Assembly (NCBI RefSeq): GCF_001422545.1
Contig: NZ_LMLE01000009.1
Span: forward strand, 248,001-312,000
DNA length: 64,000 nt
Reading direction: 5' to 3'
DNA from: Pedobacter sp. Leaf41
GTDB lineage: Bacteria; Bacteroidota; Bacteroidia; Sphingobacteriales; Sphingobacteriaceae
The position numbers were made by a program, and so were the translations under genes. Positions 1 through 64,000 of this stretch are shown piece after piece; position 1 is the first letter of the stretch, and every line of letters starts with the position of its first letter. The notes under the pieces were generated by a model that had not been told where the DNA came from, ran no database searches, and was given only the letters and a program-made list of their open reading frames with translations.

Positions 1-1307
1 TTTTCGTCATCGTGTACTCTGTTTCCATCAGCTACAAAGTAACACTGGTTTACTTTACGGCTATTCCAATTATCAGTTTTGTAAGCTGGTTTTTAAGCCG
101 CAAAATAAAAACCATTCAGCGCTCCATTGTCGGCGAAACAACCGCTTTGGCGGGTTCTACTACTGAATCACTGAGAAACATTGAACTGGTAAAAAGTTTG
201 GGTTTGGCCGATCAGGAAATTGAACGTTTAAATAAAACCACCTACAAAATTTTAGGTCTGGAATTGAAAAAGGTAAAATATGTTCGCAGCATGAGCTTTG
301 TTCAAGGCACCACTGTAAACCTGGTTCGCAGTACAATGATCTTGGTTTTATTGTTGCTTATCTTCGATAATGCCATTACTGCTGGTCAGTATTTAACTTT
401 CTTGTTCTATTCGTTTTTCCTTTTTGGCCCATTGCAAGAACTTGGAAACGTAATTTTAGCCTGGCGTGAAGCAGAGGTTTCACTGGGCAATTTCAAAAAA
501 ATATTAAGTACGCCAATTGACAAAAAACCAGAGAACCCGATTTCCATCAATAAAATTAAAGATTTAACTTTTAGCAATGTTGGTTTCAAACACCAAACTG
601 CAAACAGAAACGCTTTAGAAAACATTTCATTTAAAACGCAAAGTGGGCAAACCATTGCCTTTGTTGGTCCATCAGGAGCAGGAAAGTCTACCTTGGTAAA
701 ATTGTTAGTTGGCCTTTATCCAGCTAAAGAAGGTGAAATTTTATATAACGGCACCCCAAGTAATGATATTGATTTAGATGCACTGAGAGAGAAAATTGGT
801 TTTGTAACGCAAGACACGCAGTTGTTCTCGGGCACCATCAGGGAGAATTTACTATTCGTAAACCCAACTGCAACCGATGAAGAGTGTTTTAAGGTTTTAA
901 ACCAGGCAGCTTGTCAAACTTTGCTGGCCAGAGCCGACAAAGGTTTGGATTCGTTAATTGGTGAAGGGGGCGTTAAAGTTTCCGGAGGTGAAAAACAGCG
1001 GTTATCTATTGCCCGGGCCTTACTTCGCCGACCAGATATTTTAGTTTTTGATGAAGCCACATCATCGTTAGATTCGATTACAGAAGAAGAAATTACCAAA
1101 ACCATTCGTTCTGTATCCGACTTAACCGATCACATTACGATTTTGATTGCCCACCGTTTATCAACCATCAAACATGCTGATGTTATTTACGTTTTGGAGA
1201 AAGGACATATCATCGAACAAGGTTCACACGAAGCGTTGATCGCTCAAAATGGATTGTATCAAGCCATGTGGCGACAACAAATTGGCGAAAGAATTGTTGA
1301 AGTATAA
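1..1307 (+). CDS. ABC exporter, fused permease and ATPase (5' partial)
   Basis: The reading frame is open to the left edge, so the N-terminus lies outside the window; the visible part holds the end of a six-helix type I exporter domain followed by the nucleotide-binding domain. Seen: Walker A GPSGAGKST near residue 219 (counting from base 12), signature VSGGEKQR near 323, Walker B ILVFDEATSSLD, and H-loop IAHRLST. The family forms dimers in the inner membrane and uses ATP to move lipids, peptides or drugs outward. The substrate cannot be told from this fragment. A short membrane protein gene starts 14 bases after its stop and may be cotranscribed. Confidence 0.93.
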   Translation, partial: FVIVYSVSISYKVTLVYFTAIPIISFVSWFLSRKIKTIQRSIVGETTALAGSTTESLRNIELVKSLGLADQEIERLNKTTYKILGLELKKVKYVRSMSFVQGTTVNLVRSTMILVLLLLIFDNAITAGQYLTFLFYSFFLFGPLQELGNVILAWREAEVSLGNFKKILSTPIDKKPENPISINKIKDLTFSNVGFKHQTANRNALENISFKTQSGQTIAFVGPSGAGKSTLVKLLVGLYPAKEGEILYNGTPSNDIDLDALREKIGFVTQDTQLFSGTIRENLLFVNPTATDEECFKVLNQAACQTLLARADKGLDSLIGEGGVKVSGGEKQRLSIARALLRRPDILVFDEATSSLDSITEEEITKTIRSVSDLTDHITILIAHRLSTIKHADVIYVLEKGHIIEQGSHEALIAQNGLYQAMWRQQIGERIVEV

Positions 1308-1321
1308 TAAAACTTCATCCT

Positions 1322-1537
1322 ATGTTAGTAGCACAAATTGAAAGCAACGAAATCGGCATAATCATTATAATTGGCGCCATTTTATGGCTGGCGCTAATTT
1401 TAACCGCACTTTATCATATCTCCCGAAACAAAGGAATGCTCTTCCCGGTAAAAGCGCTATGGTTTGTGATCATATTGCTAGCTCCATTTTTAGGTTCAAT
1501 TATTTATTTAATCTGGGGCAAGAACAGAAAGTTTTAG
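1322..1537 (+). CDS. Small membrane protein, phospholipase D N-terminal (PLDc_N) type
   Basis: A 71-residue protein made almost entirely of two transmembrane helices (about residues 12-32 and 43-65), ending in a basic tail WGKNRKF. The spacing, the proline-containing second helix and the LIWG ending resemble the PLDc_N domain found at the N-terminus of cardiolipin synthases and as stand-alone proteins in Bacteroidota. No catalytic HKD motif is present, so an enzymatic role is not supported. It follows the ABC exporter by 14 bases, suggesting one transcript. Confidence 0.75.
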   Translation: MLVAQIESNEIGIIIIIGAILWLALILTALYHISRNKGMLFPVKALWFVIILLAPFLGSIIYLIWGKNRKF

Positions 1538-1922
1538 GCTTTTGGCTTTTATCCAGGGTTGAATAGATTAAGGATTTGGAAAGCAATAGCAGGAATACTT
1601 CGGTTAGTTTCAGCCCCGCTGTACCTTCAAGCGCTATGAAAAATAGCGGCTTTCCGTCCCATCGGGTTTAGTCTGCAATGCGTTTCGCTTAAGCAGAAGT
1701 CTTTTACACTTACACCTGAGCTAGTTTCTAACGAGGGCAAAATAGCAAAACGATTCCTATCGTCTAATTGCAGAATGCCCCCCTAACTAAACCTGACTGT
1801 ACGAAAATCCTTTATGTTGTTAGCATTAACCCAATCAGCATTAACCAACACAAAAAGATTGCAGGAAAGGCAGGGCCACAAGTCACTAGCAGCAGCGACG
1901 AAAGTTTTCAAATATTTATAAA
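1538..1922. other. Intergenic region of 385 bases with a REP-like hairpin
   Basis: No convincing gene was found between the convergent PLDc_N and MFS genes. Bases 1605-1670 hold a hairpin element described separately. The rest is of mixed composition, richer in GC than the flanking non-coding DNA, without a clear terminator for either neighbour. Confidence 0.6.
1605..1670 (-). repeat. REP-like hairpin element, copy A
   Basis: Read on the minus strand it contains CGATGG, then a hairpin whose arms AAGCGCTAT and ATAGCGGCTT (1629-1652) pair with one bulge around a T-rich loop, then TACAGCGGGGCTG. The same three blocks in the same order occur on the plus strand at 28815-28876 with different stem bases. 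This pattern of conserved flanks with a covarying stem is typical of REP-type elements; assignment to a named family is not possible from the sequence alone. Confidence 0.55.
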
Positions 1923-3206
1923 TTAACCTTTATCGGTTTGTTCATTGATATCCTGCAGACTCAATTTGGTAAGAGATTTAGTTTTTAACCAGGTAATAAA
2001 AGCTATTCCGATAGTCATACTGCCGCCAAAAACCACTGCAGGAACTAGCCTCATATATTTCGCCGTTAAACCCGATTCAAACTCGCCGATCTCGTTTGAA
2101 GAGCCAATGAACATGCTATTTACCGCTGAAACGCGACCCCGCATATGATCGGGCGTAAGCAGCTGCATGATGGTTTGACGGATAATTACGCTGACACTAT
2201 CAAAAGATCCTTCTAAAAACAAGAAGAAAAGCGTGAGGTAGAAGTTTTTAGATAGGCCGTAACAAATAATACTCAAACCAAAGCCTGTTACAGCAATGAG
2301 CAAATTTCTCCACGGCTTGCCCATAGGCGAAAATCTCGTCATCAAAAGCATTGTAATCACCGCTCCAGATGAGGCTGCTCCACGCATCATGCCCAAGCCA
2401 AATGAACCTAAATGAAAAACATCCTTCGCAAAAATAGGAAGCAGTGCCACTGCACCGCCAAAAAACACGGAAAAAAGATCTAAACTCATTGCCCAAACCA
2501 TCATTTTAGTTTTAAAGACAAACGAAATTCCTTCTTTTAAACTGTGAAAGATATTTTGTGTTGGCGCAAAGGTGGCCGGATGCTTTTTAAAAGTGAAGAT
2601 ACAAACCAGTGAAACCGACACCAGAAAAACGATAACGCTATAGGCAGCGGTAATACCCCAAAGCCAATTTATGAGCCCACCAAGTAAAGGACCAATAATG
2701 GTGGCCAGCTGCCAGCTGCTGCTACTCCAGGTGCTCGAATTCGGGTAAAGTTCTTTTGGGATGATATTGGCCATCAATGAAAAGGTCGCTGGTCCGAAAA
2801 AGCCACGAGCCAAACCGATACAGAATACTAAACCGTACATAATCAGGACAATCAGATCTTCTTTCAGATTCAAATACTGACTGGTGATGATAAGCATGAG
2901 CACCGAAGCAAGCCATACGCCAGAAAATATTTTAATCAGCAAGCCACGTTTCTCACTTTTATCTGCAATGTAACCTCCATAAAGTGCAATTCCGATCGCA
3001 GGGATTGCTTCGCACAAACCTACCAAACCAAGCTTTAATGCATCATGGGTTAAATCATAAATATGATAGCCAATAACTACCGCCTGCATCTGATAAGCCA
3101 GCGTAAAGAAAAAACGCATTCCTAAAAAAGAACGAAATTCTTTAAAACGTAATGCTGCGAACGGGTCTTGTTTAACTATAATGGGGTTGGAATCTGAATC
3201 TGCCAC
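1923..3206 (-). CDS. MFS transporter, EntS/MFS_3-like
   Basis: A 427-residue inner-membrane protein with about 12 hydrophobic helices and the typical major facilitator loop between helices 2 and 3 (GGYIADKSEKRG, about residues 77-88). Another conserved segment is the GLARGFFGPATFSLM stretch near residue 132. Length and layout match the MFS_3 group that includes the enterobactin exporter EntS and many drug-efflux proteins. The substrate is unknown. It lies downstream of recG on the same strand, 90 bases away, and is probably transcribed separately. Confidence 0.85.
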   Translation of the reverse strand: MADSDSNPIIVKQDPFAALRFKEFRSFLGMRFFFTLAYQMQAVVIGYHIYDLTHDALKLGLVGLCEAIPAIGIALYGGYIADKSEKRGLLIKIFSGVWLASVLMLIITSQYLNLKEDLIVLIMYGLVFCIGLARGFFGPATFSLMANIIPKELYPNSSTWSSSSWQLATIIGPLLGGLINWLWGITAAYSVIVFLVSVSLVCIFTFKKHPATFAPTQNIFHSLKEGISFVFKTKMMVWAMSLDLFSVFFGGAVALLPIFAKDVFHLGSFGLGMMRGAASSGAVITMLLMTRFSPMGKPWRNLLIAVTGFGLSIICYGLSKNFYLTLFFLFLEGSFDSVSVIIRQTIMQLLTPDHMRGRVSAVNSMFIGSSNEIGEFESGLTAKYMRLVPAVVFGGSMTIGIAFITWLKTKSLTKLSLQDINEQTDKG

Positions 3207-3296
3207 GAGAAAATATTTCCTACAAAACTAATGTTTGAAAAATTAAAAATCGCAAATGAATTAAATTCAGATTAAAAACGTTACCAGGATATGATG

Positions 3297-5426
3297 CTAA
3301 GAGATCTTGTCAAAAGAGATGCCTCTCTCTAGTTTTTGTAGATGCAGTTTCAAAACTCTATTTTCAGGCTTTTCCAATTGTGGATCATCTGAAAAAAGTT
3401 CGATAACTGTATTTCTAGCTTCAGATAGGATAATTTGATCCTTGGCCAAATCTGCGAGCTTCAAATCAAGCACCCCACTTTGTTGGGTTCCTGAAATATC
3501 GCCGGGACCACGAAGTTGTAAGTCAATTTCTGATATTTCGAAACCATTATTGGTTCGAACCATGGTTTCTAAACGTACTTTACCTTCTTTACTGAGTTTA
3601 TTTCCGCTCATCAAAATGCAAAAGGATTGCTCTGCTCCCCTCCCAACTCGACCGCGTAATTGATGTAATTGCGAAAGCCCAAAACGCTCAGAATTCTCAA
3701 TCACCATAACAGAGGCATTGGGAACATTCACGCCAACTTCAATCACCGTAGTAGCCACCATGATCTGGCTTTTTCCATCAATAAATTGCTGCATTTCAAA
3801 TTGTTTATCCGCGTTTGGCATCTGTCCGTGTACAATGCTAATTTGATAATCCGGGCGAGGAAACTGATAGCTTAATTGTTCCACTCCTGCTTCGAGGTGT
3901 AAAAGGTCCAACTTTTCGCTTTCTTTAATCAACGGATAAACGATATAAACCTGTCGGCCTTTAGCAATCTCCTGTTTCATAAAACCGAACATTCTCAATC
4001 GCTGGCCTTCAAACAAATGCCTGGTTTCAATAGGTTTTCTTCCAGCAGGCAATTCATCGATAATTGAAACGTCGAGATCGCCATAGAGTGTCATCGCCAG
4101 CGTACGCGGAATCGGCGTCGCAGTCATCACTAAAATATGTGGAGGGATGACGTTCTTCCGCCAAAGTTTTGCCCGCTGCTCTACCCCAAAGCGATGTTGT
4201 TCATCAATAACTACTAAACCGAGATTTTTAAATTGCACTTTATCCTCAATTAAGGTATGAGTTCCGATCAGAATATCTATTTCTCCATTCTCCAGTTGCT
4301 CATGGAGGATTGTCCGCTCTCTTTTCTTGGTACTTCCGGTTAGGATGGCCACCTTAACCAAATCATCAGTTACCAATTCTGTAATGGATGCAAAATGTTG
4401 TCTGGCCAAAATTTCGGTTGGAGCCATCATACAAGCTTGATAACCGTTATCGTTTGCTAAAAGCATACTCATCAAGGCTACCGCTGTTTTGCCACTACCT
4501 ACATCGCCCTGAACTAAGCGATTCATTTGAACCCCACGCTGGGTATCGATTCTAATTTCTTTAACCACACGCTTCTGGGCGTTCGTTAGTTCGAATGGCA
4601 GAAATTCTTTATAAAACCGATTCACCTTTTCGCCCACCTTATCAAAAGTTACCCCTTTGAATTTTAGCTGCCTCAATTGCTTGTTATGCAATAATTGAAG
4701 CTGAATAAAAAAAAGCTCCTCGAACTTCAATCTTCTTTCCGCAGCGTTTAAATCCTGCTGATTTTTTGGAAAATGAATACTCAATAAAGCCTTCTTTTTA
4801 TCTGGTAACTGATACTTATCAATTATATACTGAGGTAAGTTTTCCGGAACGTCTTTAACAACCTGATCGAGCAAGCCAGCAATTAAACGCTGTATACCTT
4901 TAGAATCCAAGGTAAACTTTTTTAGTTTCTCGGTAGAATTGTAAACGGGCTGCAACGTTAAATTGCCCCTACCTACAGGTTTGTTTTGGTAAAGCTCCAT
5001 TTCTGGATGTGAAATACTGAAGGTTCCATTAAATAAAGTCGGTTTGCCGAAAGCCACATAAGCCGTTCCAACGGTAATGTGATCGTCTACCCATTTCAAA
5101 CTTTGAAACCAAACGAGTTCCATGATACCCGTTTCATCTTTGAAAACAGCTATAATCCGCTTCGTCCTTTTATCGCCAATAACCTTTTTGCTGATTACAC
5201 GACCAATAATCTGAATATATTGTGAATCGGGATTTATTTGATTGATTTTAAAATACTGGGTACGGTCGATATAGCGAAAAGGATAGTGCGAGAGCATATC
5301 TTGAAAAGTGAAAAGACCTAAATCCTTTTTCAAAACATCGGCACGACTTGGTCCCACGCCTTTTATAAATTCAATTGGTGTATCTAAAATCGACTGAAAC
5401 AAATTTCTAAGCTTTTTTGTAAACAA
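3297..5426 (-). CDS. recG: ATP-dependent DNA helicase RecG
   Basis: RecG remodels stalled replication forks and branch-migrates Holliday junctions. The 709-residue protein has the N-terminal wedge/OB region (FIKGVGPSRADVL near residue 20, then PFRYIDRT), Walker A GDVGSGKT near 307, a DEQH box (VVIDEQHRFGVEQR) near 407, motif III TATPIPRTLAMT, and motif VI QLRGRVGRG. Length is normal for the family. The start overlaps the end of the EamA gene by 20 bases, so translation is probably coupled. It is the last gene of a minus-strand operon. Confidence 0.97.
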   Translation of the reverse strand: MFTKKLRNLFQSILDTPIEFIKGVGPSRADVLKKDLGLFTFQDMLSHYPFRYIDRTQYFKINQINPDSQYIQIIGRVISKKVIGDKRTKRIIAVFKDETGIMELVWFQSLKWVDDHITVGTAYVAFGKPTLFNGTFSISHPEMELYQNKPVGRGNLTLQPVYNSTEKLKKFTLDSKGIQRLIAGLLDQVVKDVPENLPQYIIDKYQLPDKKKALLSIHFPKNQQDLNAAERRLKFEELFFIQLQLLHNKQLRQLKFKGVTFDKVGEKVNRFYKEFLPFELTNAQKRVVKEIRIDTQRGVQMNRLVQGDVGSGKTAVALMSMLLANDNGYQACMMAPTEILARQHFASITELVTDDLVKVAILTGSTKKRERTILHEQLENGEIDILIGTHTLIEDKVQFKNLGLVVIDEQHRFGVEQRAKLWRKNVIPPHILVMTATPIPRTLAMTLYGDLDVSIIDELPAGRKPIETRHLFEGQRLRMFGFMKQEIAKGRQVYIVYPLIKESEKLDLLHLEAGVEQLSYQFPRPDYQISIVHGQMPNADKQFEMQQFIDGKSQIMVATTVIEVGVNVPNASVMVIENSERFGLSQLHQLRGRVGRGAEQSFCILMSGNKLSKEGKVRLETMVRTNNGFEISEIDLQLRGPGDISGTQQSGVLDLKLADLAKDQIILSEARNTVIELFSDDPQLEKPENRVLKLHLQKLERGISFDKIS

Positions 5427-6309
5427 TGCTTTTTAGCAATTGTGCATTAAAAATAACAATCGATAACAGCAATAGCAAATAGGCGAAAAGCTGATGCACA
5501 TCTATCGGTTCCTTAAAATAGAAGAAGGCAACTGCGAAAGCAACGATAGGATTTAGATAGATTAAAATCCCTAACGCGGATGATGGCATTCCTAATAAAG
5601 CATAAGCGTTTAAAAAAAGTGGGATAATGGTAAATACCGCAGCAATTAAAAATATATGCGACCAGAAAAAAGCATCTGCAGGAAACGTATTTTCCGTAAA
5701 CAAATACATGGGCAACATCATCAGGCCTGATAAAATTAACTGAACACCTAAAAAATTCAACTTATCAATATCCTTAATCACTTTCAGCACAATAACATAA
5801 ACTGCATAAAATGATGCGATAAGTACTGCCCAAAGCACTTCACGTAAAGAGCCAGTGGCTAACAAGGCAATACTTACAAATGCGATAACCAGTGCTATTA
5901 CTTTAGTGCTGGTTAGCTGTTCTTTTAGGATAACAAACCCACACAAGGCTGTGATAAGAGGGCAAACCATATAAGCAAAAGCGGCAGCCTTCAAGCTTAC
6001 ACTGTTCACTGCATAGATGTATGTAAACCAATTTCCCGTTATTAAGAATGCAGAAAGAACAGTTAATAGCAAGAACTTGGTTTTACTGGATGATGTTAAA
6101 TTCTTAAAAAAATTAACATCATTTTTTAAGGCATCTCTCCTGAAAAGTAGAATAATTGTCCATACCATTAAAATAGAAACAAATATCCTGTAATAAAGAA
6201 TCTCTTGAGGGGGGAAACCCTTAATGTTCCGTAATGGGATAGACATTGTACCCCAGATAATGTAGGGTAAAATGCCAGCTATAAAGTATTTGGTTTTAGC
6301 GGTCGCCAA
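5407..6309 (-). CDS. rarD: EamA/RarD-type membrane transporter
   Basis: A 300-residue protein with ten predicted transmembrane helices arranged as two EamA repeats. The start (GILPYIIWGTMSIPLRNI) and the tail (LNPIVAFAVAFFYFKEPID) match the RarD branch of the drug/metabolite transporter superfamily. The substrate is not known for this branch. It begins 2 bases after ridA and overlaps recG, placing it in the middle of a tight operon. The symbol is by homology only. Confidence 0.8.
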   Translation of the reverse strand: MATAKTKYFIAGILPYIIWGTMSIPLRNIKGFPPQEILYYRIFVSILMVWTIILLFRRDALKNDVNFFKNLTSSSKTKFLLLTVLSAFLITGNWFTYIYAVNSVSLKAAAFAYMVCPLITALCGFVILKEQLTSTKVIALVIAFVSIALLATGSLREVLWAVLIASFYAVYVIVLKVIKDIDKLNFLGVQLILSGLMMLPMYLFTENTFPADAFFWSHIFLIAAVFTIIPLFLNAYALLGMPSSALGILIYLNPIVAFAVAFFYFKEPIDVHQLFAYLLLLLSIVIFNAQLLKSIVYKKA

Positions 6310-6311
6310 GA

Positions 6312-6692
6312 TTATTGAACGATCGCAATTACAGAAATCTCTACATTAACATTTTTAGGCAATACCGATACTTGAACAGTTTCACGAGCCGGGAAATCAG
6401 CTGTAAAATATTGTCCGTAAATCTCATTAACCTGAGCAAAGGTGCCCATATCTGAAAGAAAAATAGTTGATTTTACAACGTTATCAAAAGATAATCCAGC
6501 CTCTAAAAGCACGGCTTTCAAATTGCGCATTACCTGATGCGTTTCTTCTTCGATATTAACCAAATTTAGTTCTCCATTTTCTGGATTAATGGCTACCTGA
6601 CCTGAAACAAATAAAAAATTGCCCGCTTTTACCGCTTGGCTATATGGCCCAATCGGAGCTGGAGCGTTTGTAGTAGTGATGATTTTTTTCAT
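6312..6692 (-). CDS. ridA: RidA family enamine/imine deaminase
   Basis: RidA hydrolyses reactive enamine and imine intermediates such as 2-aminoacrylate, which protects PLP enzymes. The 126-residue length is typical. Seen: the N-terminal block APAPIGPYSQAV, the FVSGQVAINPENG segment, FPARETVQVSVLP with the catalytic-pocket arginine, and VEISVIAIV at the end. It lies between a 45-residue membrane protein and an EamA transporter with gaps of 5 and 2 bases. Confidence 0.95.
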   Translation of the reverse strand: MKKIITTTNAPAPIGPYSQAVKAGNFLFVSGQVAINPENGELNLVNIEEETHQVMRNLKAVLLEAGLSFDNVVKSTIFLSDMGTFAQVNEIYGQYFTADFPARETVQVSVLPKNVNVEISVIAIVQ

Positions 6693-6697
6693 AAATT

Positions 6698-6835
6698 TTA
6701 TTTAGAAAGCCATTGAACAACTTTATAGATTATACCTGCAAGAAAGATAATGATCGCCAATGCATTGATGAAATGCATAATTTTAATGTTGATGTTATTT
6801 GGCCTGTTAGGATCTTTTCTCCTGAAGAAATACAT
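6698..6835 (-). CDS. Small membrane protein, DUF6728-like (45 aa)
   Basis: Read on the minus strand, an ATG at 6835 opens 45 codons ending in TAA at 6698. The protein starts MYFFRRKDPNRPNN, then has one hydrophobic helix (about residues 24-41, ALAIIIFLAGIIYKVV) and ends QWLSK. A basic head with a DPNRP motif followed by a single helix is what I know from the DUF6728 family of Bacteroidota; this is from memory and not checked. The stop lies 5 bases before the ridA start, so it is probably the first gene of the ridA-EamA-recG operon. Confidence 0.75.
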   Translation of the reverse strand: MYFFRRKDPNRPNNINIKIMHFINALAIIIFLAGIIYKVVQWLSK

Positions 6836-6885
6836 AATACAAACTTAGATAAAAAGCTTTATACAGAAAATTAAAAGGCATAAAA

Positions 6886-6911
6886 AAAGTCCCGATTTGC
6901 ATCGGGACTTT
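6886..6911 (-). terminator. Intrinsic terminator of ompA
   Basis: An 11-bp perfect stem, AAAGTCCCGAT and ATCGGGACTTT, around a TTGC loop, followed on the minus strand by a run of T. It lies 24 bases after the stop of the OmpA gene. Confidence 0.9.
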
Positions 6912-6934
6912 CTATTAAACTTTATATTGAAATA

Positions 6935-8308
6935 CTAGTTTCTAGAAGTTTCAACACGACGGTTTTGGATACGACCTTCTTCAGTATCGTTAGAAGCAAT
7001 TGGATTAGCTTCACCCATTCCTTTAGTAGCAACTTGACTAGCGTTAACACCAGAGTTTACTAAGTAAGTTTTAACAGAATTAGCTCTGTCTTTAGATAAT
7101 TTCATGTTATATGCAGCAGTACCTTCGCTTGAAGCGTAACCGTTTACAGTTACTTTACCACCGTTTTCACGTAACACTGAAGATAATTTATCTAAAGTTG
7201 GATAAGCTTCAGTTTTTAAAACTGATGAGTTGAAATCAAAACCGATTTTTTCGAAACCAGTTACATTAGAGTTCTGAGTTGAATCAGCTTGGAACTTAGG
7301 AAGTGGACATCCTGAACCATCAACAGCAGTACCTGCAGGAGTTCCTGGGCATTTGTCGAATTGATCAGCAACACCATCACCATCAGTATCTTTTTTCAAA
7401 TCTTCAACAGATTTCTCTACGTTAGATACACGGTTTTTCAAAGCTTCAACTTCTTGACGTAAAGTAGGATCTTTTAACTCATCGTACATAGTAGCTAATG
7501 GGTTAGACCACTCTAAACTTGGTTTTGCAGAAGAACCTAAAGAGAATTCTAATCCAGCATATCCGTAAGAGAATTTATCTTGTGAAGTACCTTTAGCATA
7601 AGTTCCATCTAAGTTATCAGCATCAACAAAGTTCATAGTGTAACCTAAATTGAAGTTAACACGCTCTGACACTTTGAATTTAACACCAGCACCTACTGGA
7701 ATGTAGAAACCTTTTACGTAATCATTTCTTTCGCCAGATTTAACAACGTTATTTCCGTTTTCAGAGTTACCACCAGCATTACCTTTCCAATCAATTACAG
7801 TACCATTTGCTAAAGTAACTTTTGGTGCGTAAGCCATGTAACCGTAACCAGCAGTTAAGAAGAAACCAACTGAGTTTTCACGACGTAAGAAATCGATAGA
7901 ACCTAAGTTTACAACACCACGTAAATCAACAGCATATTGTAATTCAGTTTCGAATTCTCTGTTTGTAGAACCTGCTCCATAAATAGTAGCATCGTTTGAT
8001 CCAGAAAGTTTACCACGAGTACCGTTTAATTCTAAAGCGAAAGAGTGCCCTAATTGTTTACGGATATTTAAACCGTAACCTAAGTTAACATCCCATCTGT
8101 TGTAATCATTGGTGCTGCTGATTGGAGCGATTGGCATAAGAACACCACCGTTCAAACCGATTGACCAAGTTCTGTACTGTCCTCTACCACCAAATACCTT
8201 GGTGCCAGAAGTTGTTGCAGGTGCATCTTGAGCGACAGCAAGAGTAGCAACTCCTGTTAATGCCACTAAAGAAAGCGCAACACTTTTCTTTAAAGTAGAA
8301 TAATTCAT
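6935..8308 (-). CDS. OmpA family outer-membrane protein
   Basis: A 457-residue protein with a signal peptide ending near TLAVAQD (residue 27), an N-terminal beta-barrel-like region rich in aromatic strands, a short coiled region (LRQEVEALKNRVSNVEKSVE), one thrombospondin type 3 calcium motif (DTDGDGVADQFDKCPG) and a C-terminal OmpA domain (IGFDFNSSVLKTEAYPTLDKL ... GRIQNRRVE) that binds peptidoglycan. It is flanked by its own promoter and a strong terminator and so is a single-gene transcript. The coding sequence uses a narrow set of codons, consistent with an abundant protein. Confidence 0.95.
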   Translation of the reverse strand: MNYSTLKKSVALSLVALTGVATLAVAQDAPATTSGTKVFGGRGQYRTWSIGLNGGVLMPIAPISSTNDYNRWDVNLGYGLNIRKQLGHSFALELNGTRGKLSGSNDATIYGAGSTNREFETELQYAVDLRGVVNLGSIDFLRRENSVGFFLTAGYGYMAYAPKVTLANGTVIDWKGNAGGNSENGNNVVKSGERNDYVKGFYIPVGAGVKFKVSERVNFNLGYTMNFVDADNLDGTYAKGTSQDKFSYGYAGLEFSLGSSAKPSLEWSNPLATMYDELKDPTLRQEVEALKNRVSNVEKSVEDLKKDTDGDGVADQFDKCPGTPAGTAVDGSGCPLPKFQADSTQNSNVTGFEKIGFDFNSSVLKTEAYPTLDKLSSVLRENGGKVTVNGYASSEGTAAYNMKLSKDRANSVKTYLVNSGVNASQVATKGMGEANPIASNDTEEGRIQNRRVETSRN

Positions 8309-8364
8309 AATCTTTTTTTCTTTTTAAGGGTAAACAATCTAATTGATTAATTTTTTAGTAATCG

Positions 8365-8394
8365 CAAAATTAAACAAAAATTTAAATTTTCAAA
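8365..8394 (-). promoter_or_regulatory. Bacteroidota-type promoter of ompA
   Basis: On the minus strand TTTG (8391-8394) and TAATTTTG (8365-8372) are separated by 18 bases, close to the Bacteroidota consensus of TTTG and TAnnTTTG with about 19. The predicted start leaves a leader of roughly 50 bases before the ATG at 8308. Confidence 0.6.
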
Positions 8395-8442
8395 CTTTTA
8401 TACAAACTCCGTTCCAAACTTCTCTCTAATTAATCATTTTCT

Positions 8443-8450
8443 TACATTTG
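8443..8450 (+). promoter_or_regulatory. Putative -7 element upstream of aminopeptidase P
   Basis: TACATTTG matches the TAnnTTTG consensus and lies 29 bases before the ATG. I do not see a good -33 TTG at the expected distance, so this is weaker than the other promoters listed. Confidence 0.4.
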
Positions 8451-8479
8451 AGCATTACCTTGTTAAAACTGTAATTATC

Positions 8480-9769
8480 ATGAAATATCCTCAAATTGAT
8501 CAGTCACTTTTTATATTAAACAGAACAAACTATGCTAAACAACTTAAAAACAATTCGTTAGCTGTATTTAATGCTGCCGATGAGTTTCCTAGAAGTGGTG
8601 ATCAAAATTTTATCTTCAAGCAAAATCCAGATTTATTTTATTTATCAGGAATTGATCAGGAACAAACAATATTACTTCTATATCCTGATTGTCCTAATCC
8701 TTTGTACAGAGAAGTCCTGTTTTTAAGACAGACTAACGATTATATTAAGGTTTGGGAAGGATATAAATATACCAAAGAGCAGGCAAAAGCTGCTTCGGGC
8801 ATAGAAAACATCTATTGGTTAGAAGATTTTGATAATATCCTGCACAGCATTGTTCATTATGCAGATAACATTTATCTCAATACAAATGAAAATGATAGAT
8901 ATGCACATTCAGTTCCCTATCGCGATGTTCGTTTTATCGAACAAATGCGCTCAAAATATCCATTGCACCATTACGAGCGCTCCGCTCCAATTATGCGTGG
9001 TTTGCGGGCTGTAAAGTCTCAGCTTGAAATTGAACTGACTAAAAAAGCCTGTGCCATTACACGTGATGCTTTTGTAAGGGTGTTGAAATTTACTAAACCT
9101 GGAGTAAAGGAATATGAAATTGAAGCTGAAATTATCCATGAATTTATAAAGCAGGGTGGAACAGGACATGCATATACACCAATCATTGCTTCTGGGCATA
9201 ATGCAAATATTCTTCATTATAACGATAACAATCAGGAGTGTAAAGACGGCGATGTGATTCTCTTTGATTTTGGGGCTGAATACGCTAATTACAATGCAGA
9301 TATGAGCCGGTCAATTCCTGTAAACGGAAAATTTACCCCGAGACAAAAAGAAGTTTACAATGCAGTTTTGCATGTAATGAAAGAAGCTACTAAACTCATT
9401 GTGGCCAATACTGTTTGGAATACCTATCATGAGCAGGTTGGAGAGATCATGTCTGAGCAACTGGTTAACTTAGGTTTGATATCTACAACTGATGTTAAAA
9501 ATCAAAATCCAAATTATCCAGCCTACAAAAAATACTTTATGCATGGCACATCTCATCATTTGGGAATAGATGTACATGACTTTGCCGGGCGGTACACGCC
9601 ATTTGCGGAAGGAAATATATTAACCGTAGAGCCTGGTATTTATATCCCTGAAGAAGACCTGGGCATTCGGTTAGAAAACAACATTTTAATCACTGCCAAT
9701 GGCAATATCGACCTAATGGCTGATATCCCTGTAGAGGCTGATGAAATTGAAGACATCATGAACAGCTAA
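8480..9769 (+). CDS. pepP: Xaa-Pro aminopeptidase (aminopeptidase P)
   Basis: Removes an N-terminal residue when the second residue is proline; a cytoplasmic two-metal M24B peptidase. The 429-residue protein has an N-terminal AMP_N domain (DEFPRSGDQNFIFKQNPDL) and a pita-bread catalytic domain. Metal ligands are visible: Asp in DFGAEYANYNADMSRS (two aspartates, near 262 and 273), His in HGTSHHLGIDVHD (near 358), and Glu in EPGIYIPEE and LGIRLENN. Length is normal. It is convergent with meaB, with a repeat-rich spacer between them. Confidence 0.95.
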   Translation: MKYPQIDQSLFILNRTNYAKQLKNNSLAVFNAADEFPRSGDQNFIFKQNPDLFYLSGIDQEQTILLLYPDCPNPLYREVLFLRQTNDYIKVWEGYKYTKEQAKAASGIENIYWLEDFDNILHSIVHYADNIYLNTNENDRYAHSVPYRDVRFIEQMRSKYPLHHYERSAPIMRGLRAVKSQLEIELTKKACAITRDAFVRVLKFTKPGVKEYEIEAEIIHEFIKQGGTGHAYTPIIASGHNANILHYNDNNQECKDGDVILFDFGAEYANYNADMSRSIPVNGKFTPRQKEVYNAVLHVMKEATKLIVANTVWNTYHEQVGEIMSEQLVNLGLISTTDVKNQNPNYPAYKKYFMHGTSHHLGIDVHDFAGRYTPFAEGNILTVEPGIYIPEEDLGIRLENNILITANGNIDLMADIPVEADEIEDIMNS

Positions 9770-9835
9770 TTCGGGGGAAACTTTATACCGACTAATGATA
9801 AATCAGTTGAAGCTTCACGCTCTCTTATTACTCAT

Positions 9836-9862
9836 CACTACTTAACCCCCGGTTGAGTAGTG
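9836..9862 (+). terminator. Hairpin after aminopeptidase P
   Basis: CACTACTTAACC and GGTTGAGTAGTG form a 12-bp stem with one G-U pair and a CCC loop. No T run follows, so a Rho-independent role is doubtful; it could be an RNA-stabilising 3' structure or part of the adjoining repeat array. Confidence 0.4.
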
Positions 9863-9864
9863 CG

Positions 9865-9957
9865 TAACCCTTAGGGTTAACAAAGGGTTAAGAATAGGTA
9901 CACAATAGGTAATCAAAGGGTTAACAATAGGTATAGAAAAGGTACATTAAGGGTTAA
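9865..9957. repeat. GGGTTAA / AATAGGTA interspersed short repeat array
   Basis: Four copies of GGGTTAA (9874, 9885, 9918 and 9951) and three of AATAGGTA (9893, 9904 and 9926) alternate in under 90 bases. The array opens with the near-palindrome TAACCCTTAGGGTTA (9865-9879) and closes with GGTTAACC. It occupies the spacer between the convergent pepP and meaB genes. No reading frame was found in it. Confidence 0.7.
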
Positions 9958-9975
9958 CCTGGTATAAGGAAAGGG

Positions 9976-10887
9976 CTAACCAGTTACCGGTTGATTTCCA
10001 AATTCTGCTGCAAAGCGATAAATATTAAAATCATCTTTTAATAAGGCTGACTGAATCTCTTCTCGCAGCCTTTTTTTGTCTACATCAATCATTTTCTGAT
10101 TTTGAATCAGTCGCCAGGCTTTCTCCGCGAAAAGAAATTCTTTTCGTTGGTTAGAAACCTTAATGGGTTCTGAAATCCATTTACATAATTCTTCAACGCC
10201 AATGTTTTTATCCGCAACCGTTTTTAATATTGGTATCGATTTTACACCTTTATGAACGATCTTTTTTAAATTGTTCGCAAAGGTATCGGCTCCTGCCCTA
10301 TCGGCTTTATTAATCACAAAGCAATCGGCGATTTCCATTAACCCTGATTTAATATTTTGTACCTCATCTCCTGATTCTGGAACCAATACCACAATTGTTT
10401 GATCTGCAAGGCCTGCAATTTCGACTTCGGATTGACCTACTCCTACCGTTTCTACAATAATTAAATCAAAATTCGAAGCTTTTAGCACATCAACCATTTC
10501 AATGGTTTTAGCCGAAATACCTCCCAAAGCGCCTCTGGTTGCAAGCGAACGAATAAAAACATTTGGATTATTAAATTGTGAGGCCATCCTGATTCGATCG
10601 CCCAGTAAAGAGCCAAAATTAAATGGCGAAGTGGGATCGATGGCCAGGATCGCTACACGTTTGCTTTCAGCAGTAAAATGATTTGTAATTGCGTTAACCA
10701 GGGTGCTTTTACCAGCACCAGGCGGGCCGGTAATACCAACCACCACTTTAGGCGATTGGCTATCCAGATTTTTCAGAATCAAATCAGCCGGCGCAATATC
10801 ATTTTCAACGAGCGTTAATGCCCTCGCCAATGTCTTGTAATTACCGGCTTTTACTTCACTTAAAATGGATAGATGGGTATTCATCAA
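9976..10887 (-). CDS. meaB: Methylmalonyl-CoA mutase-associated GTPase MeaB
   Basis: A G3E-family GTPase that loads and protects adenosylcobalamin in methylmalonyl-CoA mutase. The 303-residue protein has Walker A GPPGAGKST near residue 57, the base-recognition motif NKAD, the DPTSPFNFGSLLGDRIRM segment and the IVETVGVGQSEVE switch block, all characteristic of MeaB/ArgK. The mutase genes are not in this window. The start region is next to a promoter for the divergent glycosyltransferase gene. Confidence 0.93.
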   Translation of the reverse strand: MMNTHLSILSEVKAGNYKTLARALTLVENDIAPADLILKNLDSQSPKVVVGITGPPGAGKSTLVNAITNHFTAESKRVAILAIDPTSPFNFGSLLGDRIRMASQFNNPNVFIRSLATRGALGGISAKTIEMVDVLKASNFDLIIVETVGVGQSEVEIAGLADQTIVVLVPESGDEVQNIKSGLMEIADCFVINKADRAGADTFANNLKKIVHKGVKSIPILKTVADKNIGVEELCKWISEPIKVSNQRKEFLFAEKAWRLIQNQKMIDVDKKRLREEIQSALLKDDFNIYRFAAEFGNQPVTG

Positions 10888-10893
10888 TAAAAC

Positions 10894-10908
10894 TATCTTT
10901 GTACAAAG
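10894..10908 (+). promoter_or_regulatory. Putative -7 element with overlapping palindrome
   Basis: TATCTTTG (10894-10901) fits TAnnTTTG and overlaps a perfect 12-bp palindrome CTTTGTACAAAG (10897-10908) in the meaB/glycosyltransferase divergent spacer. A -33 TTG is not obvious. The position supports translation of the glycosyltransferase from the ATG at 10973, since an upstream in-frame start at 10865 would lie before the transcript begins. Confidence 0.4.
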
Positions 10909-10972
10909 AAACAGATTTATTTTTCAACGATTGTATCAACCCAGCAAGAAACAATCTAAAAACATTGCGTGC

Positions 10973-11881
10973 ATGAAAGTAAGTGGCTTTAGCTATATGA
11001 GAAACAGTTTTAAGTATGGCTATCCAGTAATCGAATCTATCAAATCTATATTACCTTTATGTGATGAATTTATTGCGGTAGTTGGAAAATCAGAGGATGG
11101 AACAAGAGAAGCCATTGAAGCTATCGGATCAGACAAGATTAAAATTATAGATACCGTATGGGATGATTCACTTATTGAGGGGGGAAAAGTGTTCGCACAA
11201 CAAGCCAATATTGGATTAAAGGCAGCCACGGGAGATTGGGTATTTCACATACAATCTGACGAGGTATTCCACGAAAAAGATTTGCCTAAAATAAAAAAAG
11301 CCATGGAGGATAATCTCCATGACAATAAAGTAGAAGGATTTTTATTCGATTTCCTTCATTTCATTGGAGATTACAAGCACATCGGCACGACTCGAAAATG
11401 GCACCGGAGAGAAATTAGGATTATTAGAAACAACCCAACTTTTTATTCTTATAAAGATTCTCAAGGCTTCAGAAGCTATCCAAGTTTGGAAGATTATCAA
11501 AAGAATATCAATAGCCGCAAGCTCCATGTAAAATGGATAGATGCCAAAATCTTTCATTATTCATATTGCCGCAACCCGTACTTACTACTTGGAAAAGTAA
11601 AAAGATTCACTGGATACTATCAGTCTGAAGAAAAAACAGTTGAGCAATATAAAAACTACGAAACTTTTGATTTTGAGAGTGTGGCCGACATTCTTGCTCA
11701 TTTTGAAGAGCCTCATCCGGAAACTATGAAAACGGTAATTGCCGCACAGGATTGGGTATTTAAACATAATCCCAATAAGATTGATTTATCTCCACGGCGA
11801 ATGTTTTTACATAGGATTGAGATGATTACAGGATGGAGAATTGGCGAATATAAAAATTATAAGATCCTACCAAATAAATAG
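10973..11881 (+). CDS. Glycosyltransferase, GT2-like
   Basis: A 302-residue protein starting MKVSGFSYMRN, with a Rossmann-like nucleotide-sugar domain (CDEFIAVVGKSEDGTREAI) and a DxD-like metal site in FHIQSDEVFHE. I chose the ATG at 10973 because the longer frame from 10865 runs into the meaB start and has an N-terminus unlike the family. It is the first gene of the polysaccharide region, and the next glycosyltransferase begins 7 bases after its stop. Acceptor and sugar are unknown. Confidence 0.8.
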   Translation: MKVSGFSYMRNSFKYGYPVIESIKSILPLCDEFIAVVGKSEDGTREAIEAIGSDKIKIIDTVWDDSLIEGGKVFAQQANIGLKAATGDWVFHIQSDEVFHEKDLPKIKKAMEDNLHDNKVEGFLFDFLHFIGDYKHIGTTRKWHRREIRIIRNNPTFYSYKDSQGFRSYPSLEDYQKNINSRKLHVKWIDAKIFHYSYCRNPYLLLGKVKRFTGYYQSEEKTVEQYKNYETFDFESVADILAHFEEPHPETMKTVIAAQDWVFKHNPNKIDLSPRRMFLHRIEMITGWRIGEYKNYKILPNK

Positions 11882-11888
11882 TTCATCC

Positions 11889-12935
11889 ATGAAGATTGTT
11901 TTTGATTGTGAACGAATGAAATATCCCTTTACGGGATTATTTGAATATTGCCATCAACTGGGTTTGTCTTTGATTAAGACAAAAAACAACGATGATGAAA
12001 TTTCACTTTACGTACGCCAAAAAGATCAGCACAATTTTGATGAGAGCACTCCCTTCATCGATCAAAATAGCCTACATAAATTTATTTTCCCATCAATAAA
12101 TAAAAACATTGATTTGTGGCACACCACTCATCAGATTTCTTCTTACCTGCCTTCAAATAAAAAGTTAATAAAGGTATTAACAGTGCATGATTTAAATTTT
12201 TTACACGAAGAAAAGTCAGATGCTAAGCGCAGAAAACAGGTTAAAAAGCACCAAAAAGTTATAGATAAAGCTGATCATATCATTGCAATATCGGCATTTA
12301 CCAAACACGACATCCTTAAAAATTTAAAAGTAAATAAGCCAATAACAGTTATTTACAATGGTGCAAAAGTTGAAAAATTCCCAGAATTTAATCAGCCAAA
12401 ATACCAACCGAAACAAAAATTTCTCTTTTCCTTGGGCACAGTCATTCCCAAAAAAAACTTCCACACCCTACCTTGCCTGCTGGAAGATAACGATTTCGAA
12501 CTCATTATTGCCGGAAAGGAAGATGGCGGTTATGGTGATAAAATTAGAGAAGAAGCGATCAGATATGGAGTACAAAATAGAGTTCACCTTATTGGCCCGG
12601 TTAGCAGTGAGGAGAAATACTGGTATTATAATAACTGCAGTGCTTTTCTTTTTCCTTCCCTAGCAGAAGGTTTTGGCATTCCTGCCATCGAAGCTATGAA
12701 TTTTGGCAAACCAGTCTTTCTTTCTAAATTAACTTCGTTACCCGAAATAGGTGGCGAACTAGCGTATTACTTTGATAGCTTTGAAAACGGCCACATGAAG
12801 AAAGTTTTCAAAGAGGGCTTAGCTGATTATGAAAAGAATCAGCCTGCCGATGCTATAATTGCACATGCCCAAAAATTTAACTGGGAAAAATGTGCCGAAG
12901 CTCATTGGAAACTATATCACTCCTTAATGATGTGA
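11889..12935 (+). CDS. Glycosyltransferase family 4 (GT-B fold)
   Basis: A 348-residue protein with a GT-B layout: an N-terminal domain with HTTHQISSYLP and VLTVHDLNFLHEE, and a C-terminal nucleotide-sugar domain with FSLGTVIPKKNFHTL, the VHLIGPVSSEEK segment, and the retaining-transferase signature PSLAEGFGIPAIEAM (the E-x7-E motif). Start chosen at the ATG 8 bases after the previous stop; an in-frame upstream start would overlap that gene. It probably adds a sugar to a lipid-linked oligosaccharide on the inner face of the membrane. Confidence 0.88.
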   Translation: MKIVFDCERMKYPFTGLFEYCHQLGLSLIKTKNNDDEISLYVRQKDQHNFDESTPFIDQNSLHKFIFPSINKNIDLWHTTHQISSYLPSNKKLIKVLTVHDLNFLHEEKSDAKRRKQVKKHQKVIDKADHIIAISAFTKHDILKNLKVNKPITVIYNGAKVEKFPEFNQPKYQPKQKFLFSLGTVIPKKNFHTLPCLLEDNDFELIIAGKEDGGYGDKIREEAIRYGVQNRVHLIGPVSSEEKYWYYNNCSAFLFPSLAEGFGIPAIEAMNFGKPVFLSKLTSLPEIGGELAYYFDSFENGHMKKVFKEGLADYEKNQPADAIIAHAQKFNWEKCAEAHWKLYHSLMM

Positions 12936-12937
12936 AT

Positions 12938-14125
12938 TTAGCTCAAAACTAATTTATCATTATTATTAATCTGATCTTTCTTGTTAAAATCAACAGTTAA
13001 CATTTGATAGAGAATATAAACCCAAATAACTACACAAGGCAAAGCTTTTAACGCATAAAGCCTGATAAAGGTTCTTGCAAACGGGGGAATAATATCGGTA
13101 GGCGAAAGGCTCGTTACTATAAATGCAAATACCAACAAACCAATTATCCAAGGTGTTTTTCGGCTTTGACAAACAAACCATACCGCAATACCAACAAAGG
13201 CTATGATATAAGTAGGTGATTCTGAACCCGTACTAAAAATTACCGTAAAAATTAAAGTTGAGGCCAATAACAACAACCTAAACCCAACGTTTTTATATTG
13301 ACTAATACGAAGATAAGGTAAGAGAAAAAGCAATAATCCACCTAAAAGCATAGGCCAATTTGGAATTTCTTTATCCCCAAAAACCCTCCTAACTATGCCC
13401 ATTAATGAAATATCCTGAAATGAATCGAGATTGATATTACTGGAGTTTTTACTTACCAATGCCTCATACCAATCTTGATAAGAACGCAAAATATATCCTG
13501 GCGAAGAAAACAGCATAGGCAGTACAAAAAGAACCGCTAAACTTAATACCCCATATAGAATCAACCTGATCTTTTCCTTTGTAAAGAAAAAATAAGCTAA
13601 ACTAACCACTCCATAAAGCTTAACAAGCATACCAAATGCAATAAAAAATGCAGATTGAGCATTTTTATTTTTCAGCATATAACTAAAACTCAATAACATT
13701 GTGCCAGTTAAAGCAATATTAAACTGAAAGCTAAATAAAGATGTTAGCGCCTCATGAGCGCAAATCCATGCAATAATAGTTTTTTTATTGTCTGATATAG
13801 GAAGGCTGTAAATTCCCCAAAGAAGAACAATTACGTTTGCAACATTCCACAAACAAACACCTATCCAGTCAGGTAAAACCGCAAACGGCATCATAAAGAC
13901 ACCAAATACAGGTCCATAATGATTGCAATCTATATATGGATTTGCCGGAGAATTGATATATAGAGGCTGTTGTTCAATTAGATGCCAGAATGTATATTTA
14001 AAAATCAGATAGTTATTAAATGTATGATGCAGATATTGTTTAAGTGCTGCAACTAAAGCAAGCAAAATATAGGCACCATACACTAACTTCCTATTTAAAA
14101 AGAAGTTCCAATTTAAATTTTTCAA
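12938..14125 (-). CDS. Membrane glycosyltransferase, GT87 (DUF2029) type
   Basis: A 395-residue integral membrane protein with about ten transmembrane segments. The N-terminal block (YINSPANPYIDCNHYGPVFG) with acidic and histidine residues in the first outer loop, followed by MMPFAVLPDWIGVCLWN, matches the GT87 family, which uses polyprenyl-phosphate sugars outside the membrane. It is on the opposite strand, tail to tail with the GT4 gene (2 bases between stops), and interrupts an otherwise plus-strand cluster. Confidence 0.8.
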   Translation of the reverse strand: MKNLNWNFFLNRKLVYGAYILLALVAALKQYLHHTFNNYLIFKYTFWHLIEQQPLYINSPANPYIDCNHYGPVFGVFMMPFAVLPDWIGVCLWNVANVIVLLWGIYSLPISDNKKTIIAWICAHEALTSLFSFQFNIALTGTMLLSFSYMLKNKNAQSAFFIAFGMLVKLYGVVSLAYFFFTKEKIRLILYGVLSLAVLFVLPMLFSSPGYILRSYQDWYEALVSKNSSNINLDSFQDISLMGIVRRVFGDKEIPNWPMLLGGLLLFLLPYLRISQYKNVGFRLLLLASTLIFTVIFSTGSESPTYIIAFVGIAVWFVCQSRKTPWIIGLLVFAFIVTSLSPTDIIPPFARTFIRLYALKALPCVVIWVYILYQMLTVDFNKKDQINNNDKLVLS

Positions 14126-14309
14126 GGCTTTTAATTGTTATTTGCTGCAAAGAACGAAATTTAAAGTGAAAAAAGAGAATCCAGAACACATCAACGATAC
14201 CTCCCGAATCACTGGTTTTTACCGTTTTATTATCATCCAGCTTTCACAAATTGGGGTGAATAATGATAAACATCCCAAAATGCTTAGCTTTACATCATAA
14301 TTTATTTGA

Positions 14310-16145
14310 ATGAAAATTTATTTCCGATTATTATCTTTTGCTAAGCCAATAGAGAAATTTGCTATTCCTTATGTTATTGCAACTTTGTTATCTATTTTAT
14401 TTGGAACTTTAAATCTTGCCCTATTATCACCTCTATTCGAAACGTTGCTGAATAGCAATGCTAAAGAACCGAAAGTTGAATCGCTTACTGACAAAGCGGT
14501 TTCGTCATTTAATATTCTAGGCCAGTTTAGACAATTCGTTAACGAATCTATAGCAACCACCGGGCCTGAGAAAACACTCGGTTACGTGTGTATTGTTATT
14601 ATCATTTCTGTTTTACTCTCAAATCTTTTCAAATATTTTTCGCAGCGTTATATGGAAGATCTGCGGGTTCATACACTCCTTAATTTACGTAAGAAAGTTT
14701 TTAATAATGTAATGGATTTGCATGTTGGATATTTTAATAATGAACGAAAAGGTGATATTATATCAAAAGTAGCCTCTGATGTACAGGTTGTACAATTTAC
14801 CGTAACAAACACGCTTCAAGTTGTTTTTAAAGAACCTGTAACTTTAATAGTTTACATCGTATTACTATTTAATATATCAGCCAAACTTACTTTTTTCTCA
14901 TTAATGGTTATTCCAATATCCGCTTTTATAATAAGTAAAATAGTAAAAAGATTAAAACAACAAGCTAAAGAATCTCATGAATCGTTTGCTAAAATGATTG
15001 GTTTTCTAGATGAATCTTTAAGCGGAGTTAAAATCATTAAAGCTTTTAATGCAGTGGAAAGGATTAAACAAAAGTTTAATCAAGAAAATATTTTTTACTC
15101 CAATTTAACCCGCAAAATTACTCGCCGGCAGCAACTAGGCTCACCTGTTTCTGAGTTTTTAGGAGTAATGATGGTGGCCGCTATAGTTTGGTATGGTGGA
15201 TCTTTAATAATCAATAAAGAAAGTAATGCGCTAGCTGCTGCTGATTTTATCGCCTACATAGCTATATTCTCTCAGGTGATGCGACCTGCAAAGGCTCTCA
15301 CAGATTCATTTAGCGGAATCCATTCTGGAATTGCTGCCGGTGAAAGGGTGCTAGATTTAATTGATACTGAACCTCAATTATTGAATTCCCCTGATGCAAA
15401 AGTTTTGGATGGTTTTCATCATGAAATTAAATTTGAAAACGTTTCATTTAACTATGGTGAAAAGGAAATTTTAAATGCAATCAGTTTTAATATACAAAAG
15501 GGAAAAACAGTCGCTTTGGTGGGGCCATCTGGCGGTGGAAAGAGTACGTTAATGGATTTGATCCCTCGCTTTCACGACCCAAAATCAGGAAATATCAGCG
15601 TTGATGGCCACAATTACCAGGATTTAACAGTAGAGAGTATACGAGCGCAAATGGGCACCGTAAACCAGGAATCGTTTCTTTTCAATGATACAATATTCAA
15701 TAACATCGCTTTCGCTAAACCGGAAGCTACAATAGAAGAAGTTGTAGCTGCTGCAAAAATTGCAAACGCTCATGATTTTATTGAAAATACCGAGAACGGA
15801 TATTATTCTTACGTAGGTGATCGAGGCAATAAACTTTCAGGCGGACAAAAACAGCGTGTTTGTATTGCCAGGGCAGTTTTGGCGAATCCACCAATCATGC
15901 TTTTAGATGAAGCAACATCAGCACTCGATACAGAGTCAGAAAAACTGGTACAGGGAGCTTTAAATAACTTGATGAAAAACAGGACTTCCATTGTAATTGC
16001 TCACCGTTTAAGTACTATTCAGCACGCTGATCAAATTATTGTAATCGATAAAGGAAGAGTAATAGAAACTGGAAACCATAATGAATTGATGGTTCAAGGC
16101 GGACTTTACAAGCGTTTGATTGATATGCAGGCATTCAACGATTAA
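14310..16145 (+). CDS. MsbA-type lipid/polysaccharide ABC exporter
   Basis: A 611-residue full half-transporter: six transmembrane helices (about 20-330), then an ATPase with Walker A GPSGGGKST near residue 405, signature LSGGQKQRVCIARA near 508, Walker B IMLLDEATSALD near 528 and H-loop IAHRLST. The length and the helix-1 segment (AKPIEKFAIPYVIATLL) fit the MsbA/lipid A-core flippase group. It heads a run of overlapping glycosyltransferase genes, so export of a lipid-linked glycan is the most likely role (inference). Confidence 0.9.
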   Translation: MKIYFRLLSFAKPIEKFAIPYVIATLLSILFGTLNLALLSPLFETLLNSNAKEPKVESLTDKAVSSFNILGQFRQFVNESIATTGPEKTLGYVCIVIIISVLLSNLFKYFSQRYMEDLRVHTLLNLRKKVFNNVMDLHVGYFNNERKGDIISKVASDVQVVQFTVTNTLQVVFKEPVTLIVYIVLLFNISAKLTFFSLMVIPISAFIISKIVKRLKQQAKESHESFAKMIGFLDESLSGVKIIKAFNAVERIKQKFNQENIFYSNLTRKITRRQQLGSPVSEFLGVMMVAAIVWYGGSLIINKESNALAAADFIAYIAIFSQVMRPAKALTDSFSGIHSGIAAGERVLDLIDTEPQLLNSPDAKVLDGFHHEIKFENVSFNYGEKEILNAISFNIQKGKTVALVGPSGGGKSTLMDLIPRFHDPKSGNISVDGHNYQDLTVESIRAQMGTVNQESFLFNDTIFNNIAFAKPEATIEEVVAAAKIANAHDFIENTENGYYSYVGDRGNKLSGGQKQRVCIARAVLANPPIMLLDEATSALDTESEKLVQGALNNLMKNRTSIVIAHRLSTIQHADQIIVIDKGRVIETGNHNELMVQGGLYKRLIDMQAFND

Positions 16146-16149
16146 GCAT

Positions 16150-16845
16150 ATGTTGTCGATTGTTATCGTAACTTATAACGCAGCCTCAACACTTCAACAA
16201 TGTTTGGATAGTATCTATTTACAAAGATTAAAAGAAATAAAAATCGTAGTAATCGATGGTAGCAGTACTGATGGCACGATAGAATTGTTGAAACGAAATA
16301 ATTCTAAACTTTCATTTTGGAAATCAGAAAAAGATTCTGGGATATATGATGCCATGAACAAAGCCATAAAATTCGTTAACACAGAATGGGTATATTTTTT
16401 AGGTGCGGATGATGAATTGCTCCCTGATTTTTCAGACTTTGCAAATCAATTAAAAGATTTAGGCTTTATCTATTATGCTAACGTAATTTACAAAGGCAAA
16501 AAACATTCTGGGGAAGTTTCCGCATATCGCCAGGCCAAATTAGGCTTGTTTCATCAATCAATTATTTACCCTACTTCCGTTTTTAAAAAATATAAATACA
16601 ATACCAAGTATAAAATTGCTGCAGATTATGCGTTAAATATGCAATTGTATAAAGATTCAGAATATAGATTTAAACATCTGGATTACGTTATTGCGAAGTA
16701 TAACGACACTGGTGTCTCTGCGATAAATAAAGACCTTGATTTTGAAGCTGATAAACAATCTCTAATCTTAAATAATTTTGGCGTTAAAATATGGGTAAGA
16801 AGCTTAATAAGACTAACAAAAGCTAAACTATTTAAAAAAAATTGA
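16150..16845 (+). CDS. Glycosyltransferase family 2
   Basis: A 231-residue GT-A protein. Seen: the opening LSIVIVTYNAASTLQQCL, the VIDGSSTDGTIELL uracil-binding segment, SGIYDAMNKAI, and the DxD-type metal site in FLGADDELLPD. The start at 16150 (4 bases after the exporter stop) gives the canonical N-terminus; a longer in-frame start lies inside the exporter gene. The WcaA-like form is common in O-antigen and exopolysaccharide clusters. Confidence 0.9.
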   Translation: MLSIVIVTYNAASTLQQCLDSIYLQRLKEIKIVVIDGSSTDGTIELLKRNNSKLSFWKSEKDSGIYDAMNKAIKFVNTEWVYFLGADDELLPDFSDFANQLKDLGFIYYANVIYKGKKHSGEVSAYRQAKLGLFHQSIIYPTSVFKKYKYNTKYKIAADYALNMQLYKDSEYRFKHLDYVIAKYNDTGVSAINKDLDFEADKQSLILNNFGVKIWVRSLIRLTKAKLFKKN

Positions 16846-16850
16846 GTAGA

Positions 16851-17675
16851 ATGATGAAGGAGCAAGTGGTCATTATAATTCCTTTTTACCAAGATAAAAT
16901 CGATTACAACAGTGAGTTTTCCTTAAATCAGTGCTTCAATGTTTTAGGGCATCATAAGATTGTGGCTATTAAACCAATTACACTTGATATTTCTAACGCG
17001 ATCGGTAATTTTCAATTCGATGAAGTAGTAAGTTTTGATGATAAGTATTTTAAAAATATTGCGGGCTATAATGCCCTTATGCTCTCTGATGAGTTCTATG
17101 GATCTTTCTTACGATATGAATACTTACTAATCCATCAACTTGATGTCTTCGTCTTTTCAGATCAATTACAGTTTTGGTGCAATCAAAGTTATGATTATAT
17201 CGGTGCACCGTGGCTCTATCCAACAAGTTCGGGCATTAATATGAGCAACATAAGTGTATACTTGAAAAGCTATTTTTATCGCCGTTATAATGTCCGTCGT
17301 GGTGGCTTGCCTAATGCAAAGCAATTACATAATCAAGTTGGTAATGGCGGATTTTCGCTGCGTAAGGTGGAGAAATTTCAGCAATTACTGAATAGATACA
17401 GAGATCAAGTCAGTTATTATTTAAATAGGCCAGAACTTGAATTTAATGAGGATATATTTTGGTCTATAGAAATTAATAGACGATCTACACAAATCAAAAA
17501 ACCGAGTTACAAAGAAGCTATAAAATTTGCAATAGAAACTGAACCCCAAATTGCCCTAGAACTAAATAAAGGCAAACTTCCATTTGGATGCCATGGTTGG
17601 GATAAAAACTTAATATTTTGGTCTAGCATATTGGAAGATTACGGTTATGACATTAATCAAAATACTGCTAAATGA
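16851..17675 (+). CDS. DUF5672 family protein
   Basis: A protein of about 274 residues with the marks of the DUF5672 family: YLLIHQLDVFVFSDQL, YDYIGAPW, VGNGGFSLRK, an NEDIFW motif and the tail block PFGCHGWDKN. The IHQLD, NED and aromatic motifs look like a GT-A sugar transferase, but no activity is known to me. The ATG at 16851 is preferred to the TTG at 16842, which overlaps the previous stop. It lies inside the glycosyltransferase operon and overlaps the next gene by 4 bases. Confidence 0.82.
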   Translation: MMKEQVVIIIPFYQDKIDYNSEFSLNQCFNVLGHHKIVAIKPITLDISNAIGNFQFDEVVSFDDKYFKNIAGYNALMLSDEFYGSFLRYEYLLIHQLDVFVFSDQLQFWCNQSYDYIGAPWLYPTSSGINMSNISVYLKSYFYRRYNVRRGGLPNAKQLHNQVGNGGFSLRKVEKFQQLLNRYRDQVSYYLNRPELEFNEDIFWSIEINRRSTQIKKPSYKEAIKFAIETEPQIALELNKGKLPFGCHGWDKNLIFWSSILEDYGYDINQNTAK

Positions 17676-18595
17676 TCTGTGAAAACAAACCTCTTATTTC
17701 AATAGCATTATGTACTTATAATGGCGAAAAGTACATTGAAAAACAATTGGATAGTTTAGTTTCTCAATCATACACACCTATTGAAATCGTCATATCAGAT
17801 GATTCCTCGACTGATGGAACATGGAATATACTAGAAAAATATGCTGCAGTTTATCCGTTCATCAAATTATTTAAAAGTAGAATAAACCTAGGCTTTACTA
17901 AAAATTTTGAGCAGGCCATTTCATTTTGCAATGGAGACTTTATAGCCCTCAGCGATCAGGATGACATTTGGGATACTGATAAATTATCAATTTTATATAA
18001 TGAGTTAGGAGACTCCGACTTAATTTATCATGATTCAAATTTTATAGATGAAAATGATAATCCCATTCTAGGCAAAAAAATGAGTGATCACTACAACACC
18101 TATGATGGAAGTTCAAATCTTCCGTTTCTGATATCAAATTGTGCAGCGGGACACGCCATGATGTTTAAAAAGACATTAACGCAAAAATTTCTGCCATTCA
18201 AAGATGGCTATTATCATGATTGGTGGATTATTTTTGTAGTAGCAACTTTCGGAAAAATCAAATCAATTCCAGATGTTTTGGTAAGATACAGGCAGCACGA
18301 TTTAAGTATTACTGACTCACTTTCTTTAAAAGCTACCAGCACAATGGATAGAAATAAAGGATATCTAAACTTCAACTTAAATTGGATTGAGCATTGCTTA
18401 ACCTTACCGAATATAAAAAACAAAGAAGAAATTGAGATAATCTACAAGCAACTAAAAAGCTACAAAGAAGGAAGTAGGGGTATGAAATTATTTATCTTTT
18501 TGTTGCACTATTATCACCTATTATTTTATTTCCATATCAAAAACAAATCTTTTATAAGCCGATTAAATTTAATTAGAAAGATTAGCTTTGGTTAA
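17672..18595 (+). CDS. Glycosyltransferase family 2, rhamnosyltransferase-like
   Basis: A 307-residue GT-A enzyme starting at an ATGA overlap with the preceding stop. Seen: SIALCTYNGEKYIEKQLDSL, ISDDSSTDGTWNIL, FIALSDQDDIWD (metal-binding DxD region), a YHDWWI motif and VRYRQHDLS. This set is typical of WcaA-like and rhamnosyl transferases of O-antigen clusters. The tail carries a hydrophobic, basic stretch that could associate with the membrane. Confidence 0.88.
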   Translation: MICENKPLISIALCTYNGEKYIEKQLDSLVSQSYTPIEIVISDDSSTDGTWNILEKYAAVYPFIKLFKSRINLGFTKNFEQAISFCNGDFIALSDQDDIWDTDKLSILYNELGDSDLIYHDSNFIDENDNPILGKKMSDHYNTYDGSSNLPFLISNCAAGHAMMFKKTLTQKFLPFKDGYYHDWWIIFVVATFGKIKSIPDVLVRYRQHDLSITDSLSLKATSTMDRNKGYLNFNLNWIEHCLTLPNIKNKEEIEIIYKQLKSYKEGSRGMKLFIFLLHYYHLLFYFHIKNKSFISRLNLIRKISFG

Positions 18596-18632
18596 GATAT
18601 ACCCATATAACGTTACGTAATCAATATAAAAA

Positions 18633-19367
18633 ATGAAAATTAGCTTTGTTATTCTTACCTGGAACCGATATAAGTTTTTAGACAAATGTTTAGCAGCATT
18701 ATTACCTGCAATCAATGCTAAAAATGAGGCAGAAGTAATTGTGATGGATAATGGCTCGACAGATGAGACAGAAGCTGTTTTAGACCAATATGCGTCAAAT
18801 CCGCTTGTAAAAATCATAAGAAGAAAGAAGAATTATGGCCTAAACGCCTACAAAAAATTATTTGGGATGGCCAAAGGAGAATATGTAGTCATTGTTGATG
18901 ATGATGTACTTAGCTTTCCTGCGGGATTAGATGACCTTTTTATTGATTATTTAAAGGCATTTCCTGACTATGGTTTTATTGCTTTAAATGTAATACAAAA
19001 CGAATTTACATTAGGCGCTAAACCTCCAATAGAAAATTATGTTGAAGAAGTAAGTGATGGTAAAGTAATTGAAAAAGGCCCAACTGGCGGATGGTGTGCT
19101 TGCTTTAAGAAAACAAATTACAATAAAATCAAACTTAGGTTTCTACTTACAAATTTGGATATGTCAAAATCTGAAGATGGGCTATTAGTAAACCTGTTTA
19201 GCAGAAAACTAAAATTAAAATCCGGTTTAATTAGAGATCACTATTGTTTGCATGCGTGTGGCCCACATTATGCCCGTGAATATGGCCATATGGATAGAGA
19301 ACTTGAAAAATACAGTATGGCCGGTTTAAATTCTATTGTAGAAGAATACAAAAACTACCAGGTATGA
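18633..19367 (+). CDS. Glycosyltransferase family 2
   Basis: A 244-residue GT-A protein with SFVILTWNRYKFLDKCL, VIVMDNGSTDETEAVL, a YVVIVDDDVLSFP metal site and GPTGGWCACFKKTNY. The last block resembles the acceptor side of short-chain GT2 enzymes. It begins 37 bases after the previous gene and overlaps the next start by 4 bases (ATGA), pointing to translational coupling. Confidence 0.88.
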   Translation: MKISFVILTWNRYKFLDKCLAALLPAINAKNEAEVIVMDNGSTDETEAVLDQYASNPLVKIIRRKKNYGLNAYKKLFGMAKGEYVVIVDDDVLSFPAGLDDLFIDYLKAFPDYGFIALNVIQNEFTLGAKPPIENYVEEVSDGKVIEKGPTGGWCACFKKTNYNKIKLRFLLTNLDMSKSEDGLLVNLFSRKLKLKSGLIRDHYCLHACGPHYAREYGHMDRELEKYSMAGLNSIVEEYKNYQV

Positions 19368-20377
19368 TAGAATTGAACAAAGGTGCAAAAATATTTATTC
19401 AATGTCCTGCGGGTTTAGCTACCGGCGGGCCTGAAGCATTGCATCAGTTAGGTCACTATCTTAATAAAATTGGCTTCAATGCCTTAATGTATTACGTCGC
19501 ATCCAATCATTCAGATCCAGTTCATCCTCAATACAAAAGCTACAATGTACCCTTCACTTTTGAAGTGGAAAATAGTTCAAATCATTTGTTGATTATCCCT
19601 GAATCTAACTTATATCCTATCTATCAAAAGGCTTATTCTCGAATGAAGAAAGCAATTTGGTGGCTAAGCGTATCTTATTATTGGGAGTGCCTCGAACCTT
19701 GGAAGGAAAAGATTAAGAAAAAGAAATTTTATGCCTTAAAGTCAATCATCAATCCGCATATAAATCCTCCGCTTCCAACTCCTGCTAGATTGCGGAAATT
19801 ACCTTTATACCACATCAGACATTCCTATTTTTCTGAGGTATTTTTAAAAAGTAATAACATTTCAATAACTGGAAAAATATCTGACTATATGAACGCCGCA
19901 TTCTTTGATCGTGTTTTAAAAAATCAAATCAAGGAAGATATCGTATTATATAACCCTAAAAAAAATGGTGCTTTTCTTGAATCTATCATATCAAAAAGCA
20001 GTCACTTCAATTGGGTAGCTGTTAAAGATTTAACTGCAGATGGAGTTGCAGATTTAATGAATCGCAGTAAAGTTTACGTTGACTTTGGCTTCCATCCAGG
20101 CAAGGAACGCATGCCTAGAGAAGCTTGTATAATGAAATGCATTATGATTATTGGCAGAGATGGGTCTGCCCAATATTCAGAAGACATGCCAATAGCTGAC
20201 GTTTACCGATTCGAAAAAAATCCCAACAAAATAGATGAAATAATAACTTTAATAGAGGATTGTTTCAAAAACTATGATGCTCACGTCCAAAATTTCGTGA
20301 GTTACAGAGCTGAACTTGGTGAAGAAGAACAGGTGTTTGAAAAAGATATTAAAAAAGTATTCCAGTATAAAAATTAA
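19364..20377 (+). CDS. Glycosyltransferase-like protein of unknown family
   Basis: A 337-residue protein I cannot place in a named family. It opens with IFIQCPAGLATGGPEALHQL, which looks like a GT-B glycine loop, and has a conserved-looking C-terminal block VYVDFGFHPGKERMPREAC followed by IIGRDGSAQYSEDMP, at the place where GT-B enzymes bind the nucleotide sugar. No transmembrane segment. Its position between a GT2 gene (4-base overlap) and an acyltransferase (1-base overlap) supports a glycan-building role, but this is inference. Confidence 0.7.
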   Translation: MIELNKGAKIFIQCPAGLATGGPEALHQLGHYLNKIGFNALMYYVASNHSDPVHPQYKSYNVPFTFEVENSSNHLLIIPESNLYPIYQKAYSRMKKAIWWLSVSYYWECLEPWKEKIKKKKFYALKSIINPHINPPLPTPARLRKLPLYHIRHSYFSEVFLKSNNISITGKISDYMNAAFFDRVLKNQIKEDIVLYNPKKNGAFLESIISKSSHFNWVAVKDLTADGVADLMNRSKVYVDFGFHPGKERMPREACIMKCIMIIGRDGSAQYSEDMPIADVYRFEKNPNKIDEIITLIEDCFKNYDAHVQNFVSYRAELGEEEQVFEKDIKKVFQYKN

Positions 20378-21450
20378 TGCAAGAGCTGAAAAAGAACAAA
20401 GACTATAGTTTCATCGATAATTTGCGCTTCATTTCTATGTTCGGAATAGTGATGGAACACAGCACATTATTTTGGGGTAGAAATTTTGAAACACTTAACG
20501 AACAGATCGTTCAAACAGTAAGCATTCAGATTTTCAAATTTGGAACCATACTGTTTTTTATTCTTTCCGGTTTTCTCATTGGCGATAAGTTTACGAATTA
20601 CAGCTCAGGAGAATACATTAAAAGGCGTTTTAGCAACACCATTAAACCATGGTTGTTTTGGTGCTCAGCAATGCTTATTTTAACTTATGTAAGTTGGTAC
20701 GTGAAGTATATAAAATCCGATAATATGGAATTACTTATTAACCCTGTAAGTAAATTTTTCGAAAATATTATCCACATTACTACTGACACAAGCTATTGGT
20801 TTATCTTAAACTTTATGGTGTGCATTGCTACCTTGCTGGTATTTAGGAAATATTTATTTTCAAATATCTTCGGAGGCATCTTAGCCATATTTTCATTTTG
20901 CTATTCCGCAAACCTATATCTTGAAATATTTCCAACTGAGCATACAATCGCCATGTTTGGCTTTATATTTTACCTGTGGCTAGGATTCAAGCTAAATCAA
21001 AACTTCGAGAGATTTTGTAATTGGGTAGAAAACATTAAATTCTGGCATTTCGCAGTAGCTATTGCATTTACATTTTTTCTTTCATGCATAGAATCAGTTA
21101 ACTTAATGCACATCTTACCTAACGATCCATTTAATACGCTACGTATTTCCAATATTCTCTATTCGTTGGTAATGTTCGTTTTTCTATTTAGATATGCTAA
21201 CTTTAGTTTTATTGAGAAATTTAAACCAAGAGAAACAACGTTTGGAATTTACTTAATTCATCAGTTATTGGTATTCTATTTATTACCATTAATATTTCAG
21301 CCTTTACAAATTCACGATAATCAAAAATCTGTCTATGTGCTGGTTGTCTTACAAGTTGTTAGGTTTTTGATTGTTTATCCAACTGCTTATTTTTTAGCCA
21401 GGTTGATTGCTTTGGCGCCCAAGAAAATATCATGGATTATTGGCCAGTGA
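20377..21450 (+). CDS. Acyltransferase family 3 (OafA/YrhL type)
   Basis: A 357-residue integral membrane protein with about ten helices. The N-terminal segment DNLRFISMFGIVMEHS carries the arginine and histidine that mark the acyltransferase 3 family, and FLSGFLIGDKF-like residues follow (here ILSGFLIG). These enzymes O-acetylate or otherwise acylate surface glycans using cytoplasmic acyl-CoA. It is the last gene of the plus-strand cluster. A short perfect hairpin (21554-21571) lies downstream but lacks a T run. Confidence 0.87.
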   Translation: MQELKKNKDYSFIDNLRFISMFGIVMEHSTLFWGRNFETLNEQIVQTVSIQIFKFGTILFFILSGFLIGDKFTNYSSGEYIKRRFSNTIKPWLFWCSAMLILTYVSWYVKYIKSDNMELLINPVSKFFENIIHITTDTSYWFILNFMVCIATLLVFRKYLFSNIFGGILAIFSFCYSANLYLEIFPTEHTIAMFGFIFYLWLGFKLNQNFERFCNWVENIKFWHFAVAIAFTFFLSCIESVNLMHILPNDPFNTLRISNILYSLVMFVFLFRYANFSFIEKFKPRETTFGIYLIHQLLVFYLLPLIFQPLQIHDNQKSVYVLVVLQVVRFLIVYPTAYFLARLIALAPKKISWIIGQ

Positions 21451-21687
21451 TCAAGTATAACAAAAACTACTAGCCGATTATAGCAATTCATAATGTTGAT
21501 TAACGGTCTGGTCGCAACATAAAGATTGCATTTTGCCTATTTATCTACCATCATAATGCTAGTAAGCATTAGCTTATTTAAACGTCTTTCCAGAGTTTTA
21601 AAGCTAATAGATGATCTGTCCATAATTGGAAATTTAAAAAGCACACTATCATCGGATCCTTTTAGACGATGAAATCTGATGCAAAAA

Positions 21688-21717
21688 AAAGAGTCCCGAA
21701 TAAATTCGAGACTCTTT
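21688..21717 (-). terminator. Intrinsic terminator of the rimP-nusA-infB operon
   Basis: On the minus strand a 13-bp stem (one G-U pair) around a 4-base loop is followed by eight T residues. It lies 22 bases after the infB stop. A short minus-strand frame covering this site is not credible as a gene. Confidence 0.88.
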
Positions 21718-21738
21718 AACATTTATGGATGGGAAATA

Positions 21739-24700
21739 TTACAATTTCCTAGCTACTTCTACTTGTTCGTAAGCTTCTACAATATCGCCAACTTCGATGT
21801 TGTTAAAGTTTTGAATGTTTAAACCACACTCGTAACCTTTGTTCACTTCTTTCACATCATCTTTAAAGCGTTTAAGTGATGCTAACTCACCTGTGTAAAC
21901 CACAACTCCATCTCTAACGATACGGATTTTGCTGTTACGGGTGATCTTACCATCCAATACCATACAACCTGCAATGGTACCTACTTTAGTAATTTTGAAA
22001 GTTTCACGAATCTCCACGTTAGCCACAATTTTCTCTTCAAATTCTGGATCCAACATGCCTTCCATTGCCGATTTGATCTCGTTGATCGCATCGTAAATAA
22101 TAGAGTACAAACGGATATCGATTTGTTCAGCTTCAGCTAACTTACGGGCACCTGTTGATGGACGAACCTGGAAACCGATAATGATCGCATCAGAAGCAGA
22201 AGCTAATAATACATCAGACTCTGAAATCTGACCTACGCCTTTACTAATGATGTTAATCTGGATTTGCTCAGTTGAAAGTTTCAACAATGAATCGGCTAAT
22301 GCCTCGATCGAACCATCCACATCACCTTTAACAATGATGTTAAGCTCTTTAAAGTTACCAATCGCTAAACGACGACCAATCTCATCCAAGGTAATGTGTT
22401 TCTGTGTACGTAAACCTTGCTCACGTTGTAACTGCATGCGTTTGTTTGCAATATCACGTGCTTCAGTTTCACTTTCTAAAGCGTTAAAACGGTCACCCGC
22501 TGTAGGTGCGCCTTGCATACCCAAAACCTGTACCGGTTGCGATGGGCCTGCAGATTCTACCTTCATACCACGTTCGTTGGTTAGCGCTTTTACACGTCCG
22601 CTGTAACTACCAGCCAAAATTGGATCCCCAACTCTTAATGTACCAGCTTGAACCAATACCGTAGTTACAATACCACGACCTTTATCTAATGCTGATTCAA
22701 TTACCGAACCTGTAGCTCTCTTATTAGGATTAGCTTTAAGTTCTAATAATTCAGCTTCTAATAATACTTTATCTAAAAGTAAATCTACATTTAAACCGCT
22801 TTTGCTTGAGATTTCTTGTGATTGATATTTACCACCCCAATCCTCAACCAAAATGTTCATTACTGATAATTGTTCACGAACTTTATCTGCATTTGCACCT
22901 GGTTTATCCACCTTTGTGAAAGCAAATACTAATGGTACGCCTGCTGCTTGTGCGTGGTTAATTGCCTCTTTTGTTTGAGGCATCACAGCATCATCCGCAG
23001 CAATAACGATAATAGCAATATCTGCAACCTTAGCACCACGGGCACGCATCGCTGTAAAGGCTTCGTGACCAGGCGTATCTAAGAAAGTTACCTTTTTACC
23101 TGATGGGGTAGTTACCATGTAAGCACCAATGTGCTGCGTGATACCACCTGCCTCACCAGCAACCACATTTGCTTTACGGATATAATCCAGCAATGAAGTT
23201 TTACCGTGATCGACGTGACCCATAATCGTTACAACCGGGGCTCTTTCGATTAAGTCTGCTTCGTTATCAACTTCTTCAATTACGTTTTCTTCATCTTCAT
23301 CTGGTTTAACGAATTGGATTTCGTAACCAAACTCATCAGCAACGATGGTTAAAGTTTCAGCATCTAAACGTTGATTGATTGATACGAACATACCAAGACT
23401 CATACAAGTACCAATAATTTTGGTCACCTGAACATCCATCATGCTTGCTAACTCATTCGCCGTAACAAATTCTGTTACTTTTAATATTTTCGATTGAGAT
23501 TCAAGCTCATTTGCTGCCTCTTCTGCATTATAAGCAACATCATCACGTTTCTGACGACGTAATTTAGCACGTTGAGCAAATTTACCAGACTTACCAGCTC
23601 CACTTAAACGAGCAAGTGTTGCTTTAATTTGATCTTGAATTTCTTTCTCAGTAGGTTCTTCTTTAGGTCCGCTTGGTGTAGCATTTCTATTTTGGAAACC
23701 TGGTCTGTTGTTATTTCTATTTCCTTGATAAGGAGTTCCGCCTTGCCCGGCTGGTCGGTTACCTTGGTAAGGTGTACCACCACCTGGCCTGTTACCTTGA
23801 TAAGGTTGACGTGGTTGCCCTGGTGCGCCACCCTGGCCTGCAGGGTTTTGCCCTTGCTGACCCTGACCACCATGCTGACCTGGAGCTCCAGGAGTTTTTT
23901 TACGCTTACGTTTACGTTTTGCAGCTTCACTATCGCTAGATGAGGCTACAGGACCGTTTCTTCTATCTGGCGTAGTTGGTAAAACAATTTTACCAATAAT
24001 ATTAGGACCAGTTAATTTAACGGTACGTGCTTTTATAACTTCAGGCTCGTTACTTACCGGTTTAACCTCTGCAGGTTTTTCTTCTGCTTTAGGCTGTTCA
24101 ACCGGTTTAGCTGGCTCTGGTGTTTTAACTTCTGGAGTAACTGGAGCTGTTGGAGCAGGCTGAGCTGCCGGAGCTTCTCCAGCCTTTGCGGCAGGCAGGT
24201 CCTTTTTAGCCTCTACAGGTTTCTCTTCTGCTTTTGGTTGCTCAACTGGTTTAGCTGGCTCCTCAACTTTAGCTGCTGGTGCAGGTGGAGTAACAGGTGC
24301 TTCTTCCTTTTTAGAAGGACGCGTTTTCGAATTAAGATCATTTAAATCGATCTTCCCTACAATTTTCACACCTGGTAAACCGGTTTCTTCCGCTTTATCT
24401 TCAGCCTTAGTTTCTTTCACTGGTTCTGCTGCCGCAGGAGCAGGAGTTTCTGCCTGTGGTGCTGGTGTTTCAGCAACCTTAGGTTTCTCTGCCGGAGGAT
24501 TAAATGACTGAGCATTCTTAATCAGAATCTCATCGCTTTTTTCAAAGTCTGTATTTTTCTTCGGCGCTTCTACTGGCTTTTCAGTCTCAGGCTCGTCGCG
24601 ACGTATTTTACCAATCACTATTTGTTTGGCTTCTTCTCTTACGATCTTATCTCCCTGATACTCTTTTAATAAGGCATTATACATGTCTCCCGTAAGTTTA

Positions 24701-24819
24701 AACATAGGGCTTTTCTCGGCAGAGAATCCCTTTTTGTTTAAAAACTCAACGGCCGTACCCATGCCTATATTAAGTTCTTTAATAGCTTTAATTAAAATGA
24801 TTGGTTTGTCGTCTGACAT
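21739..24819 (-). CDS. infB: Translation initiation factor IF-2
   Basis: IF-2 is the GTPase that places initiator tRNA on the ribosome. At 1026 residues it is long, with an extended N-terminus: an IF2_N fold (about 1-55), a proline/alanine/glutamate-rich stretch (110-260) with the 15-mer [15 protein letters not shown] twice (187 and 235), a basic KRKRKRKK patch (301) and a glycine-rich stretch with three YQGNR repeats (340-370). The core has G1 GHVDHGKT (534), G3 DTPGH and G4 TKVD where NKxD is more usual. It is the last gene after rimP and nusA, 61 bases downstream of nusA. Confidence 0.97.
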
Positions 24820-24880
24820 TTAGCTCCTGTTATTTTTTCTTAATAATACAAAAGTAGTGTTTATTTGGCAATTACACCAC

Positions 24881-26125
24881 TTATTCAAATTCTGACTGTA
24901 AAATCTGAACCACTTCTTTAATGGTTTCTTCTTCTAAGTCGGTGCGTTTTACCAAATCTTCTACTGTTAGTGCTAATACACTTTTAGCAGTATCGCAACC
25001 GATAGCCTTTAATTCATCAATGATCCAGCTATCAATCTCATCTGAGAATTCTTCTAGATCCACATCCTCGTCCGTTTCTTCACCAGCTTCACGATACACA
25101 TCAATTTCGTAACCAGTTAACTTACCAGCCAGTTTAATGTTGTGTCCGCCACGTCCGATTGCCAATGAAACCTGATCTGGTTTTAAGTAAACCGATGCAT
25201 GTTTAGTTTCATCATCCAATTTAATTGAAGTGATTTTTGCCGGGCTTAAAGCACGGGTAATGTATAATGAAATGTTATTTGTGAAGTTAATCACATCAAT
25301 ATTTTCGTTTTTCAATTCGCGTACAATACCATGGATTCGTGATCCTTTCATACCTACGCAAGCACCTACCGGATCAATACGATCATCGTAAGACTCTACC
25401 GCAACTTTAGCACGCTCACCTGGTTCACGAACAATTTTCTTAACCGTGATTAAACCGTCGAAAATTTCCGGAACTTCCAATTCGAACAAACGTTGCAAAA
25501 ATTCTGGCGCCGTTCTCGAAATGATAATTTTTGGATTCGCATTGATCATTTCTACTTTTGAGATTACTGCTCTCACAGAATCACCCTTTTTGAAATAATC
25601 TGCAGGAATCTGCTCAGTTTTAGGCATTAAAAGTTCGTTACCTTCATCATCTAAAACCAAAGTTTCTTTTTTCCAAACCTGATAAACCTCGCCGGTGATA
25701 ATTTCACCTACACGATCTTTATATTTTTTGAAGATTTCGTCTTTCTCTAATTCCAATACTTTAGAAACCAAAGTTTGACGGGCAGCTAAAATCGCTCTGC
25801 GGCCGAAACTCTCTAAAGTAATTTGCTCGATATAATCATCACCAACTTCTAAAGTACTGTCTAGTTTAGAAACCTCTGCAAGTTCAATTTCCAGATCGTC
25901 ATCTTCAGAAAATCCATCCTCCATTACCTTTCTCGTTCTCCAGATTTCCAAATCCCCGTTGTCCGGATTCACAATTACGTCACAGTTTTCGTCTGTTCCG
26001 TATTTTTTACGCAACATACTACGGAAAACTTCTTCCAACACACTGATCACCGTAGGGCGATCTATATTTTTAAAATCCTTAAACTCCTGAAAAGAGTCGA
26101 TCAAATTAATTGTTGTAGTACTCAT
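24881..26125 (-). CDS. nusA: Transcription termination/antitermination factor NusA
   Basis: NusA binds RNA polymerase and modulates pausing, termination and antitermination. The 414-residue protein has the N-terminal polymerase-binding domain, an S1 domain (GEIITGEVYQVWKKE) and two KH domains with VGACVGMKGSRIHGIVREL and SLAIGRGGHNIKLAGKLTG, then a short acidic tail with a helix-hairpin-like segment. It lacks the paired acidic repeats of the E. coli protein, as usual outside gammaproteobacteria. It starts 2 bases after rimP. Confidence 0.96.
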   Translation of the reverse strand: MSTTTINLIDSFQEFKDFKNIDRPTVISVLEEVFRSMLRKKYGTDENCDVIVNPDNGDLEIWRTRKVMEDGFSEDDDLEIELAEVSKLDSTLEVGDDYIEQITLESFGRRAILAARQTLVSKVLELEKDEIFKKYKDRVGEIITGEVYQVWKKETLVLDDEGNELLMPKTEQIPADYFKKGDSVRAVISKVEMINANPKIIISRTAPEFLQRLFELEVPEIFDGLITVKKIVREPGERAKVAVESYDDRIDPVGACVGMKGSRIHGIVRELKNENIDVINFTNNISLYITRALSPAKITSIKLDDETKHASVYLKPDQVSLAIGRGGHNIKLAGKLTGYEIDVYREAGEETDEDVDLEEFSDEIDSWIIDELKAIGCDTAKSVLALTVEDLVKRTDLEEETIKEVVQILQSEFE

Positions 26126-26127
26126 TT

Positions 26128-26592
26128 TTATTTAAATGAAATTAACACACTTGTTTCTAATATATCATTAAACGGCACTTCTGTTTGTACGGTAGCCGCT
26201 TTTTTCCCTTTATCTTTAACCGATTCTTCAATGATTAGGTTATCTTCTGTAACCGATAAAAGCTTTCCTTCTTTTTTTAGCCCGCCGTTTAATTTAATAC
26301 TTAAAGTGCGTCCAATATTTTTAACATATTGGCGATTTAACTTCAAAGGCTCGCCAACACCTGGCGAAGAAACTTCTAAATTATAAGCTTGCTCAATTAC
26401 GTTTTCTTCTTCTAAATGAAAACCAACATGCCTGCTTATGGCTACACAATCCTGTATGCTAATACCTTCGTCACCATCAACATGAATAATTAATTTATTG
26501 TTTGGCAACATTTTCACCTCAACCAAAAAAAGCTCTGGCCGATCTGCAATTTTTTCCTCTACAAGGGCTGCAACTCTCTTTTCTACCTGCAT
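26128..26592 (-). CDS. rimP: Ribosome maturation factor RimP
   Basis: RimP assists assembly of the 30S subunit. The 154-residue protein shows the expected blocks: LHV-like HVDGDEGISIQDCVAISRHV, the YNLEVSSPGVGEPLK signature near residue 66, and the RTLSIKLNGG start of the C-terminal SH3-like domain. It is the first gene of rimP-nusA-infB, preceded by a promoter and a leader hairpin. Length is normal. Confidence 0.95.
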   Translation of the reverse strand: MQVEKRVAALVEEKIADRPELFLVEVKMLPNNKLIIHVDGDEGISIQDCVAISRHVGFHLEEENVIEQAYNLEVSSPGVGEPLKLNRQYVKNIGRTLSIKLNGGLKKEGKLLSVTEDNLIIEESVKDKGKKAATVQTEVPFNDILETSVLISFK

Positions 26593-26615
26593 ATTTTAAC
26601 CTGATTTCATAGAAA

Positions 26616-26634
26616 AAGGGGACACGGTCCCCTT
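26616..26634 (-). promoter_or_regulatory. Leader attenuator-like hairpin upstream of rimP
   Basis: On the minus strand the stem AAGGGGAC/GTCCCCTT (8 bp, CGT loop) is followed by TTTTTCT. It lies between the operon promoter (26656-26686) and the rimP start at 26592, so every rimP-nusA-infB transcript would have to pass it. This is the layout of a transcription attenuator. It also could act as a terminator for the lipoprotein gene upstream. Confidence 0.6.
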
Positions 26635-26655
26635 CTCTTTTCTTCGATTACGATG

Positions 26656-26686
26656 CAAATGTAAGAAAATTATATGTAAAATCAAA
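26656..26686 (-). promoter_or_regulatory. Promoter of rimP-nusA-infB
   Basis: On the minus strand TTTG (26683-26686) and TACATTTG (26656-26663) are 19 bases apart, an exact match to the Bacteroidota -33/-7 pattern. The predicted transcript starts about 10 bases before the leader hairpin. Confidence 0.7.
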
Positions 26687-26713
26687 CACTGCGTTTAATT
26701 ATTCTGCTGATTC

Positions 26714-27145
26714 TTACCGCTTAAGTAGTTCTTTTTGTGGTTGTAGATTATAATTGGCCTTGCCAGTAATTAACTTTCCAGCATTACCAAATTTCACATC
26801 AATATAACTTTCTACAATGTAGGCGCTACCTTTTGTAAAAGGCTCCCAGGGCATAAAAACAAGGGAGTCTCCTGCGAATTTAAATTTCCCCGAGACCAGA
26901 ATATCATCTTGTAAACTATCCAATTCTCCAGCCTGCTTGAACACAGATACCAACTTATTCGAATCTGCATTATTTAAATATGCATTTCTAACCTGCAGGA
27001 GGCTTGGCTCATCAAAATTTTTAATTATAATTGATGTACTATCCCTAGAAAACTTAATTGATGGTTTATTGTTTGTAGCAGAACATGAAACAATAAATGA
27101 TGTTGTTACAACAGTAGCCAAAAATTTAAATAAGCTTTTAAACAT
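26714..27145 (-). CDS. Putative lipoprotein of unknown function
   Basis: A 143-residue protein with a lipoprotein signal peptide and lipobox (FIVSC, cysteine at residue 21). The mature part has no transmembrane segment and no motif I recognise; it looks like a small beta-rich domain. It is divergent from the holin-like gene at 27163, with only 17 bases between the starts. Cell location is predicted as membrane-anchored facing the periplasm or surface. Confidence 0.7.
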   Translation of the reverse strand: MFKSLFKFLATVVTTSFIVSCSATNNKPSIKFSRDSTSIIIKNFDEPSLLQVRNAYLNNADSNKLVSVFKQAGELDSLQDDILVSGKFKFAGDSLVFMPWEPFTKGSAYIVESYIDVKFGNAGKLITGKANYNLQPQKELLKR

Positions 27146-27162
27146 TCACAAAATTAAACATT

Positions 27163-27507
27163 ATGAGATTAATTATCGAAATCCTTTTGATGGGATTGGC
27201 CTTTTTTATCGGGGCAAAACTGGTACCTGGGGTTGAGGTATCTGGCTATATGAGTGCGCTTATTGCTGCAATTTTAATAGCCCTAGCAAATGCTACTATA
27301 GGTTTTATTTTAAGATTGCTGACTTTCCCGATCAACTTTTTAACATTGGGCTTAGTCTCTTTCATCATTACCGTTTTGATGATTCTTTTGGTAGACAATA
27401 TGATGACGTCTTTCAATACATCAGGTTTCTTAGCAGCTGCTTTCTTAGCTATTATTGTGGCATTAATAAAAGCTATTTTCGGCGCAGTAGCAGGAGATAA
27501 AGATTAA
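27163..27507 (+). CDS. Phage holin family (Phage_holin_4_2) membrane protein
   Basis: A 114-residue protein with four transmembrane helices. The segments MGLAFFIGAKLVPGVEV, ILIALANATIGFILRLLTFP and TLGLVSFIITVLMILLVD match the Phage_holin_4_2 family, which is widespread in bacterial chromosomes and in spite of its name is usually not linked to phage. No prophage genes are nearby. Function unknown. Confidence 0.85.
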   Translation: MRLIIEILLMGLAFFIGAKLVPGVEVSGYMSALIAAILIALANATIGFILRLLTFPINFLTLGLVSFIITVLMILLVDNMMTSFNTSGFLAAAFLAIIVALIKAIFGAVAGDKD

Positions 27508-27573
27508 TATCTAGTCTTGAGTTTGTAGTCTTCAGTCGATTTAGACTAGAGACTATAGACTTCGGACTGAGGA
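27508..27573. repeat. Degenerate AGTCT direct/inverted repeat spacer
   Basis: The spacer between convergent genes consists almost entirely of variants of TAGTCTTGAG, TAGTCTTCAG, AGACTA and GGACTGAGGACTA. The left and right halves are imperfect inverted copies of each other, so the RNA could fold on either strand. A related motif (CAGTTTGGAGTTT, CAGTCTGGAGTTT) lies at 30249-30281. Confidence 0.5.
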
Positions 27574-28713
27574 CTATCTAATTACTTCCCTCGAAATAAC
27601 CATTTTCTGAATTTCTGAAGTCCCTTCGTAAATCTGGGTAATTTTAGCATCACGCATCAAACGTTCTACGTGATATTCTTTTACAAAACCGTAACCACCA
27701 TGAACTTGCACTGCTTCAATGGTTACATCCATAGCCACTTTAGAAGCAAATAACTTCGCCATAGAACCTGCCTGTGTATAAGGCAAACCTTGATCTTTAA
27801 GCCACGCCGCCTTATAAACCAGCAATCTTGCGGCTTCAATCTGAGTAGCCATATCTGCTAATTTAAAAGCAATAGCTTGATGTTCTGAAATTGGTTTACC
27901 GAAAGATTTACGTTCTTTGGCATATTGAGTAGCCAATTCAAAAGCACCTTGCGCAATACCTAATGCTTGCGCCGCAATGCCGATTCTTCCACCTTCCAAA
28001 GTTTTCATCGCGAACTTGAAGCCAAATCCATCTTCCCCTATCCTGTTATCTTTGGGTACTTTAACATCATTGAACATTAAAGAATGAGTATCCGATCCAC
28101 GAATCCCCAGTTTATTTTCCTTTGGACCAATTGTGAATCCCTCCATTCCTTTTTCTACGATGAAAGCATTGATTCCTTTATGGCGTAATTCGGGATGGGT
28201 TTGCGCAATAACTAGATATGTTGATGCAGTACCACCGTTAGTAATCCAGTTTTTGGTTCCGTTTAACAAGTAATAATCGCCCTTGTCTTCGGCAGTTGTT
28301 CTTTGAGAGGTAGCATCAGATCCGGCCTCGGGCTCTGATAAACAGAAAGCGCCGATTTTTTCTCCTGCAGCCAAAGGCTTCAAATATTTTTCCTTTTGTT
28401 CTTCACTTGCATAAGCCTCCAAACCGTAACAAACCAACGAATTGTTTACAGAAACCACCACCGATGCAGAAGCATCGATCTTCGAAAGCTCTTCCATCAC
28501 CAACACATAGGAGATGGCATCAAGTCCGCTTCCGTTATATTTTTCACTCACCATCATTCCTAAAAAACCAAGTTCTCCTAGTTTTTTAACTTGTTCGGCA
28601 GGAAATTTTTGATGTTCATCTCTTTCGATTACACCAGGCTTCAATTCTTGCTGCGCAAAATCGCGGGCGGCCTGCTGGATCATTAACTGTTCTTCACTTA
28701 ATTCGAAATGCAT
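27574..28713 (-). CDS. Acyl-CoA dehydrogenase (short-chain/butyryl type)
   Basis: FAD enzyme that introduces the 2,3 double bond in acyl-CoA during fatty acid or branched-chain amino acid breakdown. The 379-residue protein starts MHFELSEEQLMIQQ; an in-frame ATG 39 bases upstream gives an atypical N-terminus and was not used. Seen: CLSEPEAGSDA, NGTKNWITNGG, the FAD segment ERKSFGKPISEHQAI and the terminal block QVHGGYGFVKEYHVERLMRDAKI with the catalytic-base region IYEGTSEIQ (Glu). Likely mitochondrial-type beta-oxidation partner with the DECR-like SDR and hydratase further along. Confidence 0.95.
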   Translation of the reverse strand: MHFELSEEQLMIQQAARDFAQQELKPGVIERDEHQKFPAEQVKKLGELGFLGMMVSEKYNGSGLDAISYVLVMEELSKIDASASVVVSVNNSLVCYGLEAYASEEQKEKYLKPLAAGEKIGAFCLSEPEAGSDATSQRTTAEDKGDYYLLNGTKNWITNGGTASTYLVIAQTHPELRHKGINAFIVEKGMEGFTIGPKENKLGIRGSDTHSLMFNDVKVPKDNRIGEDGFGFKFAMKTLEGGRIGIAAQALGIAQGAFELATQYAKERKSFGKPISEHQAIAFKLADMATQIEAARLLVYKAAWLKDQGLPYTQAGSMAKLFASKVAMDVTIEAVQVHGGYGFVKEYHVERLMRDAKITQIYEGTSEIQKMVISREVIR

Positions 28714-28814
28714 AACATTTATGTATAAAAGGTTAGTAAACAAATGTAACATTTCAAATTAGAATTACTATGGCTGCATAGTAATATTTTTAACATTTTA
28801 CATCTGCCGGGTTT

Positions 28815-28876
28815 TGCGTTAACGATGGAAGCGGCATCCCCCGATTTTTCATCGGGGATACAGCGGACAGCGTGTA
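28815..28876 (+). repeat. REP-like hairpin element, copy B
   Basis: CGATGG, then a hairpin CCCCGAT/ATCGGGG with loop TTTTTC (about 28838-28859), then TACAGCGGACAGC. The three-part order and the loop sequence match copy A at 1605-1670 read on the minus strand, with different stem bases. It lies in the 179-base spacer between the acyl-CoA dehydrogenase and flippase genes. Confidence 0.55.
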
Positions 28877-28892
28877 AAAACGCCCAAATAAT

Positions 28893-29876
28893 TTATTTGA
28901 TTTTGGCTTTCTTACTTAAAATAATAAATAAACTAATGCTTCCAAGAAAAAGAATAAGTAGAACCTGCGAAGAGTGAATAATGGTTGCATAAGCTAAGCC
29001 ATCTTTAAATGATATGCCATATAATACTAATGCCTGGGCAACAACCCAATGAAAAACGCCGATTCCACCCTGAACCGGTGCAGCCATGGCAAAGCCCGAA
29101 AATACAACTGCTGTAAAGGCGGCGTCAAAATTCAAGCCGGATGTAGATGGAATAGCCGAGAATGCAAAATACATAGACAATAAGTAAAAAGTCCACATAC
29201 CAAGCGTGTAAACCAGGAATAAACCTTTTTGCTTTAATTTCCTGTACGAACCGAAGCCTTGACGAAGATTCACAAAAACCCTCAGCAGTTTTTTGCTAAA
29301 CTTTTGCCGAAGAAAATAAATGGAAATAAAAACAATACCAACCAGTAAAATGGCTATGCCGATAAGCCAAAGAAAACTTATAATTGAAATTTTATTAACA
29401 AGATTGAGGTAAATGGTATCGTGTAAAAATCCGGAAACCAGATCGTATTGCAACATGACCATTGCAGCAGCTGTGAGCAGAAGCACAAGTACATCGAAAA
29501 GCCGCTCGGTGATTACTGTGCCTACTGAAGCAAACATAGGCACACTTTCTACTTTTTGCATCACCGAACAACGGCCGATTTCACCGAAACGAGGCAAGGT
29601 TAAATTAGTCAGATAACCAATAATTACAGCGTGATAGGTGTTCCAAAAAGTAACATTGTACTGGATGGATTTGTAGAGCATTTGCCACCTTAAGGCTCTT
29701 AAAACATGTGCTATTAAAACAGAAACAGCAGAGGTAGCAACCCAAAAATAGTTTGCTGTTTTAATCTCAAACCATATTCTTGCTAAATCCTGACCTCGAA
29801 ATGCTAAGTACAAAACCCCCATTCCTATTAAAAACAGGATGATATACTTAAACGCTGTTTTTAGGTCAAATGTCAC
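28893..29876 (-). CDS. Lysylphosphatidylglycerol synthase-type flippase domain protein (UPF0104)
   Basis: A 327-residue membrane protein with about eight helices. Conserved stretches NLTLPRFGEIGRCSVM, ERLFDVLVLLLTAAAM and FAMAAPVQGGIGVFHWVVAQAL are those of the LPG_synthase_TM family, whose members flip lipids or glycolipids. No catalytic synthase domain is attached. It starts 4 bases after panD, so it shares a transcript with pantothenate genes; the functional link is unknown. Confidence 0.85.
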   Translation of the reverse strand: MTFDLKTAFKYIILFLIGMGVLYLAFRGQDLARIWFEIKTANYFWVATSAVSVLIAHVLRALRWQMLYKSIQYNVTFWNTYHAVIIGYLTNLTLPRFGEIGRCSVMQKVESVPMFASVGTVITERLFDVLVLLLTAAAMVMLQYDLVSGFLHDTIYLNLVNKISIISFLWLIGIAILLVGIVFISIYFLRQKFSKKLLRVFVNLRQGFGSYRKLKQKGLFLVYTLGMWTFYLLSMYFAFSAIPSTSGLNFDAAFTAVVFSGFAMAAPVQGGIGVFHWVVAQALVLYGISFKDGLAYATIIHSSQVLLILFLGSISLFIILSKKAKIK

Positions 29877-29880
29877 AAGG

Positions 29881-30231
29881 TTATTTTAGCAAATGGTTGT
29901 TATCATCAGGAAATACAAGTATCGGATTATATTTTTTAGCCTCTTCAATTGGGAGAGCGCCATACGACATGATAATGAGTACATCACCTAATTGTGCCAA
30001 CCGAGCTGTTGCACCGTTTAAACAAATGGTTCCGGTACCGCGTTCACCTTTTATTACGTAAGTTTCAAATCGGGCTCCGTTATTATTATTTACAATCTGC
30101 ACCTTTTCATTTGCAATAATGTTAGCTGCATCCATTAAATCTTCATCAATCGTAATACTACCAACGTAATTCAATTCGGCCTGTGTTACTTTAACACGGT
30201 GTATTTTCGATTTTAATATTGTGATAACCAT
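29881..30231 (-). CDS. panD: Aspartate 1-decarboxylase PanD
   Basis: Makes beta-alanine for pantothenate and coenzyme A. The 116-residue proenzyme has the self-cleavage site YVGSITID with Gly24-Ser25, where the serine becomes the pyruvoyl cofactor, followed by [17 protein letters not shown] and [15 protein letters not shown]-type blocks of the beta barrel. It is preceded by panC and followed by a flippase gene on the same strand. Confidence 0.97.
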
Positions 30232-30377
30232 TTGGCAAAGTTAGTAATCAGTTTGGAGTTTTTAGGCATCAGTCTGGAGTTTCAAATACTTGAATCCAAA
30301 AATGAATTTAAAATTAGAAAGTCAAAGAATCTCATCTAGCTATAGACTCAGTATTACTCTTAATTATACATCTTCCC

Positions 30378-31223
30378 TTATTTGATTATCATATTATCGA
30401 TTAACCTTGTTGTACCAACCTTGGCGGCCGCCAGTGCAACAAGGTTCGTTTCGTTTTTCAATTTTGCCGGTTGTAACGTATCGCCATTCGCAATGGTAAA
30501 ATAATCTAATTCGACCCCATTAAGGTTTTGATAAAATAATTTCGCCCTATTTTCGAGTTCCGTTAAAGGCAGCTTTTCAAAATTATCGATCACAAATTGC
30601 AGCGATTTACTCAACACTAGAGAATTTTCACGATCGATAGCCGTTAAGTGGATATTGCGGCTACTCATGGCAAGCCCGTCCTCTTCCCTAATAATTGGGC
30701 AAGTGATGAGGATAATGGGTAAATTGAAATGAGCCACCATATTTTTGATCATGAGCACTTGTTGAAAATCTTTTTGCCCGAACATGGCTACATCGGGTTC
30801 AACAGCATCAAAAAGTTTTTTCACAATTTGAGTTACGCCTTGATAGTGACCTTTTCTAAAAGCACCCTCTAATAAAAACTCTGCATTCCCTAAATCAATA
30901 TGCCAGTTTTCATCAGCACCTTGCGGATACATTTCTTCTACATTGGGCATAAAAACACCATGGCAACCCGCTTGTTTCAACATGGCTAAATCATGTTCTA
31001 TGGGGCGAGGATATTTCTCTAAATCCTTGGGATCAGTAAATTGGGTAGGGTTTACAAAAATGCTACAGATAATGATGTCGGCATTTTCTTTGGCTAAATC
31101 AATTAAAGAAATATGGCCATAATGCAAAGCACCCATTGTAGGCACAAGTGCTATTTTTTTACCCGATGCTTTTAAAGGATTTAAGAAAGCCTTAAGCGCT
31201 GATTTGGTTTTAAATATTTCCAA
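30378..31223 (-). CDS. panC: Pantothenate synthetase PanC
   Basis: Joins pantoate and beta-alanine using ATP. The 281-residue protein has PTMGALHYGHISLI (HxGH nucleotidyl motif), ICSIFVNPTQF, the FGQKDFQQ segment and the MSSRN signature. Length is standard. It is followed by panD 146 bases downstream on the same strand. No panB is in the window. Confidence 0.97.
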   Translation of the reverse strand: MEIFKTKSALKAFLNPLKASGKKIALVPTMGALHYGHISLIDLAKENADIIICSIFVNPTQFTDPKDLEKYPRPIEHDLAMLKQAGCHGVFMPNVEEMYPQGADENWHIDLGNAEFLLEGAFRKGHYQGVTQIVKKLFDAVEPDVAMFGQKDFQQVLMIKNMVAHFNLPIILITCPIIREEDGLAMSSRNIHLTAIDRENSLVLSKSLQFVIDNFEKLPLTELENRAKLFYQNLNGVELDYFTIANGDTLQPAKLKNETNLVALAAAKVGTTRLIDNMIIK

Positions 31224-31294
31224 TTGGACAATCTAAGTTAAAGCAGTAAAGGTGTAAAATAATCTAAACGAAACCAAACAAATGCTTGCCTATA

Positions 31295-31325
31295 TTGATA
31301 AATAGTATTATTATGCTTACCTTTG
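31295..31325 (+). promoter_or_regulatory. Promoter of the glycogen-synthase-like/DUF4270 pair
   Basis: TTG (31295-31297) and TACCTTTG (31318-31325) with a 20-base spacer, in the panC divergent region. The leader would be about 35 bases. Confidence 0.65.
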
Positions 31326-31366
31326 CAGCTCATTATCTTTTATTTAACTTAATATTTTCTTAGAAT

Positions 31367-32197
31367 ATGGAGATGGCAAAAACGAAGCTGCTGATTGTTA
31401 CACACGAGATGTCGCCTTTCCTCGAGCTTACTAAAATTTCTGAAATCACACGTCAATTACCACAGGCGATGCAAGAAAAAGGATTCGAAATCCGCATCTT
31501 GATGCCAAAGTTCGGTAACATCAACGAAAGAAGAAATCGTTTACACGAAGTAATCCGCTTATCGGGAATGAACATCATTATTGATGACAACGATAACCCC
31601 TTAATTATTAAAGTAGCATCCATCCCAGCTGCACGCATGCAGGTTTATTTCTTAGACAACGAAGAGTATTTCCAACGCAAACAAGTATTTAGAGATGCGA
31701 GTGGAAAATTCTTTGACGACAATGATGAACGTACAATTTTCTTTTGCAAAGGCGCTTTAGAAACCGTTAAAAAATTAGGTTGGGCTCCGGATATCGTTCA
31801 CTGCCACGGCTGGATGAGTTCTTTAGTTCCTGCTTACATTAAAACTACTTACAAAAACGATCCAACGTTTAAAAATTCTAAAGTTGTTTACTCGGTTTAT
31901 GAGGATTCATTTGAAGAAAAATTGAACGCTAATTTCGCTAAGAAAGCAGTAATGGCTAACATGACTGAAGAGGATACAAAAGCTTTCTTACCTTCTGATT
32001 GTAATAGCATGCACATCGGGGCTATAACTCACTCTGATGCAGTAGTATTAGCAGATGAAAACTTAGATGCAGCTGTGTTAAAATTTGTTAAAGATTCTAA
32101 TAAGCCAACATTAGCTTTTAACTTAACCGAGAATTTTGAAAACTTCTATAATTTTTATGAAGAAATTTCAAATGACGAATTGGTTTCTCTTGCTTAA
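31367..32197 (+). CDS. Glycogen/starch synthase N-terminal domain protein (short)
   Basis: A 276-residue protein that aligns to the N-terminal half of GT5 glycogen synthases: LLIVTHEMSPFLELTKISEI, VRILMPKFGNI-like (RILMPKFGNINERR), and IVHCHGWMSSLVPAYI. True synthases are about 480 residues and carry KTGGL near residue 15 for ADP-glucose; here the equivalent is LTKIS, and the C-terminal catalytic domain is absent. Catalysis is therefore doubtful. A second start, ATG at 31373, is equally possible. It is followed 21 bases later by a DUF4270 lipoprotein. Confidence 0.85.
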   Translation: MEMAKTKLLIVTHEMSPFLELTKISEITRQLPQAMQEKGFEIRILMPKFGNINERRNRLHEVIRLSGMNIIIDDNDNPLIIKVASIPAARMQVYFLDNEEYFQRKQVFRDASGKFFDDNDERTIFFCKGALETVKKLGWAPDIVHCHGWMSSLVPAYIKTTYKNDPTFKNSKVVYSVYEDSFEEKLNANFAKKAVMANMTEEDTKAFLPSDCNSMHIGAITHSDAVVLADENLDAAVLKFVKDSNKPTLAFNLTENFENFYNFYEEISNDELVSLA

Positions 32198-32218
32198 TTA
32201 AGGTATTATTATTTAAAT

Positions 32219-33619
32219 ATGAAATTTACAAAACAAGACTTATTAACCCTGTTGATAGGTCTTTTTCTTTTTGCATCGTGTAAAAACCCTGATGGTGTGG
32301 GTTTAGATGTTGATCCTAGCACTGCTATTACCGGAACATTGGTCAATAACGAGCCGATCAAATCGCAAACTATTAAAGAAGGGGATGTGAATACATCAGG
32401 CTTAACGGGCTATCCCTTAGGATACATGGTTGATCCTATTTTCGGCAAAACGGAATCTAGTGTTGCAATGACTGTTGTTCCTGATGTTTTGAGTAAAGAT
32501 TTTGGAACAACACCAGTGTTAGATTCTGCAATATTGGTGTTAAACCTTGGAAGCCAGTTTTACGGAGATACAGCAACTACTAAATATAGTATTGATGTTT
32601 ATCAGCTCACGAATAAAATCACTAAATACAAGAGTTCGGATGTGCAGGCACATAATGCTCAATTACTGGGTAATTTTAACAGTAAAATTTTTCCAAAAAC
32701 AAAAATCAAAGTATTTGATATTATTGCCGGAAAGGCAGATACGTTGAAAACTGTACCCGCACAAATCAGGATTAAACTGGATAAAGATTTTATACAATCT
32801 ACAATCTTGAACCTGGCTCCTGCTGCAACATCAACTGAAGCTAAGTTTGTAGACTATTTCAAAGGTTTATATGCTGAGGTAAACAAACAAAACACTACAG
32901 GTTCTGGTGGCGTAGCATTTTTAAACTTTGCAAGTACAAGTTCGTATCTGCAATTGGTTTATAAAAAAACAAATACCTCAAATGGCAAAGATACGGTATC
33001 GGTAAATTTTCCTTTGGCAGCAACTAACGCAGCAGCTAATATCAAACATGATTATACGGGTACTGATGTAGCTACACAATTACTTCCGGCAAATGCAAAT
33101 ACGCAGTACAACGTAACCTACCTGCAAGGTTTAGCGGGCTTAAAAACGAAGATTTCTTTCCCTACACTTGCTAACTTTACCAATACTTATGGCAAAGCGC
33201 TGGTAAATAAAGCAGAGTTGGTTATTGATTTAAGCGCTGGTACTTTTGCCAATCCATTTGCACCAGCACAACGGCTTTCACTATATCGCTGGGATATTGC
33301 CGAGCAGCCTACATTTTTACCAGATAATAATCCTAATGACCCCCGCTCATCTATTACCGGGCCTTACTTTGATGGATATTTTGATTCATTAAAAAATAGA
33401 TATGTGTTTATCGTAACATCATATGTACAAGATCTTATCGATAAAAAATTAACTGATTACGGTACATTCTTGGCGCCAACATCATTGGTAACACCTACAT
33501 CACCAACAAATGCCTATGTTTTGCCCGATGTTACATCAGCAGGCAGAGCGGTAATCGGATCTGCAGGAAATGCCACTAATAAAATCAAACTCAATATTTA
33601 TTATACCAAAATAAATTAA
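32219..33619 (+). CDS. DUF4270 family lipoprotein
   Basis: A 466-residue surface or periplasmic protein with a lipobox (FASC, cysteine near residue 21) after a hydrophobic signal. The family mark YPLGYMVDPIFGKTESS near residue 62 is clear, as is the tail repeat of beta strands ending in NKIKLNIYYTKIN. DUF4270 proteins are confined to Bacteroidota and have no established role. It forms a transcription unit with the short glycogen-synthase-like gene and ends at a strong terminator. Confidence 0.92.
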   Translation: MKFTKQDLLTLLIGLFLFASCKNPDGVGLDVDPSTAITGTLVNNEPIKSQTIKEGDVNTSGLTGYPLGYMVDPIFGKTESSVAMTVVPDVLSKDFGTTPVLDSAILVLNLGSQFYGDTATTKYSIDVYQLTNKITKYKSSDVQAHNAQLLGNFNSKIFPKTKIKVFDIIAGKADTLKTVPAQIRIKLDKDFIQSTILNLAPAATSTEAKFVDYFKGLYAEVNKQNTTGSGGVAFLNFASTSSYLQLVYKKTNTSNGKDTVSVNFPLAATNAAANIKHDYTGTDVATQLLPANANTQYNVTYLQGLAGLKTKISFPTLANFTNTYGKALVNKAELVIDLSAGTFANPFAPAQRLSLYRWDIAEQPTFLPDNNPNDPRSSITGPYFDGYFDSLKNRYVFIVTSYVQDLIDKKLTDYGTFLAPTSLVTPTSPTNAYVLPDVTSAGRAVIGSAGNATNKIKLNIYYTKIN

Positions 33620-33638
33620 AAGATTTAATTATTCTTGA

Positions 33639-33674
33639 AGCCTTGACCATTATAAATGGTCAAGGCTTTTTTTT
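33639..33674 (+). terminator. Terminator after DUF4270
   Basis: A 12-bp perfect stem AGCCTTGACCAT/ATGGTCAAGGCT with loop TATAA, followed by eight T residues. Confidence 0.95.
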
Positions 33675-33696
33675 GCGATGTAAATTTTTGTTTACA

Positions 33697-33722
33697 ATAC
33701 AAAACAAACGTTTGTTTTGTAT
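33697..33722. promoter_or_regulatory. 26-bp perfect palindrome in the glmS leader region
   Basis: The central sequence ACAAACGTTTGT is extended to 26 bases of exact dyad symmetry (outer arms ATACAAA/TTTGTAT), lying 23 bases after the DUF4270 terminator and 31 bases before the glmS ATG. A TTTG in the right arm has a poor TAATTATA partner 19 bases later, so the site may overlap a promoter. It looks like an operator for a dimeric regulator. Confidence 0.6.
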
Positions 33723-33753
33723 ATTCGTCCGATTAATTATATCTCAAATTTTT

Positions 33754-35592
33754 ATGTGTGGAATAGTAGGATACATAGGCTATAGGGAAGCTTGGCCCAT
33801 AGTACTTAAAGGATTAAAAAGACTAGAATATCGCGGTTATGATAGCGCAGGTATTGCCTTGATGAATGAAGGCGGTCAGCATATTTATAAAAAAGCAGGA
33901 AAAGTAGCCGTACTTGAAGAGTTTGCTGAAAGTCAGGATCGTTCTGGATCCATTGGTATGGGCCATACCAGATGGGCAACCCACGGCGTTCCCTCAGATC
34001 GTAATTCTCATCCACATACGTCAAACAACCAGAAATTATCTATTATCCACAATGGCATCATTGAGAACTATGCTACTTTGAAAGAAGAATTAGTAGCCCG
34101 TGGACATGTGTTTGATAGTGATACTGATACAGAGGTACTAATCCATCTGATTGAAGAAATTCAAAAAATTGAGCAGATTGATTTGTTGGAAGCTGTACGT
34201 TTGGCTTTACATGAAGTAAGTGGCGCTTACGCTATTGTAATCATGGATAAAGAGAATCCAGACCGCTTAATCGCAGCTAGAAAAGGAAGCCCTATGGTAA
34301 TTGGTGTAGGTAAAGGCGAATATTTCATTGCTTCTGATGCTACTCCGATCATAGAATATACAAACAATGTTATCTACCTGAAGGATAATGAAATTGCATT
34401 GATCACTAAAAATGATCTTTTAGTTAAGCAATTGGATAATGTGGTACAAACACCTCTAATTCAAGAGTTGGAGCTTAAGTTAGAAATGCTTGAAAAAGGC
34501 GGCTTTGACCATTTCATGCTAAAAGAAATTTACGAGCAACCTAGATCCATTAAAGATTGTATGCGTGGCCGTATTTATCCGGAAGAAGGAAAGGTTCAAT
34601 TAGGAGGGATAAAAGAATTTGCGGAGAAATTAAAAAATATCGACCGAATCATCATCGTGGCCTGTGGTACTTCTTGGCATGCTGGTTTGGTGGGGGAATA
34701 TTTGATTGAAGAATACGCCCGAATCCCTGTGGAAGTTGAATATGCTTCAGAATTTAGATACCGTAATCCAATCATCACGGAGAAAGATGTAGTAATTGCT
34801 ATTTCGCAATCTGGCGAAACAGCAGATACCATGGCAGCCATTGAAATGGCTAAAGAACGTGGAGCTACTATTTTCGGGATATGCAATGTTGCCGGAGCCT
34901 CAATTCCAAGACTATCACATGCTGGTGTTTATACTCACGCCGGACCAGAGATTGGTGTAGCATCAACCAAAGCTTTTACGGCCCAGGTTACTGTACTAAC
35001 GTTGATGGCTTTTTACATGGCGCAACAGAAAGGCACAATTACCACTTCGAAAATGATCGAGCTACTTACCGAGCTTGATAACATTCCAGAGAAAATCCAA
35101 AAAGGCCTTGAATCTAACGATATCATCAAACAAGTGGCGGAAAAAATAAAAGACTCCACAAATTGTTTATTTTTAGGCAGAGGAAGTGGTTTCCCTGTTG
35201 CATTAGAAGGTGCGTTAAAGCTTAAAGAAATTTCTTACATCCACGCAGAAGGTTATCCTGCTGCCGAAATGAAGCACGGCCCAATCGCTTTAATTGATGA
35301 GGAGATGCCCGTAGTATTTATTGCAACACAAAATTCATCATACGAGAAGGTAATCAGCAATATTCAGGAGGTTAAAGCCAGGAAAGGAAAAGTAATTGCA
35401 ATCGTAACCGAAGGAGATACTGAAGTGAAAAAAATGGCCGATTATTGTATCGAAATTCCTGATGCGAATGAAGCTTTCTTACCTTTATTGGCCACTATAC
35501 CTTTACAACTATTATCCTATCATATCGCGGTAATGAGAGGCTGTAATGTAGATCAACCAAGAAATCTGGCAAAATCTGTAACTGTAGAATAA
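33754..35592 (+). CDS. glmS: Glutamine-fructose-6-phosphate aminotransferase GlmS
   Basis: Makes glucosamine-6-phosphate, the first step to UDP-GlcNAc for cell wall and LPS. The 612-residue protein starts MCGIVGYIG with the Cys2 nucleophile; a longer in-frame start would put this cysteine inside the chain and was rejected. Glutaminase domain with HTRWATHG and HNGIIEN, then two SIS domains (CGTSWHAGL, SQSGETADT, and C-terminal GCNVDQPRNLAKSVTVE). No glmS ribozyme is visible; a 26-bp palindrome precedes the gene. Confidence 0.97.
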   Translation: MCGIVGYIGYREAWPIVLKGLKRLEYRGYDSAGIALMNEGGQHIYKKAGKVAVLEEFAESQDRSGSIGMGHTRWATHGVPSDRNSHPHTSNNQKLSIIHNGIIENYATLKEELVARGHVFDSDTDTEVLIHLIEEIQKIEQIDLLEAVRLALHEVSGAYAIVIMDKENPDRLIAARKGSPMVIGVGKGEYFIASDATPIIEYTNNVIYLKDNEIALITKNDLLVKQLDNVVQTPLIQELELKLEMLEKGGFDHFMLKEIYEQPRSIKDCMRGRIYPEEGKVQLGGIKEFAEKLKNIDRIIIVACGTSWHAGLVGEYLIEEYARIPVEVEYASEFRYRNPIITEKDVVIAISQSGETADTMAAIEMAKERGATIFGICNVAGASIPRLSHAGVYTHAGPEIGVASTKAFTAQVTVLTLMAFYMAQQKGTITTSKMIELLTELDNIPEKIQKGLESNDIIKQVAEKIKDSTNCLFLGRGSGFPVALEGALKLKEISYIHAEGYPAAEMKHGPIALIDEEMPVVFIATQNSSYEKVISNIQEVKARKGKVIAIVTEGDTEVKKMADYCIEIPDANEAFLPLLATIPLQLLSYHIAVMRGCNVDQPRNLAKSVTVE

Positions 35593-35597
35593 AATTA

Positions 35598-35630
35598 TTA
35601 GACCTGCTCATGAAAATTGAGCAGGTCTAA
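35598..35630. terminator. Bidirectional hairpin between glmS and the next minus gene
   Basis: A 13-bp perfect stem TTAGACCTGCTCA/TGAGCAGGTCTAA with a 7-base loop. It overlaps the stop codon of the minus-strand gene at 35627. The T-run is weak on both strands. Confidence 0.65.
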
Positions 35631-36706
35631 TCATAAAGTTTCTCATATTTCAAGACTTTTTTATTATCCCATTTAATCGTCAAGGTTCTATTGTCGATCT
35701 GTAAAATCCGCCCCTCCCTTATTAATTTAGGGTAGGTAATCATAACAGTGCTATCCCGAATTTCATATTTCGCTAGTTCACTATCTGGATCTACATCATA
35801 ATAATATTTTTCCCTAATTTCAAATGTATGCTGATTTTTGGAAGATGATACTGTTTTCCACCTTCCATATATTTTGAAGGGCTTCAACTTTTCCGCAGGT
35901 TTCTTCCCAATTGTAAGGCTCCAGGATGATGAAAACTCAGTGCTTTTTTCTTCAGTATAACTTATCGTGGCCTCCTTCAAAAAAAGTTCTTTATCATAAC
36001 CTTTAATTTGTTTCCCTAAACTATCTAGAAGTGTAATTTTAAAACCTGACGGAAATTCTACACTATTTACTTGAGGATTTGGCGTAATAAATCTTTCGCT
36101 GCTACCTGGAAGTAGCGTTAATGTATCGACACGATTAAACTCATTGTTTAAGCTACTATCCTGAATAATGTTTGCATTGGAATATCTAAAATCAACAATG
36201 GCAATAAGTTTTGTATCTCCCTGATTATGGATATCAATTGATTTAAAACCATCCTCATAGCTGGGTGCGTCTCTTTTTTGCGTCGTTGCAACAAAACTAA
36301 AAAGAGAAACTACGAGCAATGCTTTCGGTAGCGCAGCTTTGGCTGCAAACGGAACTGGCCGGTTAATACACCAGTACGAGAAGATTACACTTGTTAACGC
36401 AAGATAGTCTGTGTAATCTACGGTTCTAAAGGTTTTGAAGCCGAATAAATTTATAAAATCAATTACAGGCTGTGCGCATTCTGCTTTCCAAAAAACAAAC
36501 AGTGCTGCTGTGCCGATATGTATTTGTCTTGCCTTATCTTTAAAGATAACACTCCAAAAAAATGGGAAAGCAAACAGACCAACGAAATCTGATAGCTTCC
36601 CCGTAAAGGTATTGTGAAAAGTATACTTGAGATAAAAATCGTTAATGATTAAAAGTGAAATTGATAATACGAAAAGCGGATGTACCAATTTACTTTTATT
36701 ATCCAT
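35627..36706 (-). CDS. Conserved membrane protein of unknown function
   Basis: A 359-residue protein with about four transmembrane helices in residues 8-145 (HPLFVLSISLLIINDFYLK, then FTGKLSDFVGLFAFPFFW) and a soluble C-terminal half of about 210 residues rich in beta strand. The LIINDFYLK and TGKLSDFVGLFAFP segments look conserved, as I know similar hypothetical proteins, but I can name no family. It is encoded 8 bases downstream of ssb on the same strand, so it is probably cotranscribed. Confidence 0.6.
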   Translation of the reverse strand: MDNKSKLVHPLFVLSISLLIINDFYLKYTFHNTFTGKLSDFVGLFAFPFFWSVIFKDKARQIHIGTAALFVFWKAECAQPVIDFINLFGFKTFRTVDYTDYLALTSVIFSYWCINRPVPFAAKAALPKALLVVSLFSFVATTQKRDAPSYEDGFKSIDIHNQGDTKLIAIVDFRYSNANIIQDSSLNNEFNRVDTLTLLPGSSERFITPNPQVNSVEFPSGFKITLLDSLGKQIKGYDKELFLKEATISYTEEKSTEFSSSWSLTIGKKPAEKLKPFKIYGRWKTVSSSKNQHTFEIREKYYYDVDPDSELAKYEIRDSTVMITYPKLIREGRILQIDNRTLTIKWDNKKVLKYEKLYD

Positions 36707-36714
36707 AAAAAGCT

Positions 36715-37152
36715 TTAAAAGGGCAAGTCTCCATTTTCATCTGATGGACCAATAGTAAACTCATCCTGAATCTTCGACTCTGTACTTTGCGGCACGGCGG
36801 CAGTAGGACTTTGCTCAAAGTCACTTTTTCGCCCTAACATTGTAAAATTTTCCGCAACAATCTCGGTAACATATTTCTTTACCTTCTCTTTGTCTTCAAA
36901 AGAACGTGTTCTGAGTTTGCCTTCAATGTAAACCAATTTTCCTTTTTGAAGATATTTTGATGCTACCTCTGCAAGGCCACGCCACAATACAATATTATGC
37001 CATTCGGTTTGTTCAACTCTTTTCCCATCCTTGTTATAGGTTTCTGATGTAGCCAAAGGAAAACTGGCTACAGTTACGCCGCCATCTAAATGACGTACTT
37101 CCGGGTCTTTGCCTAAGTGGCCTACTAAAATAACTTTGTTAATGCCAGACAT
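36715..37152 (-). CDS. ssb: Single-stranded DNA-binding protein
   Basis: A 145-residue OB-fold protein: INKVILVGHLGKDPEVRHL, the TEWHNIVLWRGLAEVASKYL block, the GKLVYIEGKLRTR strand and the acidic tip DENGDLPF that binds partner proteins. Length is normal. It lies 70 bases downstream of mutY on the same strand. Confidence 0.96.
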   Translation of the reverse strand: MSGINKVILVGHLGKDPEVRHLDGGVTVASFPLATSETYNKDGKRVEQTEWHNIVLWRGLAEVASKYLQKGKLVYIEGKLRTRSFEDKEKVKKYVTEIVAENFTMLGRKSDFEQSPTAAVPQSTESKIQDEFTIGPSDENGDLPF

Positions 37153-37222
37153 AAATATTTTGGTTAGTTTTTTTTATAAATAATAAAATCGCCTCAATGG
37201 TTAGTTACTCCATTTACTTCTC

Positions 37223-38266
37223 CTAAAGATATTCTTTTATAAAATCATGAATAACTTTCGGTTGTGGCAGATCATCCAGTTCACTTAAGGAAACCCAATT
37301 AAGTTCCTTTTGTTTACTAAAGTTAAATATATAATTTTTTAATGCAAAAAAACGTAAATGGATAATTTGGTGTGTTAATATATGTTTTTTGCTAGCGATA
37401 AATGATACCTCAGCTCCTGATCCAAATGTAGATTTTAGTTTTTCTTCGAAAGAAATGCCTGTCCAAGGGATCTGCTCCTCCAAGTTAATGCTGGGAAAAT
37501 CATACAAATGCTGCCATATATCACCCGCCTGACGTTCCCTAATCAAAACCTTCTCATCTGATTGGCAAACAAAATAGTCTAAAAAACGATGTTTTTGGGC
37601 TGCCTTTTTAATCTTAACAGGTAAAGCATTAACCAGGTTATTTTTTAGCGCATAGCAACTTTGATTTAATGGGCAAACATTACAATTTGGAGATTTCGGC
37701 TTGCATTGTATTGCCCCAAATTCCATAATGGCCTGATTATACAATGCAGGATCTTTCTGATATAACAATTCGTTGGCCAAAGCAAAAAACACCTTCTTTC
37801 CGGCCGGAGAATTAATCGCTGTACTGATGCCAAAATACCGGGAAAGTACCCGGAATACATTTCCATCAACAACGGCCCTTGCTTCTCCCGATGAAAATGA
37901 AGAAATTGCTGCAGCCGTGTACTCACCAATCCCCTTTAATTTTAATAGTTCATCATGCATGCTTGGGAAGATTCCATTGAAATTATTGACTACAATTTGC
38001 GCAGTTGCATGCATATTTCTCCCTCTGGAGTAGTAGCCTAATCCTTGCCAAAGCTTCAAAACTTTTGTTTCTGTAGCAGCTGCAAAGTCTTGGACAGTTG
38101 GAAAGTTTTCTAAGAATTTATTGAAATATGGTAAGCCTTGTTCAACACGGGTTTGCTGTAGTATAATCTCTGATAACCAGATAGTATAGGCATCATTTGT
38201 ATGCCGCCAAGGCAAATCTCTTTTGTTTGATTGATACCAATTTATCAATTCATTTTGGAATGTCAT
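37223..38266 (-). CDS. mutY: A/G-specific adenine glycosylase MutY
   Basis: Removes adenine mispaired with 8-oxoguanine. The 347-residue protein has the DNA-binding helix-hairpin-helix LKGIGEYTAAAISSF near 113, the catalytic VVDGNVFRVLSR (Asp near 136), the 4Fe-4S cluster CKPKSPNCNVCPLNQSC (about 187-203) and a C-terminal NUDIX-like domain starting near KHRFLDYF. Start chosen as the first ATG with normal length. Confidence 0.96.
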   Translation of the reverse strand: MTFQNELINWYQSNKRDLPWRHTNDAYTIWLSEIILQQTRVEQGLPYFNKFLENFPTVQDFAAATETKVLKLWQGLGYYSRGRNMHATAQIVVNNFNGIFPSMHDELLKLKGIGEYTAAAISSFSSGEARAVVDGNVFRVLSRYFGISTAINSPAGKKVFFALANELLYQKDPALYNQAIMEFGAIQCKPKSPNCNVCPLNQSCYALKNNLVNALPVKIKKAAQKHRFLDYFVCQSDEKVLIRERQAGDIWQHLYDFPSINLEEQIPWTGISFEEKLKSTFGSGAEVSFIASKKHILTHQIIHLRFFALKNYIFNFSKQKELNWVSLSELDDLPQPKVIHDFIKEYL

Positions 38267-38374
38267 TACTGCAAATTACGGTGTAATTATCGGTTAAAAA
38301 AAAAACTTGCAATCGAGTGATAACTTAACTGATAAAAAAATCATCTTTTATTTCCCTATCTCATTAAAAAGCAA

Positions 38375-38382
38375 TACTTTTG
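38375..38382 (+). promoter_or_regulatory. Putative -7 element of the HU gene
   Basis: TACTTTTG, 51 bases before the HU ATG. No clear TTG at the -33 position. Confidence 0.4.
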
Positions 38383-38433
38383 CAACCCCAAAACAGTAGT
38401 AATATAAAACACAATATATATAAATAAGTAAAT

Positions 38434-38736
38434 ATGACTAAGGCAGATATTATTTCAGAAATATCAACAAAAACCGGAATTGAGAAGGTTGATGTACAGG
38501 AAACAGTTGAGGCATTTTTCAAGGTTATCAAAACGAGTATGATTGGCGGTGAAAATGTTTATGTAAGAGGCTTCGGAAGCTTTGTTGTTAAAAAGAGAGC
38601 GCAAAAAACTGCTAGAAACATCTCTAAAAACACTGCAATAATTATCCCAGAACACTTTGTACCTAGCTTTAAACCAGCAAAAGTTTTTGTTGATAAAGTG
38701 AAAAGCAACTCTAAAAAAATTAGTGTAGAAGCCTAA
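38434..38736 (+). CDS. HU family DNA-binding protein, variant arm
   Basis: A 100-residue HU/IHF-fold protein with the hallmark VRGFGSFVVKKR near residue 46. The DNA-intercalating arm, usually NPxTGE with an exposed proline, reads NISKNTAIIIPEH (about 67-79), so the tip proline is missing. The C-terminus has PSFKPAKVF. It likely binds DNA as a dimer, but bending should differ from classic HU. It is followed 10 bases later by a TPR gene. Confidence 0.93.
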   Translation: MTKADIISEISTKTGIEKVDVQETVEAFFKVIKTSMIGGENVYVRGFGSFVVKKRAQKTARNISKNTAIIIPEHFVPSFKPAKVFVDKVKSNSKKISVEA

Positions 38737-38746
38737 GTCTTAATTT

Positions 38747-39625
38747 ATGAATAGCAGCATAAGATCGAAACAAATCATCATTATTGGAGCAGTTTTATTG
38801 CTTGTTGCTTTTTTATTTACCAGAGACATTAAAGGTTTAGTTAAACCAACTGAAGAGAACGGAAAAATGCCTGCAAGCGGCCAGATGGCCGGAGCAGAAA
38901 GTTCTTCTACTTCATCTGCAATTAGCATCGAAACTTCTTCTACAGCCGCAAAGAATGTACTAAACAAAAATTTAGCTACTGATATTACCGCATTAGAAAA
39001 TAGTTACAAAGGCGCTAAAGGAACAGAGAAACTTGATTTCGCAAAACAACTGGCTCAGAAATGGGATGATGTTGAGCAAATCACACCATCAGCACTTTAT
39101 TTAGAAGTTGTTGCACAAGGCGAACCATCAACTAAAACGTGGTTAGCAGCAGGAAATCAATTTATAAAAGCTTTTGAAAGTACACAAGATAGCTTGGCCC
39201 AACCAGCATTATTGCAAAAGGCCAATACATCTTACAAAAAAGCATTAGAAACAGATTCTACTAATATAGAGGCAAAAACAGGTTTAGGTGTTACAATAGT
39301 AAACGGTTTGGGCGCACCAATGCAAGGTATTGCAATGCTGCTTGAAGTGGTTGCTAAAGAGCCTAAAAATGTGAAGGCCAACATGAACTTAGGAATCTTT
39401 TCTATTAAATCAGGTCAGTTTGATAAAGCGATACCACGTTTTAAAACGGTTATTGCAACCTCACCAACACCCGAAGCTTACTTTTACTTAGGCACAGCCT
39501 TAGAAAATTTAGGCAGAAACAAAGAAGCAGTTGATGCTTACTTAGACAGCAAAAAATTAGCGGCTAACCCAACTTTATCATCATTTATTGATAAAAAAGT
39601 AGCTGAACTAAAGAATAAAAATTAA
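38747..39625 (+). CDS. Membrane-anchored tetratricopeptide repeat protein
   Basis: A 292-residue protein with an N-terminal transmembrane anchor (IIIIGAVLLLVAFLF, residues 9-23), a serine/threonine-rich linker, and TPR repeats in the C-terminal half (TSYKKALETDSTNIEAK, VKANMNLGIFSIKSGQFDKAI, EAYFYLGTALENLGRNKEAV). The role is probably as a scaffold on the periplasmic face. It is between the HU gene and a 29-codon basic peptide gene. Confidence 0.9.
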   Translation: MNSSIRSKQIIIIGAVLLLVAFLFTRDIKGLVKPTEENGKMPASGQMAGAESSSTSSAISIETSSTAAKNVLNKNLATDITALENSYKGAKGTEKLDFAKQLAQKWDDVEQITPSALYLEVVAQGEPSTKTWLAAGNQFIKAFESTQDSLAQPALLQKANTSYKKALETDSTNIEAKTGLGVTIVNGLGAPMQGIAMLLEVVAKEPKNVKANMNLGIFSIKSGQFDKAIPRFKTVIATSPTPEAYFYLGTALENLGRNKEAVDAYLDSKKLAANPTLSSFIDKKVAELKNKN

Positions 39626-39661
39626 TTAACGGATTAATAAAAACATTTAAAACTTAAAACT

Positions 39662-39751
39662 ATGCCAAGCGGTAAAAAAAGAAAAAGACATAAAATGGCT
39701 ACCCACAAACGTAAAAAACGTTTAAGAAAAAACAGACATAAGAAAAAATAG
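39662..39751 (+). CDS. 29-residue basic protein, AURKAIP1/COX24-like, probable small ribosomal protein
   Basis: An ATG at 39662 opens 29 codons ending in TAG at 39751. The product starts MPSGKKRKRHKMATHK and ends LRKNRHKKK: 18 of 29 residues are K, R or H. The KMxxHKRKKRLRKNRHKK pattern matches the AURKAIP1/COX24 domain, whose relatives are the mitochondrial mS38 and mycobacterial bS22 small-subunit proteins. It lies 36 bases after the TPR gene and ends at a terminator hairpin, so the frame is clearly part of a transcript. Motif identity is from memory. Confidence 0.75.
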   Translation: MPSGKKRKRHKMATHKRKKRLRKNRHKKK

Positions 39752-39772
39752 TTTCTTATTTTGATTAAGCCC

Positions 39773-39806
39773 TTTAAGCCTCATAGTGTAAACTGTGAGG
39801 TTTAAA
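39773..39806 (+). terminator. Hairpin after the basic peptide gene
   Basis: TTTAAGCCTCATAGT pairs with ACTGTGAGGTTTAAA (15 bp, two G-U pairs) around GTAA; a longer T-run follows about 12 bases later. Confidence 0.7.
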
Positions 39807-39906
39807 GTATTTATGTGATTTTTTTCTCATGATCAAGGCTACATCAAAGTTTCTTTCACGTTTACTATCCATTTGTTAATAGGCGTAAGCCTTAAATCTG
39901 TAGCTG

Positions 39907-41457
39907 TTGGTAAAAGAATTAATTATCAATTCGACTCCTGCCGGAGTTACCATAGCGTTGATTGAAGACAAACAACTTGTTGAGCTTCACAAAGAACAAA
40001 TCAATAATAACTACGCCGTAGGCGATATTTATTTAGGCCGCATTAAAAAAATTATGCCTGGTCTGAATGCTGCTTTCGTAGATGTGGGTTATGAAAAAGA
40101 TGCTTTCTTGCATTATTTTGATTTGGGCCCTCAGGTGCAATCTTTAATTAAGCTAACTAAGATCAAGCGTAATGGCTCGGTTACAGGCACATTATTAGAT
40201 AATTTAAAGCTAGAAGCCGATATAAACAAGGCAGGCAAAATTTCTGATGTGCTTTCTAAAAACATGCTCCTTCCGGTACAAATTGCAAAAGAGCCAATTT
40301 CTACTAAAGGACCACGTTTGAGTTCCGACATTTCGATTGCCGGCAGGTATGTGGTACTGGTGCCATTCTCCAATACCATATCTGTATCAAAAAAAATTAA
40401 AAGTAATACCGAACGTAATCGTTTAAAAAAGATTATTGAAAGTATTAAGCCTCAAAATTTTGGAGTAATTATCAGAACCGTTTCTGAAGGCCGCGGAGTT
40501 GCCGAAATGCAAAAAGATCTTTTGGATTTGATTGCTAAATGGGAAAACTTCATTAAAAAAGTGCCTTCAACAGAGCCCTCAAAGCGAGTTTGGGGCGAAA
40601 TGGACAGATCTTCTACGTTAATTCGTGATATTCTTAATCCTGATTTTACAAACGTTTACGTGAGCACACCAGAGCTTTTCGACGATATTCGTTCTTATGT
40701 ACATGATATTTCTCCAGAAATGGAAAAAATCGTGAAGCTTTACAAGCAGAAAGAACCCATGTTCGATCACTTTGGGATAGAAAAGCAAATTAAAAATGCT
40801 TTCGGAAAAACAGTCAACCTACCGGGTGGAGCCTACTTAGTTGTAGAACATACCGAAGCACTTCACGTGATAGATGTGAACAGTGGAAACCGTACTGCCA
40901 GTAAAGAAAACCAAGAGGAAAATGCTTTACAGGTAAACAAAGAGGCGGCTAAAGAAATTGCCCGTCAATTGCGCTTGCGTGATATGGGCGGCATTGTGGT
41001 AATCGATTTTATCGATATGCACAAGCCTACAAACCGTAAAATGCTATTCGATTATTTGCGTGAGCTGATGTTATTGGATAGAGCGAAACACACCATTTTA
41101 CCTCCAAGTAAATTTGGTTTGGTTCAAATCACCAGACAACGTGTTCGTCCGGAGATGAATATTGTTACGGTAGAAAAATGTCCAGCCTGTGGAGGTACTG
41201 GAGAAATTAAGGCGAGTATCGTTTTAATGGATGATATTGAAAATAACCTAAATTATATTTTACGTGAACAGAATGAAAAAGGCGTAACCCTTTGCGTTCA
41301 TCCTTACATAGAAGCATATATAACGAAAGGGATTTTTAATTTACAGCGGCGTTGGTTCTTTAAATATGGCCAGTGGATCAAAGTAAAAGCACAATCATCG
41401 TATTATCTAAACGAATTCCACTTTATCTCATCAAAAGATGAAGAGATAAAATTATAA
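39907..41457 (+). CDS. rng: Ribonuclease E/G family protein
   Basis: Endoribonuclease for rRNA processing and mRNA decay. The 516-residue protein starts at TTG (VKELIINSTPAGV), since no ATG fits and the family N-terminus is complete. Seen: S1 domain (GDIYLGRIKKIMPGLNAAFVDVG), the catalytic block EHTEALHVIDVNSGN with acidic residues, the VVIDFIDM metal site near residue 362 and the zinc-link CPACGGTGE. Length is closer to RNase G than RNase E. Confidence 0.95.
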   Translation: MVKELIINSTPAGVTIALIEDKQLVELHKEQINNNYAVGDIYLGRIKKIMPGLNAAFVDVGYEKDAFLHYFDLGPQVQSLIKLTKIKRNGSVTGTLLDNLKLEADINKAGKISDVLSKNMLLPVQIAKEPISTKGPRLSSDISIAGRYVVLVPFSNTISVSKKIKSNTERNRLKKIIESIKPQNFGVIIRTVSEGRGVAEMQKDLLDLIAKWENFIKKVPSTEPSKRVWGEMDRSSTLIRDILNPDFTNVYVSTPELFDDIRSYVHDISPEMEKIVKLYKQKEPMFDHFGIEKQIKNAFGKTVNLPGGAYLVVEHTEALHVIDVNSGNRTASKENQEENALQVNKEAAKEIARQLRLRDMGGIVVIDFIDMHKPTNRKMLFDYLRELMLLDRAKHTILPPSKFGLVQITRQRVRPEMNIVTVEKCPACGGTGEIKASIVLMDDIENNLNYILREQNEKGVTLCVHPYIEAYITKGIFNLQRRWFFKYGQWIKVKAQSSYYLNEFHFISSKDEEIKL

Positions 41458-41473
41458 CTCAAAACATTTATTC

Positions 41474-41505
41474 AAAGCCTGAACTTTAAAAGTTCAGGCT
41501 TTTTT
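41474..41505 (+). terminator. Terminator of the RNase G gene
   Basis: A 12-bp stem AAAGCCTGAACT/AGTTCAGGCTTT with loop TTAAA and a following T run, 17 bases after the stop. Confidence 0.93.
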
Positions 41506-41572
41506 GTTTAAAAGTGATTTAGCTTTTGCGGGCTTTAACACTTAAATTCGTAAATCTAAAATCAAAATTCAC

Positions 41573-42949
41573 TTGGCAAAAACTAAAACAGCATACTTCT
41601 GTCAGAGCTGCGGCTACGAATCGGCGAAATGGTTGGGTAAATGCCCTTCATGCAACCAATGGAATACCTTTGTAGAAGAAGTTATCGAAAAAAATACAAC
41701 ATCAGTACCCACCTGGAAAACCGAAACCAGCTCAAGAAAATTGAGTAAACCCAGCAAAGTTGATGAGATTGAATCATCCATTGAAAGAAGAATTGCAACT
41801 GGTGATAAGGAGCTTGACCGCGTTTTAGGCGGTGGTTTGGTAGAAGGATCATTGGTGCTTATCGGGGGAGAACCAGGGATAGGGAAATCAACCCTGATGC
41901 TGCAATTGGCACTGAACGTGAAAGGCAAAAAAATACTGTACATTTCTGGAGAGGAAAGCGAGCAGCAAATAAAAATGCGGGCAGAAAGAATTAAAGAAAG
42001 TCCATCTGCTGATTGCTATATCCTGACAGAAACATCTACCCAGAATATTTTTAAGCAGATAGAAATTTTGGAGCCAGAAATTTTGGTGGTAGACTCCATC
42101 CAAACGCTGCATTCTTCTCACATCGATTCTACTCCAGGAAGTGTATCGCAAGTAAGGGAATGTACTGCAGAGCTTTTACGCTTTGCGAAAGAAACTGGGG
42201 TTCCCGTATTTCTAATCGGCCACATTACAAAAGATGGTGCCATTGCCGGACCAAAAATACTCGAACACATGGTTGATACCGTATTGCAGTTTGAGGGCGA
42301 CAGACATCATGTTTACCGCATCTTACGTTCAATCAAAAATCGTTTTGGAGCCGCAGCAGAACTTGGGATTTATGAAATGCAAGGAAGTGGTTTGAGAGAG
42401 GTTTCCAATCCATCAGAAATTCTTTTATCGCAACGAGATGAAGAGCTTAGTGGAATTGCTGTTTCTGCTATGTTGGAAGGCGCCCGGCCCATGTTGATAG
42501 AAACACAGGCATTGGTGAGCGCTGCAGCTTACGGAACCCCGCAAAGATCTGCAACTGGCTTTGACACCAAGAGGATGAATATGCTCTTAGCCGTACTTGA
42601 AAAACGTTGTGGTTTTAGGCTGAGTACGCAAGACGTATTCTTAAATATTGCTGGCGGAATCAGGGTCGAAGATCCTGCAATCGATTTGGCAGTCTTAATA
42701 GCCATCATTTCATCACAACAAGATATTCCAATATCATCCAAAAACTGTTTTGCCGCTGAGGTTGGTTTATCTGGTGAAATAAGAGCAGTAAATAGAATAG
42801 AACAACGAATAGCAGAAGCAGATAAACTGGGCTTTGAAACGATCTATATTTCTAAATACAATTTAAAAGGTATTGATATTGCTAAATATAGCCTGGAAAT
42901 TAAAGCAGTAAGCAAAATTGAGGAAGTTTTTGGAATGATATTCGGCTAG
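41573..42949 (+). CDS. radA: DNA repair protein RadA
   Basis: A branch-migration ATPase of recombination. The 458-residue protein starts at TTG (AKTKTAYFCQSCG) giving the full zinc finger CQSCGYESAKWLGKCPSC. Further: Walker A GGEPGIGKST near residue 98, the RadA signature KNRFG near 256 and a Lon-protease-like C-terminal domain (SGEIRAVNRIEQRIAEA). Length is normal. Confidence 0.96.
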   Translation: MAKTKTAYFCQSCGYESAKWLGKCPSCNQWNTFVEEVIEKNTTSVPTWKTETSSRKLSKPSKVDEIESSIERRIATGDKELDRVLGGGLVEGSLVLIGGEPGIGKSTLMLQLALNVKGKKILYISGEESEQQIKMRAERIKESPSADCYILTETSTQNIFKQIEILEPEILVVDSIQTLHSSHIDSTPGSVSQVRECTAELLRFAKETGVPVFLIGHITKDGAIAGPKILEHMVDTVLQFEGDRHHVYRILRSIKNRFGAAAELGIYEMQGSGLREVSNPSEILLSQRDEELSGIAVSAMLEGARPMLIETQALVSAAAYGTPQRSATGFDTKRMNMLLAVLEKRCGFRLSTQDVFLNIAGGIRVEDPAIDLAVLIAIISSQQDIPISSKNCFAAEVGLSGEIRAVNRIEQRIAEADKLGFETIYISKYNLKGIDIAKYSLEIKAVSKIEEVFGMIFG

Positions 42950-43180
42950 ATACACTCAAATGTTGGGGAATATTTTCTACAGATTTATTTAGATAGTTGA
43001 TTTGTTTACCCATTTCCACAGCTGATATTTTTTTGGCAAAGGCCCCTAAAACCTAATAAATAATTGACTATCAGCACAATAAAGAACACCTACTTATACA
43101 CTGGTAGTTTGGATTAACATTTGCCTAAGGTAATATGTTGTACATCATGGGATGTGATCTATAACAATAGGGATGATTTT
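42950..43180 (+). other. Non-coding region between radA and DUF4920, possible small RNA
   Basis: A 230-base stretch without a gene ends in a strong terminator at 43181-43213. It has a short hairpin ACATC-ATGG-GATGT at 43142-43155 but no promoter that I can defend. It may be the long 3' end of radA or an independent small RNA. Confidence 0.35.
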
Positions 43181-43213
43181 CCTCGTTAGTGAGAGCTAAC
43201 GAGGATTTTTTTT
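43181..43213 (+). terminator. Intrinsic terminator
   Basis: CCTCGTTAG and CTAACGAGG with a 6-base loop, followed by ATTTTTTTTT. It is 231 bases after the radA stop. Confidence 0.93.
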
Positions 43214-43239
43214 GCTTTCGCTATTGAGGAAAATTTAAA

Positions 43240-43247
43240 TAACTTTG
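43240..43247 (+). promoter_or_regulatory. Putative -7 element of DUF4920 gene
   Basis: TAACTTTG, 41 bases before the ATG and just after a terminator, so an independent promoter is needed here. The -33 element is not clear. Confidence 0.45.
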
Positions 43248-43288
43248 GTTCAGATAGGAAACTGCAAAAAATCTTAAAAATTAAAATA

Positions 43289-43753
43289 ATGAAAAAGATC
43301 ATTTTAAGTCTGGGCTTCTGCTTATTTGCAGCAATCGGCTTTGCACAAACTGCATACACAGGTCAGAAATTTGGCGAAGAAGTTAAGCCTGGCGATGTGA
43401 AACCCGCTGCCAAAATGGAAGCTGCCATGGGCGACAAAAAAACTGCCGACATGAAGATTGAAGGTAAAGTGGTTGATGTTTGTAAGAAAAAAGGATGTTG
43501 GATGACTTTGCAAATGCCAAACGGCGATCCGATGAGGGTAACCTTTAAAGATTATGCATTCTTCATGCCAATGGATATTGTTGGCAAAAATGTTGTTCTG
43601 GATGGTATAGCAAAAAAGCAAACCATTTCGGTAGAGACGTTACGTCACTATGCTGAAGATGCTAAAAAATCGCCAGAAGAAGTCGCTAAAATTACTGACC
43701 CTAAAAAGGAATTGGCTTTTGAAGCTAAAGGTGTTGTGATCTTAGATAAATAA
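43289..43753 (+). CDS. DUF4920 domain secreted protein
   Basis: A 154-residue protein with a signal peptide (LGFCLFAAIGFAQ) and the DUF4920 core: GKVVDVCKKKGCWMTLQM with two conserved cysteines, FKDYAFFMPMD and GIAKKQTISVETLRHYAED. The paired cysteines could bind metal or form a disulfide. No role is established. It is a single-gene unit between two terminators. Confidence 0.9.
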   Translation: MKKIILSLGFCLFAAIGFAQTAYTGQKFGEEVKPGDVKPAAKMEAAMGDKKTADMKIEGKVVDVCKKKGCWMTLQMPNGDPMRVTFKDYAFFMPMDIVGKNVVLDGIAKKQTISVETLRHYAEDAKKSPEEVAKITDPKKELAFEAKGVVILDK

Positions 43754-43793
43754 GAATTAAGATTAAGGAGCAAAGATTAAAATCAAGCTTAAC

Positions 43794-43831
43794 AAAAAAG
43801 CCTCGAAAACTTAAATTTTCGAGGCTTTTTT
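43794..43831. terminator. Bidirectional terminator between DUF4920 and ilvE
   Basis: A 16-bp perfect inverted repeat AAAAAAGCCTCGAAAA/TTTTCGAGGCTTTTTT around CTTAAA; it terminates both converging genes. Confidence 0.95.
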
Positions 43832-43845
43832 ATACTTGATTAGAT

Positions 43846-44910
43846 TTATAATACCCAGTTCCACCCAAATTCATCTGGCGCTAAGCCATATCGAATATCA
43901 TTTAATTTCTTAGCTATTCCATTAGAAATATGCCTTGTTGATGGGTCTGATAATTGGTAAGTTTCGCCCTTGTAACCAATTACACCAACGTGAGTCACTG
44001 TAGCCGCGGTACCTGCAGCAAAAGCTTCAGTTAAAGTACCATTTTTAATACCCTCGATCACCTCTGCAACAGAGACCCTACGTTCTTCCACTTCGATGCC
44101 TGCATCTTTGGCCAATTTAATAATTGTATCTCGTGTAACGCCATCCAATACCGTACTACGAATGGAAGGTGTAACTAACTTTCCATTGATTACAAAGATC
44201 AAATTGGCAGTGCCAGCTTCTTCAATATATTCGTGAGTTACTGAATCTGTCCAGATTAATTGATCAAACCCTTCTTTTTTGGCTTGCTCAAAGGGATAAA
44301 GTGAACGGGCGTAATTTCCAGCGGTTTTTGCAAATCCAACTCCACCTTCATCGGCACGGGTAAATTCCGTCTCAATTTTAACTTGTAAAGCAGAGCTATA
44401 ATAAGGGCCGGTAGGCGTTGTTAATAAGGCAAACTTGTAAGTATCCGATGCTCTCACGCCTAAGTAAGGATCGGTAGCAAACATAACCGGACGAATGTAA
44501 AGCGCATAATCTTCCTGATTCGGCACCCATTTCTCATCAACATTAATTAAGGCTGCTAATCCCTGCATAAATATTTCTTCAGGAATAGTAGCCATAGACA
44601 TTCTCGCTGCAGATTTATTAAAACGCTCAAAGTTTTTGTCAGCACGGAATACACTAATTTTTCCATCGGGTTGGCGATAAGCTTTCAAACCCTCAAAAAT
44701 AGCCTGACCATAATGAAGGGCAGAAATTGCTGGACTCATCGGAATAGGTCCGTAAGGAATAATCTGTAAATTTTTCCATTCGCCATCTTCGTAATCGGCG
44801 GTAAACATGTGGTCGGTAAAAACTTTACCGAATGGTAATTGAGAAAAATCTGTCACTGTCAAACGAGTCTGATCAGCTTTGGTGATTTTTATATCTAGTG
44901 TCTCGGTCAT
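43846..44910 (-). CDS. ilvE: Branched-chain amino acid aminotransferase
   Basis: PLP enzyme that makes or degrades Val, Leu and Ile. The 354-residue protein belongs to the eukaryote-like class II form: HYGQAIFEGLKAYR, the cofactor-binding lysine in FAKTAGNY (near 197), EYIEEAGTANLIFV and VLDGVTRDTIIKLA. The C-terminus GTAATVTHVGVIGY is also typical. A strong terminator follows. Confidence 0.95.
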   Translation of the reverse strand: MTETLDIKITKADQTRLTVTDFSQLPFGKVFTDHMFTADYEDGEWKNLQIIPYGPIPMSPAISALHYGQAIFEGLKAYRQPDGKISVFRADKNFERFNKSAARMSMATIPEEIFMQGLAALINVDEKWVPNQEDYALYIRPVMFATDPYLGVRASDTYKFALLTTPTGPYYSSALQVKIETEFTRADEGGVGFAKTAGNYARSLYPFEQAKKEGFDQLIWTDSVTHEYIEEAGTANLIFVINGKLVTPSIRSTVLDGVTRDTIIKLAKDAGIEVEERRVSVAEVIEGIKNGTLTEAFAAGTAATVTHVGVIGYKGETYQLSDPSTRHISNGIAKKLNDIRYGLAPDEFGWNWVL

Positions 44911-45056
44911 AATTTAAATTTTGGGATGAGAGAATTTTGAATGATTGAATGATTTGCGAATCGAAAATTCACTCATTCTATCAGTCACTCCATCTATCAT
45001 TTTCTAATTGACGCAAATTAGCAAAAAACGAGCTTTTTTAATAGTATTTTCTGATA
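44911..45056. other. Spacer with short degenerate repeats
   Basis: Between ilvE and the dioxygenase gene there are runs of GAATGATT (44939-44956) and a loose inverted partner (ACTCATTC, ATCAGTCACTCCATC). No reading frame was found. Confidence 0.4.
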
Positions 45057-46022
45057 TTAATCTTTGTTTTTGAGTGTTTTGAGTACACTAAGCACCCAGC
45101 CTTTGCCCCATTCTCCAATTTGATCATCACTCCATAAAAAAGGATAAAAAATTCGTTTTTGAAAACGCGGAGGCAAATATTTCTGCCAGTTGGTACCGCC
45201 GGTTGCGGCTACATCAATCGGATCTTTTTCTAAATAACGCACTGCTGATTTATAGTGCGACAATGGCCACTTTACATTGACATATAAATCGAGCTTACGC
45301 AATTCTTCTGCAAGCGCAGAAACATCAGCACCATTTGCTGACAGCTGATGATACAAAGCCGAGAAATTTGTAAGTGATCTATTTTTAGCCAGCTGTAAAA
45401 ACTGAGCGGCATATTTTTTAATAAATTGCTTTAATGTTAAAGTTTGCTTACCCGATGACAACTCAGTAGCACCAAACTTCCAATAAATATGTTCGAACTG
45501 TTCTTCGATAGTAGCAGTGCTTAATTCTTCGCGTTTACTTTTATCAACCAAACGAATAAAATCAGTTGCACAAATCTCAATCATTCGATATTGCCCGGAT
45601 TGAAAACCGCTAGCAGGCAATAATGACATTCTGAACTTCAAAAATTGTTCTTTCTCCATGCCATCCACCATCACCTCGAAAGAAGTAGTCAATGCATTAA
45701 AATAAGCATTAATTCTTTTAACACGAGCAGTAAAAAATTCGACAGTTAAATTTTCATGTTCAGCAATTTGCCTGCATTCATGCAAGGCCAGCTTAAAATA
45801 TAACTCAGTAATTTGATGGTACATGATGAAAATCTCTTCATCAGGAAACGGCGTTTTTGGACTTTGTAAACTTAGCAGCGTATCCAAATGGATGTAATCC
45901 CAATAGGTGAGAAAATCGGCATATAGCAACCCATCCAGGTAAGAAGCCATATCCTGCCCCATGGCTGTATATTTTTCTTGTAGCTGATGAAGTTTATCTT
46001 TTATTTCAGGTGTAAAATCCAT
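45057..46022 (-). CDS. Tryptophan 2,3-dioxygenase family protein
   Basis: Heme enzyme that opens the indole ring of tryptophan. The 321-residue protein has the distal segment IMYHQITELYFKLALHE, the PASGFQSGQYRMIE substrate block, and the proximal region SHYKSAVRYL with TGGTNWQKYLPP near the end. Length is somewhat above the bacterial average (about 280). No kynurenine-pathway partners are beside it, so its metabolic role is not shown. It is divergent from the fluoride antiporter. Confidence 0.9.
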   Translation of the reverse strand: MDFTPEIKDKLHQLQEKYTAMGQDMASYLDGLLYADFLTYWDYIHLDTLLSLQSPKTPFPDEEIFIMYHQITELYFKLALHECRQIAEHENLTVEFFTARVKRINAYFNALTTSFEVMVDGMEKEQFLKFRMSLLPASGFQSGQYRMIEICATDFIRLVDKSKREELSTATIEEQFEHIYWKFGATELSSGKQTLTLKQFIKKYAAQFLQLAKNRSLTNFSALYHQLSANGADVSALAEELRKLDLYVNVKWPLSHYKSAVRYLEKDPIDVAATGGTNWQKYLPPRFQKRIFYPFLWSDDQIGEWGKGWVLSVLKTLKNKD

Positions 46023-46057
46023 TATTCTAAGTTAGCTTTACAAAGGTGTTAAAGATT

Positions 46058-46088
46058 TTGGAAGAAATTGCTAAAATTTATACATTTG
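46058..46088 (+). promoter_or_regulatory. Promoter of the fluoride antiporter
   Basis: TTG (46058-46060) and TACATTTG (46081-46088) are 20 bases apart. The expected start at about 46093-46096 is exactly at the first base pair of the riboswitch. Confidence 0.75.
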
Positions 46089-46093
46089 AACAA

Positions 46094-46142
46094 TGGCGAT
46101 GGGGTACCGCCAAAACCGCCAAACAGGCTGATGACTCCTACA
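46094..46142 (+). ncRNA. Fluoride riboswitch (crcB motif)
   Basis: The sequence follows the fluoride aptamer: P1 TGGCG/CGCCA (46094-46098 with 46108-46112), hairpin P3 GCC/GGC (46118-46120 with 46126-46128) with a 5-base loop, and the highly conserved tail CTGATGACTCCTAC. The pseudoknot GGGGT (46101-46105) with ACTCC (46134-46138) also forms, with one G-U pair. It is in the leader of a CLC-type antiporter gene, a known target of this riboswitch class. No T-run terminator lies between it and the ATG, so control is probably at translation (inference). Confidence 0.92.
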
Positions 46143-46164
46143 ATTTTATTTAAATTGAATTCTA

Positions 46165-47454
46165 ATGCCTGTTAAAAAACCAACAGAAGCATTCCTTCTG
46201 TCTATCAATTCCTTTATTAAAAAGGATTTTGGAGTAGTATTATTGAGCACTTCAAAATGGCTTTTAATAGCAGCTCTAATTGGTGCAATAGTTGGCTCTG
46301 CATCTGCCCTATTTTTAGTATCCTTAAATTGGGCAACGAATTTCAGAGAAAGCCACCTTTGGATCATTTCATTTTTACCAGTTGCAGGTCTTTTAATTGG
46401 CTTAGCATATCATTATTGGGGCAAGGATGTTGTTAAAGGAAACAATCTTTTAATTGAAGAATTACAGTCACCCAAAAAGGTAATTCCATTAATTATGGCA
46501 CCATTAATTTTTGCCGGAACGATTATTACTCATTTATTTGGAGGATCGGCAGGAAGAGAAGGAACTGCTGTACAAATTGGAGGTGCTTTTGCCGATCAGT
46601 TTACCAAGCTATTTAAGTTAAAGCCACGCGACAGAAAAATTATTCTCATCTGCGGAATTAGTGCTGGCTTTGCGTCGGTATTCGGGACGCCATTAGCAGG
46701 TGCAATTTTCGGCCTAGAGGTTTTCGTGGTTGGTAGTTTAGTGTACACTGCAATTTTGCCTTCGTTTTTAGCCGCTATAATTGCCGATTATGCATGCAAA
46801 GCTTGGGGAGTTGGCCACACTCATTATTCCATTGGTGTTGTGCCACAAATGGATGCCATTAATCTGTTACTATCGTTGGGTGTTGGAATTGTTTTTGGCT
46901 TAGTGGCCAGATCTTTCTCCGCCTTAAACCATGGCTTTTCTAACTTGTTCAGTAAAATAAAGTATCCGCCTTTAAGGCCAGTATTTGGTGGGTTGACTTT
47001 AATTGTCATTATCTATTTCTTGGATACTACAAGATATATAGGATTAGGAATTCCCGTAATTTCTGAATCATTTACGCAACAGGAACCTTATTATACGTTT
47101 GCCATCAAACTTTTTTTAACGGCATTAACCTTAGGTTGTGGCTTTAAAGGTGGAGAAGTAACCCCATTATTTTTCATTGGCGCAACATTAGGTAGTTTCT
47201 TGAGTGTTTTTATTCCATTACCTATCGGATTATTAGCTGGAATAGGTTTCGTCGCCGTCTTCTCTGGCGCAGCAAATACACCATTGGCTTGTATTTTTAT
47301 GGGAGTAGAATTGTTTGGTGTAGCATCTGGAATATACATTGCTCTTGCTTGCGTTGTAGCCTATCTATTTTCCGGGCATACTGGCATCTATCGTTCGCAA
47401 GCTATTGGTAGCCCAAAACATTTGTTGTTAAAAAGACATCAGTTTTTGAGGTAA
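46165..47454 (+). CDS. CLC-F type fluoride/proton antiporter
   Basis: A 429-residue CLC membrane protein. Chloride-type CLCs have GSGIP, GREGP and GxFxP. Here the equivalents are GNNLL (residues 92-96), GREGT (130-134) and GGEVTP (329-334); GNN- or GM-type first motifs and GREGT/GREGV belong, as I recall, to the fluoride-exporting CLC-F branch. The gating glutamate (E132) is kept. A fluoride riboswitch precedes the gene. It would expel fluoride in exchange for protons and so protect enolase and pyrophosphatase. Confidence 0.93.
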   Translation: MPVKKPTEAFLLSINSFIKKDFGVVLLSTSKWLLIAALIGAIVGSASALFLVSLNWATNFRESHLWIISFLPVAGLLIGLAYHYWGKDVVKGNNLLIEELQSPKKVIPLIMAPLIFAGTIITHLFGGSAGREGTAVQIGGAFADQFTKLFKLKPRDRKIILICGISAGFASVFGTPLAGAIFGLEVFVVGSLVYTAILPSFLAAIIADYACKAWGVGHTHYSIGVVPQMDAINLLLSLGVGIVFGLVARSFSALNHGFSNLFSKIKYPPLRPVFGGLTLIVIIYFLDTTRYIGLGIPVISESFTQQEPYYTFAIKLFLTALTLGCGFKGGEVTPLFFIGATLGSFLSVFIPLPIGLLAGIGFVAVFSGAANTPLACIFMGVELFGVASGIYIALACVVAYLFSGHTGIYRSQAIGSPKHLLLKRHQFLR

Positions 47455-47530
47455 GCTTTGACAACTTTCTTTCTTAAGCCCTAGCAAAGTTGTCAAAACT
47501 TAAACCATTGATAAAGGTCAAATCGTTGAA

Positions 47531-48832
47531 TTAATATAACACCCTAAATTTTATAGTGTGCTCAATCTTTTTGAGTGATTTAAATAATTGTTTATCGTAT
47601 TCAGCATTGATATCGGTAATTGCATATCCAATTTCGGGGTTTGTCATTAAAAACTGGCTTACAATGTTGATATCATGTTTGGCGAACACGGTATTAATTT
47701 TGGCCATAATGCCTGGAACATTTTTATGGATATGAATTAATCGGTGCGATTTATCGATTTTCGGCAACTGCAAATTCGGAAAATTGGCACTTAAATAAGT
47801 AGCGCCGGTATTCATAAAATCAGCTACCCGTTTTGGAATAAAATCGATATTTCGGGGATTGTTTTTCGGATCATCGAAAACTACAATTCCTTGTTTTGTA
47901 CAAACATCAAAGTCGATTTTATTTTTTGCGCTCCCTAAATAACCAATTGTTTTAAGTTTAGCAGCGCTTTTTAGTTGTTCTTTATCAATCTTTTCGCCAT
48001 CTGCCAGAACAATAATGCCTACATCTTTTACATATTTTTCTTCGAAAGAAGTTTTATGCCTGATGGACAAGCCGTCATTCTTCAGTATAGAAAGTGTTAG
48101 TGGATCAACATCGCCAATAACTAAACAAAGAATCCTGTTTTTGGGGTAAGAAATTGCTCTTGGCAAATCATTCACATAGAGGAATTCGTCAAAACTTGGC
48201 GTCACGTGATCGGCTTTGGCAACAATGCTTTCACGGGCAATATTTTCTGTAAAGGCGAAAAACTTATTGATCAGCCCACTTTCCCGCAGCTGAAAATCTG
48301 AATAACCATCGCCAATACCGAAAAGTTCCCCTTCTAATTTTAAATGCTGCAATAACTTTACTTTTCCGCCTTCTTCACTTAAAGGGTTCGCATGATCGTA
48401 ATCTATAATTTTTCCATCACCAGTGGTTACAAAAGTATTGGCATAAATATTTTCTTTTTTGATGTGATACTGGCTCACCACTGGTGTAATAAATTCTTTA
48501 AAACCGCCAGAAACGATTAAAACATCATCAGCATGCTTTTTAAAAAATTCTGCGTTACGCGAAAATGAGGTAGAAACTTTCTTTTTTAAATGTTTAATTA
48601 GTTGTTTCAAATGATCCTCATTTGCCTCCAGCAATTTCACACGTTGCGCTAAACTTTCTGAAAATGAAAGTTTGCCTTCCATGGCTAAATTGGTATAATC
48701 CTCAATCTTCTGGAAAATCGCCTCTTTATCTGGGTGGTTCTTTAAAGAGATTCTAGCAAGTTCATCAAGTGCTTCTACCTGGGTAAAAGTACTGTCGAAA
48801 TCGATAATGTAATACGCTTTTTGTTTGGGCAT
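47531..48832 (-). CDS. Phosphoserine phosphatase fused to a SerA remnant with ACT domain
   Basis: A 433-residue chimera. Residues 1-215 are a HAD-IB phosphatase: nucleophile DFDST (11-15), VSGGF (107-111) and GIGDGYSDFQL (172-182). From about 292 the chain resembles the substrate domain of D-3-phosphoglycerate dehydrogenase (KIDFDVCTKQGIVVFDDP), then joins directly to the SerA tail (SANFPNLQLP) and ACT domain (RLIHIHKNVPGIMAKINTVF, 364-433), with no NAD-binding GxGxxG between. The gene overlaps the upstream SDR gene by one base. Function as phosphatase is expected; the ACT domain may sense serine. Confidence 0.9.
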   Translation of the reverse strand: MPKQKAYYIIDFDSTFTQVEALDELARISLKNHPDKEAIFQKIEDYTNLAMEGKLSFSESLAQRVKLLEANEDHLKQLIKHLKKKVSTSFSRNAEFFKKHADDVLIVSGGFKEFITPVVSQYHIKKENIYANTFVTTGDGKIIDYDHANPLSEEGGKVKLLQHLKLEGELFGIGDGYSDFQLRESGLINKFFAFTENIARESIVAKADHVTPSFDEFLYVNDLPRAISYPKNRILCLVIGDVDPLTLSILKNDGLSIRHKTSFEEKYVKDVGIIVLADGEKIDKEQLKSAAKLKTIGYLGSAKNKIDFDVCTKQGIVVFDDPKNNPRNIDFIPKRVADFMNTGATYLSANFPNLQLPKIDKSHRLIHIHKNVPGIMAKINTVFAKHDINIVSQFLMTNPEIGYAITDINAEYDKQLFKSLKKIEHTIKFRVLY

Positions 48833-49794
48833 TATTTTAAGTGTTGGGTAATTTCTGTTATACTTTGAGCCAGTGGTTTAAAAACGATTCCGGTTTGCTC
48901 AATCACTTTATTATTATTATAATAACTTAAAGTGATACTACTTTTAGCAGTGTCTTTAGTTATTGATGGTTCATTTCTGGTGAAAAAGGATGTAAATTTC
49001 AATGCTCGCCAGGCTATACCAAGCATCCATGCTTTTGCTTCCTTTGTTGGCGGCTTTACTCCAAAACCTATTGCTATCTGTGTAAATAAATCTTTGTAAT
49101 GAATATCTTCAGATGATAAAATGTAGCGCTCTCCTGAAACTTCAGCATCCATCAACAAAATCATCGCTTTTACTACATCTTCTAAATCAACAAAACCAGA
49201 GGCGCCGTTTGTATAAAAAGGAAATCCATCTTTTACTAATTTGAAGATGGCTCCACTGCCTTCAAAACCGGCATTCTTCCCAATAATTACCGATGGGTTT
49301 ACAATTACGGCATCGAGACCTTCGTTAATTCCACGCCACACTTCCATCTCGCTTTCATACTTCGATAGCCCGTAAGCGTGTGCTTTAGAATCATATTCCC
49401 AAAAGTCTTTTTCAGAAATTTTATTCCCTCTTTTTGCTATTCCTAAAGCAGCAACTGAGCTCACATGTAAAAGCCTGCAATTATTTTCGGCACAGAGATT
49501 TACAATGTTTGAAGTTCCATCGATATTGACATGGAACAATTGTTTTTTATGTTTAGCACTTAAAGATACAAAAGCCGCACAGTGATAAACATGAGTTACT
49601 TTTTCAAAGGCTTCTTCCAGGTCAGCGGGTTCATTTATATCACCCAGAACCCATTCAATTAATGGATTGTCTTTAATTATAACCGGAATTTTTGAATTTT
49701 CACGTTTCAGCGCTCGTACGGTTAAACCCTTATCGGTTAACTGTTTTAATAATTCAGACCCTAAAAATCCCGTTCCTCCGGTTACCAGTATCAT
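48832..49794 (-). CDS. NAD-dependent epimerase/dehydratase (extended SDR)
   Basis: A 320-residue protein with the nucleotide motif TGGTGFLGSELL near residue 5, the VSSVAALG segment and catalytic YGLSKYESE (YxxxK, Tyr near 142). Such proteins act on sugars, cinnamoyl or dihydroflavonol-like substrates. The stop overlaps the serB-chimera start by one base, indicating coupling with it, but no biochemical link is shown. Confidence 0.88.
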   Translation of the reverse strand: MILVTGGTGFLGSELLKQLTDKGLTVRALKRENSKIPVIIKDNPLIEWVLGDINEPADLEEAFEKVTHVYHCAAFVSLSAKHKKQLFHVNIDGTSNIVNLCAENNCRLLHVSSVAALGIAKRGNKISEKDFWEYDSKAHAYGLSKYESEMEVWRGINEGLDAVIVNPSVIIGKNAGFEGSGAIFKLVKDGFPFYTNGASGFVDLEDVVKAMILLMDAEVSGERYILSSEDIHYKDLFTQIAIGFGVKPPTKEAKAWMLGIAWRALKFTSFFTRNEPSITKDTAKSSITLSYYNNNKVIEQTGIVFKPLAQSITEITQHLK

Positions 49795-49865
49795 TTTATT
49801 TTTTTCGAGCTATATGTGGAAATACGCATTCAAAAATAGATATTTGAGCCGAGAGTTTTAAATAT

Positions 49866-51047
49866 ATGTCATTAACGGATTTCTTTTCCCCAATAAACCC
49901 TGATAGTTTTACACCAAAGCAAGGATTTTTAACAAGCCAGCTAGGTTTAAAAGCACACATTTTTACCGAATCGTTTCCTGATTTTGAAGAGAATACTTAC
50001 GATTTGGCCATTATTGGTGTGTTAGATGGAAGGGGGGCAGTAAATAATGAAGGCTGTGCGTTGGCACCCGATTATTTCAGGGAGAAATTTTACAAACTTA
50101 ATGAAGGGTCTTTCAGCAGTAGAATTGTCGATTTAGGAAATATCAAGCATGGCGCAACGGTTGCCGATACTTACATTGCCATCAAAATGGTGGTGTCTGA
50201 TTTGATCAAAAAAGACATCATTCCCATTATTATCGGCGGCGGCCAGGATTTAACCTATGCCCAATATTTAGGCTATGAAGATTTAGAGCAAAAGGTGGAT
50301 CTGGTAATTATCGACAATCAATTCGATATTGGCGACGATGATACCCTTGGAATCGAAACAAGATCAGACTGTTATCTGAATAAGATTTTTCTTCATCAAC
50401 CCAACTATCTTTTCAATTACAGCAACATTGGTTATCAAACTTATTTTGTAAATCAAGAAAGCCTGAGTGTGATGGACAAGCTTTATTTTGATGTTCACCG
50501 TCTTGGAGAATTTGCTCAGGACATCACGTTGACAGAGCCCATTATCCGCAATGCGAACATGATCAGTTTTGATCTGGGTGCCATCCGATCGGCTGATGCT
50601 GCAGCAAATGCGAACACTACACCTAATGGTTTCGACGGTGAAGAAGCCTGCCGAATTGCCCGTTATGCCGGCATGAACGATAAATTGACTTCAATTGGTT
50701 TTTACGAATTTAACCCGGCCTACGATAATAATGGCCAAACCGCGTTTTTGCTGGCGCAGATGATCTGGTATTTTGTAGATGGTTTTTATGCCCGTAAAAA
50801 GGATTTCCCACTTACACCAAAATCACAATTTATGATTTACAGAACCAGTTTGAAAGATGGTTCTGGTGAAATGGTTTTCGTGAAAAGCAAAAAATCAGAT
50901 CGCTGGTGGATGCAGGTTCCATATCCTTCGGGCCAATCGAAAAACGAACGTTACCACCTCGTACCTTGCCGTTATGATGATTACCAGACTGCAGTAAGCG
51001 GCGAAATGCCCGATTTATGGTGGCGTACTTTTCAGAAGTTATCCTAA
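49866..51047 (+). CDS. Degenerate arginase/formimidoylglutamase family protein
   Basis: A 393-residue ureohydrolase-fold protein. Canonical enzymes bind two Mn ions through GGGHD, DxHxD and SxDxDxxDP. Here those sites read GGGQD (124-128), IDNQFD (149-154, histidine replaced by glutamine) and SFDLGAIRSAD (234-244). Several metal ligands are lost, so hydrolysis of arginine or formimidoylglutamate is doubtful. The overall length and fold motifs are otherwise intact, suggesting purifying selection for another role. No operon partner is evident. Confidence 0.85.
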   Translation: MSLTDFFSPINPDSFTPKQGFLTSQLGLKAHIFTESFPDFEENTYDLAIIGVLDGRGAVNNEGCALAPDYFREKFYKLNEGSFSSRIVDLGNIKHGATVADTYIAIKMVVSDLIKKDIIPIIIGGGQDLTYAQYLGYEDLEQKVDLVIIDNQFDIGDDDTLGIETRSDCYLNKIFLHQPNYLFNYSNIGYQTYFVNQESLSVMDKLYFDVHRLGEFAQDITLTEPIIRNANMISFDLGAIRSADAAANANTTPNGFDGEEACRIARYAGMNDKLTSIGFYEFNPAYDNNGQTAFLLAQMIWYFVDGFYARKKDFPLTPKSQFMIYRTSLKDGSGEMVFVKSKKSDRWWMQVPYPSGQSKNERYHLVPCRYDDYQTAVSGEMPDLWWRTFQKLS

Positions 51048-51110
51048 TCCAATGGATAATTTGTAGAAGTTCAAACACACTTCAACGCTACCATAATTTT
51101 ACACAAGCAA

Positions 51111-51142
51111 TTGCGTTCTAGCTATATATATCACTACTTTTG
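51111..51142 (+). promoter_or_regulatory. Promoter of the TlpA-like gene
   Basis: TTG (51111-51113), 21-base spacer, then TACTTTTG (51135-51142). The leader is short (about 15 bases before the ATG at 51161), which excludes translation from a TTG at 51140. Confidence 0.6.
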
Positions 51143-51160
51143 AAAAAACAAATCTCATTA

Positions 51161-52306
51161 ATGAAAAAAATATTATTATCTGCGCTGGCCTTATTGCCTT
51201 TAGCAGCGTTGGCGCAAAAACCGTTTACACTAAACGGAAATATAAAAGGATTAAAAGCTGGTAGTAAAGTTTATCTGATTTATCAGGGCGATGGAAAAAA
51301 TATTACCGATTCTACAACGGTTGTAAATGGAGCATTTTCTTTTAAAGGTACGGTTGAAAATCCTGCACAGGGAAGTCTTTATTTAAACAAAAATCCCTAC
51401 GTTACCCGTCCTGCGGAAGGGGAAAAATTAGATGGTTTATCTATCTACGTAGAACCAGGAAATATTAATTTGACAGCTACAGATTCGTTGAAAAACGCTG
51501 CTATTGTTGGTTCTCCAGTGAATGATGATGCCAGGAAATTAAAAGCTTTAACCAAACCAGTTAATGATAGGTTAATGGCTATAGATGCTGAATACAGAGC
51601 ATTTACTCCAGAGCAGAAAAAGGATGAAGCCTTAATGACTAAGTTAAGAGAGAAATTTGAGAAAGAATCAGAAGCGCTTCCGCCGCTTTTATTAAACTTC
51701 GCACAGAATAACCCGAAATCATACATCAGTTTGAGTGCGATTGGTCAATTAGCGAGTGATCCGGAACAAGCTGTTGCGGCTGAAAAGGCATTTACAGCGC
51801 TATCTCCAGAATTGAAGGCAACTCCAAACGGAAAACAACTTACCCAAATGTTCGATGCGGGGAGAAAAACCGCTGTGGGTGTAATGGCTATGGATTTTAC
51901 CCAAGCAGATACCGCAGGCAAACCTGTTAAGTTGTCTGATTTTAAAGGAAAATATGTTTTGGTTGATTTTTGGGCTTCTTGGTGCGGGCCATGTCGCCAG
52001 GAAAATCCAAATGTAGTGTTAGCCTATAATAAATTTAAAGATAAAGGTTTTACCGTTTTAGGTGTTTCGTTAGATCAACCTGGTAAAAAAGCTGCCTGGT
52101 TAAAAGCCATTGCAGATGATAAGTTAACCTGGACTCATGTTTCTGATCTGAAATTCTGGAACAATGAAGTTGCCCAGCTTTATGGCATTCGTTCAATTCC
52201 AGCTAACTTTTTAATAGATCCAACCGGAAAAATTATTGCTAAAGGTTTAAGAGAGCAGGCATTGCAAGACAAGCTTCAGGAACTTTTGGGAAGCAAATCG
52301 AAATAG
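51161..52306 (+). CDS. Thiol-disulfide oxidoreductase, DUF4369 plus TlpA/AhpC domain
   Basis: A 381-residue secreted protein: signal peptide (ALALLPLAALAQ), N-terminal DUF4369 domain (GNIKGLKAGSKVYLIYQ), a helical middle part and a C-terminal thioredoxin domain with the CxxC site FWASWCGPCRQEN (Cys near 282 and 285) and a proline in the IRSIPANF loop. It probably reduces disulfides in the periplasm, as in cytochrome maturation or stress repair. Start at the ATG 7 codons after an unsuitable TTG. Confidence 0.92.
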   Translation: MKKILLSALALLPLAALAQKPFTLNGNIKGLKAGSKVYLIYQGDGKNITDSTTVVNGAFSFKGTVENPAQGSLYLNKNPYVTRPAEGEKLDGLSIYVEPGNINLTATDSLKNAAIVGSPVNDDARKLKALTKPVNDRLMAIDAEYRAFTPEQKKDEALMTKLREKFEKESEALPPLLLNFAQNNPKSYISLSAIGQLASDPEQAVAAEKAFTALSPELKATPNGKQLTQMFDAGRKTAVGVMAMDFTQADTAGKPVKLSDFKGKYVLVDFWASWCGPCRQENPNVVLAYNKFKDKGFTVLGVSLDQPGKKAAWLKAIADDKLTWTHVSDLKFWNNEVAQLYGIRSIPANFLIDPTGKIIAKGLREQALQDKLQELLGSKSK

Positions 52307-52322
52307 ATTCCACTTCATAACG

Positions 52323-52381
52323 AAGCCGCAGATTTGCAGATTTTATTAAATAAATAATCTGCAAATCTGCGGCTTTTTTTT
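52323..52381 (+). terminator. Terminator of the TlpA-like gene
   Basis: A 20-bp perfect stem, AAGCCGCAGATTTGCAGATT with its complement at 52356-52375, and a long T run. The left arm repeats GCAGATT twice. Confidence 0.95.
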
Positions 52382-52389
52382 GTGATGAA

Positions 52390-53661
52390 CTATATCAAAT
52401 CAAAACCAATATCTTCTCTAAAGTATTTGCCATCGAAGTAAATTCTACCTGCATCGGCAGTAGCAGATTGCAGCGCAGTAAAAAGATCTTTCTGTAGGCT
52501 TGTGATCGCAATCACTCTACCGCCGTTGGTTTTTACCACATCATTATCAAGCAAGGTACCAGCGTGAAAAGCATTTGAATGACGCAAGTTTTCAATCCCC
52601 GAAATCGCCTTGCCTTTCAAATATTCTCCTGGATAACCACCAGCTACGATCATTACTGTGGCCGCAGTTTGCTCAGAGATTACAAGCTTAACCTGGTTCA
52701 ACTGTTTATTCGCTGTGGCCATAAATAGTTCTACCAAATCATTTTCGATGCGTGGAATAACACTTTCCGTTTCCGGATCGCCCATTCGGGCATTGTATTC
52801 GATTACGAAAGGATCATCACCTACTTTGATTAATCCAAAGAAAATGAAACCCGTGTAATCGATATTATCTTTCTTTAAACCTTCTACTGTAGGTTTAATG
52901 ATTCGCTCTTCAACTTTTTGCAAAAATTCTGGAGTAGCAAACGGAACCGGAGAAACCGAACCCATACCTCCAGTGTTCAAACCTGTATCGTTTTGCCCGA
53001 TCCTTTTATAATCTTTGGCGGAAGGAAGGGTTACATAGTTTTCGCCATCGCTTAAAATAAAAACGGAAAGCTCAATGCCGCTCAAAAATTCCTCTATAAC
53101 AACTGTTGCGCCAGCGGCACCGAATTTACCACCAAGCATCAATTTTAATTCTTCTTGTGCTTCAACGGTTTCGGTACAAATTAGAACGCCCTTACCTGCT
53201 GCCAAACCATCAGCTTTTAAAACTACAGGCAAAGCATGCTTTTCCAAGTATGCCAAACCTTGCTCTAATGTTTCGGGTGTAAAAGATTTTGAGGCTGCGG
53301 TTGGGATGCCATGACGCTCCATAAACTGCTTGGAAAAATCTTTACTTCCTTCCAGAATAGCTCCTTCTTTTTTAGGTCCAATTACCGGAATATGTGCAAG
53401 CGACGCGTCAGCTAAGAAAAAATCGTGAATACCATTTACTAAGGGTTCTTCTGGACCAACCACAACGAGTTCGATATTTTCTGCAATAACTACCTTTTTT
53501 ATCGAATCGAAATCATTTACGTTGATGTTGATATTGGTACCATAAACCCCTGTACCACCGTTTCCTGGTGCAATAATCAATTTATCGCAGTGCGAGGACT
53601 GGCTCATTTTCCAGGCAAATGCACTTTCTCTGCCGCCTGAACCTAAAAGTAAGATATTCAT
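52390..53661 (-). CDS. purD: Phosphoribosylamine-glycine ligase PurD
   Basis: Second step of purine synthesis. The 423-residue ATP-grasp protein starts MNILLLGSGGRESAFA; a longer frame from 53835 was rejected because this block is the true N-terminus. Further: IAPGNGGTG near residue 33, VLKADGLAAGKGV near 140 and EYNARMGDPETE in the ATP-grasp. The C-terminal domain ends YFREDIGFDLI. A strong terminator for the convergent gene lies just beyond the stop. Confidence 0.96.
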   Translation of the reverse strand: MNILLLGSGGRESAFAWKMSQSSHCDKLIIAPGNGGTGVYGTNININVNDFDSIKKVVIAENIELVVVGPEEPLVNGIHDFFLADASLAHIPVIGPKKEGAILEGSKDFSKQFMERHGIPTAASKSFTPETLEQGLAYLEKHALPVVLKADGLAAGKGVLICTETVEAQEELKLMLGGKFGAAGATVVIEEFLSGIELSVFILSDGENYVTLPSAKDYKRIGQNDTGLNTGGMGSVSPVPFATPEFLQKVEERIIKPTVEGLKKDNIDYTGFIFFGLIKVGDDPFVIEYNARMGDPETESVIPRIENDLVELFMATANKQLNQVKLVISEQTAATVMIVAGGYPGEYLKGKAISGIENLRHSNAFHAGTLLDNDVVKTNGGRVIAITSLQKDLFTALQSATADAGRIYFDGKYFREDIGFDLI

Positions 53662-53789
53662 ATCGGCAAAGATAGGATTAGTGTTGGAAAATTGAATATT
53701 GAAATGTTGTAAAGTTGATCTGTTGATATTAGGGAACTTAGTGACTTGGCGAACAAATCTACCCACAAGCACTTTTGACTTTAATCTTC

Positions 53790-54671
53790 TTAACTCCCTT
53801 TGGCACTTCTGGTCATTTGTTCCAACATATCCCACATCTCATTAGGAATGGCTTCCAATCCATTCATTTGGCCGGCGCCTTGCAGCCACTCGCCACCATC
53901 TATTGTAATCACTTCGCCATTAATGTAGCCCGAAAAATCGCTCACTAAAAAAGCAGCAAGATTTGCCAGCTCCTGGTGTTCTCCAACTCTTTTCAATGGA
54001 ACACGGTTTTTGAAATCGAATTTTTTAGCTAAATCACCAGGCAATAAGCGCTCCCACGCTCCTTTTGTTGGGAAAGGACCCGGTGCAATCGCATTGGTGC
54101 GGATGCCATATTTGCCCCACTCTACCGCCAATGATCGGGTTAAAGCCAATACACCACCCTTTGCACAAGCCGATGGCACCACATAAGCCGAACCAGTGAA
54201 CGCATAAGTAGTAATAATATTTAAAACTGTCGCTGTTTGCTTTTCTTTGATCCAATGTTTCCCAAAAGCCAGGGTGCAATTCACTGTTCCTTTTAAAACA
54301 ATGTCGATAATAGATGAAAATGCATTTGCCGACAATCTTTCTGTAGGAGAAATGAAGTTACCAGCAGCGTTGTTTAAGAGCACATCTACCGAACCAAATC
54401 GCTCTAAAGTTTTTGCTAATACATTGTCCACCTGTTCGGGATCTCTTACATCACAGGCAACGGCCAAAACTTTACCACCAGTTTTTTCTTCCATCTCGTC
54501 GGCTGTTTTTTGCAAAACCTCCTGCTTGCGACTTGTAATAACAAGATTTGCTCCCAACTTAAGAAAATAGATTCCCATTGCTTTTCCTAAGCCAGTACCA
54601 CCACCTGTAATTACAATGGTTTTGCCTTTCAGCGCATCTTCTCGAAGCATAGGAGAATTGTAGTTGAGCAT
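53790..54671 (-). CDS. SDR oxidoreductase, 2,4-dienoyl-CoA reductase type
   Basis: A 293-residue NADPH-dependent SDR with TGGGTGLGKAMG (cofactor loop near 21), LLNNAAGNF, and the active site TTYAFTGSAYVVPSACAKGG. The tyrosine-to-lysine spacing is not the usual YxxxK; it matches the mitochondrial 2,4-dienoyl-CoA reductase layout, as do PGPFPTKGAWERL and GGEWLQGAGQMN. Likely role is removal of double bonds in beta-oxidation of unsaturated fatty acids. Enoyl-CoA hydratase is the next gene upstream. Confidence 0.88.
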   Translation of the reverse strand: MLNYNSPMLREDALKGKTIVITGGGTGLGKAMGIYFLKLGANLVITSRKQEVLQKTADEMEEKTGGKVLAVACDVRDPEQVDNVLAKTLERFGSVDVLLNNAAGNFISPTERLSANAFSSIIDIVLKGTVNCTLAFGKHWIKEKQTATVLNIITTYAFTGSAYVVPSACAKGGVLALTRSLAVEWGKYGIRTNAIAPGPFPTKGAWERLLPGDLAKKFDFKNRVPLKRVGEHQELANLAAFLVSDFSGYINGEVITIDGGEWLQGAGQMNGLEAIPNEMWDMLEQMTRSAKGS

Positions 54672-54800
54672 AATATTTTGGTTAGTGGGTTTAATATCGT
54701 GATTAGTTAATTGCTATATTATTCAGTTGAAATACTATTGAATTGCGACAGTTGAAGCATAGTTCAACCGTCAGAACAAAACCGCCAACTAAAAATTGCT

Positions 54801-55562
54801 TTATTTTCTCTGCAGGCTTTCAATAATCGTTTTCAAAATATGACGTGTGGCGGGCGCCCACCATTGTGCAAGCATTTTTTCGAGAGATGCAGATTGATCT
54901 GCAGACACCGCTGCGATTAATTCTTCGCGGATATTTAGTTTACTCTGCGACCAGGTATTACTTTCCAATTCCATGAACTTTTTAATCTTTCGTTCTGCCG
55001 CGGTAAGCAGGCTTTCGTTCTTCACCAGCTCATCCACCAAACCAACCTTAAGCGCTTCTTCCGGGTTGTAAAGTTTACCTGTCAATAAGCTACGGGTTGC
55101 TTCAGCTTTACCCAACCAAAAGGCATACATCTGAAAAATGCTGTTAGGAACAATGATTCCAACCGGAACTTCGTTTAAACCGATTATATATTGCCCTTCT
55201 GCCATAACACGATAGTCACAAGCAAGTGCCAAAACGCATCCTCCGGCAGGACTATGCCCACTTATTGCTGCAACAATCGGCTTCTTAAAGGCGACAAGAT
55301 TAGCAGTGAAATTTAAAAACAGTTTCCAAAAATCTTTTGCTTCTTCCTCATTATAGTTGTAAAGTTCTACTAAATCTAAACCTGCTGAAAAGAATGGAGC
55401 CGTTCCAGCTAAAATTACTCCGCCAATATTGTCATCAGCAGAGATATTTTTAAGCATGTCATCTAGCTCGGTGATCAGTTGTCCATTTAATGCGTTAGAC
55501 TTTCCCCTGCTCAATGTAATTGTTGCTAACCTATCGCTAACGCTTACTTTAATTGTTTCCAT
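54801..55562 (-). CDS. Enoyl-CoA hydratase/isomerase family protein
   Basis: A 253-residue crotonase-fold protein: METIKVSVSDRLATITL start, the oxyanion segment FFSAGLDLVEL (near 59), and ISGHSPAGGCVLALACDY with the conserved GG pair, then the EVPVGIIVP loop. A longer in-frame start adds an N-terminus not seen in the family. The glutamates normally catalysing hydration are not clearly present, so isomerase or another crotonase reaction is possible. It is 129 bases upstream of the DECR-like SDR on the same strand. Confidence 0.88.
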   Translation of the reverse strand: METIKVSVSDRLATITLSRGKSNALNGQLITELDDMLKNISADDNIGGVILAGTAPFFSAGLDLVELYNYNEEEAKDFWKLFLNFTANLVAFKKPIVAAISGHSPAGGCVLALACDYRVMAEGQYIIGLNEVPVGIIVPNSIFQMYAFWLGKAEATRSLLTGKLYNPEEALKVGLVDELVKNESLLTAAERKIKKFMELESNTWSQSKLNIREELIAAVSADQSASLEKMLAQWWAPATRHILKTIIESLQRK

Positions 55563-55647
55563 ATTAAATTTCAAAATGTAAATATTGACCGTATCAGGCA
55601 AAACTATAAGCTATGCTTGCATAATATTCAAATTTATCTATTTTTCT

Positions 55648-58338
55648 TTATTTCACCTCATAAGTGTAAACTTTTCTGGCTAAATGGCCAAAAGCATCAA
55701 TGCCTTCCATTACCACCCGGTATTGCCCCGGCTCATCGGCATTATAAAATTCAAATTTTCCTTTACCATCAGTCTCAGCAACAACTTGTGGATTCCAATA
55801 AATGGTTGTCCTTAAATCTGCCCGGTTACTATTTGTGCCTGCATCATATTTTGGAGAATAAAACTCCCTCGAAACAGAGAACCCTCGCGGACTAAGGGTT
55901 ACCACTCCTGGTGCATACCTATTGTAGTTTGCCGTTCCTCCGCCACGTTTAGTTGTGATGACGATAACGCCGCCGCCTCCTTGAGAACCATAAATAGCGG
56001 TATTTCCAATGCTTTTTAAAAGTTCAATTGATTCTACATCTGAAGGAACGATATTATCAAGAAAGTCGGCCTCAACCCGCATCCCGTCTAAAACAATCGA
56101 CATTGGGGTATTTTGGCTGCGCATCAGATAGGGAATTCCGCCCTGAAAAATCACTCCAGGCAAACGCCCTTGTAAGCATTGAGACAAAGTTATGCAGGTA
56201 GAAAGATCATCAGCAGTCATAATATAATCTGCTCGTCCTGCACCATTTAAATTAGCAGAATTTTTTGCCGGGTTTCTTTTTTCAGTAATGGTCACTTCCT
56301 CTAATTTTATGGTTCTCTCCAGCAAACCTAACCGTGTCATTTCATTAAAATAATTGTCGCTTTCCTTAATATATTTCATCAAAGAATTGTTCACATTTAC
56401 TTCAACATCTCCTGTATTTTTGTTTTTGGTTACGATCTGGTTTGGTACTACATCCAAATTAATATCTACAAACTTACGTTCTGATTTGGTTCTTGCCTGA
56501 ACCACAAATTTAGTGCTATCAGGAAAATTTAGATTATCAAACACAAACCTTCCATCTGCATTGGTAACCGTATCTAAAATAAAAAATGTTCCTTTAGATG
56601 CCATGATCATTACCTTACCCCCCGGAACCGGCTTGCCACCTTTGGTAACCGTTCCACTGATGCTAAGCGAATTTTCAGGCTTGTAAGTGATTGCTGGCCC
56701 TGTTCCCGCTGCTACATTTCGCCATAAAAATCTGCTCCAGCCATGCGTTAACATCAAATTATCCAGTTCTTTCATGGTTTTAACATCATCATTTAGAAAG
56801 TAATGATTTGGCTTTTCAATATATCCGGTTAAATCTGAAGTTAATAAAAGCGATGAAAGGATATTTGATTCGTTATCTTCGTCAGGAGCTACTTTAGTAG
56901 CGTTGGTAACAGCGACAGAGTAAACACTTAATACCGGCTTATTTTGGTTAGTGGCATCAAAACTAAAAGAGGATTTTCCCTTCCTGGTGGTCGAAACGGC
57001 CGATGTATTCAGGTTTAGATCAATTAAATCAACCTTATGGTTTACAAAGATTAAACGTTCGGCTATAGGTTGGTTGTTAGTAGAAAATAAAGTGAACTGT
57101 ATTACGCCAATTGGTAAATTTTTCTTCGGGATATTGGCAACCAAAACCTGTTTATCCATTTTGGCTTTAGAAACATAAAAAACATTTCCACCCTGTTGTG
57201 CCACAACTTTTAGTTCGCTACCATTAATTAAGCTTTCGCTAGCCATAATCTTAAGCGTAACTTTTGCAGTATCAGTATTGGTAATGGCGATGGCATATCC
57301 TGCTTTTTGAGCTACTGGAAGTTTGAAATCTTTACTGGATCCATCTTTAAACTTAACTTTCGCGGTATACGTTTTTCCTGACTGGGCATTAAAAATGAAA
57401 TTCCCCATACCTAAATAAGCGGTTTCAAATGAGGTAATTTCAGCTCCTGTTTCGTCTACAATCGAGCCTTTTACATCTTCTCCATGTCCACTGGCATTCA
57501 CAGTTTTAATGGCGATCTTTTGAGGAAGATTCTCAATCATCGAACCACCTTCCGGTAAAAACTGCACATCAACATCGTTAGAAGTGGAGGTGATCGGAAT
57601 TGTTTTCACCACTTTCTGCTTATTTTCTAAAGTAAGCGTGGCCACAATTTTCCCTGATTTATTGGCAAGCGCCTGGCTGCTGGTGAAATTTATTATAGCA
57701 TCACCAGAAAGATTTGTTTTGACTTTGCCTTTGGCAACAGATCGATAATCAAGCTGTACATCGTAGCTTACATCGTTCTCCTTATAAGCAATACCATTTT
57801 TATCTTCGAAGTGGATGGTTGCCTGCACCTTATCCACATTATTTTCCTTTGTAAAGGTGTAATCTGTTTTGGTAAATACCTTGTTTGCCCAACTGTTCCC
57901 TATTTTAATGGTTTTATCAAAGAAGAATTCAGTTCCAAAGTTTCGCATATAATTGGTGTATGCCCTAATTCGATAATTTCCTTCTCCTAACGAATCTGTT
58001 AACTTAAAATCGCCCCAGGTGATGCCGCTAATTAATGGCAATTTCACCAGTTTTTTTACCGAATCTTTTTCATTAATTAACTCTACATACAAAATTTTGC
58101 TTAGTTGAGAGGGTGCAGTAGTTTTTGCATTGATTACATATCCTTTGAACCAAATATCATCGCCTATGGCGTAATATGGTTTATCTAAATGCAGGTACAC
58201 TTTTTCCTGTTGGTATTTATTTGTATAATCCTCGAGCTTTTTTAAAAGCAAGGTAAAAGGATCATCATCAATTTTAAAAGCAGTAAAACCAATAATAAGT
58301 GCGAGAAAACTGATTGCGAGGGTAATTTTGATTTTCAT
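55648..58338 (-). CDS. TonB-plug and MG2 domain protein without a beta barrel
   Basis: An 896-residue secreted protein. Order: signal peptide (FLALIIGFTAF), MG2-like alpha-2-macroglobulin domain (VYLHLDKPYYAIGDDIWFKG, near residue 46), further MG-like domains, a carboxypeptidase-regulatory-like repeat (SGTVTKGGKPVPGGKVMI), a TonB-receptor plug (LQGRLPGVIFQG ... VESIELLKSIGNTAIYGSQG ... VIVITTKRG) and a final Big/MG domain. No barrel strands follow the plug. Similar proteins occur across Bacteroidota; their function is not known to me. Confidence 0.85.
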   Translation of the reverse strand: MKIKITLAISFLALIIGFTAFKIDDDPFTLLLKKLEDYTNKYQQEKVYLHLDKPYYAIGDDIWFKGYVINAKTTAPSQLSKILYVELINEKDSVKKLVKLPLISGITWGDFKLTDSLGEGNYRIRAYTNYMRNFGTEFFFDKTIKIGNSWANKVFTKTDYTFTKENNVDKVQATIHFEDKNGIAYKENDVSYDVQLDYRSVAKGKVKTNLSGDAIINFTSSQALANKSGKIVATLTLENKQKVVKTIPITSTSNDVDVQFLPEGGSMIENLPQKIAIKTVNASGHGEDVKGSIVDETGAEITSFETAYLGMGNFIFNAQSGKTYTAKVKFKDGSSKDFKLPVAQKAGYAIAITNTDTAKVTLKIMASESLINGSELKVVAQQGGNVFYVSKAKMDKQVLVANIPKKNLPIGVIQFTLFSTNNQPIAERLIFVNHKVDLIDLNLNTSAVSTTRKGKSSFSFDATNQNKPVLSVYSVAVTNATKVAPDEDNESNILSSLLLTSDLTGYIEKPNHYFLNDDVKTMKELDNLMLTHGWSRFLWRNVAAGTGPAITYKPENSLSISGTVTKGGKPVPGGKVMIMASKGTFFILDTVTNADGRFVFDNLNFPDSTKFVVQARTKSERKFVDINLDVVPNQIVTKNKNTGDVEVNVNNSLMKYIKESDNYFNEMTRLGLLERTIKLEEVTITEKRNPAKNSANLNGAGRADYIMTADDLSTCITLSQCLQGRLPGVIFQGGIPYLMRSQNTPMSIVLDGMRVEADFLDNIVPSDVESIELLKSIGNTAIYGSQGGGGVIVITTKRGGGTANYNRYAPGVVTLSPRGFSVSREFYSPKYDAGTNSNRADLRTTIYWNPQVVAETDGKGKFEFYNADEPGQYRVVMEGIDAFGHLARKVYTYEVK

Positions 58339-58355
58339 TTGTGGCTAGGGTGTAA

Positions 58356-58395
58356 AAAAATATGCCTCAAGGTACAAAACCGGAGGCATATTTTT
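58356..58395 (-). terminator. Terminator of dcd
   Basis: A 13-bp inverted repeat AAAAATATGCCTC/GAGGCATATTTTT with a 14-base loop and flanking A/T runs; it follows dcd by 24 bases on the minus strand. Confidence 0.85.
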
Positions 58396-58419
58396 ATGAA
58401 GGTAACATGAATTTTAGCG

Positions 58420-58956
58420 CTAAAATTTGTTCTTCCACATCATGCTTTCTACTGGCTTGGTAGTCTTATTATTATATTTTGCATTTCCTTTGGTATTATA
58501 CAAGGTTTCGATATTTCCTTCTACGACGAAATAAATCAACTGACCTATCGGCATCCCTGCATATATTTTTACAGGCTGAGCAACAGAGATTTCTAAGGTC
58601 CAGGTATTGCAGAAGCCCACATCACCCTTGCCTGCGGTAGCGTGTATATCAATCCCCAGGCGTCCGGTGCTGCTTTTTCCCTCTAAAAATGGCACATGTC
58701 CATGTGTTTCGGTATACTCAAGCGTTACTCCGAGGTATAGTGTGCCTGGGTGCAATACAAACCCATCTTTCGGAATTTCAAAATGCTCAATTTCGTTATG
58801 CTGCTTGGCATCCAATACGCGGCTTTTATAGGTAGCCAGGTATTTACCTAAATGTACATCGTAAGAATTTGTACCTAAGCTTTCTCTTTTAAAGGGCTCG
58901 ATTATGATTGTTCCCTTATCAATTTCTTCTAATATCCTTTTATCAGATAATATCAT
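58420..58956 (-). CDS. dcd: dCTP deaminase
   Basis: Converts dCTP to dUTP for thymidylate synthesis. The 178-residue protein has LGTNSYDVHLG near residue 27, VLHPGTLYLGVTLEY, the active-site EGKSSTGRLGIDIHATAG and the tail NNKTTKPVESMMW. Trimeric cytoplasmic enzyme; length is normal. It is divergent from the phosphopantetheinyl transferase gene. Confidence 0.95.
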   Translation of the reverse strand: MILSDKRILEEIDKGTIIIEPFKRESLGTNSYDVHLGKYLATYKSRVLDAKQHNEIEHFEIPKDGFVLHPGTLYLGVTLEYTETHGHVPFLEGKSSTGRLGIDIHATAGKGDVGFCNTWTLEISVAQPVKIYAGMPIGQLIYFVVEGNIETLYNTKGNAKYNNKTTKPVESMMWKNKF

Positions 58957-58997
58957 TTTTATGCGTATTTTTGGCCTAAATTATCAATTAATTAAGA

Positions 58998-59005
58998 TAG
59001 TTTTG
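58998..59005 (+). promoter_or_regulatory. Putative -7 element of the phosphopantetheinyl transferase gene
   Basis: TAGTTTTG fits TAnnTTTG, 22 bases before the ATG. A TTG lies 24 bases upstream, slightly too far for the consensus. Confidence 0.4.
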
Positions 59006-59027
59006 CATGCTAATCTCAATTTTATAA

Positions 59028-59675
59028 ATGCCAATAATTTATAATAAAAATGTTGATGAGCATTCAGTTCTTGCAATCTGGAAAATTGAGGAAACTGAAG
59101 CTGAAATGTTGGCTGGCCTTCAGCTTAAGCAACATGAACTTGATGTTATATCAACGCTGAACAATGGCAAAAGGCTATTGCACTGGTTAAGTACAAGACT
59201 TCTTCTTCGTACCATGTTGAATACCAAAGAATATATCGATTGCCAATTTGATGAAGATGGAAAACCTTATTTAACCAATTTTGATTATCAAATTTCTTTA
59301 AGTCATTCTTATGATTATGCGGCTGTTATGATCAGCAAAAAAGATGCTGTTGGGGTGGATATAGAATTGATTAAACATAAAATAAAAAGTATACGCCATA
59401 AATTTTTAAGTGATGTTGAACTTGCCCAAAAACAAATCGGCGACAATATTGATGGCCTTTATGTGGCATGGTGCGCCAAAGAAGCCATTTACAAGTGGCA
59501 TGGAAAGAAAGGTTTGGAATTCAAACGCGATATCCACATAAAGCCTTTCAAGCTCAAAAATGAAGGAAAATTAAATGCCATCGTGGCTCTTCCCTCCGGT
59601 TCAAGAGAACTAACGGTAAATTATTTTAGGACAAAAGACGGCTATATGTTGGGCTACGTTGTGCATTCAGCCTAA
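59028..59675 (+). CDS. 4'-phosphopantetheinyl transferase superfamily protein
   Basis: Transfers phosphopantetheine from CoA to carrier proteins. The 215-residue protein is of the Sfp type, with the GVDIELI metal site near residue 107 and WCAKEAIYKWHGKKG near 149, the second conserved block. The substrate carrier is unknown. It is followed 19 bases later by lipB, so a shared transcript linked to carrier proteins and lipoylation is possible. Confidence 0.92.
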   Translation: MPIIYNKNVDEHSVLAIWKIEETEAEMLAGLQLKQHELDVISTLNNGKRLLHWLSTRLLLRTMLNTKEYIDCQFDEDGKPYLTNFDYQISLSHSYDYAAVMISKKDAVGVDIELIKHKIKSIRHKFLSDVELAQKQIGDNIDGLYVAWCAKEAIYKWHGKKGLEFKRDIHIKPFKLKNEGKLNAIVALPSGSRELTVNYFRTKDGYMLGYVVHSA

Positions 59676-59694
59676 ATGTTATTAAGAATTATAC

Positions 59695-60414
59695 ATGAAT
59701 GATCAACCTACAAACGCTCCTTTAGTTCCTACTCAATTTATTGATTGGGGCTTAACAGATTACCAGCAAGCCTGGGATAGGCAGGAAGAACTGCTTAATA
59801 AAACGGTAGCATTAAAAACCGAGAATAGGGTAAATGGCACTCAGTTACCCACACCAAATTATCTTATTTTTAATGAACACCCTCATGTTTACACTTTGGG
59901 AAAAAGCGGTCACCCAGAAAATTTATTATTGGATGAACAAGGCTTAAAAGATAAGGGGGCCACTTATTATAAAATTAATCGTGGTGGCGATATTACTTAC
60001 CACGGTCCGGGCCAAATAGTGGGTTACCCCATTTTGGATTTGGATAACTTTTTTACAGACATTCACTTATATCTTCGAACACTTGAGGAAGCTGTTATCC
60101 TTACTTTAAAAGATTATGGCATCGAAGCTGGGCGTTACACTGGTTATACCGGTGTGTGGTTAGATGCAGATAACGAAAAAGCCAGAAAAATTTGTGCAAT
60201 GGGTGTTCGCTGCAGCCGCTGGGTTACCATGCATGGCTTTGCCTTTAATGTAAATGTAGAGCTCGATTATTTTAAAAACATTGTTCCTTGCGGAATTGAC
60301 GATAAAGCCGTTACCTCTTTAGCCAGGGAACTAGGATATCTACCTGATATGGAAGAAGTAAAAGAGAGGCTGAAAAATCATATCGCCGATCTTTTTAAAA
60401 TGAATCTGATCTGA
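59695..60414 (+). CDS. lipB: Octanoyltransferase LipB
   Basis: Moves octanoate from acyl carrier protein to lipoyl domains. The 239-residue protein has RGGDITYHGPGQIVGYP near 98, the active-site lysine in KICAMGVRCSRW and catalytic cysteine in IVPCGIDDKAV, with the SRWVTMHGFAFNV segment. Length is normal. Cotranscribed with the phosphopantetheinyl transferase. Confidence 0.96.
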   Translation: MNDQPTNAPLVPTQFIDWGLTDYQQAWDRQEELLNKTVALKTENRVNGTQLPTPNYLIFNEHPHVYTLGKSGHPENLLLDEQGLKDKGATYYKINRGGDITYHGPGQIVGYPILDLDNFFTDIHLYLRTLEEAVILTLKDYGIEAGRYTGYTGVWLDADNEKARKICAMGVRCSRWVTMHGFAFNVNVELDYFKNIVPCGIDDKAVTSLARELGYLPDMEEVKERLKNHIADLFKMNLI

Positions 60415-60470
60415 TTTTAAAAGGATAGCCAAATTGAAACCGATGATCTGCCATTTGCGTAAATTGGAGG

Positions 60471-61193
60471 ATGAAAGTTTTATTAAGTGTCGTTTTGTTT
60501 TCTTTCTTAACTTCGTCTTGTAGTAAGCAACCAAATATGTCCGAAATCGATCAGCCTAACCTAAGCACAATACCTACTTCTGGCCAAAGCCGAACCTATC
60601 TCGCTCTTGGGGATTCTTATACCATCGGCGAATCGGTTAAACAGAGTGAATCATTTCCCTTCCAGTTGCAAAGTTTGTTAAAGAATAACGGTATCAATGT
60701 GGCAACTCCTAAAATTATAGCCACCACCGGCTGGACAACCAGCGACCTGCAAAGTGCAATTGTGCAGGCTAAACTCACACAGAAATTTGATTTTGTTACA
60801 CTATTAATTGGAGTGAATAATCAATATCGAGGCAATTCCATCGAGACATATAAAAAGGAGTTTGCAGAATTGTTACAAACCGCCGACTTATTTGCAAATG
60901 GCGATAAAACAAAAGTATTTGTGGTCTCTATACCCGATTGGGGCGTAACTCCATTCGATAAAAACGCTGGTAAAAGTCCTCAGGTTATCGCTTCAGAAAT
61001 TGATAGTTTTAATGCTGTTAATGAGCAGATTACTATTTCAGCAGGCATTAGCTATACCAATATCACGCCTGCATCAAGAAAAGCAAGTAGCGATTTATCC
61101 CTTGTTGCAAATGATGGACTTCATCCGAGTGCCAAAATGTATTCCGAATGGGCTGATGCTTTAAGTCCAAAAGTAAGTGCCGTTCTGAAATAA
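60471..61193 (+). CDS. SGNH/GDSL hydrolase lipoprotein
   Basis: A 240-residue protein with a lipobox (LTSSC, cysteine at 17), then the SGNH blocks: GDSYTIGES with the nucleophile serine, a Gly in block II, GVNNQYRG (block III) and DGLHPS (block V with Asp and His). A carbohydrate esterase or lipase anchored to the outer membrane is likely. It follows lipB by 56 bases on the same strand. Confidence 0.9.
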   Translation: MKVLLSVVLFSFLTSSCSKQPNMSEIDQPNLSTIPTSGQSRTYLALGDSYTIGESVKQSESFPFQLQSLLKNNGINVATPKIIATTGWTTSDLQSAIVQAKLTQKFDFVTLLIGVNNQYRGNSIETYKKEFAELLQTADLFANGDKTKVFVVSIPDWGVTPFDKNAGKSPQVIASEIDSFNAVNEQITISAGISYTNITPASRKASSDLSLVANDGLHPSAKMYSEWADALSPKVSAVLK

Positions 61194-61279
61194 TTTAAGG
61201 TCGATTCATTATATTTTTAAATTAAAAATTTTACTTTAGTTTAACTATTTGAATTAAAACCCTTAAAAAAACATTTATT

Positions 61280-61798
61280 ATGGATGAGTACGAAGTAAGC
61301 GGAGCAGCCGCAGGAATTGGTGCAGGTATGGTTATTTTTTATTTGGCAATAATCGTTGTGATGGTTATTGGAATGTGGAAAGTATTTGAAAAAGCAGGCA
61401 AACCAGGTTGGGCTGCTATCATTCCAATTTACAATCTTATTGTGTTGATAGAAATTGTAGGTAAGCCGATGATCTGGGTATTATGGCTAATCATTCCTTG
61501 TGTTAACATTGTATTTATGGTTTGGCTTTACAACTTGGTAAGCAAAAGCTTTGGTAAATCAGAAGGCTTTACAGTGGGTATGGTTATTTTCCCTTATATT
61601 TTCTGGCCAATTCTAGGTTTCGGTGATGCAAGGTATTTAGGCCCATCAGCTGCTGAAGCACAAAATGGCGGATTTGGAAATAACTCTTTCAACAATCCTA
61701 ATAATCCGTTCAATAATCCGAATAACCCTTTCGGCAATCAAAATAAGCCATTTGGCGATCAGAACAATCCGAATGATAATCCTCCTCCGGTAGTTTAA
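61280..61798 (+). CDS. DUF5684 domain membrane protein with Asn/Pro-rich tail
   Basis: A 172-residue protein with four membrane helices (about 14-110) including FEKAGKPGWAAIIPIYNLI, a block typical of DUF5684, and a soluble tail with repeats of NPNNPF (FNNPNNPFNNPNNPFGN, residues 135-160). The tail repeats are at the nucleotide level too (aataatccgttc-type), which suggests recent expansion. Function unknown. Confidence 0.85.
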   Translation: MDEYEVSGAAAGIGAGMVIFYLAIIVVMVIGMWKVFEKAGKPGWAAIIPIYNLIVLIEIVGKPMIWVLWLIIPCVNIVFMVWLYNLVSKSFGKSEGFTVGMVIFPYIFWPILGFGDARYLGPSAAEAQNGGFGNNSFNNPNNPFNNPNNPFGNQNKPFGDQNNPNDNPPPVV

Positions 61799-61803
61799 TC
61801 TCG

Positions 61804-62130
61804 ATGACGATTACATTTATATTTTGCAGCTTAATCAACATAGTTGATTGGCTGCAAAATCATTTAATACCTTGCCCTTTCAAAGCACTGACAGGAATTG
61901 ACTGTCCGGGATGCGGATTCCAAAGATCTCTAATGGCGCTCTTCCAAGGCGATTTCCTTAAAAGCTGGTCAATCTATCCACCAACTGTTCCGATACTCCT
62001 TCTCTTTTCAATTGTAACTATATTATATCGGTTCCCAATCAAGAACAACCATCTAGCCATGAAAGTATTGATCATTATCGTGGGCAACTTCGTGATGATT
62101 TCATATTTTGTAAAGATGTTCATTAACTAG
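61804..62130 (+). CDS. DUF2752 membrane protein
   Basis: A 108-residue protein with two or three membrane helices and the family mark CPFKALTGIDCPGCGFQRSL with three cysteines near residues 22-37. Members of DUF2752 have no established role. It starts 5 bases after the DUF5684 gene and is likely cotranscribed; an RDD gene follows tail to tail. Confidence 0.88.
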   Translation: MTITFIFCSLINIVDWLQNHLIPCPFKALTGIDCPGCGFQRSLMALFQGDFLKSWSIYPPTVPILLLFSIVTILYRFPIKNNHLAMKVLIIIVGNFVMISYFVKMFIN

Positions 62131-62131
62131 A

Positions 62132-62875
62132 TCAGGTACTAAGCTTAGAAGTGATATAATTATAATCCTTCAACACCGTTTCTAAAAACAGCAATTCGTT
62201 CATTCCTGCAGGCACACTTACAAAAATATGTTCTTTAGTTTTTGCAGCCATCGCATAAATTAGGCTTGCGTTTCCCGTTTGATAATAACCGGTAAGCACC
62301 TCGTGGATCAATTCTATATCTCTATCAGTTAAATGCATTACCTCTTTAAATTGAGGTTGATATTCCTCTGGTAAACTAAAATTAAAAGCTACCTGATTGA
62401 GTTGGGTACGGGGAATCATTTTTATCAATGTTGTTTTGGCAAGTAGGTCTCCCAATCGTTGATGATTCTCGGTTACCGCTACAGATGCCAATGCAATTAC
62501 CCCCCAACCCAATGGAAAACCAAAATCAATCATTCTGAATAACCACCTAATTAAGTATTGGCCGAAAGTTGGTTGTGTTCCATCCAGATTAATCACTTTT
62601 ATTTTCATTACTCGTTTGCCAAAAGATTGTCCGTTCATGGTTAGCTCGCAAACCAAATCGTAAAATGCATATATAATCAGGTAGACGATCAAAATCACCA
62701 CACCTAATGTTCCGGAAACGCTTATAGATCCGATAATAAATAAAATCCAGGCGACAACAAATAGTATCGCAAAGCCAGCTAAATCTATACATCTAGCCGC
62801 TATTCGCTCACCCAAACCTGCAATTTCATATTCAATATCGATATTTTGAGCAGTGTTAATTCTGATACTATCCAT
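62132..62875 (-). CDS. RDD family membrane protein
   Basis: A 247-residue protein with an RDD domain (GERIAARCIDLAGFAIL near 22 with the Arg-Asp signature, then NGQSFGKRVMKIKVI) and three to four helices, followed by a soluble C-terminal part of about 100 residues. RDD proteins are poorly understood; transport and stress roles have been proposed. It ends 1 base from DUF2752 on the opposite strand. Confidence 0.88.
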   Translation of the reverse strand: MDSIRINTAQNIDIEYEIAGLGERIAARCIDLAGFAILFVVAWILFIIGSISVSGTLGVVILIVYLIIYAFYDLVCELTMNGQSFGKRVMKIKVINLDGTQPTFGQYLIRWLFRMIDFGFPLGWGVIALASVAVTENHQRLGDLLAKTTLIKMIPRTQLNQVAFNFSLPEEYQPQFKEVMHLTDRDIELIHEVLTGYYQTGNASLIYAMAAKTKEHIFVSVPAGMNELLFLETVLKDYNYITSKLST

Positions 62876-63028
62876 TTTTCAAACATAATTTTTTTTAAGG
62901 ATAATCAGACTATTTTACCCTTAAAATTAAAGATGAAATAAAAGCTATTTTTTTTGAAGAAAAATTCTGCACTGCCATAGGGTTGTCACTCTGGCATCCT
63001 TTCTTTGTTTAAGAAAATCAAAAAAACC

Positions 63029-63589
63029 ATGAGTATAGCAGATTTATTATTGATGGAATTAAACACAATAGAAAAAACAAAACAACGAAATATGGATATT
63101 ATTAAATTATTATTGAAAGAATTCGAGGCAGAATTCAACACCACTAACAAATTTTTGGCTTTGGTCCCTACAGATAAATTTGATTGGGCACCTCACGAAA
63201 GAAGTATGAAAATGAAATCGTTGGCGAGCCATATTGCAGAACTTCCAGGATGGGTAAGTTTAGCCATTACCGCAGATGGTTTGGATTTCGCCACTGCTCC
63301 CTACGAAGAAAAAAAGGTAATCACCAACGGTGATTTGATTCATCTCCTGGAAGAGAGTTATCAAAACGGAAAGCAAGAGTTAGAAAATGCCGACCCTCAA
63401 CGGTTAAACAATCAATGGATTTTGCGAAATGGAGATCAAATCCTCGGCGATTTGACTAAATATGAAATGATCCGCATAGCCTTTAGCCAGATTATTCACC
63501 ACAGGGCGCAATTAGGTGTTTATTTAAGACTACTGGATATCCCTATTCCAGGTAGTTATGGTCCAAGTGCGGATGACCAAAGTTTTTAG
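63029..63589 (+). CDS. DinB family protein
   Basis: A four-helix DinB-fold protein of up to 186 residues with WAPHERSMKMKSLASHIAELPGW (metal-binding histidine region) and SQIIHHRAQLGVYL with the C-terminal HH pair. These proteins are often thiol- or metal-dependent transferases. The start is uncertain: ATG at 63029 is used here, but ATG at 63092 (MDIIKLLLKEF) gives a more typical N-terminus and cannot be excluded. Confidence 0.82.
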   Translation: MSIADLLLMELNTIEKTKQRNMDIIKLLLKEFEAEFNTTNKFLALVPTDKFDWAPHERSMKMKSLASHIAELPGWVSLAITADGLDFATAPYEEKKVITNGDLIHLLEESYQNGKQELENADPQRLNNQWILRNGDQILGDLTKYEMIRIAFSQIIHHRAQLGVYLRLLDIPIPGSYGPSADDQSF

Positions 63590-63599
63590 CAACCAAATT

Positions 63600-63628
63600 A
63601 AGAACACCAATAATTTGTTGGTGTTCTT
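63600..63628 (+). terminator. Terminator of the DinB gene
   Basis: An 11-bp stem AAGAACACCAA/TTGGTGTTCTT with loop TAATTTG, 10 bases after the stop; the downstream T-run is short. Confidence 0.75.
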
Positions 63629-63675
63629 TGGTTACTATTGGTCCATAACATAATTTATTTCCGTAAAATTGCATC

Positions 63676-64000
63676 ATGAACGACAATGCTGCAACCCGGT
63701 TAAATAAATTTATAAGTGAGAGCGGGTTGTGTTCCCGCCGTGAAGCAGATCGGTTTATCGAGAAGGGCAATGTTTTCATCAACGGCAAAAGAGCCAAAAT
63801 CGGAGATCAGGTTTTTGCTGGTGATAAGGTCATGGTCAATGGTCACAATATTGAACCGAAAGAAGAATCAAATTTTATTTTATTGGCGTTTAACAAACCT
63901 GTAGGCGTTACCAGCACAACAGAATCTAATGTTAAAGATAACATCGTTGATTACATCAACCATAGCGAACGTATATTTCCTATTGGCCGGTTAGATAAAG
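63676..64000 (+). CDS. rluF: 23S rRNA pseudouridine synthase RluF-like (3' partial)
   Basis: The ATG at 63676 opens a frame that runs off the window. The visible 108 residues show an S4 RNA-binding domain ([21 protein letters not shown]) and the start of the catalytic domain ([12 protein letters not shown], then FPIGRLDK with the catalytic aspartate). This matches the RluB/RluE/RluF group that modifies 23S rRNA; the RluF assignment is the most common one for this S4-plus-catalytic layout but needs the missing half. Confidence 0.88.

Follow-up and report, generated by a model that had tools for sequence, protein, structure and literature searches.

A fluoride aptamer and the exporter gene that it precedes, located in a 64,000-nt stretch of the genome of Pedobacter sp. 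Leaf41 (positions 248,001-312,000 of contig NZ_LMLE01000009.1; hereafter the window), probably form a translational ON riboswitch that operates without a Shine-Dalgarno site, the ribosome-binding site of most bacteria: we propose, with a rough probability of 0.7 and on the basis of sequence comparison and predicted folds, that the fluoride-stabilized P3 stem and pseudoknot free the start codon of a CLC-F exporter (Table 1). In the predicted ligand-free fold the start region is paired with a strand of the aptamer, and this pairing is conserved, as expected of a start-codon-sequestering switch. We also lean, somewhat beyond even odds, towards a fuller reading in which the coding sequence itself is the expression platform. 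Under this reading, the 3′ strand of P3 would capture the G of the AUG and codons 2 and 3 with the P3 loop as a toehold, P1 would catch the freed 5′ strand of P3, and a hairpin at codons 7-13, which covaries, would complete a composite element, by which the ion gates a ribosome that does without a Shine-Dalgarno site. The aptamer and the exporter are ordinary parts, and what is new is the expression platform: no account of a start-codon-capturing fluoride riboswitch platform was found among the listed matches in the open-licence literature, and nothing was found there on a Pedobacter fluoride riboswitch or on a CLC-F antiporter with a riboswitch. According to the accessible part of PMC6847099, Bacteroidota mRNAs naturally lack Shine-Dalgarno sites, so that what a translational riboswitch would hide in these bacteria is a genuine question. 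The unit offers a concrete candidate answer, namely the start codon with codons 2 and 3, for which 50 orthologs serve as natural replicates and related lineages choose other strands; it also looks as if the riboswitch imposes codon choice on its gene.

Table 1. Features of the predicted fluoride-response unit, in window coordinates.
Feature	Position	Strand	Basis
-33 element TTTG	46057-46060	+	Sequence; Bacteroidota consensus (PMC6847099, accessible part)
-7 element TACATTTG (TAnnTTTG)	46081-46088	+	Sequence; Bacteroidota consensus (PMC6847099, accessible part)
Fluoride aptamer, Rfam RF01734	46086-46147	+	Model 1-64 of 64 (full length), 59.8 bits against a gathering score of 34, E = 4.4e-14 (Rfam scan, whole window)
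Aptamer core, 47 nt	46095-46141	+	RF01734 match; pairings read from sequence
P1, GGCG/CGCC	46095-46098 / 46108-46111	+	Sequence reading
Pseudoknot, GGGGT/ACTCC	46101-46105 / 46134-46138	+	Sequence reading; includes one G·U
P3, GCC/GGC	46118-46120 / 46126-46128	+	Sequence reading
Putative anti-start strand AACAGGC (3′ part of P3 loop and P3 3′ strand)	46122-46128	+	Ortholog conservation; predicted folds
Leader hairpin CAAUUU-UAUUU-AAAUUG, between aptamer and start	46141-46157	+	Pattern in 50/50 orthologs
Start codon ATG, its G within the predicted anti-start helix	46165-46167	+	Sequence; orthologs; predicted folds
Putative target strand GCCUGUU: last base of AUG with codons 2 (CCU) and 3 (GUU)	46167-46173	+	Ortholog and codon conservation
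Coding hairpin ACAGAAG/CUUCUGU, codons 7-13, +19 to +37 (A of AUG = +1)	46183-46189 / 46195-46201	+	Covariation; synonymous-recode test
Predicted CLC-F-type fluoride/proton antiporter, 429 aa	46165-47454	+	PF00654, 250 bits; 6d0j, E = 1.4e-65; tree

By its score and by its P1, P3 and pseudoknot, the element is an RF01734-class fluoride riboswitch for which binding of fluoride and Mg2+ is predicted. The covariance-model match thus bears out the aptamer that the first-pass annotation had read from the letters with all of its pairings, including the pseudoknot; the core is as compact as claimed there, at 47 rather than about 49 nt. The strands of P1, P3 and the pseudoknot are invariant in the 50 orthologs, save for G/A at a single pseudoknot position. 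Matches to RF01734 at E ≤ 0.001 occur in 254 of 399 genomes of the same family, as well as in 55 of 395 sampled across the phylum, and the pair of aptamer and CLC-F is hence by itself textbook and common. The host genome (4.78 Mb in 13 contigs) has a second fluoride riboswitch (49.1 bits) upstream of enolase. A different structured RNA in the window, Flavo-1 (RF01705; 28811-28881, plus strand; 45 bits with a gathering score of 42), sits between two minus-strand genes coding for an acyl-CoA dehydrogenase and an LPG_synthase_TM membrane protein.

The exporter has as its closest PDB match the CLC-type fluoride/proton antiporter 6d0j, the best ClcA entry reaching an E-value of just 5.2e-8. It displays GNNLL, GREGT and GGEVTPLF where ClcA has GSGIP, GREGP and GGIFAP; the first two of these changes (GNN.. 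for GSGIP and GREGT for GREGP), which we take to be marks of CLC-F, had already led the first-pass annotation to the fluoride-export branch. In a 20-row tree the window protein groups with 6d0j and other CLC-F-like rows, with a 100/99 split from Escherichia coli ClcA and L005, the third CLC encoded by the host genome, although the long branches of ClcA, L005 and 6d0j leave the exact place of 6d0j unsure. From its sequence, the product is of the CLC-F type, nearer to CLC-F than to the chloride CLCs, and fluoride/proton exchange is its predicted activity: it has the GREG(T/V), GGEVTPLF and G(N/M)NL motifs in common with 6d0j and differs from it in that its transport is a prediction. A second CLC-F relative of the host genome, 48% identical, is encoded a few kb from the enolase-side riboswitch.

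All 50 orthologs carry a promoter pair, with TTTTG 17-23 nt upstream of TAnnTTTG. The Bacteroidota promoter consensus given in the accessible part of PMC6847099 is TTTG / TANNTTTG, with transcription starting 4-5 nt past the -7 element. A sigma-70 promoter was rejected, since the plus-strand scan for such promoters was empty and the Bacteroidota-type elements fit instead; the consensus promoter claimed earlier therefore stands as one of the Bacteroidota type and falls as one of the sigma-70 type. By the published spacing, the predicted start lies at about 46093-46094, which gives a leader of 71-72 nt and places the start 1-2 nt ahead of P1, and not on the first aptamer base pair as had been supposed.

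The putative expression platform rests on a 7-bp complementarity between AACAGGC in the aptamer and GCCUGUU at the start of the gene. A protein search of 145 genomes of the same genus gave matches in 130 and, among the matches listed, 50 orthologs with at least 75% identity, the next one having 62%. All 50 preserve [AG]ACAGGC, the leader hairpin, the promoter and the gene start ATGCCTGTT, and these counts are unbiased in that a pattern requiring ATGCC, applied to 50 loci picked by protein identity, missed none. The leader hairpin is paired in 99.6% of cells across the orthologs, with a single G·U/A-U change and a loop of variable length, and the P3 loop is variable on its 5′ side and fixed at its 3′ end as [AG]ACA in 50 of 50 distinct leaders. 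A pattern scan for the unit in named genomes, with ACAGGC and ATGCCTGT required, returned 40 stretches, 39 from Pedobacter and one from a Sphingobacteriaceae MAG. In the gene, codon 2 is CCT and codon 3 is GTT in each of 50 distinct coding sequences, and these are the sole uniform codons among 101 fourfold columns with a conserved amino acid, in a set that was found with the ATGCC-requiring pattern and comes in part from the scan that requires ACAGGC and ATGCCTGT (the P3-loop set stems partly from the same loci). The other conserved Pro and Val columns of the gene reach at most 70% and 86% uniformity. In three neighbor genes (31, 28, and 25 genomes), uniform fourfold columns number 1/60, 0/87, and 1/105, with none within the first 15 codons, and one of these genes likewise starts Met-Pro with its codon 2 just 70% uniform.

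It is improbable, in our estimate, that CCT and GTT are fixed for translation start or protein function only and that the aptamer complementarity is a coincidence. Codons near starts are often special, and codon 4, which lies outside the helix, is nearly fixed as well (AAA in 49 of 50 genes, AAC in the remaining one), so that part of the conservation of the start region has another cause. Moreover, in the alignment of the 50 ortholog leaders, which form one clade, the two strands of the anti-start helix vary only by A/G at the first pair (A-U in 38 and G·U in 4 of 42 distinct rows), with no compensatory double change; hence, covariation neither proves nor refutes the helix. Against coincidence, however, the two uniform columns among the 101 are precisely the paired codons, the neighbor genes show no such uniformity near their starts, and the P3 loop, which is noncoding, is fixed in its 3′ half too. 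Further, the matches listed include 19 more CLC-F genes from the genus, 51-61% identical, and none of them begins with ATGCCTGTT; three have an Rfam fluoride aptamer in the fetched stretch and 16 have none at the gathering score. The relatives without an aptamer at that score are L240-L248, L252, L254-L258, and also L253, where an apparent aptamer end adjoins a low-complexity contig end. On balance, the target strand appears to be conserved at the RNA level, beyond the needs of the protein.

Predicted folds point in the same direction, with energies that were computed for RNA free of pseudoknot, Mg2+, fluoride and co-transcriptional order. The best fold of 46092-46185 is the competing structure and not the aptamer (-21.2 kcal/mol, z = -2.1, equaled by 6 of 200 shuffles); in it the 5′ strand of P1 pairs with the 5′ strand of P3, AACAGGC pairs with GCCUGUU, and the leader hairpin stands in between. 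The anti-start helix and P3 are mutually exclusive. With short leaders, the helix (at least 6 of 7 pairs) is present in the unconstrained best fold of all 50 orthologs and the strand swap between P1 and P3 in that of 40, being missing in 10; forcing P1 and P3 costs 3.6-9.3 kcal/mol (mean 6.1, pseudoknot energy excluded). Under this constraint the G of the AUG goes from an unpaired probability of 0.00 to one of 0.86, and the stretch spanning the AUG and codons 2 and 3 from 0.22 to 0.60. When 60 nt of coding sequence are added, the helix is kept in 48 of the 50 and the latter value rises from 0.23 to 0.61; the AUG alone moves merely from a mean of 0.62 in the free ensemble to 0.76 in the forced ON state because the OFF fold places its A and U in an internal loop. 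As these two bases are largely unpaired in the free ensemble, the effect would rest on the G, codons 2 and 3, and the flanking helices.

We accordingly envisage a fluoride-shifted balance with translation as the regulated step. In the absence of fluoride, the nascent start region would invade P3: its UGUU would first contact RACA, the half of the P3 loop that would serve as a toehold, and its GCC would then displace the 5′ strand of P3, which can re-pair with the 5′ strand of P1. The start codon would thereby be enclosed in a helix, with the aptamer dismantled. Fluoride and Mg2+ would lock P1, P3 and the pseudoknot such that the AUG remains single-stranded, and a ribosome with no Shine-Dalgarno site to use could then initiate, perhaps aided by the coding hairpin at +19. 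Given the complementarity of the anti-start strand to the start codon and codons 2 and 3, fluoride probably activates the gene by releasing its start codon. A platform that hides a Shine-Dalgarno site was rejected, as neither GGA nor AGG occurs in the 23 nt upstream of the AUG (46142-46164). The comparison thereby supports the earlier guess at an unusual translational platform without a Shine-Dalgarno site and adds its likely means, the pairing of the P3 loop and 3′ strand with the start region. In Flavobacterium johnsoniae, structure around the start codon tunes initiation in part (PMC6847099, accessible part).

Complementarity between aptamer and gene start extends to other Bacteroidota fluoride leaders, as seen in a swap test on 136 of 167 units reduced to 48 leader clusters of the phylum. 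The test excluded units that lacked a called ORF or had a start fewer than 8 or more than 70 nt away and, by hand, L168, L169, L080, and L083 (two weak matches, one repeat fetch of one place, and L080 without good ground); ten start codons, including that of L110, were set by hand. The clusters' own aptamers and starts are more complementary to each other than swapped partners are (p = 4e-8, uncorrected for relatedness among clusters), with 14 of 48 clusters in the best 5% and seven no better than half of the swaps, and the test should be conservative because swapped partners often share the complement of the conserved pseudoknot strand. Chance complementarity is thus rejected overall, yet only weakly for the window leader alone, whose own rank of 0.13 and 0.30 in two runs is unexceptional and counts on the side of coincidence. 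The best contiguous stem lies upstream of the AUG in 39 clusters, overlaps it in seven and lies downstream in two; most often, in 30 of 48 by a count from the table, it is the 3′ strand of the pseudoknot that pairs ahead of the AUG, as with CCUACAAA/UUUGUAGG at the eight bases preceding the AUG of L143. The window clade resembles these leaders in having an aptamer strand complementary to the start region and differs from most of them in using the P3 strand, and into the gene, instead of the pseudoknot strand upstream of it. In L076 and L110, two leaders from other families whose genes were judged crcB-like by eye, the pseudoknot strand falls on the UG of the AUG and on codons 2 and 3, and other Bacteroidota families may thus have reached the same end by another aptamer strand (the L110 start being one of those set by hand). 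In L077 and L081 the AUG-overlapping stem draws on other parts of the aptamer; in L103 and L140 it is doubtful, as a pairing of the more usual kind can be read upstream.

Control of transcription, in which fluoride prevents intrinsic or Rho-dependent termination in the leader, has the best-studied fluoride riboswitches in its favor, as these use terminators, and the termination assay described in the accessible part of PMC13273304 scored 323 of 1901 variants as functional. We deem it quite unlikely here: the plus strand of 45950-46400 contains no terminator-like site, the single one found being on the minus strand, and the conserved pairing extends over codons 2 and 3. A terminator platform was rejected for the want of an intrinsic terminator on the plus strand between aptamer and gene, which agrees with the absence of a terminator ahead of the ATG noted at first pass. 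The RF01734 terminator platforms of Bacillus cereus and Thermotoga petrophila share with the window unit the aptamer and the recruitment of an aptamer strand to a competing helix in the ligand-free state; that helix is a terminator in them, whereas here it would comprise the start codon and codons 2 and 3, with P3 as the exchanged element and no terminator. The accessible part of PMC13273304 reports exchange of the pseudoknot strand with terminators, shown by covariation, and notes functional variants extending through P3; it holds no mention of a captured start codon. It also names the fluoride riboswitches of Pseudomonas syringae and Burkholderia pseudomallei as translational controls. The window unit resembles these two in its inferred translational control and differs in having no Shine-Dalgarno site and in its predicted pairing at and past the AUG. 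The P. syringae riboswitch, at least, hides a Shine-Dalgarno site.

The hairpin at codons 7-13 has covariation of its own. In the 41 distinct segments of the 50 genes, five of its seven pairs are changed on both sides, which 5 of 500 shuffles match, and 11 cells carry two-sided changes, which none of the 500 reaches, although related sequences can beat shuffles without any structure; an initial count took 34 of the 41 segments, the seven left out all having the consensus stem, and was repeated with all 41. Slid registers give fewer two-sided pairs and lower scores, the +1 register still having 10 cells. Compared with synonymous recodes, the hairpin is the top outlier of 27 positions (mean Z = -1.86; the next, which overlaps it, -0.70), and gene by gene it is within the lowest 5% of its own recodes in 20 of 50. 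The mean Z at +13 to +45 is 0.56, -0.63, and -0.04 in the three neighbor genes and 0.47 in 59 other riboswitch-linked CLC-F genes. In the window the hairpin has a predicted energy of -7.0 kcal/mol and reads terminator-like on the minus strand. It may act as a START-like aid ahead of the initiating ribosome, as a guard against pairing of the target strand with the copy of AACAG in codons 6-8, or as the terminator of an antisense RNA. The START (structure-assisted translation) proposal places coding hairpins in a window of +16 to +65 (PMC7664666, accessible part); the stable hairpin of the window gene is similar in lying beyond +16, the stability threshold of that paper not being the yardstick, and differs in that the START abstract draws no tie to riboswitches and in that its own effect on initiation is hypothetical. 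That this hairpin is the main device, positioning the ribosome as in START or terminating an antisense RNA on the other strand, fits its two-sided covariation, its place at +19 and its minus-strand reading but is very unlikely, because without contact to the aptamer it cannot account for the fixed codons 2 and 3 or the fixed P3 loop, and the wobble count (21 G·T vs 7 A·C cells, with 27.8 and 12.6 expected under independence, in the 34 of 41 distinct segments) does not separate the strands.

Some fluoride leaders bear on the calling of starts. L072, L073, L074, L142, and L144 contain GUAGGUG or GCAGGUG, in which the GUG that ends the competing helix opens a frame of 138-483 aa; the true start in these five may be this GUG and not the later ATG. 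At the second riboswitch locus of the host genome, outside the window (L002; G000:C6:436138-439203), CCUACAAUA is able to pair with UAUUGUAGG, and the GUG closing the UAUUGUAGG stretch starts a frame of 114 codons, the stop of which shares the bases ATGA with the start of enolase; possibly it is a leader ORF to which enolase is coupled.
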